A stretch of 24,462 bases of DNA. Source: a virus. The notes under the pieces are model-generated. The model made no database searches. It had not been told where the DNA came from and was given only the letters and a program-made list of their open reading frames with translations. Below are positions 1-24,462 of the stretch, one piece after another. Every line of letters begins with the position of its first letter. Position 1 is the first letter of the stretch. The position numbers and the translations under genes were made by a program. The stretch spans positions 1-24,462 of the IMG/VR virus record IMGVR_UViG_3300028548_005201; one strand, 5' to 3'.

Positions 1-150
1 CTGCGGTGATATAGCTGATGGTGGTGGACTGTTAATAGTTGTGTCCATTTCACCATCAGATATTACTGTAGTCTCAGTCCTGATTGTATCATCGGCAAAC
101 GCAAAACTACCACTCAATAGGAGTAATGCTATTACAAATAAACGTGCCAT
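1..150 (-). CDS. Secreted/periplasmic protein, N-terminal part (cut by window edge)
   Basis: Fifty codons read leftwards from an ATG at 148-150 to the window edge with no stop. The first 19 residues are a clear signal peptide: M-A-R, then a hydrophobic core (LFVIALLLL), then SGSFAFA before DD, which suggests signal peptidase I cleavage after AFA. The visible mature part is Thr/Ser/Pro-rich and acidic. The start has a ribosome binding site (AGAGGA) about 4 bases upstream and begins one base after the portal stop codon, so it is translationally coupled to the late operon. A Sec-exported product directly behind the portal gene is unusual for a head gene. An envelope-acting lysis or exclusion factor is possible, but the family is not recognised. 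Confidence 0.7.
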   Translation of the reverse strand, partial: MARLFVIALLLLSGSFAFADDTIRTETTVISDGEMDTTINSPPPSAISPQ

Positions 151-151
151 A

Positions 152-2638
152 TTATCCTCTTCTATTCATTCCTTGTCGCTGTACCTCAATCCGTTCTCGA
201 TTTACATCGTTTCGGTTTCCAGCAATGTCTTCAGTGCTTTCAATACGAGCCGCATCTGTTACAGCACGTTGTTCCATTCTAGCAGCCTCAAGTAACAATT
301 CAGATTTGTCAGTGTTAGCTTTACGATCTGCTTCTCTTTGCTTAATCTCTAACTCTTGCATACGAATCTTAACCAATGGATCAGACATTGGATCCTGACC
401 TGGTGGTATAAGTTGATCTAATGTTTCCTGCATTATTTCCAATTGTTGTGCTGCAATTAATTTTTCAAGCTCGGCAGGGTTTTGCATCTGTTGTTGAACT
501 TCAGCAATTTGTTGTTGCGCCGCGGCTGGATCAACTGAACCAGACTGTATCTGTTGCTGAACCGTAACAATTAAGTTTTCAATCTCTTTCATCACAGTCT
601 GACGTGCCTTCTGCGAAATGTGTTCTTGAACGTGGGCATAAAAAGTTCCCATAACCTGTGGAGAAGTAGTAACCAAAGGAGTCTTCATAAACATCACATG
701 TATTTTAATGTGGGCATCATGGTCTTGATCTGGAAATGATTGTAGTATTTCACCCATTAAAGCTCTAGCGTTCTCTACCGCGGGATCAATTGGCTGTGGT
801 TCCGGTGTTGGTGGAAGTATCTCATCAATATTCTGCACCTCAAGTGCCATATACATACGTCTATATGCTGCATGTAGATTGTGCATCTGTGGATTAGATT
901 GAGCCAACTGCAATTGTGTTTGCGCTAAAGTAACTCGTTGCGCCATTGAGAAGATGTTTGGATCGCTCACAGGTATAATGTCTACTCGACCATCAAAGTC
1001 AGTAGCCATAATAGTTCGTTCTGCTCCAGCTACGTCGTAAGGATATTCCTGCGGTAAGTTTTCCGCAAAAATACGAGCTAGTATACGAAACTCTGTCTTC
1101 TGGGCATAATGCAAACGCTTATGAATTGCAGACATAACTTTCATGCCACGTTCTAACATAGCCATAGTCGTGCCAACCGGAGTGTCTTGACTCATGTTGT
1201 TTGTTTGCTCATCAGCCAATGAAACAAAACGCCGTCCGCCTTCAATCAACGCACCCAGTAGTTGAGCTAATGTCGCTGAAGGTTCTTTGTAAGGTAGCGG
1301 AATAATAGAATCCCGTATGTTGCCACCAGGGGCATCAATGTCCCGCCATTCTCCAGGTTGTAAAGGCTCGTCATCATTACGAACCTTTACTCCCCGAGCC
1401 TTGAAACCCGCTGGGAGGTTTGCGAGTGTTCCAGCATCTATTAGCTGGCGTAGAATGCTAGTAGCCGCACGACCTAATCCACCAATCATGTGAATTAAAC
1501 CAAAGCCATAGAACCCTAGACCAGGCATAAACTTATAATGTACAAAGTACTGTCGCTTTTTAGCTAGATCAGTTCCTTCATCGTAGTTTCTACGAACAGA
1601 TAGAATATCACCAGACGATTCATCTATTGTAACAATGTACGGTAGCTGAATGCCAGTAGGTTCTCCATCAGGAGACATGTCTTCAAAACCCTCAAGGTCT
1701 AAATCAACATGCATCTCCAACAACGTGTAGATCTCGTCAGTATATGTCTTAGATAAACCTTGGATCTCGTCAACTTTTTCACGAACCTCGTTTGTTTCTA
1801 AATCACCTGTCTCTAATTCTATGTCTCGATAGAAACCTGCAACCTGCATCTTGCGAACTTGGTTGTAATCCATTCGTAAAACATGCGTAACCCGAGATGC
1901 TGTATTTAAATCAGAAGCTGAGTACGGAACAACAAGATCTTGAGCCGGAATAAACTTAGATACCGAGCGCTGCTTGGCCTCATCAAAGTAGACTTTTTTA
2001 AATGTTGAGCCCGACAGCGGTAAATAAAACAACAGTTGATCCATATCAGGATCGTATTCGTCCATGATCTCCATAATCTGGTAGTTCATATACGCTTTTA
2101 CACGATGTGCTTGAGCTTCTCGCTCTGCATCTTGCTTACCCATCACTTGAGTTTGTACAGGTCCACCGGCTGGTAGAAGCTCCTTGTAGGCCTGTGCTTG
2201 GAATTGTGTAACACTTTCCGCTATTAGTGGGTGAGTGACGCCAGAGGCCCCTTGAAATGGCTCTGTGCGCTCCTGCTGCTTAATACCTAGCTGATCTAAA
2301 CCTTTGGTGTAAGCTTCTTCCCAATCAGCGCGTGATGTTTGGTCATCTTCGTAAGACGATCTAAGCTCAGAGGAAAGCTCCCCCATGTAACCGTCATCTA
2401 AATACTCAGCAAGGTTTGCTTCATGCTCCATAGGTGCTTCAGCTTCTGCCTCTTGAATCATATCTGCAAGGGATTGAACTATAGCAGACCCATCTGCATT
2501 CTGTATAACCTCGGCACCACCCGAGAAATCTTCTGGCATATCCACAGGGACATCGACTGAAGGCAACATTTCATCAGGTCCACCCTGCATTTCTCCAGTA
2601 TCTACAAGTGTGCCCATGGGGCGAGGTGGCAAGGCCAT
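152..2638 (-). CDS. Portal protein (P22-type)
   Basis: 828 residues, within the range of large P22-type portals (P22 gp1 is about 725). The portal forms the dodecameric ring at one capsid vertex through which terminase pumps DNA. Supporting features: an acidic N-terminus; a conserved block around residues 95-215 (FQGASGVTHPLI, then an alpha-rich KAYMNYQIMEIMDEYDPDMDQ segment and LPLSGSTFKKVYFD); a middle region with LGRAATSILRQLIDAGTLANLPAGFKARG; and a long Gln/Glu-rich coiled-coil C-terminus (about 690-828) like the P22 portal barrel. The start ATG overlaps the terminase stop (TAATG), which fits TerL-portal coupling. The assignment rests on remembered family pattern plus gene order; fold-level confidence is good. 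Confidence 0.88.
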   Translation of the reverse strand: MALPPRPMGTLVDTGEMQGGPDEMLPSVDVPVDMPEDFSGGAEVIQNADGSAIVQSLADMIQEAEAEAPMEHEANLAEYLDDGYMGELSSELRSSYEDDQTSRADWEEAYTKGLDQLGIKQQERTEPFQGASGVTHPLIAESVTQFQAQAYKELLPAGGPVQTQVMGKQDAEREAQAHRVKAYMNYQIMEIMDEYDPDMDQLLFYLPLSGSTFKKVYFDEAKQRSVSKFIPAQDLVVPYSASDLNTASRVTHVLRMDYNQVRKMQVAGFYRDIELETGDLETNEVREKVDEIQGLSKTYTDEIYTLLEMHVDLDLEGFEDMSPDGEPTGIQLPYIVTIDESSGDILSVRRNYDEGTDLAKKRQYFVHYKFMPGLGFYGFGLIHMIGGLGRAATSILRQLIDAGTLANLPAGFKARGVKVRNDDEPLQPGEWRDIDAPGGNIRDSIIPLPYKEPSATLAQLLGALIEGGRRFVSLADEQTNNMSQDTPVGTTMAMLERGMKVMSAIHKRLHYAQKTEFRILARIFAENLPQEYPYDVAGAERTIMATDFDGRVDIIPVSDPNIFSMAQRVTLAQTQLQLAQSNPQMHNLHAAYRRMYMALEVQNIDEILPPTPEPQPIDPAVENARALMGEILQSFPDQDHDAHIKIHVMFMKTPLVTTSPQVMGTFYAHVQEHISQKARQTVMKEIENLIVTVQQQIQSGSVDPAAAQQQIAEVQQQMQNPAELEKLIAAQQLEIMQETLDQLIPPGQDPMSDPLVKIRMQELEIKQREADRKANTDKSELLLEAARMEQRAVTDAARIESTEDIAGNRNDVNRERIEVQRQGMNRRG

Positions 2639-4101
2639 TAATAATACTCCCGTTTACGCGGAACAAAGTCTTCTCCGCTGTCTTCACCTTCAAGTGATAT
2701 AAACCCACCTTGACGAAAACGCATCAGTGCTAGTGTCATGCTATCACAATAGTCATCATGATCGCCATTAGGAAAAGAAACTATTTCTTCTATAACTTCA
2801 TCCGCAAATTTCTTATCTGCTGGTGCCCAAACCACACCCGCTTCGAATAAGGGTGCAACCATGTGCATTCTAGTTACCTTATCACGCCCTTTGCCTGGTG
2901 AGAAGCCTAATGCTGGTATTCCTCGCTGACGAAGTTCATCAATCAACGGTTGACCTGTTGCTTTAGCCTCTACAATAACCATATCAGGGTCCCAATACTC
3001 GTGTTCTTCAAAGGCTTTTTCCTTTAACTCAGGGAAATTCCACCTACCACGCTGTGCATCTAGCAAAACTACGTTGTCCGGTCCACCATCTAATGGTTTG
3101 AACACTCCCCATGTCGTAATTGCAGAGTAATCCGCTGTTTCTTTCTTAGAAAACGCTGTATCATACGCCTGTAATATGTAATCTAGGCGGGGAATCTTCT
3201 CTTCTTCCCACATTTTCCACCACTCACGCTTAATTATAGCAGATTCGGAAGATGTAGGCTGTTGTTGCCACTGAGCCGCCCATTTTCCTACCGGAAGTGA
3301 CGCTTTAATAGACAACAGTGCGTCTTTTTCCCAAAACTCCGGCCACAATGCGTTACCGCTAGGTAGAATTGCAGGAAATTCTACAACTTCCCACTGGTCT
3401 GACATGATATCGCCGCCTTGTTGGGCCAATAAACGGCCTGTCAAGTCTTTTTTACCCCATCTAGTCATAACAATTATGATTGAACCGCCCGGTTGAAGAC
3501 GTTGTCGAGGTCCAGAGGTGTACCATTCGTATGCATGGTCAAATGCAGTCTCGCTTAACGCATCTTGTTCCGAATGAGGGTCGTCAATGACAAGTAAATC
3601 CGCACCACGGCCCGTGATGGCCGCGCCAACACCCGCAGCAAAGTACTCCGCACCCTTGTCCGTGCCCCATTTACCCGCACCTTTATTGTCTTCTTTAAGG
3701 TTTGTCCCTGGAAATATCTCTTTATACTTTGGATCATCGATTAAATCCCTTACTTTTCTACCAAACCGCACAGCTAGTTCGGTGTTGTGGGTAGCTTGTA
3801 TGATTTTTAACTTTGGGTTACGTCCCAAGAACCATGCTGGCATTAGATAACTAGCAAATTCAGATTTAGAATGCCGAGGTGGCATGTTAATAATTAATCG
3901 TTTACACTCTCCACGCGCAACAGCCTCAAGCTTTTCAGCTATGACGCGGTGATGACGCCCCTCAATAAAATTATCGTAGACGTGATGAGCAAAAGGCATG
4001 AAGTGATCATAAGCTTTTTCTTGTAAATCTAGGCGTTTCTTAGCCTCTGTCAGCGCTAAAATTTCTTTTAACGCCTCCTCGGGTAATGCCTGTAAATTCA
4101 T
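2638..4101 (-). CDS. terL: Terminase large subunit (TerL)
   Basis: 487 residues, a typical length for the ATPase-nuclease motor that packages phage DNA into the procapsid. ATPase domain: Walker A-like PPRHSKSE at about 74-81, Walker B LLVIDD at 169-174 and coupling motif VMTRW at 211-215. RNase H-like nuclease domain: candidate metal-binding acids at D314 (QAYDTAF), E378 (VIVEAK) and the DHDDYCDS cluster around 448-454. The gene overlaps the upstream large ORF by ATGA and the portal by TAATG, so three late genes are translated as one coupled unit. The small subunit is not next to it but about 7.4 kb upstream, beyond a block of opposite-strand genes. Confidence 0.95.
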   Translation of the reverse strand: MNLQALPEEALKEILALTEAKKRLDLQEKAYDHFMPFAHHVYDNFIEGRHHRVIAEKLEAVARGECKRLIINMPPRHSKSEFASYLMPAWFLGRNPKLKIIQATHNTELAVRFGRKVRDLIDDPKYKEIFPGTNLKEDNKGAGKWGTDKGAEYFAAGVGAAITGRGADLLVIDDPHSEQDALSETAFDHAYEWYTSGPRQRLQPGGSIIIVMTRWGKKDLTGRLLAQQGGDIMSDQWEVVEFPAILPSGNALWPEFWEKDALLSIKASLPVGKWAAQWQQQPTSSESAIIKREWWKMWEEEKIPRLDYILQAYDTAFSKKETADYSAITTWGVFKPLDGGPDNVVLLDAQRGRWNFPELKEKAFEEHEYWDPDMVIVEAKATGQPLIDELRQRGIPALGFSPGKGRDKVTRMHMVAPLFEAGVVWAPADKKFADEVIEEIVSFPNGDHDDYCDSMTLALMRFRQGGFISLEGEDSGEDFVPRKREYY

Positions 4102-7100
4102 GCTCTACGCCTTGATCCATATTGTGGGTTAGGGTTGGTCTGGTAGTAAGCACCACCCGTTGGCCGAACTCGCTCTGGTAAATCTTCTATCATCTGACAA
4201 ACATACTCACCATTAATTAATACTTTTTCAAATCCTTCTGGACATTCAAATCCGCTGTCGTCTACTACTGGAATATCGTTGTCATCGTCCCCGATATCTA
4301 CAGTTGTATCTTCACCTTCGCCAGGTTCATCGTTGTCGTCTACCTCAATTGTAACTTCTGGCTCGTCTGGTTCTACAACGGTAGTCACAAACGGGCTTGT
4401 AACTTCTGTCTCTACTACAGGTGCTGCCTCTACTACAGGTGCTGCTGCTACAGTAGCAATTCCTGTGGGCTCTGTGTTAAGCTTAGATACCTGAGTTTGA
4501 TTAGGAACCGTCACTGATGTATTAGCTCTGTTAACTTCGCCTTCAATAATTGTTGGGTCCGTTTCTACTACATCATAAGCCGTTGTTTCTGGTGCAACAT
4601 CGTAGACAACTTCACCATCTAATACTTGTTCTTGTATATTATTTTGTGGGTTTATACCAGCAATGCCTGATGTTGTAGGTTCAGCATCAAACTTTGAAAT
4701 GCTAGTTGTCGTTGGCGTTGGCACAGTTAACGAAGTACTTGGACCTTCCGGTTTAGTTACTGGAAGGTTCATTGCTTGTTCTGCCATTTTTGTTACTTCT
4801 GCCATAGATAGGTTGTTTGCTTCAGCAACCCGTCCTGCCGTCTTCATAGACAACTCTCCGGTAGCATCGATCTCTGCTTTAATAGTATCAACCACAGATA
4901 GTTCTTCATTAGCTACAATTTCTTGAGACGTAGTTAAAGGCTGTGCTATATTGCCAGTGCTAATTGGTGTAAACGTTCCACCAGAACCCAACGATGCCAA
5001 TCCTTGAGGAACCACCGACGTTGCCTCTACAGCAGAGTTTGGTGCCGTGCTGGTACCTGCCGCCGCAATCTCTTGAGGTCCTAAAGTGCTAGTGTCTACA
5101 ACAACATCTGTCCCTGGTATTGTAATTAAATTAGGTTCTACATTTCTAGGTGCTGCAGTGTTTAATGTTGTTACATCAACAGGGGGAACAACAACGTTTC
5201 CACCACTTAATGCCGTAGAAGCAGACTGACCTACAGTATTAATTAAATTTGCATCCGATGCCGCATTCTGTGCGGCTATAACCTGTTGTGTCTGTTGACC
5301 CGCAGTATTAATTAAATTTGCATCCGATGCCGCATTCTGTGTGGCAACAGTTTTAAAGTTCGGGTTACTAACTCTGTCTCTTAGCTCTGAGATAACCTGA
5401 GCAGGCATAGTTCCTGTACCAGGTCCAGAGACAATCCCATTTTCTCTTGCAATCCTTAACAGATCTGCTTGAGACGTATTTCCACTATTAACAAGGTCAA
5501 CGGCTTCTTGTGTTACGGTGTTAGTTTTAATACCAGCAGGTGCGTTAGCATCCATTTGAATCTGTGGTATTCCAGTGCCAACGGCTTCAATGGGTGACGT
5601 AGAAACAAGTGGACCTGGAGAGCTGGCTATGTTGTCATACATATTAAATTGTGATGTAGGAGCAACTTGATTTACAGCGCCTGATTGTGACGTAGAAACA
5701 AGTGGACCTGGAGAGCTGGCTATGTTGTCATACATATTGAATTGTGACGTAGGAGCCTCTTGATTTACAGCGCCTGATTGATCTGTGATCTGTAACTGTC
5801 CGGATTGATCTGTGATCTGTAACGGTGCCGTTTCAGTTTCGACTTCAGTTCCAACTTCAGTTCCAACAGTGTTAATTGGTGAAGAAGTACTAGTAATAGC
5901 ACTAGCGCCCGCACCTAAACCGAAACCAACAGCTGCAGCTTCTGGATCAAACTCGGCCATTTTAAACCGCTCTGCTTCAACAGAATCCGTAATAGTGGGT
6001 TCTAGAAGACCTTCTTCGAGAGCATTTACACCACCAACAGTAAGACCACCAGTAATTTTTTTTACTATTGGTTTTTTAAGACCCCCGGTTAAAACATTGC
6101 CAAGGCCCGTCTTAGTGACTGCAGCTGGTAATATCATACCCGCGGCCGCAGCTAATGGAACTGTTCTATTCTTATACTTTTCAACAAGCGCGGCTCTTTG
6201 CGCTGGGCTTACGTTAGGGCCAAACCCCCCACTATCTATCTTACGGTTAATACTTCCTTCAATTTCGTTTGTTAACTCTCCAATTGTTAAACCAGCACCC
6301 GTTGCAAAACCTAGAGCTGGATTTATGGCTGTAGCGCCAACTATACCAGCAACAGCAGGTGCGCCGTAAACTAATTCTGCCAACAAATTCTCTGCGGAGA
6401 AACCATCGGGCCCAAAAATCTTTCCTTTTTTTGCTCTTCCCGCTCGAGTGTCTGCAATTTTTTTTAATTTCTCTAACCTACTTTTATCAAAACCTTCTTT
6501 GTACTCACCCAATTTATTAGCAAATGTATTACTTGTACCTGCAACTTGCATAGGTAAGTTTGGGTTTACACCCATAGCCCCAGCAAACCCAGGATCAACC
6601 TTATACATTTGACTTCCATCGTACATCTTGTCTTTACCGTATCCAAACGAAGCATTTTGTGCAGGATCCAAAGCATCAAGAGCCGATTCAATGCCACCTG
6701 CAGCTGTTTTAGCTGCAGAGGACAGACCTGCGCTGAACAATCCACCATAACCAGTGCCCAGATCGTTTTGTGCATTTGTTAAAGCATTGTCACTAACGAT
6801 ACGATTTTCATTGATCTGAGTCTGTAACGCAGTTTCAAAACCCGTGCTTGGTGGTCCGGTGTTCGCGGACGAAGTGCCAATCGTATCAATTGTAGGTACT
6901 TCAATTGTAGGCGCAGAGGTGTTCAAAAAACGGTTTGGGGCTCTTCCAGAACGAGCAGTATCTGAACGTCTATAGTTTGTTTCAGTTAGAGGCATGGGAA
7001 CTACGCCTGGTTCTCGGTTTGGGGCTCTTCCAGAACGAGCAGTTGCACTATCGCCCCCTTCCCCAAAGTGCATATCGCTTAAATTTTGATCATCAAACCT

Positions 7101-7724
7101 ATCTTTAAAAGTAATGTTCTGACCACTCGAGTCCTCACTGTTGGGGTTATTGTAATCTATATTAATAGCGTTATGAAATTCTCCGAGCATATTTCGTTCT
7201 AAAAGCATAGAGTCTTGAAGTCTTTGATTTCTACGCTGGGCACGTTGATCAATTTCCGTCTGGTCCTCAGATATTACTTCGGGGAGTGGATCCCTCCTTG
7301 CCATTTCAGCCACGCCATCGCCACGTCCACCAGTAAATACTCTGGAGTTTTTACCAAAGACAGGAGCAGTTGGTTCAAAGTCAGACATATAAGATGTTTG
7401 CGTAGGTGATACATCAACATCAGGCGCTACTTCTGCAGCTGCTGCACTAAACCAATTGCTTGGGTTAAAACTGCTTTCAGAAAAACTACTTGCTGAAGAT
7501 GACGTGTTAGATTTCGGGGCTCTTCCAGAACGAGCAGTTGAAACAGGAGCAGAACCACCCGCGTCATTGTTTCCGTAACTACCAGAACTGCTGGGAGCAG
7601 TTTTAGCAGGAGGCGCTACAGCTTTTTGAAAGTTACCGCGTTTCTTGTCACCGCCGCCACCGCCACCGCCGCCAGTATCTTCACCGCCGTAACAAATCTG
7701 AGGTTTTAAAAAATTATTAATCAT
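4098..7724 (-). CDS. Large low-complexity protein with hydrophobic segments, putative virion/internal protein
   Basis: 1208 residues from the ATG at 7722-7724, chosen because AAGGTGG lies nine bases upstream; a more upstream ATG at 7754 lacks this. Domains in order: a Gly8 run (about 18-25) and Ser/Gly-rich head; TARSGRAP motif three times (63-70, 228-235, 256-263); a basic linker (405-435); hydrophobic or glycine-rich segments at about 446-486, 522-545 and 596-612 that could insert in a membrane; a Ser/Thr/Gln-rich region built from tandem duplications (630-710 and around 820); an acidic Asp/Glu stretch near 1130; and a C-terminal module with two cysteines (FECPEGFEKV...YVC). Its place between the acyltransferase-like gene and terL suggests a structural or ejected protein. 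I do not recognise a named family, and I found no RTX nonapeptides (GGxGxDxUx). Confidence 0.75.
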   Translation of the reverse strand: MINNFLKPQICYGGEDTGGGGGGGGDKKRGNFQKAVAPPAKTAPSSSGSYGNNDAGGSAPVSTARSGRAPKSNTSSSASSFSESSFNPSNWFSAAAAEVAPDVDVSPTQTSYMSDFEPTAPVFGKNSRVFTGGRGDGVAEMARRDPLPEVISEDQTEIDQRAQRRNQRLQDSMLLERNMLGEFHNAINIDYNNPNSEDSSGQNITFKDRFDDQNLSDMHFGEGGDSATARSGRAPNREPGVVPMPLTETNYRRSDTARSGRAPNRFLNTSAPTIEVPTIDTIGTSSANTGPPSTGFETALQTQINENRIVSDNALTNAQNDLGTGYGGLFSAGLSSAAKTAAGGIESALDALDPAQNASFGYGKDKMYDGSQMYKVDPGFAGAMGVNPNLPMQVAGTSNTFANKLGEYKEGFDKSRLEKLKKIADTRAGRAKKGKIFGPDGFSAENLLAELVYGAPAVAGIVGATAINPALGFATGAGLTIGELTNEIEGSINRKIDSGGFGPNVSPAQRAALVEKYKNRTVPLAAAAGMILPAAVTKTGLGNVLTGGLKKPIVKKITGGLTVGGVNALEEGLLEPTITDSVEAERFKMAEFDPEAAAVGFGLGAGASAITSTSSPINTVGTEVGTEVETETAPLQITDQSGQLQITDQSGAVNQEAPTSQFNMYDNIASSPGPLVSTSQSGAVNQVAPTSQFNMYDNIASSPGPLVSTSPIEAVGTGIPQIQMDANAPAGIKTNTVTQEAVDLVNSGNTSQADLLRIARENGIVSGPGTGTMPAQVISELRDRVSNPNFKTVATQNAASDANLINTAGQQTQQVIAAQNAASDANLINTVGQSASTALSGGNVVVPPVDVTTLNTAAPRNVEPNLITIPGTDVVVDTSTLGPQEIAAAGTSTAPNSAVEATSVVPQGLASLGSGGTFTPISTGNIAQPLTTSQEIVANEELSVVDTIKAEIDATGELSMKTAGRVAEANNLSMAEVTKMAEQAMNLPVTKPEGPSTSLTVPTPTTTSISKFDAEPTTSGIAGINPQNNIQEQVLDGEVVYDVAPETTAYDVVETDPTIIEGEVNRANTSVTVPNQTQVSKLNTEPTGIATVAAAPVVEAAPVVETEVTSPFVTTVVEPDEPEVTIEVDDNDEPGEGEDTTVDIGDDDNDIPVVDDSGFECPEGFEKVLINGEYVCQMIEDLPERVRPTGGAYYQTNPNPQYGSRRRA

Positions 7725-7729
7725 AATAC

Positions 7730-8122
7730 TCAACCACCTTTTTTCGGATAACATCCGTGCCTAGAGCCGCGGTGCGACCGTGCTGACTTAACATGCGGAT
7801 ACACTTCTTTAAAATAATTTTGCATCTGCCTACAAATGTATAATACATCAGAAGTACCCCCTTTGGCAATCAAATCTATGAAAACTAAATGTTCTCCTTT
7901 TTCTCGAGCAAAAACCTCCGGACCACAGTAATCTCTCGTCTCAAACTCCTCATCCGTTAAAAAAGCCCACGTCACAAATCCACGATACCTAGAACCATCC
8001 CAAAAATGATGAAGCTTCGCAGAACCATGGGCCGGTAATAATCGCCACGCAATCGTCGCACACGGAAATTTACTGTAAGGTTCAGTCGTAGACCACAAAT
8101 CTATAGCTTTTAATATACTCAT
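7730..8122 (-). CDS. HlyC-like toxin-activating lysine acyltransferase homologue
   Basis: 130 residues from the ATG at 8120-8122, where similarity to HlyC/ApxC begins; the frame stays open to a TTG at 8260 with other ATGs at 8170 and 8245, none with a good ribosome binding site, so the start is uncertain. HlyC-family enzymes transfer an acyl chain from acyl-ACP to lysines of RTX protoxins. From memory, HlyC has LWASSPLHRNWP, SWANLSLE and WFIDWIAPFG; here the matching blocks are LWSTTEPYSKFP (9-20), TWAFLTDEE (51-59) and VFIDLIAKGG (80-89). The family aspartate is kept (D83), but the catalytic histidine position is occupied by Tyr16. The gene ends with GGTTGA inside the ribosome binding region of the large ORF that follows, so the two are coupled. 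Confidence 0.72.
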   Translation of the reverse strand: MSILKAIDLWSTTEPYSKFPCATIAWRLLPAHGSAKLHHFWDGSRYRGFVTWAFLTDEEFETRDYCGPEVFAREKGEHLVFIDLIAKGGTSDVLYICRQMQNYFKEVYPHVKSARSHRGSRHGCYPKKGG

Positions 8123-8469
8123 GGGACACTTGTACACTAACCACAACCGGAATGAAAGAAGATTGGGCATTTTTTCGGGGCCCCGGGTCCCTAATGGAAT
8201 TACCAATGAATGATTTCGCTGGACCAGCTTAATAGGGACTCGCATGGTGGTGCGCCCCAAAAAAAGGGGGGTAGGGGGTCAAGGTGTCACTGTCAAACGT
8301 GACATAATAGGCACAGTTACCCCTGTAATAATAATGTCACATAATAAAGTAAAGTTAAATAAATGTGCTTTAGTTGTGATTTAGTTGTTTACATTCTACA
8401 AGTAATAGATGCATGGTTACACCATGGTAGGCAATAACGCTTCACTATTTTAATTAAGGACTAATGATT
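8123..8469. promoter_or_regulatory. Divergent control region between late operon and accessory island
   Basis: About 345 bases separate the conserved start of the minus-strand acyltransferase-like gene from the plus-strand island. It contains several dyads: TGTCAC/GTGACA at 8285-8304 (8-base spacer) with a further TGTCAC at 8335-8340 in a shared context (GTSACATAATA); CATGGT-TAC-ACCATG at 8412-8426; and CCCC-A7-GGGG around 8254-8268. GC-rich GGGGCCCC near 8176-8183 stands out in AT-rich DNA. These look like operator or transcript-folding sites, but I could not place a convincing -35/-10 pair. Part of this stretch (8123-8245) may instead code for an N-terminal extension of the acyltransferase-like protein. 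Confidence 0.4.
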
Positions 8470-8805
8470 ATGAAGAATGCAATCAGATACATTACACGCG
8501 CCGCGGATTTAGAAGCAAGTGAGACAGGCCTACAAGGCAAGCATCAATATCTTTCTGCCCTTGCCAAGCATGTGAACGCGGAATTAAAGCGCGTTGAAAA
8601 GCAAGCAATAGAAACGTTCAGGGCAGATCGACATGTCACCGGCAAACGTGACCTTGCACCAAATCGCGATCTTTATATTGAGTTGCATGGGGTGCAAGCA
8701 TGGGAAAAGAACAAGCGTACAACTAATAGTACGTCACTTGTATGGTCTGTCAATTATGATTACATTGGTGCAGACTTAGAAGAATATCCACAATCAGACT
8801 TCTGA
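8470..8805 (+). CDS. Hypothetical protein, island gene 1
   Basis: 111 residues. The ATG at 8470 is preferred over 8464 because AAGGA then sits about nine bases upstream. The product is hydrophilic with many Lys/Arg and Glu; an N-terminal helical half (ITRAADLEASETG to VNAELKRVEKQAIETF) is followed by a more beta-like half ending YDYIGADLEEYPQSDF. No motif or family is recognised. It is the first of three small genes each followed by a copy of the same hairpin element, so it probably shares regulation with the next two. Confidence 0.7.
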   Translation: MKNAIRYITRAADLEASETGLQGKHQYLSALAKHVNAELKRVEKQAIETFRADRHVTGKRDLAPNRDLYIELHGVQAWEKNKRTTNSTSLVWSVNYDYIGADLEEYPQSDF

Positions 8806-8872
8806 TAGTACTTGTTAGCCGCCCTTTATTGGGCGGCTATGAAGTGCAATTAAGCACGTTAACGAAGGAAAT
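8806..8872 (+). repeat. Hairpin-leader repeat, copy 1
   Basis: A 67-base element beginning just after the stop of island gene 1 and ending in the ribosome binding site of gene 2. It holds an 8-bp stem (AGCCGCCC, loop TTTATT, GGGCGGCT at 8817-8838), a smaller GTGC/GCAC hairpin at 8844-8857, GTTAAC, and an AAGGAA ribosome binding site. There is no T-run after the stem, so it is not a standard terminator. Copy 2 at 9164 differs at one base. Confidence 0.9.
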
Positions 8873-8878
8873 AATAAT

Positions 8879-9163
8879 ATGCCAAGAACCACATTCGGAA
8901 AAACCAGACCACAAGATAATCCATACGCGACATACCAGAACGCCCAAGGCTGGACTTGGAAAGTATTAAAAACTTATAAGCACTCAAAATCTGAGAATGA
9001 CTATTCTAGATGGTTTGTTGCCGCTACATCACCTCATATGCACAACGGCCAGTATGAGCTAGGCGATACCTACGCGGGTGAGATCAAAAACTATGGCACT
9101 CTGGTCCAAGCTGATCCGCTCTGGATTGAGCAATATCATACACCATCTAAAGTACAAGCGTAA
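8879..9163 (+). CDS. Hypothetical protein, island gene 2
   Basis: 94 residues from ATG at 8879, with AAGGAAA about 9 bases upstream supplied by repeat copy 1. The N-terminus (PRTTFGKTRP..NPYATYQ), the core (GWTWKVLKTY, then SRWFVAATSP) and YELGDTY resemble a small uncharacterised family that I have seen annotated as hypothetical in proteobacterial phages and plasmids; I cannot name it. Aromatic-rich and probably a compact alpha/beta domain, with no signal peptide or membrane segment. Bounded on both sides by near-identical hairpin repeats, so it looks like a cassette. Confidence 0.8.
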   Translation: MPRTTFGKTRPQDNPYATYQNAQGWTWKVLKTYKHSKSENDYSRWFVAATSPHMHNGQYELGDTYAGEIKNYGTLVQADPLWIEQYHTPSKVQA

Positions 9164-9230
9164 TAGTACTTGTTAGCCGCCCTTTATTGGGCGGCTATGA
9201 AGTGCAATTAAGCACGTTAACGAAAGAAAT
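9164..9230 (+). repeat. Hairpin-leader repeat, copy 2
   Basis: Same 67-base element as at 8806 with one change: CGAAGGAAAT becomes CGAAAGAAAT, in the ribosome binding site itself. It starts right after the stop of island gene 2 and ends four bases before the GTG start of gene 3. The stem AGCCGCCC/GGGCGGCT and the GTGC/GCAC hairpin are intact. Confidence 0.9.
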
Positions 9231-9233
9231 ATT

Positions 9234-9482
9234 GTGGAACACATTATAGAAAAAATGTCAGACGACGCTTGCAATCCTAAATTTAAAGTTTTGTTTAGCT
9301 TAGTAGGAAAACGCGGGTTTGATGAAATATTAAGTAATGAGCCAAGAAGCTTTATTATTAAAATCTTAAAAGAATATAAGAACCTAGGCTATAGCCAAGA
9401 CCAGATTAATCTTTTTTATGAGCGTTGGCTATTGTTATGGCATTGGGAAGGTTACCCAAAATCAGACCACGGCGAAAGATAA
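9234..9482 (+). CDS. Hypothetical protein, island gene 3
   Basis: 82 residues from a GTG at 9234, placed where gene 2 has its ATG relative to the repeat element. The ribosome binding site is the weakened AAAGAAA version, so expression may be lower than gene 2; an internal ATG at 9255 is an alternative start. The product is highly charged and likely helical (FIIKILKEYKNLGYSQDQINLFYERWLLLWHWEGYP), rich in Trp and Tyr near the C-terminus. No family recognised. Followed by the third, shortened hairpin repeat. Confidence 0.6.
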   Translation: MEHIIEKMSDDACNPKFKVLFSLVGKRGFDEILSNEPRSFIIKILKEYKNLGYSQDQINLFYERWLLLWHWEGYPKSDHGER

Positions 9483-9526
9483 TACTTGTTAGCCGCCCTT
9501 TATTGGGCGGCTATGAAGTGTAATTA
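9483..9526 (+). repeat. Hairpin-leader repeat, copy 3 (truncated)
   Basis: Matches 8809-8852 through the 8-bp stem and the ATGAAGTG segment, then diverges (TAATTAATAC instead of CAATTAAGCAC). The ribosome binding part is lost and no gene starts directly behind it. This fits the 3' end of a row of cassettes. Confidence 0.85.
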
Positions 9527-9842
9527 ATACAATTAAACGTCCGCTGCAGAAGCGCTGCACTAAAATAAATGGTCTGAGATTTGGACGTGAGCAAAAAATA
9601 TCGTATATATATACAGCGGCAAGGCCGCAGAGCCGCAGAGCTGCAGAGAATTATACATATATATATGTAAACAAGGCCGCAGAGCCGCAGAGCCGCAGAG
9701 CCGCAGACCTGCAGCAGACCTGCAGCCGGACAAAAAAAAGCCTAGACCTGGAGCGCAAGCTTTTAATTCATTGCTTGTTCTTTACTTGTGGATCTTATAC
9801 AATAAGCCTATGCAATCATGCATTTTAACAAGGAAATTAATT
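9527..9842 (+). repeat. GCCGCAGA octamer arrays with alternating TA tracts and a promoter-like end
   Basis: A gene-free stretch of about 316 bases. GCCGCAGA occurs in two direct tandem runs: 9624-9647 (two exact plus one GCTGCAGA) and 9676-9707 (four exact), then degenerate CTGCAGCAGACCTGCAGC at 9709-9726. Between and before the runs are alternating TA tracts (9603-9613 and 9652-9667), which melt easily. Tandem direct repeats next to AT-rich DNA recall iteron-type replication origins or repeat-mediated insertion points, but neither is shown. At the right end TTGTTC (9775-9780) and TACAAT (9798-9803) with 17-base spacing could be a sigma70 promoter for the following gene. Confidence 0.8.
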
Positions 9843-10535
9843 ATGAAAAGCGGAATCATCTACAACGGGCCAAGCCTCTTGGATGGTAAGCCTATTGTTG
9901 CCATTGCAACATGGTCAAATCGAAACACAAAAACCGGCGCGGTTTTACAAACTTATATATTGCGTTCGGATATTAATCCACTCGAGGCAAGCAAAACCGG
10001 CGAAGACTTCTCAATTTGTGGGGATTGTACCATGCGCGGGGAAGTTAACGACGACCCAAAGCGCAAGCAAGCCAAGGGCCGGCGCTGTTATGTTAACCTA
10101 GGCCAAGGCGTTTTAATTGTTTACAAGTCATTTTTGCGGGGCGTCTATTCCATGGCAAACACCAAGGCCGGCCGCAATACATTAGGCCGCGCGCGTTTCG
10201 TTCGGGTTGGAACCTACGGGGATCCGGCCGCGGTTCCCGATTTCGTTTGGACGCAATTGCTTGCAGAGGCGTCAACCTTTACCGCATATTCACATCAAAG
10301 CGGTTGGCGTCCAGATATTGCGATGCAAAGCGCGGACAACAAGGCGCAAGCTGTTGCGCATTGGACTGCCGGCCGTCGTACTTTCCGCGTGATTGCGGAT
10401 CTTGGCGAGCTAGACAAGGCAAACGAGGCCCTTTGTCCCGCATCAAAAGAGGCCGGCCGGCGCGTACAATGTACCGCTTGCAAATTATGCAAGGGATCGA
10501 GCCTTGCAAAATCCATTGCAATAGTAGAACATTAA
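9843..10535 (+). CDS. DUF7227-like phage protein
   Basis: 230 residues from the ATG at 9843, chosen because AAGGAAAT precedes it; the open frame runs back to 9771. The opening MKSGIIYNGPSLLDGKPIVA, the middle TGAVLQTYILRSDINP, then CGDC (C59, C62) and a late CTACKLCKG match what I remember of a phage/plasmid family now called DUF7227, whose function is unknown. The paired CxxC sites suggest zinc binding. Base use differs from neighbours: many GGCC and GCCGGC sites and higher GC, which suggests recent acquisition. It is preceded by a promoter-like sequence and followed by a terminator, so it can be expressed on its own. Confidence 0.75.
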   Translation: MKSGIIYNGPSLLDGKPIVAIATWSNRNTKTGAVLQTYILRSDINPLEASKTGEDFSICGDCTMRGEVNDDPKRKQAKGRRCYVNLGQGVLIVYKSFLRGVYSMANTKAGRNTLGRARFVRVGTYGDPAAVPDFVWTQLLAEASTFTAYSHQSGWRPDIAMQSADNKAQAVAHWTAGRRTFRVIADLGELDKANEALCPASKEAGRRVQCTACKLCKGSSLAKSIAIVEH

Positions 10536-10542
10536 AAAACCT

Positions 10543-10563
10543 AGAGGCCTTCGGGCCTCTTTT
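10543..10563 (+). terminator. Intrinsic terminator after the DUF7227-like gene
   Basis: A 7-bp stem AGAGGCC/GGCCTCT around a stable TTCG tetraloop, followed by a short T-run. It lies 8 bases after the stop codon and before the ribosome binding site of the next gene. Confidence 0.85.
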
Positions 10564-10589
10564 AACAAATTTAATAAGGATTACACAAA

Positions 10590-11051
10590 ATGATACATGC
10601 AGAAATTTGTTGTGACATCGCGTCGATTGCCATTGAGGCCGGCGACACTTTGTTTACATGGGCAAACGATATCCAAAGCGATGGCGGTTTTAATGTCCAT
10701 ATATACCAGAGCCGCGAAGACATCGCGACATTGGAAGACGCAGAGCTTATGAATAACAGAAGCAATGCTTTCTTTACCAAGTTAATTGTTGGACCGAGAC
10801 AAGCGCGGATCTGCTGGTCAGACTGTTATGACCCATATGCAAAGCAACAGAACAAAATATTATATGAAGACAGAGGCATGAACCCATATGCTGCAACACT
10901 TCCGCAAGGCCGGTATGATGTGTTCAGATGGGATGGGGACTGGCACTTTGTGAGAGAGGGGGATTTGGATCTTCCTAAGTTAAAGCAGGTAAAAGTCGAG
11001 ACGACCATGTTTGGAAAACCATATACCAGCACCCAATGGGTGCCGGAGTGA
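10590..11051 (+). CDS. Hypothetical protein between two TTCG terminators
   Basis: 153 residues; the ATG at 10590 has AAGGAT about 11 bases upstream. The sequence mixes an N-terminal helical part (EICCDIASIAIEAGDTLFTW) with a Trp/Tyr-rich middle (ICWSDCYDPYAKQQNKILYEDRGMNPY) and a basic C-terminus. No family recognised, no signal peptide. It has terminators on both sides and lies between the two GCCGCAGA repeat clusters, so with the DUF7227-like gene it forms a self-contained block. GGCC sites are also frequent here. Confidence 0.7.
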   Translation: MIHAEICCDIASIAIEAGDTLFTWANDIQSDGGFNVHIYQSREDIATLEDAELMNNRSNAFFTKLIVGPRQARICWSDCYDPYAKQQNKILYEDRGMNPYAATLPQGRYDVFRWDGDWHFVREGDLDLPKLKQVKVETTMFGKPYTSTQWVPE

Positions 11052-11060
11052 TCAAAACCT

Positions 11061-11080
11061 GGGGCCTTCGGGCCCCTTTT
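11061..11080 (+). terminator. Intrinsic terminator closing the plus-strand island
   Basis: A 6-bp stem GGGGCC/GGCCCC with TTCG loop and TTTT tail, ten bases after the stop codon. Same TTCG design as the one at 10543. It ends plus-strand transcription before the convergent nuclease gene. Confidence 0.85.
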
Positions 11081-11106
11081 AATTTATAGATACATAATTA
11101 GACAGA

Positions 11107-11255
11107 GCCGCAGAGCCGCAGAGTTTAGGACCACGGTCCAAAGCCGCAGAGCCGCAGAGTTATGAGCGTGGATGTTTGTGCAAGCCCGCAGAGTTTACCA
11201 AAAATTTATAATGATCCAAGATCCGAGGACGCAGTCCCTCGAACAGAGCCGCAGA
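11107..11255 (+). repeat. GCCGCAGA octamer cluster, right side
   Basis: Exact GCCGCAGA copies at 11107-11114, 11115-11122, 11143-11150, 11151-11158 and 11248-11255, plus a variant (CCCGCAGAG) near 11185. Same octamer and same orientation as the runs at 9624-9707. GGACC-AC-GGTCC forms a small dyad between the first two pairs. The copies to the right of 11160 lie inside the 3' end of the nuclease gene. Confidence 0.9.
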
Positions 11256-11603
11256 GTTATCGAAACCCGCACCTGCACCCTCGGATAGGCCACCAGACAG
11301 CAGTTCTGGACCTTTTTCACCGCCAAACAAAACAAGGTTGCGCGTAGAGAGGGACTTTACCAAGAAGAAACTTAGACCACCTCGGGCATAATAAGCCATA
11401 TGCCAAGCAACCTGATGAGGTGAGACTTTTACGGCGTTTCCTTTGGATACCTTCAACTCTATCCAAACGGGGAACCCATTCCAAAGTAGGTGGACATCGG
11501 GTACACCTCCTCCATGCTTGTTTTCAATCCTTGTTGCCAGTGTCTTTTTTGGCAGAGCTTTTCTTAACGTGTTCCAAAAGTTCGCCTCGGGCCCCTTGCT
11601 CAT
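11160..11603 (-). CDS. VRR-NUC-like PD-(D/E)XK endonuclease
   Basis: 147 residues. Start ATG at 11601-11603 with AAGGA upstream; it overlaps the last 80 bases of the small terminase gene. A restriction-like nuclease core is visible: E27, GGGVPD (D36), then WIELK (E49, K51) and Q64 in VSPHQVAWHM, the order expected for VRR-NUC or Holliday-junction-resolvase-like enzymes, which are small (about 90-130 residues). The final 45 residues do not look like the domain and are partly encoded by GCCGCAGA repeat DNA, so the original C-terminus may have been replaced when the repeats arrived. Beside terS it may resolve or trim replicative DNA before packaging. Confidence 0.78.
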   Translation of the reverse strand: MSKGPEANFWNTLRKALPKKTLATRIENKHGGGVPDVHLLWNGFPVWIELKVSKGNAVKVSPHQVAWHMAYYARGGLSFFLVKSLSTRNLVLFGGEKGPELLSGGLSEGAGAGFDNSAALFEGLRPRILDHYKFLVNSAGLHKHPRS

Positions 11604-12093
11604 CGGTCACATCCTTATATTCCGCATCGATCACAAAAGCTTGCGGATATTGTTTTTGTAAAGCCGCCAATCGGGAGGTGATCTCATCCCTTGAGAGCTG
11701 ATCCAAGGTGTTGATTTGTTCGCGTCTGTCGATAGTTAAACCACCCAATGCGGAGCGAATTTTTTCTGCATTGATTGCGGCAGAGAATTGACCCGCCTCT
11801 TCAGCACCTTGAGATAGTTGATGCAGTCGTTGAAGTTGTCCGATAGTTGTGACAGCATATCGTCTTTCTCGTTCAGCGCGTAGCTCAGTGACATATTCTA
11901 ATACATGAGGGTAGTCCCTGCCATTTAAAAGAATAGATGCCTGTTTACGTGCGATGTCATGGGAGTACCCCGCTTTACGAGCCGCCTCGGCATTAGAATA
12001 TATTCCCTCAACAATATGACGAGCAAAAGTCATCTGCCTAGTGGTTAGTTGTCTATCATGTTCGTCTTCTATTTTCTTTTTTAGCGAAGCCAT
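11524..12093 (-). CDS. terS: Terminase small subunit (TerS)
   Basis: 189 residues from ATG at 12091-12093, chosen for its strong AAGGAGG site; the open frame extends 48 bases further without support. The N-terminal half has the terminase small-subunit pattern: LTTRQMTFARHIVEGIYSNAEAARKAGYS, then a second helical segment with ARKQASILLN..VLEYVTELRAE, i.e. the helix-turn-helix DNA-recognition domain followed by an oligomerising helical region. The C-terminus is Lys-rich. It recognises packaging sites and hands DNA to TerL. The gene is separated from terL by the accessory island and two late genes. Confidence 0.85.
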   Translation of the reverse strand: MASLKKKIEDEHDRQLTTRQMTFARHIVEGIYSNAEAARKAGYSHDIARKQASILLNGRDYPHVLEYVTELRAERERRYAVTTIGQLQRLHQLSQGAEEAGQFSAAINAEKIRSALGGLTIDRREQINTLDQLSRDEITSRLAALQKQYPQAFVIDAEYKDVTDEQGARGELLEHVKKSSAKKDTGNKD

Positions 12094-12529
12094 AGCGTCC
12101 TCCTTTACAACAAGTATACAACAAGCAAACCACCGAAACAAGTTCTCCTATAGCTTATATCCTAGGGTGAAGTGTAAATAAAAAACCAAGAAGTTACTCT
12201 TGGGCTGGTTGTAATGTTCTCTGTATTTACACTATTATGTAAATAACACCTGCAACTGTAAATAGCTTTGTAAATAGGTATATACTACCTAAACTTCTGT
12301 TTTTATTCTATTTATTTTCGTTCTGCAGCACCTATTTACATTATTTACACCTGATTAGTATTTTCAAAAACTTTTTTTATTTTTCTGTCAGATTACTGTA
12401 TATGTAAACTGAACCCATGACCGAGGACAACGGGCCGAGATAAAAGATCTTGCACCCGTGGTCTACATGTGCATTATACATAAGTGTACTACATTAATTA
12501 TTTTTACCAATGTGCAAAGGATGACTATT
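12094..12529. promoter_or_regulatory. Divergent intergenic region with seven TGTAAATA octamers
   Basis: A gene-free stretch of about 436 bases between terS (minus) and the next plus-strand gene, strongly AT-rich. Exact TGTAAATA occurs at 12173-12180, 12238-12245, 12257-12264 and 12269-12276 (plus) and 12224-12231, 12333-12340 and 12342-12349 (minus), with a seven-of-eight match at 12403-12410. No other exact copy was noticed in the window. The density and mixed orientation point to a multi-site binding region for a regulator or replication initiator. Farther right, ACGGG (12429-12433) and CCCGT (12455-12459) could pair around a 21-base loop. Promoters for both directions probably lie here, but I cannot fix them. 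Confidence 0.75.
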
Positions 12530-13021
12530 ATGAAACTAGAACTCAAAGCAATTAAGCATACTGTGTGGGCAAGTGAAGAGACACATTGCTACCAAGCTTC
12601 TTTATATGTGAACGGCAAGCCTGTTGCTATTGTGAGCAACGATGGACGTGGCGGTTGTGACCGCGACTATGACCACCCAAAGTTCAAGGGTGATTACCAC
12701 ACTATGATGAAGTCGATATCAGAATATTTTAAATCTTTACCTAATGAGCCTAGCGATTGGAGTGAGGATGGTTTTCCTCAAAGGCTAGAGTATTGGTGTG
12801 CTGAACAAGTTAATCGATTTGTTTCGGAGAAAGACCTCAAGCGCAAATTCAAGTCTTATATTTTGTTTCAGATTAAGGGCAAGGACGGCATTTATCAAAC
12901 CAAATTTCATCCTACTGTGACCAAGGGTGAATGGATTACTAGCAAGCAATCGGGTGAGACCCGTCGCATTTTAAATGATCTGCCGTTTGACGAGGCCCTA
13001 ACTGTATGGAGGGCCAGTTAA
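12530..13021 (+). CDS. Hypothetical protein
   Basis: 163 residues from the ATG at 12530; AAAGGA lies about 7 bases upstream, a better distance than for the ATG at 12521. The N-terminus (MKLELKAIKHTVWASEETHCYQASLYVNGKPVAIVSNDGRGG) suggests a beta-rich domain with a Gly-Arg-Gly-Gly turn; the middle is acidic and aromatic (DYDHPKFKGDYHTMMKSISEYFKSLP). Similar proteins occur in phages as hypotheticals, with no function I can name. It is the first plus-strand gene after the TGTAAATA region and its stop overlaps the next start (TAATG), opening a long coupled operon. Confidence 0.8.
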   Translation: MKLELKAIKHTVWASEETHCYQASLYVNGKPVAIVSNDGRGGCDRDYDHPKFKGDYHTMMKSISEYFKSLPNEPSDWSEDGFPQRLEYWCAEQVNRFVSEKDLKRKFKSYILFQIKGKDGIYQTKFHPTVTKGEWITSKQSGETRRILNDLPFDEALTVWRAS

Positions 13022-13227
13022 TGGCGTCTTCAAAAACCATTGATTTATTGATCGAGGAATATGGCACATGGTGCGCGGACCAAGGTTTCAAGTGCATGGA
13101 TGCGATGGAGTTGATCCATGAGTACGACCTCACCCCCAACCAATCCACATGGATAGCCGATTTCATAGAGCGTTGGGACGTGATGTGGCAAGATTTGTTT
13201 GATAAGAAGTATGAGGCCATAAAATGA
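13021..13227 (+). CDS. Small hypothetical protein
   Basis: 68 residues from ATG at 13021, with GGAGG nine bases upstream. Mostly helical and acidic (MASSKTIDLLIEEYGTWC..., ..WIADFIERWDVMWQDLFDKKY), rich in Trp. No family recognised. It overlaps the preceding stop (TAATG) and the methyltransferase start (ATGA), so all three are translationally coupled. Confidence 0.75.
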   Translation: MASSKTIDLLIEEYGTWCADQGFKCMDAMELIHEYDLTPNQSTWIADFIERWDVMWQDLFDKKYEAIK

Positions 13228-14261
13228 GCGCCTACTACAACGAGATCGACCCGTATGCCGCAGAGTGGCTACGCAATTTAATTAAATCAGGACACATCGC
13301 GGATGGTGTTGTCGATACAAGGAGCATCAGTGATGTCAAACCAGAAGAACTTTTTGAATTTACTCAGTGCCACTTCTTCGCAGGGATTGGCATCTGGAGC
13401 CGAGCCCTCAGAAGTGCAGGATGGTCAGATGACAGGCCAGTTTGGACCGGATCCTGCCCGTGCCAGCCTTTCAGCGGTGCTGGCAAAAGAGCAGGGACTT
13501 CTGACGAGCGGCATTTGTGGCCCCATTGGAACCACCTCATCCAAGAGTGTCGCCCTTCAACAATCTTTGGAGAACAAGTTGCAAGCAAAGATGGCCTCGG
13601 TTGGCTCGACCTTGTACAAACTGACATGGAAGCAAAGGACTACGCCTTTGGGGCGTTCGATCTCTGCGCGGCGGGCTTCGGCGCTCCGCACATCAGGCAA
13701 CGCCTCTGGTTCGTGGCCGACACCGACAACTCGGGATCACAAGGGTGGATACCAAGGGGGGCGGATCAGAAACGGGAAGATCAGCACCGACACCTTGGAT
13801 GTGACAGCTCAACTAACGGCGGGCTGGGCAACACCGACATCGATGACGGGGGGCACGGGGATAGCACCCTCACATCTGACGGGCAAGCACGGGTGGAACA
13901 CGGGAGCGCAAGCTCAACTATCGGGATGGCCGACACCGCAAGTAGCGGACGACAACATGAGCCGAGTAACCAATCCACAGGAGTACAGCCGGAAGAGGTT
14001 GGAAACGAGGCATGCAGGTCAGAACTTAGCGGACACAGCACAAGCGCTGACGGGCCCAATAAGACTAACGGCCACTGGAAAGATGCTGACTGGATCTTCT
14101 GCCGAGATGGAAAGTGGAGGGCAGTTGAACCCAACACATGCCCGTTGGTTGATGGGGCTCCCTCAAGGGTGGGACGACTGCGCGCCTACGGCAACGGCAT
14201 CGTCCCTCAAGTCGCGCAAGGTTTAATCGAAAGTTACATAGAAACAAAGGAGAATTTATAA
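13224..14261 (+). CDS. dcm: DNA (cytosine-5) methyltransferase
   Basis: 345 residues. C5-methyltransferase motifs in order: motif I FFAGIG (51-56, AdoMet binding); motif [15 protein letters not shown] with catalytic Cys80; motif VI as GEQV instead of the usual ENV; motif [13 protein letters not shown]; a target-recognition region of about 150 residues that is Asp/Thr/Gly/Ser-rich with repeated ADT/NTD elements; then [17 protein letters not shown] and motif [21 protein letters not shown]. It probably methylates phage DNA against host restriction; the target site cannot be read off. Start has GAGG upstream and an ATGA overlap. A second 297-codon frame is nested almost entirely within it, and this segment has much higher GC than neighbouring genes. 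Confidence 0.93.
13333..14226 (+). CDS. Nested overlapping gene inside the methyltransferase (+1 frame), WPTP-repeat protein
   Basis: 297 residues, read one base later than the methyltransferase frame and fully inside it. The ATG at 13333 has AAGGAG eight bases upstream, a good site inside another coding region. The protein is Ser/Thr/Gly/Pro-rich: an N-terminal part with SLENKL and [18 protein letters not shown], then three tryptophan blocks ([26 protein letters not shown]), then [35 protein letters not shown] recall very similar hypothetical proteins in many phages lying over or next to cytosine methyltransferases, which supports selection on both frames. Function unknown; a partner or modulator of the methyltransferase is plausible. 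Confidence 0.72.
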
Positions 14262-14698
14262 TGCCTAATCATTGTTACCAAACTGTTTATATTCATGGAG
14301 AAGGTAAAGTTGTTTCTAAACTTTACAGCTACCTAAAAACATCGCGCTCAGATATAGATCCTCGTTTCTGTGATGTCATCGTACCTGTGCCTGTGGAAAT
14401 TTCACTTAATACTAATGACAGAGCTGAATACGATTGGCGTAATACCAATTGGAATACAAAATGGGATGTCTGTGATGTTGAGATACGAGAAGAACTTTAT
14501 TTCAATGAAGACAAAACAACAGCAGGTTTTTCATTCTACTGTTGGACGGCGTGGGCTCCACCTATTCCAGTATGGGATAAGTTGCATGCGATGGGCATTG
14601 AAGTCGAAGCGGATTACGTTGACGAAGGCGGGTGGTTCGAGGGCGAGTATGCTTTGGGCGTAGACAACTGTTGGAGACCTGAAGATGGGGAGGAGTAA
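14261..14698 (+). CDS. Api92-like ferredoxin-fold phage protein
   Basis: 145 residues; AAAGGAG precedes the ATG, which overlaps the methyltransferase stop (TAATG). The start [13 protein letters not shown], the block NTNWNTKWDVCDVEI, the segment FSFYCWTAWAPPIPVWDKL and the end EADYVDEGGWFEGEYALG follow the pattern of the family named after APSE phage protein 92 (DUF1281-related, ferredoxin-like fold). Members are widespread in phages and plasmids with no established function. Soluble and acidic. Confidence 0.8.
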   Translation: MPNHCYQTVYIHGEGKVVSKLYSYLKTSRSDIDPRFCDVIVPVPVEISLNTNDRAEYDWRNTNWNTKWDVCDVEIREELYFNEDKTTAGFSFYCWTAWAPPIPVWDKLHAMGIEVEADYVDEGGWFEGEYALGVDNCWRPEDGEE

Positions 14699-14701
14699 GT
14701 T

Positions 14702-15016
14702 ATGAGTAGAACTGAACAAGTTATTAACAGTGCAGAGTTTGAGTATAGAACAGGCAACGCTAGACGAATGATAGCAGATGCTCAAGGTCAAGTTGAAATC
14801 ATCGAAGTGTTTGAATTTGAAAATAAGGGAGTGTGGCAAAGAGAAGATAGACTGTTAGCACTTGCGACATTCTATTGGGAGGCGGAACAAGACTGGTCTG
14901 ATTTTGTCCAGCAAGTCACTTCAGTTGGAGACCGCATGTTTGCAGAGTTCAACAACGAAGTTGAAGACACTGTGACACAGTACATGCAGTTTAAAACGGG
15001 AGGTCGTTTGTTATGA
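14702..15016 (+). CDS. Hypothetical protein
   Basis: 104 residues, starting three bases after the previous stop, with GGAGG upstream in the end of the previous gene. Predicted mostly helical and acidic, with regular Glu/Gln/Asp and a C-terminal helix (FNNEVEDTVTQYMQFK). No recognised motif, signal peptide or membrane segment. Its stop overlaps the start of a 38-codon gene (ATGA). Confidence 0.75.
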   Translation: MSRTEQVINSAEFEYRTGNARRMIADAQGQVEIIEVFEFENKGVWQREDRLLALATFYWEAEQDWSDFVQQVTSVGDRMFAEFNNEVEDTVTQYMQFKTGGRLL

Positions 15017-15129
15017 GACAAATCATAAATAAGATATGTTGTTGGTGTCGAGAATACCCAAACGATGAGCCATGTTGTTGGTGCAACGATCAAGATGATT
15101 TTGAGGATGATGACGATGAAATTGACTAA
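15013..15129 (+). CDS. 38-residue double CCWC zinc-knuckle peptide
   Basis: A very short frame from ATG at 15013, overlapping the previous stop by ATGA. It carries CCWC twice (residues 9-12 and 21-24), spaced like a four-cysteine zinc site, followed by an acidic tail (DDFEDDDDEID). Six cysteines in 38 residues are far above chance for this AT-rich DNA. A small zinc-binding adaptor is likely; the partner is unknown. Confidence 0.6.
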   Translation: MRQIINKICCWCREYPNDEPCCWCNDQDDFEDDDDEID

Positions 15130-15286
15130 TAAAAAAGTAAGAATTACCTGCACCAATTGTCATGGATATTGTCAGTTTGATTACGGGGATCACTTGCCTA
15201 CGTTCAGAGGTGATCGTGGTACTGACTGCGAAGAATGCAAAGGCACAGGTTATCTGTGGCTAAATAAAGATAAGGGTACAGAATGA
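15116..15286 (+). CDS. Small DnaJ-type zinc-ribbon protein
   Basis: 56 residues from ATG at 15116, inside the end of the previous frame; GAGG lies upstream. Two cysteine pairs, CTNCHG and CEECKGTG, have the CxxCxG spacing of DnaJ zinc modules and stand about 25 residues apart. In DnaJ the motif binds zinc and unfolded protein, but here no J-domain is present, so the chaperone link is only by motif. The stop overlaps the next ATG. Confidence 0.65.
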   Translation: MKLTNKKVRITCTNCHGYCQFDYGDHLPTFRGDRGTDCEECKGTGYLWLNKDKGTE

Positions 15287-15474
15287 ATAGATATATAATA
15301 GTGGTCGAGGGTGTAATCTCTCGACCAATAACTGTTGATGCAAATGGTCCAAAGGAAGCAAGCCAACGCGCTCGACTAGAGTTCGCAGAATTTATGGGTG
15401 CAGATATAAATTGTTGTCAGGCTGTAGACGTTTACAAACAGCCCTCAGATTTTGGTATATCTGAAGATGAGTAA
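15283..15474 (+). CDS. Small hypothetical protein
   Basis: 63 residues, ATG overlapping the previous stop (ATGA). The first 20 residues look beta-rich (RYIIVVEGVISRPITVDANG), then a helix (PKEASQRARLEFAEFMG). Similar short phage proteins exist but no function is known to me. It is the last gene before a 158-base gap with an inverted repeat. Confidence 0.65.
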   Translation: MNRYIIVVEGVISRPITVDANGPKEASQRARLEFAEFMGADINCCQAVDVYKQPSDFGISEDE

Positions 15475-15479
15475 ATCGT

Positions 15480-15525
15480 GTGGGTCAGTGGAGAAGAACC
15501 AAGCAAGATAAATAAACTGACCCAC
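15480..15525 (+). terminator. Long-loop hairpin after the small-gene run
   Basis: A perfect 10-bp inverted repeat GTGGGTCAGT (15480-15489) and ACTGACCCAC (15516-15525) with a 26-base loop, followed by TAAAAGTTTTT. It lies just after a stop codon, so termination or 3' end protection is likely, though the loop is long and the T-run is four bases away. The next stretch to 15632 is very T-rich and probably holds the promoter of the following gene. Confidence 0.5.
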
Positions 15526-15632
15526 TAAAAGTTTTTAACACAGGCAATGTAGCATGCAAGATGAACTTGTAGATATTTTTTATTTTTTATTTTACACTGT
15601 GCCTATTAATTAGAGATAAGGAGGAAATAAAT

Positions 15633-16124
15633 ATGCATAAGATTTTATTAGTAGGTTTGTTGTGTGCATCGTCCGCGGTCCACGCTGAAACATACAACGT
15701 CAATGCAGAGGTAATTAATATTAACCCCGTGTATAATCGCGTTACTTATTCAGACCCTGTCAACAGTTGTCATGATGTATCTGTGCCAGTGTATCAGAAC
15801 ACAGGACAATCCAATCCCATCAACACTTTATTTGGTGCGATCTTTGGTGGTGCTATTGCCAATCACCTGGGTGGTGGAAGTGGCAAGGATGCGATGACCG
15901 TTCTTGGTGCAATCATGGGCGCAGAAGTAGCACAAAACAACAGTCGCACTGTGTCCGGCTATCAAAAGTCTCAACGCTGCAGAACAAAATATGTTAGGCG
16001 TGTTGAAAACGTAGTGCGTGGATACAATGTAACGTACTCATGGAATGGATTGACTGGTGTAGCATACACGAAACACAAACCGCGAATGGGAGCGCACATG
16101 CCTGTAAAAATTACATTAAACTAA
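15633..16124 (+). CDS. Secreted glycine-zipper protein
   Basis: 163 residues with a strong AAGGAGG site. Signal peptide MHKILLVGLLCASSAVHA with likely cleavage after VHA, before ETYNV. The mature part starts beta-like, then has a glycine-zipper hydrophobic segment (TLFGAIFGGAIANHLGGGSGKDAMTVLGAIMGAEVAQ, about 68-105), then a basic beta-rich end with two cysteines at about 45 and 118. This layout matches glycine-zipper 2TM / 17-kDa surface-antigen-like envelope proteins. It has its own upstream gap, so it may be expressed alone. Roles in superinfection exclusion or envelope stress are guesses; it does not look like a typical holin. Confidence 0.8.
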   Translation: MHKILLVGLLCASSAVHAETYNVNAEVININPVYNRVTYSDPVNSCHDVSVPVYQNTGQSNPINTLFGAIFGGAIANHLGGGSGKDAMTVLGAIMGAEVAQNNSRTVSGYQKSQRCRTKYVRRVENVVRGYNVTYSWNGLTGVAYTKHKPRMGAHMPVKITLN

Positions 16125-16144
16125 CAATAACAAGGAGTTTTATT

Positions 16145-16330
16145 ATGATTATTATTACGTGTCCAGAATGTTTGGGCGATGGCACTGTTGAATGTGAAAT
16201 TGCAGTACCTCAATCAAGCGGTAACCCGTATGGATTTTTTGATTCCACCATCACCACCTGTAATAACTGCGATGGCGCAGGTCTTATTGAAGGATGGGAA
16301 GATGACGAGGATTGGGATGATGAGCAATAA
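16145..16330 (+). CDS. Small CxxCxG zinc-ribbon protein
   Basis: 61 residues from ATG at 16145 with AAGGAG upstream. Two motifs, CPECLGDG near the start and CNNCDGAG about 30 residues later, repeat the DnaJ-like spacing seen in the gene at 15116; the C-terminus is a Trp/Asp/Glu tail (WEDDEDWDDEQ). Probably a paralogue or functional relative of that protein. Function unknown. Confidence 0.7.
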   Translation: MIIITCPECLGDGTVECEIAVPQSSGNPYGFFDSTITTCNNCDGAGLIEGWEDDEDWDDEQ

Positions 16331-16523
16331 GTTTATTAGCCCCGCGCAAGAAGAAGAGTTAAAGTTCTTACGAAATGAAGTAGATAAGTATTCAGAAATT
16401 TTTGAGGAACGTAAAACTTTAGTCCCTAAATTAAATAGCTCAGGAAAATTTTTATATAATACAGCCAGGCTAGAGCTAAAAGAATTTGTGGAAAAGTTAA
16501 GGCTCGATGGATATAATATCTGA
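16320..16523 (+). CDS. Small helical hypothetical protein
   Basis: 67 residues from ATG at 16320 (an ATG at 16317 is next to it), overlapping the end of the previous gene, with GAGG upstream. Charged and likely a helical pair or short coiled coil (AQEEELKFLRNEVDKYSEIFEERK, then LYNTARLELKEFVEKL). The frame is open upstream to 16179, but that part is a shadow of the zinc-ribbon gene. No family recognised. Confidence 0.6.
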   Translation: MSNKFISPAQEEELKFLRNEVDKYSEIFEERKTLVPKLNSSGKFLYNTARLELKEFVEKLRLDGYNI

Positions 16524-16944
16524 TAGATCCTATCAGTTGCGCCTCATTGCATTAGGCATAAGGCGTGGCATCCCCCCTAAAAAAACCGGAGCCGACATCA
16601 TTGATGCGGTGGCCGAGTACCTTGATTGGTTAGATGAAGAATTATGGGAAGAAAATGAAAAATTACGTGAAGAAATTAAACGAGGAAGAATACGGCACTG
16701 CCTTGGCTGTGATCGCGATATCGGAAAACGCAGAGATGAGAAAGGTCTGCCGACCGAGCCACTATTCATTACGACAGAATGTAACTGTGGACATGAAGAA
16801 GTTTTACATGCTTCAACTAATGAAGACCCGTCCACTTTGGACATTAAAGATGCTTCAAAGAAAGTTGTTAGTAAAAACAGACACAATAGAAAGGTGGCTC
16901 ATAGAGTTAAGACTTCAAAAAAAAGTAAACAAAGAAAACGGTGA
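16507..16944 (+). CDS. Hypothetical protein with helical N-terminus and Cys cluster
   Basis: 145 residues, overlapping the preceding gene by 17 bases, with an AAGG upstream. N-terminal part helical (SYQLRLIALGIRRGIPPKKTG, then WLDEELWEENEKLREEIKRGR), followed by CLGCDRDIG and CNCGHEEV, a likely zinc-binding pair at about 85-115, and a strongly basic tail (SKNRHNRKVAHRVKTSKKSKQRKR). Nucleic-acid binding is plausible. The 3' third is overlapped by another frame that ends in ATGA with the next gene, so the true gene structure here is less certain. Confidence 0.6.
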   Translation: MDIISDRSYQLRLIALGIRRGIPPKKTGADIIDAVAEYLDWLDEELWEENEKLREEIKRGRIRHCLGCDRDIGKRRDEKGLPTEPLFITTECNCGHEEVLHASTNEDPSTLDIKDASKKVVSKNRHNRKVAHRVKTSKKSKQRKR

Positions 16945-16972
16945 ATGGAAATTAAGAAAGGAAAACAAATGA
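16808..16972 (+). CDS. Possible overlapping small helix-turn-helix frame
   Basis: A 54-codon frame, open from 16634 but here taken from the ATG at 16808 behind GAAGAAG. The product has the hydrophobic spacing of a winged helix: TLKMLQRKLLVKTDTIERWLIELRLQKKVNKENGEWKL. Its stop overlaps the next gene's preferred start by ATGA, as many real junctions here do. Against it, the other frame has better-looking codons and the start is weak. It could also be the true 3' part of the neighbouring gene after a frameshift. Confidence 0.3.
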   Translation: MLQLMKTRPLWTLKMLQRKLLVKTDTIERWLIELRLQKKVNKENGEWKLRKENK

Positions 16973-17478
16973 AAGATTTAGAAACAACTAAGATGCAGGC
17001 TATTGTAGAAACAAATACATTTTCTGGTAGCGCATTCGCAGTAAACTCACAGGGTGAGCAGATATTTATTAACCGACGCATCATGGAGCGCATGAACTTA
17101 GAAGAGGGAGTGCTAGTGACTGCTCATGTTCTGCCAAACTATGACGACAAACGCCAGAGCATTCCCTGGAGAGCAATGCGCGTGGATGTTCCTCGTCATA
17201 TCCCAGACAGCAATGTCGTAAAAGAACTGGATCAATTAGACAACCTGATCAAGCGTATACTATGGGAGGATACTGCTAGACTTTGGACAGACAAGGAGAT
17301 TGCTGAAACATTTAATGCTCACGCAATGATGGACTCTGTTACAGAAACCGAATGCCACCAAGCATGCGTTAGATTACATGAACGTTCTTTAATTTGCAAA
17401 GTAGATTTTTCCAGTGACCCTGATAAAACAAAATCTGTTGTGATGTGGGCATCAGGCATCGAGGACTTTGAAGACTGA
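16969..17478 (+). CDS. Hypothetical protein with OB/cold-shock-like N-terminus
   Basis: 169 residues from ATG at 16969, chosen because AAAGGA lies 7 bases upstream; an ATG at 16945 is an alternative. The first 70 residues (AIVETNTFSGSAFAVNSQGEQIFINRRI...GVLVTAHVLPNYDDKRQSIPWRAMRV) have the strand-and-aromatic pattern of an OB-fold or cold-shock-like nucleic-acid-binding domain. The C-terminal half is helical (LIKRILWEDTARLWTDKEIAETF), possibly winged-helix. No named family; RNA or DNA binding is inference. Confidence 0.7.
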   Translation: MKDLETTKMQAIVETNTFSGSAFAVNSQGEQIFINRRIMERMNLEEGVLVTAHVLPNYDDKRQSIPWRAMRVDVPRHIPDSNVVKELDQLDNLIKRILWEDTARLWTDKEIAETFNAHAMMDSVTETECHQACVRLHERSLICKVDFSSDPDKTKSVVMWASGIEDFED

Positions 17479-17539
17479 CTTGCGCTTTGGTTACATATCC
17501 TGTAGAAGTAATCAACAGGTTACCTACAAGGAGACACTC

Positions 17540-17716
17540 ATGGCACAAGCCTCACATAAAAAAGAACCTATGAAGTTTAGAAACGTTGCTCTATTATTAG
17601 AAGATCATGCTCGACTTTTCACATTAGCTGAAAAAGATCAACGATCAATGGCTCGGCAGCTATCGGTGTTAATTAGAAAAGCCTTTGAAGAAACAGAAAC
17701 ATCTGATACAATGTAA
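17540..17716 (+). CDS. Small ribbon-helix-helix-like protein
   Basis: 58 residues from ATG at 17540 with AAGGAG six bases upstream. The core KFRNVALLLEDHARLFTLAEKDQRSMARQLSVLIRKAFEE fits a ribbon-helix-helix domain: a short strand, then two helices with a polar turn, as in Arc/CopG repressors. Last gene of the plus-strand run, directly before a strong terminator, with its own ribosome binding site. Candidate regulator that might bind one of the dyads in the window. Confidence 0.65.
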   Translation: MAQASHKKEPMKFRNVALLLEDHARLFTLAEKDQRSMARQLSVLIRKAFEETETSDTM

Positions 17717-17753
17717 TTGCTCCTCCGCTACACGCCTGTAGCTGAACCAACTG

Positions 17754-17777
17754 GCCCCCTTTATGGGGGCTTTTTTT
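17754..17777 (+). terminator. Strong intrinsic terminator
   Basis: GCCCCC-TTTAT-GGGGGC stem loop (17754-17770) followed by seven T. It closes the long plus-strand operon. The last T residues overlap the stop codon of the convergent PAPS-reductase-like gene; on the minus strand the hairpin lacks a U-run. Confidence 0.92.
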
Positions 17778-18609
17778 ATCCAGTACACTCACCATCATCT
17801 GCTTGGCAAAGATATGCTTCATCATCAAAGATAAAGTCTCCTTGCTTTTCAACAAAGTCTCCGAGCCCAGCAAAGGTTCGAGTATCATGGAAGTGGCACT
17901 TACGACCTATCTCTTTTGATCGTCTCTCTTCTACATCAGCCCACCATTGCATACGATCAGGGTGTTCACGCCACATCATAGCCAGTGTAGCTTCTGATTT
18001 TAAAAAACAACCATCGCAGTTTCCCTTTGGGGTCACTCCATTGGGGCCAAACAAACCTAAGTTAAAAGGTTGCGACCGCCAAAACGACATGACAGTAGCT
18101 TTAGTTTCAATGGCATCGTTTAATGGATACCAATTGTTCCATCTTTTTTCTTTAGAAATCTTTATACGCCTGGCCTCATCGCTTCGAATGCCCAAGGTAT
18201 TGGTCCACGTCTTCCATCCTTGAGACACCAAGTATCTTTTTATGGTACGAACTTTTAATTCTTGCGTACAAAACCTGCGATGTACGTTCGGAAGTATTTT
18301 TGCCGTAGTCAACAGTGACTCAAAAGGTTCACCCTTACGACTTGCACTATTATGATTGACTACATCAAAGGTTACTTTATTATTGCGCCGATTATATTCC
18401 AGCCAAGTGATAGACACATCCCATCTTTCGCTACATTCTTGCACAAAATCAAGAGTCTCAGGCATCTCCCTGCCCGTGTTAGTAAACAAAACCTTACACC
18501 GATCAGGAAGACCACCATTTGCTTTAATAATTTCGTGAAGCATGAACCCACTGGTCCTGCCCCCCGAAAAACTTATAAGTACATTTCCCTCTGGAAGTTT
18601 ATAGCTCAT
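17776..18609 (-). CDS. PAPS-reductase-like phage protein (PP-loop ATP pyrophosphatase family)
   Basis: 277 residues. SFSGGRTSG with the PP-loop SGGRTS at 15-20 binds the nucleotide phosphate; FTNTGREMPETLDFV follows as in PAPS reductase and DndC relatives. Three cysteines in conserved places, RRFCTQELK (C114) and GNCDGCFLK (C198, C201), suggest an iron-sulfur site. The usual ECGLH tail of assimilatory PAPS reductases is not present; the end is CHFHDTRTF then CQADDGECTG. Such proteins are common in phages; proposed roles are sulfur transfer or nucleic-acid modification rather than sulfate assimilation. It is the last gene of a SNF2-84aa-PAPS minus-strand operon, starting at the stop of the small gene. 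Confidence 0.88.
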   Translation of the reverse strand: MSYKLPEGNVLISFSGGRTSGFMLHEIIKANGGLPDRCKVLFTNTGREMPETLDFVQECSERWDVSITWLEYNRRNNKVTFDVVNHNSASRKGEPFESLLTTAKILPNVHRRFCTQELKVRTIKRYLVSQGWKTWTNTLGIRSDEARRIKISKEKRWNNWYPLNDAIETKATVMSFWRSQPFNLGLFGPNGVTPKGNCDGCFLKSEATLAMMWREHPDRMQWWADVEERRSKEIGRKCHFHDTRTFAGLGDFVEKQGDFIFDDEAYLCQADDGECTG

Positions 18610-18863
18610 TATTTCTTAGGCTCATTAGCCAATCCAACTTTTGCTTTACGCATCCTCTCTGGTTCTTTACTATACCCTCGGATTTGTGTGACGTTGTTAC
18701 GTTTCATAGACTTCAACATCATAGCCGCGATGTCCTCATCCAATCCAGTTTGCAAAGACAAGAGTTTAGATCCTGTGTCTAAGTTTCTTAACCCACGTTT
18801 ATATTCAACCATAGTTTCTATTGCGGCATCGTGTTCTATTTTGTCGGCTTTAGTGTCAACCAT
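18609..18863 (-). CDS. Small hypothetical protein between helicase and PAPS-reductase-like gene
   Basis: 84 residues; it overlaps the helicase 3' end by 28 bases and its stop shares a base with the next start. Charged and helical, with a basic C-terminus (GYSKEPERMRKAKVGLANEPKK). No family recognised. Position suggests it works with the helicase or the PAPS-reductase-like protein. Confidence 0.7.
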   Translation of the reverse strand: MVDTKADKIEHDAAIETMVEYKRGLRNLDTGSKLLSLQTGLDEDIAAMMLKSMKRNNVTQIRGYSKEPERMRKAKVGLANEPKK

Positions 18864-20302
18864 TCTCTTGCTTCCTCTCCAAGGACTTTTGCACTGATAT
18901 CAATCTTAGATCGAAGGGACTTAACAATTCGTTCATCAAGTGTACCCTCGCTAATAAGATCTACATAAGTGACTGGGTTTTTCTGACCAATTCGGTGCGC
19001 TCTGTCTTCACTTTGGATACGAGTCTCCAAGTTAAAATCATTAGCATAGTATACCACAAGATTAGCTTCGGTCAAAGTCAAGCCATATCCCGCAGTAGCT
19101 GGGTTACCCACAAAAAATTTCAATGGGTGATTAGGATTTTGAAAGTTAGTTACAATATCCTGACGTTCATCATCACCAGTGTCCCCGAAGTACGCCGCAG
19201 CGCACCCAGGTCCAAGGTTCTTGTTCAATGTAGCAGTGATTTCTTTTATGTCATGTCGGAACCTTGACCATATGATAGCCTTACCATCATGTTCATCCAT
19301 AAGTTCTAACAAAGCATCCATCCTACGGGTTGGAAATGTTATCATTGTACCATCATCTGTTTTTAAATGTCCGGACATGATCTGTTGCAACCGTAAAAGT
19401 TGTGTGATCACTGCGGGTGCAGTAACTAACTCTCCATCATCGAGCAACAAAAGAGCTTGACGTTGTATGTCGCCGTACATTTTAGCCTGTTCAGCAGTGA
19501 GTGTAACGTATCGAGCGGTGTATGATTTCTCTGGTAAATCCAAACAATCTTTCTTGAGTACCCGATAGCTAAAACGATCTATTCTTTGTGTTAATTCTTC
19601 AAGGTTCTTGTAACCTAACACCTGTTGAAAGGCGTGGGATCCCATGGTTCTACGTTGTAACACAGCATACCTACCTTGGAACGCATAAAACGAATCATAA
19701 CCTAGCAAGCCAGGGCCAAGAAACTCTGACTGCGCATAGATATCCATAGGTGATTTAGTTATGGGTGATCCAGTCAACAATCTTTTATACCTAAACCCCT
19801 CAGCAATCTTTATCAGTGCCTTAGTGCGCTTGGCCTTGCTGTTTTTTATAGTGGTTGACTCATCAATCGCAATCATACCATGCCTACCTAAAGTTTTTGC
19901 CATCCACTTGCCTGCTGTTTGTCCTTTGGTTGTGGAAAATGCTTCAACATTCATAACAAATATGGTAAGACCAGCAAAGGGAAGCTTAACAGATTGGATT
20001 TCTTCCTGCTGTTTTTTATTTGGAGAAGACACCCACCTAATTATACGATGCGGAACACTATCCGACATGTGCTGTGGTATTTCTTTAGCTACCCAGTTAC
20101 GATACACACCTTTTGGTGCAATGATTAAGGCAAAGTTTACCTTACCATCAAGGAACAACTGTCCAAGGTTGTCTATCAACACCTTAGATTTACCAGTGCC
20201 CATCTCCATAAAGAAGCCAAAGGATGGCTTATCTCCGGCGGCGTCCAAAGAAGTCCTTTGGTGATCATATGGTACAGTTTTAAATTTATAGTTGACAGTC
20301 AT
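18836..20302 (-). CDS. SNF2-type DNA helicase/translocase
   Basis: 488 residues with GGGAGG upstream of ATG at 20300-20302. Two RecA-like lobes: motif I EMGTGKS (33-39), Ia APKGVYRNW, motif II DEST (147-150, replacing DEAH), motif III LLTGSP (175-180), then the C-terminal lobe with GKAIIWSRFRHDI, GYGLTLTEANLVVYY and motif VI EDRAHRIGQ. Compact length without accessory domains is typical of phage SNF2-like proteins. It moves along double-stranded DNA using ATP and may act in replication or recombination. It is read opposite to the primase operon from a shared 74-base divergent region. Confidence 0.92.
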   Translation of the reverse strand: MTVNYKFKTVPYDHQRTSLDAAGDKPSFGFFMEMGTGKSKVLIDNLGQLFLDGKVNFALIIAPKGVYRNWVAKEIPQHMSDSVPHRIIRWVSSPNKKQQEEIQSVKLPFAGLTIFVMNVEAFSTTKGQTAGKWMAKTLGRHGMIAIDESTTIKNSKAKRTKALIKIAEGFRYKRLLTGSPITKSPMDIYAQSEFLGPGLLGYDSFYAFQGRYAVLQRRTMGSHAFQQVLGYKNLEELTQRIDRFSYRVLKKDCLDLPEKSYTARYVTLTAEQAKMYGDIQRQALLLLDDGELVTAPAVITQLLRLQQIMSGHLKTDDGTMITFPTRRMDALLELMDEHDGKAIIWSRFRHDIKEITATLNKNLGPGCAAAYFGDTGDDERQDIVTNFQNPNHPLKFFVGNPATAGYGLTLTEANLVVYYANDFNLETRIQSEDRAHRIGQKNPVTYVDLISEGTLDERIVKSLRSKIDISAKVLGEEAREWLTLKPTK

Positions 20303-20376
20303 CTGTTTCCTCCCATATAAACGTTTTTACACAACATTACTTGTGTGTCAACCACAACCCTGAAGAGGATTAACTT
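20303..20376. promoter_or_regulatory. Divergent control region with ACACAA/TTGTGT dyad
   Basis: Only 74 bases separate the helicase start (minus) from the coiled-coil gene (plus). A perfect dyad ACACAA-CATTAC-TTGTGT lies at 20329-20346, with a TTGACA-like -35 (minus strand, 20345-20350) overlapping it. An operator for a repressor controlling both directions is likely. No clear -10 at standard spacing was found for either strand. Confidence 0.5.
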
Positions 20377-20937
20377 ATGACAGATATATTTGACGACATC
20401 TTTGACGAAGGCCAAGCCCTGGCTGATGTCAACGTAGGAACGGGGAAGGATTTGTCCGACCTTGTAAGAAAACTCCGCAACGTGGAGAATCAGATTGAGG
20501 ATGCGAACGAGCATCTAAAGTCTTTAAAGGCAGAGAAGCAGAAGCTATCTGTCGAACGCATCCCCGCACTGATGGACGAGATGGGAGTTGAACGTCTAGA
20601 TGTAGACGGACTTACTGTCCAACGTAAGATGATGGTGCATGCATCGATCCCAGTAGCTAATAAAGAAGAAGCTTTTAATTGGTTACGGGCAAACAATCTA
20701 GATGACATTATAAAGAATGACATCACTTGTTCCTTTGGTAAGGGGCAGGACAATCTAGCAGGGGATGTCGTTGGTATCCTCCGAGAAAAAGGTTTTGATC
20801 CTACAACCAAGACCCACGTTCATCCTAGCACACTCAAGGCGTTCATCAAAGAGCGCGTGACAGCAGGTAAACAAATAGATCTCGACATGTTCGGGGCATT
20901 CATAGCCAACGCAGCAGAAATTAAGAGGAAAACATAA
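20377..20937 (+). CDS. Conserved phage replication-module protein with coiled coil
   Basis: 186 residues; AGAGGA precedes the ATG. The N-terminus has DIFDDIFDEG, followed by a coiled coil (about 28-62: LVRKLRNVENQIEDANEHLKSLKAEKQKL), then a globular part with PALMDEMGVERLDVDGLTVQRK, EEAFNWLRANNLDDIIK and VHPSTLKAFIKERV. This pattern recurs in phages next to SSB-like proteins without a known function. Its stop overlaps the SSB-like start (TAATG). It shares the DDIF motif with that neighbour. Confidence 0.75.
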   Translation: MTDIFDDIFDEGQALADVNVGTGKDLSDLVRKLRNVENQIEDANEHLKSLKAEKQKLSVERIPALMDEMGVERLDVDGLTVQRKMMVHASIPVANKEEAFNWLRANNLDDIIKNDITCSFGKGQDNLAGDVVGILREKGFDPTTKTHVHPSTLKAFIKERVTAGKQIDLDMFGAFIANAAEIKRKT

Positions 20938-21740
20938 TGACAAATGCAGTAGCAACTAAGAAAAGTGCAGAGTTATCTACAGACGTATTAGATGACATCT
21001 TTGAAACAGCAGGCGAAGGCGCGGCATTCGACAGTAGCGAAATGGAAATACCTTTTGTTCGTCTACTTCAAGCTTTGTCACCACAACTCAGCAAGAAAAA
21101 GCCTGAGTACATTGAAGGTGCATCTATGGGTGACCTATTCAATACGGTGACTAAGCAGTGGTGGTCTGGTGACGAAGGTATCACTGTCATCCCTTGCTTC
21201 CAGAAGACTGTGTACTTAGAGTTCGTACCTCGCGAGAATGGTGGTGGTTTCCAAGGTGAGATCAGTCCAACAGATCCAATCTTACAGAAGACAAACCGTG
21301 TAGGATCTAAAGAAATCCTGCCGCATGGTAACGAACTGGTTAAGTCTGATCAACACTTCTGTTTAGTAGTAGGTGAAGATGGTTCATGGCAACCAACCGT
21401 GATCGATATGAAGTCAAGTCAACTAAAGCACAGCCGTCGGTGGAAGACACAGATTGCTATGCAGAAAGTTAAGCATCCAAAGACAGGCTCTATGGTTACG
21501 CCGGCAGTCTTTGCTACCATGTGGAAACTTACATCTACCGAGGACAGCAATGACCAAGGTGACTGGGCTAACTACCAAGTTGAGAAGGTAGGTCTAGTAG
21601 ATAAACGAGAACTGTTACTAGAGGCAAAGAGTTTTCGTGACTCAATTGCCGCGGGCGAAATGAAAGCCGCACCGGAAGAGACGCCGGCTCAATCACAAAC
21701 ACCATCTTCGGTACACGACTCTGATGATATACCGTTTTAA
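20937..21740 (+). CDS. Single-stranded-DNA-binding-like protein
   Basis: 267 residues. Beginning LDDIFETAGEGAAFDSSEMEIPFVRLLQALSPQL, a central basic/aromatic region (SSQLKHSRRWKTQIAMQKVKHPKTG), and an acidic disordered tail ending DSDDIPF. That ending matches the C-terminal tip of bacterial SSB (DDDIPF), which recruits replication and repair partners. The body is not the classic SSB OB-fold sequence but a phage family I associate with ssDNA binding. Expected role: coating single strands made by the helicase and primase. A terminator follows directly. Confidence 0.68.
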   Translation: MTNAVATKKSAELSTDVLDDIFETAGEGAAFDSSEMEIPFVRLLQALSPQLSKKKPEYIEGASMGDLFNTVTKQWWSGDEGITVIPCFQKTVYLEFVPRENGGGFQGEISPTDPILQKTNRVGSKEILPHGNELVKSDQHFCLVVGEDGSWQPTVIDMKSSQLKHSRRWKTQIAMQKVKHPKTGSMVTPAVFATMWKLTSTEDSNDQGDWANYQVEKVGLVDKRELLLEAKSFRDSIAAGEMKAAPEETPAQSQTPSSVHDSDDIPF

Positions 21741-21748
21741 GTAACGAT

Positions 21749-21784
21749 GGGGTAGTTCTTGTAGAAAAGAACTACCCCTTTTTA
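21749..21784 (+). terminator. Intrinsic terminator between SSB-like and primase genes
   Basis: A perfect 12-bp stem, GGGGTAGTTCTT (21749-21760) and AAGAACTACCCC (21767-21778), six-base loop, then TTTTTA. It lies inside the replication operon, so it probably lowers primase and downstream transcription relative to the abundant SSB-like protein. Confidence 0.92.
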
Positions 21785-21803
21785 TTTTCTCGAGGAGTGA
21801 TTA

Positions 21804-23333
21804 ATGTCTGATGCAAAAAAATTAATTGAGGCGTTTGAGGGATCAAGTGCGGCGCATGGTACAACTGTTGTTGGTCGTGTTGGTCGGAACGGTAAGGCCG
21901 AGTCTGATAGCCGAGTTGTTCGAGGCGTTCTTACAGAAGAAAAGATACAGGCACACATAGACGGCAGGATGGGCGTGGGTTCAATCCCGATTACTCAAGA
22001 CAACATGTGCAAGTTTGGCGCTCTTGATATTGATACTTACGATTTAGATTTAAAAGCTCTGAACCACAAGGTTCATGAGATGAAATTACCGTTGATCATG
22101 TGCAGGTCTAAGTCTGGGGGCGCTCACCTTTATTTGTTCACAAAGGATTGGGAACCTGCAGCCTTGGTTCGAGAGTATTTAACCGAGATGTCTGTCGCCC
22201 TGGGCTACAGCGGATGCGAGATCTTTCCCAAACAAGACAAGATCTTGGCTGACCGAGGAGACGTTGGTAACTTTATTAACATGCCTTACTTTGGTGGTGA
22301 CATCACAACACGTTATGGATTGGATGTTAAGGGAAACTCCATGACAATGGACCAGTTTCACAAGGCCGTAAACAAAGCTAGGGTATCAGCTTCGGACTTG
22401 GATGCTCTGTCGTTTGGTGGAGAGAGATCACACTTTACTGATGGTCCTTACTGCTTGGAAGTTATCTCTAGCCAAGGTGCAGTGACCGAGTTTCGCAACA
22501 TCTTTATGTTTAATGTAGGTGTGTATTGCAGGTTTAAGTGGCCTGATGACTGGAAGAAACACCATGAAGATTACAATCGTATGCTATGCAGTCCCGCCTT
22601 AGAGGCCGGAGAGATTGTAGATCTACAGAAGTCTTTGATGAAGAAGGATTACTTCCTACAGTGTGATATATGTCCTTTGAAGGATCACTGTGACAAGAAG
22701 ATATGTAAGTCTAGACCGTTTGGTATAGGTAGTAGCGCACCTGATGCACCGGATGTAGGTGGCTTGACTATTATGATGTCCGAGCCTCGTATGTATTTCA
22801 TGGATGTAAACGGTCAGAGACTTCAGCTTAGTGTTGAACAGCTACAGAATCAAACTTTATGGCAACGCTCATGCATGGAACAACTAAGCATGATGCCACC
22901 AGCTATGAAGGCCAACGACTGGCAACAGATGGTTAATGGTTTAATGGAGAAGTCTGTGAAGATGGAAGTTCCCGAAGAGCTAACTATCAGCGGACAGTTT
23001 AAAGAACTGCTTACCAACTATTGTACTAGCCGGATCAGAGCCATGGCCCCAGAAGAATTATCTATGGGTAAACCTTGGACCGAGGACGGTCTTACAAAGT
23101 TTACAATGAGTGGACTGGCACAGTTTCTAAAGAACAGAAGCTTCAACGACTACAACAGGGCAGAGATTCAAGAACAAATAAAGAAAATGAACGACGGATC
23201 AGACTGCTATGGACATCAAGCAATAAGAAAAGACAACGGTAAAACTTCTACCATTCGAGTGTGGTGGGTTCCTGCCTTTGAAAATGAAACAGCATTACAA
23301 AATGTGGAGATAGACAATGACATTCCCTTCTGA
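21804..23333 (+). CDS. TOTE/AEP-type primase
   Basis: 509 residues; AGGAGTGA precedes the ATG. Archaeo-eukaryotic primase core: FGALDIDTYD with catalytic pair D75/D77, RSKSGGAHLYLF with H108, and EIFPKQ..RGDVGNFINMPYFGG, as in the TOTE-type primase domain. A cysteine cluster CDICPLKDHC..KICKSRPFG (C287, C290, C296, C301) probably binds zinc or an iron-sulfur cluster. A helical C-terminal part could act in priming or helicase loading. The last residues, EIDNDIPF, resemble an SSB tail like that of the upstream neighbour. It makes primers for phage DNA replication. Its stop lies inside the next gene's start region. Confidence 0.85.
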   Translation: MSDAKKLIEAFEGSSAAHGTTVVGRVGRNGKAESDSRVVRGVLTEEKIQAHIDGRMGVGSIPITQDNMCKFGALDIDTYDLDLKALNHKVHEMKLPLIMCRSKSGGAHLYLFTKDWEPAALVREYLTEMSVALGYSGCEIFPKQDKILADRGDVGNFINMPYFGGDITTRYGLDVKGNSMTMDQFHKAVNKARVSASDLDALSFGGERSHFTDGPYCLEVISSQGAVTEFRNIFMFNVGVYCRFKWPDDWKKHHEDYNRMLCSPALEAGEIVDLQKSLMKKDYFLQCDICPLKDHCDKKICKSRPFGIGSSAPDAPDVGGLTIMMSEPRMYFMDVNGQRLQLSVEQLQNQTLWQRSCMEQLSMMPPAMKANDWQQMVNGLMEKSVKMEVPEELTISGQFKELLTNYCTSRIRAMAPEELSMGKPWTEDGLTKFTMSGLAQFLKNRSFNDYNRAEIQEQIKKMNDGSDCYGHQAIRKDNGKTSTIRVWWVPAFENETALQNVEIDNDIPF

Positions 23334-23541
23334 TGAAAAGCTTATGAAGATTTCTGAACTCAGCGATTGGTTAAGTGTATCGCGGTCCACCATATACAAG
23401 TGGGTTAGCAACAGTGACTTTCCCAAGCCTATTATACTAGGTGAGACAGATGGCGCTAAGAACACGGCCAGCCGTTGGGTTGAGCAAGAGGTTAGAGACT
23501 GGTTAAACGAACGACCACGGGGCAAGCACCTTGAAGAATGA
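23317..23541 (+). CDS. AlpA/MerR-like helix-turn-helix protein
   Basis: 74 residues, overlapping the primase 3' end, with GGAGAT upstream. MKISELSDWLSVSRSTIYKWVSNSDFPKPIILG is a typical AlpA-type helix-turn-helix followed by a wing, then SRWVEQEVRDWLNERP. Members act as excisionases or as small transcriptional regulators. Inside a replication operon it could regulate the operon or act as excisionase for an integrated form, but no integrase is seen in this window. Confidence 0.85.
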   Translation: MTFPSDEKLMKISELSDWLSVSRSTIYKWVSNSDFPKPIILGETDGAKNTASRWVEQEVRDWLNERPRGKHLEE

Positions 23542-24462
23542 TCTATTACTCTTGGGCCCACCTGGTTGTGGTAAAACTCACACCCTAATGCAAAGGGTTG
23601 AGGATGCACTTGCACAAGGTACACGACCAGAAGAGATAGGGTTCATGTCCTTCACTAAGAAGGCTGTGCAAGAAGCACAGAGCCGTGCCTGTGCTAGGTT
23701 CAATCTCGAGCCTAAGCAACTACCATGGTTTCGCACACTGCACTCAGCGGCCTTTAGATCGCTTGGTCTTTCTCGCACAGACATGCTGTCCATGGAAGAC
23801 TGGAGAACATTAGGACAATCTCTGGGACTTTCCTTTAAGGGAGCGGATGCTGTTTCCCCAGACGATGGTGTTTTGATCCCAGCTATAGGTGGTGATGGAA
23901 CGAAGTACCTACAGATGATAGACAGATCAAGGTATCGCATGTGTTCTTTGTCCGAAGAGTTCAATGAAACTGAAGACTACAATATGTACTTCGGTAAGAT
24001 GGAGCAGATCTATGAGACTGTGGCCAAGTACAAATCTGATAACGAAAAGGTAGACTTCCCTGACATGATCGCCCTATCCTTGGGTATAGATCCACCACGC
24101 TTGAAGTTATTGTTCATCGATGAAGCACAAGATCTTACACCACTTCAATGGGAGATGGTTGACCACATGACATCGAACGCTGACAGCGTTGTGTATGCAG
24201 GAGACGATGATCAAGCTATCCACCGATGGACGGGAGTTGATGTGAAAAGGTTTATGAATGTCACTGACAATGTGCAGATCCTATCTCAATCGTATCGCTT
24301 ACCCAAGCGTGTGTTTGAATTATCCCAGCAGATCGTTCGTCGTATCGACACAAGGTTTGAGAAGGAGTTTTACCCTACCCAAGAAGAAGGTATAGTTGAC
24401 TATCACCTGACCTTGGACAGCGTACCTATACACGAAGGATCTTGGACTATCATGAGCCGCAC
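23531..24462 (+). CDS. UvrD/Rep-type SF1 helicase, 5' part (cut by window edge)
   Basis: About 310 codons open to the right edge. The only start in frame after the preceding stop is TTG at 23531 (KNDLLLLGPPGCGKT); no ATG fits before the Walker A. Motifs in order: I GPPGCGKT (9-16), Ia SFTKKAV, II LLFIDEAQDLTPLQWEM, III VVYAGDDDQAIHRWTG, then LSQSYRLP, all as in superfamily 1A helicases. These unwind duplex DNA 3' to 5' and pair naturally with the primase. It overlaps the regulator gene by 11 bases, and its Walker A begins almost at once, so no N-terminal domain is present. Confidence 0.88.
   Translation, partial: MKNDLLLLGPPGCGKTHTLMQRVEDALAQGTRPEEIGFMSFTKKAVQEAQSRACARFNLEPKQLPWFRTLHSAAFRSLGLSRTDMLSMEDWRTLGQSLGLSFKGADAVSPDDGVLIPAIGGDGTKYLQMIDRSRYRMCSLSEEFNETEDYNMYFGKMEQIYETVAKYKSDNEKVDFPDMIALSLGIDPPRLKLLFIDEAQDLTPLQWEMVDHMTSNADSVVYAGDDDQAIHRWTGVDVKRFMNVTDNVQILSQSYRLPKRVFELSQQIVRRIDTRFEKEFYPTQEEGIVDYHLTLDSVPIHEGSWTIMSR

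Follow-up and report, generated by a model that had tools for sequence, protein, structure and literature searches.

Does the long open frame nested inside a phage cytosine methyltransferase gene encode a second protein, and if so, how is that protein related to the methyltransferase that encloses it? The locus lies in a 24,462-base virus record, analysed over its whole length (hereafter, the window), which carries terminase, portal, helicase, and primase genes. The outer methyltransferase frame is called alpha and the nested +1 frame beta (Table 1). The G+C content of the methyltransferase gene (13224-14261) is 55.5%, compared to 42-46% in its neighbours, which is possibly a consequence of two open coding frames, or of acquisition. 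A PAPS-reductase-like gene (17776-18609, - strand) and an archaeo-eukaryotic-type primase gene (PF22548; 21804-23333, + strand) are also present on this phage.

Table 1 Features of the methyltransferase locus, in positions of the window
Feature	Position	Strand	Basis or remark
alpha, C5-cytosine methyltransferase, 345 aa	13224..14261	+	PF00145, phrog_363; motifs read from translation
beta, nested protein, 297 aa (297 codons)	13333..14226	+	frame +1 of alpha; PHROG profiles, start, open frame, selection
AAGGAG, predicted ribosome-binding site of beta	13319..13324	+	8 nt before ATG; AGG codes for Arg in alpha (RSI)
alpha motif I	13377-13391	+	read from translation
alpha motif IV, PCQPFS	13458-13475	+	read from translation
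alpha motif VIII, QRLWFV	13698-13715	+	read from translation
alpha motif X, GNGIVP	14190-14207	+	read from translation
beta N-terminal part, ~125 aa	13333..13707	+	overlaps alpha motifs I-VIII; alignments A1, A2
beta cassette 1	13711..13821	+	cluster 0, 74 members, among them an E. coli prophage and several genera of bacteria
beta cassette 2	13822..13923	+	cluster 1, 33 members
beta cassette 3	13924..14049	+	cluster 7, 15 members
beta motif IX-like element	14125..14172	+	translation; same element between cassettes and X in single-frame actinophage enzymes

The first-pass annotation had described an 894-base +1 frame inside the methyltransferase gene, with its ATG eight bases behind AAGGAG, and this description is accurate. 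The two peptides that it quoted from beta are present, and the repeats that it read in alpha correspond to VADTD, GNTD, and MADTA. Within the alpha gene, the +1 frame runs for 314 codons without a stop, 297 of them counted from the ATG at 13333; further in-frame ATGs of beta lie at 13303 and 13429. The other alternative frame is open over 59 codons at most, and the +1 frame in control genes of the window over 33-101 codons. When synonymous codons were shuffled within the alpha gene, the 314-codon opening was matched in 16/20000 trials, and when codons were resampled from other genes of the window it was matched in 0/20000 (maximum 245 codons). On the evidence of the sequences, the beta frame is a real second gene, with chance excluded.

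The start signals of beta are conserved within the coding sequence of alpha. The RSI Arg codon of alpha is AGG in 23/23 distinct close relatives, compared to 16% of the remaining Arg codons of these genes, and AGGAG is followed by ATG at constant spacing in all 23. The RSI site is looser in bacterial genomes, where the Arg codon is AGG in 21/63 cases and CGG in 15/63. Beta is therefore likely to be translated from its own internal start.

To what extent is the nested arrangement shared? A tblastn search with beta matched 204 phage records, including epsilon15 and BcepC6B (N15 was matched when the query was a distant relative of beta), as expected from the earlier suggestion that related hypothetical proteins occur in many phages. 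Scans with beta as the query gave 80 loci in IMG/VR and 80 in bacterial genomes, the latter ranging from Proteobacteria to Phycisphaerales and Leptospiraceae, and at all 80 bacterial loci beta lies in the +1 frame inside alpha and is open. Because searches with beta select for beta, the search was repeated with the alpha frame alone. Stops in the +1 frame of related methyltransferases, which the first-pass annotation had named as a sign against a gene, were absent from beta in 62/62 complete genes of this search, and full-length beta was found in 26/26 complete genes of a more distant alpha-only scan. The third frame, in the incomplete genes listed in the former scan, had 5-18 stops. In N15, the nested frame has an early stop and the remainder is open.

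Several loci depart from the standard layout. Three are frame-swapped (L079, L084, and L275), such that the start of alpha leads into the cassettes and motif IX of beta and the start of beta leads into the end of alpha; with both frames open, a single shift is enough to exchange the tails. At two others (L102 and L133), alpha is broken by one in-frame stop and beta is intact. Sequencing errors, decay, or genuine variation could each account for these frame-swapped and alpha-broken loci. An E. coli prophage locus (L097, 2489-3658) is annotated in RefSeq as two incomplete pseudogenes, yet it holds one alpha and one beta frame, both uninterrupted. Small mycobacteriophage and cyanophage methyltransferases (L086, 1476-2081; L090, 1404-2078) have an open +1 frame as well, with two regions that fit the beta profile, a WPTPT-type element and the WLMG end.

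To analyze selection on the two frames, substitutions were counted in 23 pairs with <10% divergence, each sequence being used once, and changes were classed by their effect in both frames. By this simple count, which assumes a transition weight of 2 and includes small numbers of changes that are synonymous in both frames (10 and 13), beta shows dSN/dSS of 0.25 (0.17-0.48) and dNN/dNS of 0.32 in the first half of the overlap, which corresponds to alpha motifs I-VIII, and 0.20 (0.13-0.32) and 0.23 in the second half. Alpha is under strong constraint in the first half (dNS/dSS 0.06), and its values are 0.46 (dNS/dSS) and 0.54 in the second. The ratio of changes at alpha codon position 3 to those at position 1 falls from 3.0 in the first half to 0.45 in the second, i.e., the wobble position shifts to that of beta. 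A wider set of 32 pairs agrees with these counts. Purifying selection acts on beta in both halves, with dSN/dSS and dNN/dNS well below 1, in agreement with the dual-frame selection suggested in the first-pass annotation. Beta dominates the second half, so that selective dominance changes sides along the gene, which makes the locus a strong natural test of overlapping-gene evolution.

Alignments show that beta consists of ~125 conserved residues, 1-6 cassettes beginning with GW[PAT]TP, and a conserved end containing LNPxxxRWLMGLPxxWD. Its profile matches are phrog_31772 (E 2.7e-34) and phrog_1008 (E 4.2e-33, residues 22-300), and searches of Pfam and NCBIfam with beta returned no family matches. 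A search of solved structures gave only enoyl reductases at chance level, which were rejected. An AlphaFold prediction of beta with 25 close homologues was unusable (mean pLDDT 32), leaving a recognition-domain fold without structural support. In total, 420 cassettes were cut (1-6 per gene; commonest internal length 36 aa) and grouped into 94 clusters, 30 of which have at least 3 members. Identity within clusters is ~0.9 in beta and ~0.6 in both alpha and the unused third frame (cluster 0: beta 0.936, alpha 0.588, third frame 0.590). Since alpha is no better kept than the third frame, its sequence in the cassettes comes close to filler whose only requirement is an open frame.

The cassettes also differ between near-identical genes. 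The window carries types 0, 1, and 7, whereas locus L009 carries types 0 and 1 on a backbone that is identical over 615 nt; an exact 114-nt indel (13947-14060) overlaps cassette 3 of the window, and this block is absent from the otherwise near-identical L009. Loci L035 (types 0, 1) and L051 (types 0, 4) differ by 0.65%. Judged from such comparisons, cassette content changes more rapidly than the backbone does. The first cassette of the window recurs in N15, in a prophage of E. coli, and in bacteria of several genera.

The motifs of a C5 methyltransferase appear to be divided between the two proteins. Alpha matches PF00145 over residues 75-170 (E 2.6e-10) and phrog_363 (E 4.5e-83), and its motif VI reads GEQV in translation. 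Visual inspection of alpha from motif VIII to motif X revealed no motif IX, and the Pfam match ends at residue 170. The end of beta (LNPxxxRWLMGLP), assigned by pattern and position, stands where motif IX stands in single-frame relatives; the Pfam methylase model does not extend to this element, and a profile comparison of alignment A2 with the single-frame alignment A3 aligned the cassette regions only and not motif IX. In C5 methyltransferases, target recognition takes place between motifs VIII and IX (PMC3404938), which puts the cassettes at the recognition position and gives the RWLMGLP element the place of motif IX. The first-pass annotation had located target recognition in the methyltransferase frame and coupled it there to a separate second protein; this part calls for revision, given that beta is the conserved frame in that region and alpha behaves as filler.

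The single-frame relatives come from actinophages. Three of their loci (L319, L321, and L326) have one ORF in the order IV, VIII, LLPTP cassettes, motif IX (RLxPAFxEWMMGWPAGW), and X, and PHROG 1008 unites nested beta with the actinophage protein. A predicted model of the L326 protein matched M.HhaI structures along its length (Z up to 19.0, 225 residues, 3.7 angstrom), with its cassettes and motif IX modelled at low confidence. Over motifs I-VIII, the +1 frame of L321 has kept a beta-like N-terminus and one cassette (LLPTPRATDGTKGGPNQRGSSGDLMLPSAVARLTG); the profile score of this N-terminal relic in actinophages is weakly above that of synonymous shuffles (11-81 of 2000). These features suggest that the single-frame form may have arisen from the nested form by a shift inside the array. 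In Mycobacterium phage Jarcob (L181, 2309-3479), the methyltransferase consists of two overlapping genes in different frames, with motifs I-VI in gp69 and VIII, cassettes, IX, and X in gp70. Compared to the nested genes, the actinophage enzymes (Jarcob gp69/gp70 included) share the order IV, VIII, [LW]xTP cassettes, IX, and X; they differ in that cassettes and motif IX lie in the catalytic frame, resulting in one protein, and that the +1 frame keeps only the short beta-like N-terminus.

We propose, with a probability of about 0.8, that the two subunits of a bipartite C5-cytosine methyltransferase are encoded by a single stretch of DNA, in which beta is a specificity subunit built as a cassette array. 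The alpha frame would yield the large catalytic domain with motifs I-VIII and X, and the internal start with its own ribosome-binding site would yield beta, composed of its N-terminal part, tandem exchangeable target-recognition cassettes of ~36 residues, and motif IX. Because beta carries recognition-type cassettes together with a motif IX-like end, it most likely completes the enzyme of which alpha is one half, as the small subunit for target recognition and motif IX, by analogy with M.EcoHK31I. The relatives provide good support for the idea that beta adopts the fold of the small domain, apparently absent from alpha, and that alpha and beta assemble, in which case we infer that each would need the other for methylation. 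Each cassette would probably add one methylation target, a plausible step that we favour with some reserve, and gain, loss, or swap of cassettes would then retune the host restriction sites against which the phage is protected.

Other explanations of the locus have to be weighed against this two-subunit enzyme. If the open +1 frame were only a by-product of methyltransferase codon composition and repeats, no gene would be present; high G+C content does lengthen open frames and synonymous shuffles do reach the observed length, but the frame is open in every complete gene found via alpha, the Shine-Dalgarno sequence and ATG are conserved, and dSN/dSS is ~0.2. This idea is also contradicted by the cassettes, where beta residues are kept and those of alpha are not, and we regard it as extremely improbable; a spurious ORF was rejected on the chance tests, open-frame conservation, and selection counts. 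Ribosomes could instead shift frame after motif VIII of alpha and so produce a fusion of alpha, cassettes, and motif IX, given that both frames are open and a single shift suffices, that L079 and L275 have this fusion at the DNA level, and that actinophages encode it permanently. The product would be without motif X, however, and beta is open and selected upstream of motif VIII as well, behind its own conserved Shine-Dalgarno sequence and ATG, which makes this route improbable.

It is equally improbable that beta does an unrelated job (e.g., as a regulator or an anti-restriction factor) and overlaps alpha only incidentally. Although beta resembles no solved structure and no Pfam or NCBIfam family, and alpha is already methyltransferase-like, single-frame methyltransferases have the cassettes and the motif IX-like end between motifs VIII and X, PHROG 1008 joins beta to the actinophage protein, no motif IX was seen in alpha, and M.EcoHK31I offers a precedent. 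A two-subunit enzyme whose cassettes are spacers or scaffold, and which therefore has one target, would fit with the lack of a confident predicted structure for the cassettes. Although the most probable of these rivals, it is unlikely, because the cassettes occupy the position of the recognition domain, each type is highly conserved yet differs sharply from the others, and their turnover exceeds that of the backbone.

Beyond this locus, there is roughly an even chance that the two-subunit form represents a widespread family, with a specificity subunit hidden in an overlapping catalytic frame, each protein half inherited function and half overprinted, and specificity evolving as dual-coding cassettes are shuffled. 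Since both frames are open throughout the overlap, one frameshift could swap the tails and leave a single-chain enzyme in place of the two-subunit form, a conversion to which the actinophage relatives point. Gene finders report one of the two frames and drop or misname the other, and a single protein is annotated at the locus in epsilon15, N15, BcepC6B, and RcKeef. Should alpha depend on beta, expression from phage annotations would yield many methyltransferases that look inactive. The cassettes also provide a ready toolkit with which phage protection against restriction could be mapped.

The K1ind1 ORF28/Mte8-like protein, the internal gene of Shelly g55, and PhiXhv-28 belong to the same family as beta; their annotations go no further than hypothetical or 'DNA methyltransferase' and give beta no role. 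No published account of exactly these phage genes was found in the literature searched, and, as far as that literature shows, the breadth of the nested form, the selection that changes sides, and the modular recognition-type array in a hidden frame are new. The smaller polypeptide of M.EcoHK31I is reportedly read from within the alpha gene in a different frame (Lee, Kam and Shaw 1995), so that a nested second subunit is already known in principle from the layout of that enzyme. A search for the M.EcoHK31I sequence in plasmids and E. coli genomes returned prophage and plasmid relatives only.

In M.EcoHK31I, alpha has motifs I-VIII and X and the second polypeptide has motif IX, and the predicted recognition domain was placed in alpha, which counts against beta as the recognition subunit (PMC3404938). 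Like M.EcoHK31I and M.EaeI, the present system encodes two polypeptides, the second in another frame of alpha, with a probably similar motif layout; unlike them, it is borne by phages or prophages, has no recognised restriction enzyme alongside, and has variable tandem cassettes in beta. M.AquI is a split C5 methyltransferase of two polypeptides, of which the smaller has motifs IX and X (PMC3404938). It resembles the proposed enzyme in being formed from two polypeptides, whereas motif X stays in alpha here. In Bacillus phages (SPR, phi3T, and SPbeta), multispecific C5 methyltransferases have tandem recognition units of ~40 residues between motifs VIII and IX. The nested genes resemble them in having 1-6 tandem modular units at this position, which makes a role in recognition plausible, and differ from these single-chain, single-frame enzymes in that the cassettes begin with GW-TP and the array is found in a second protein, encoded in the other frame.
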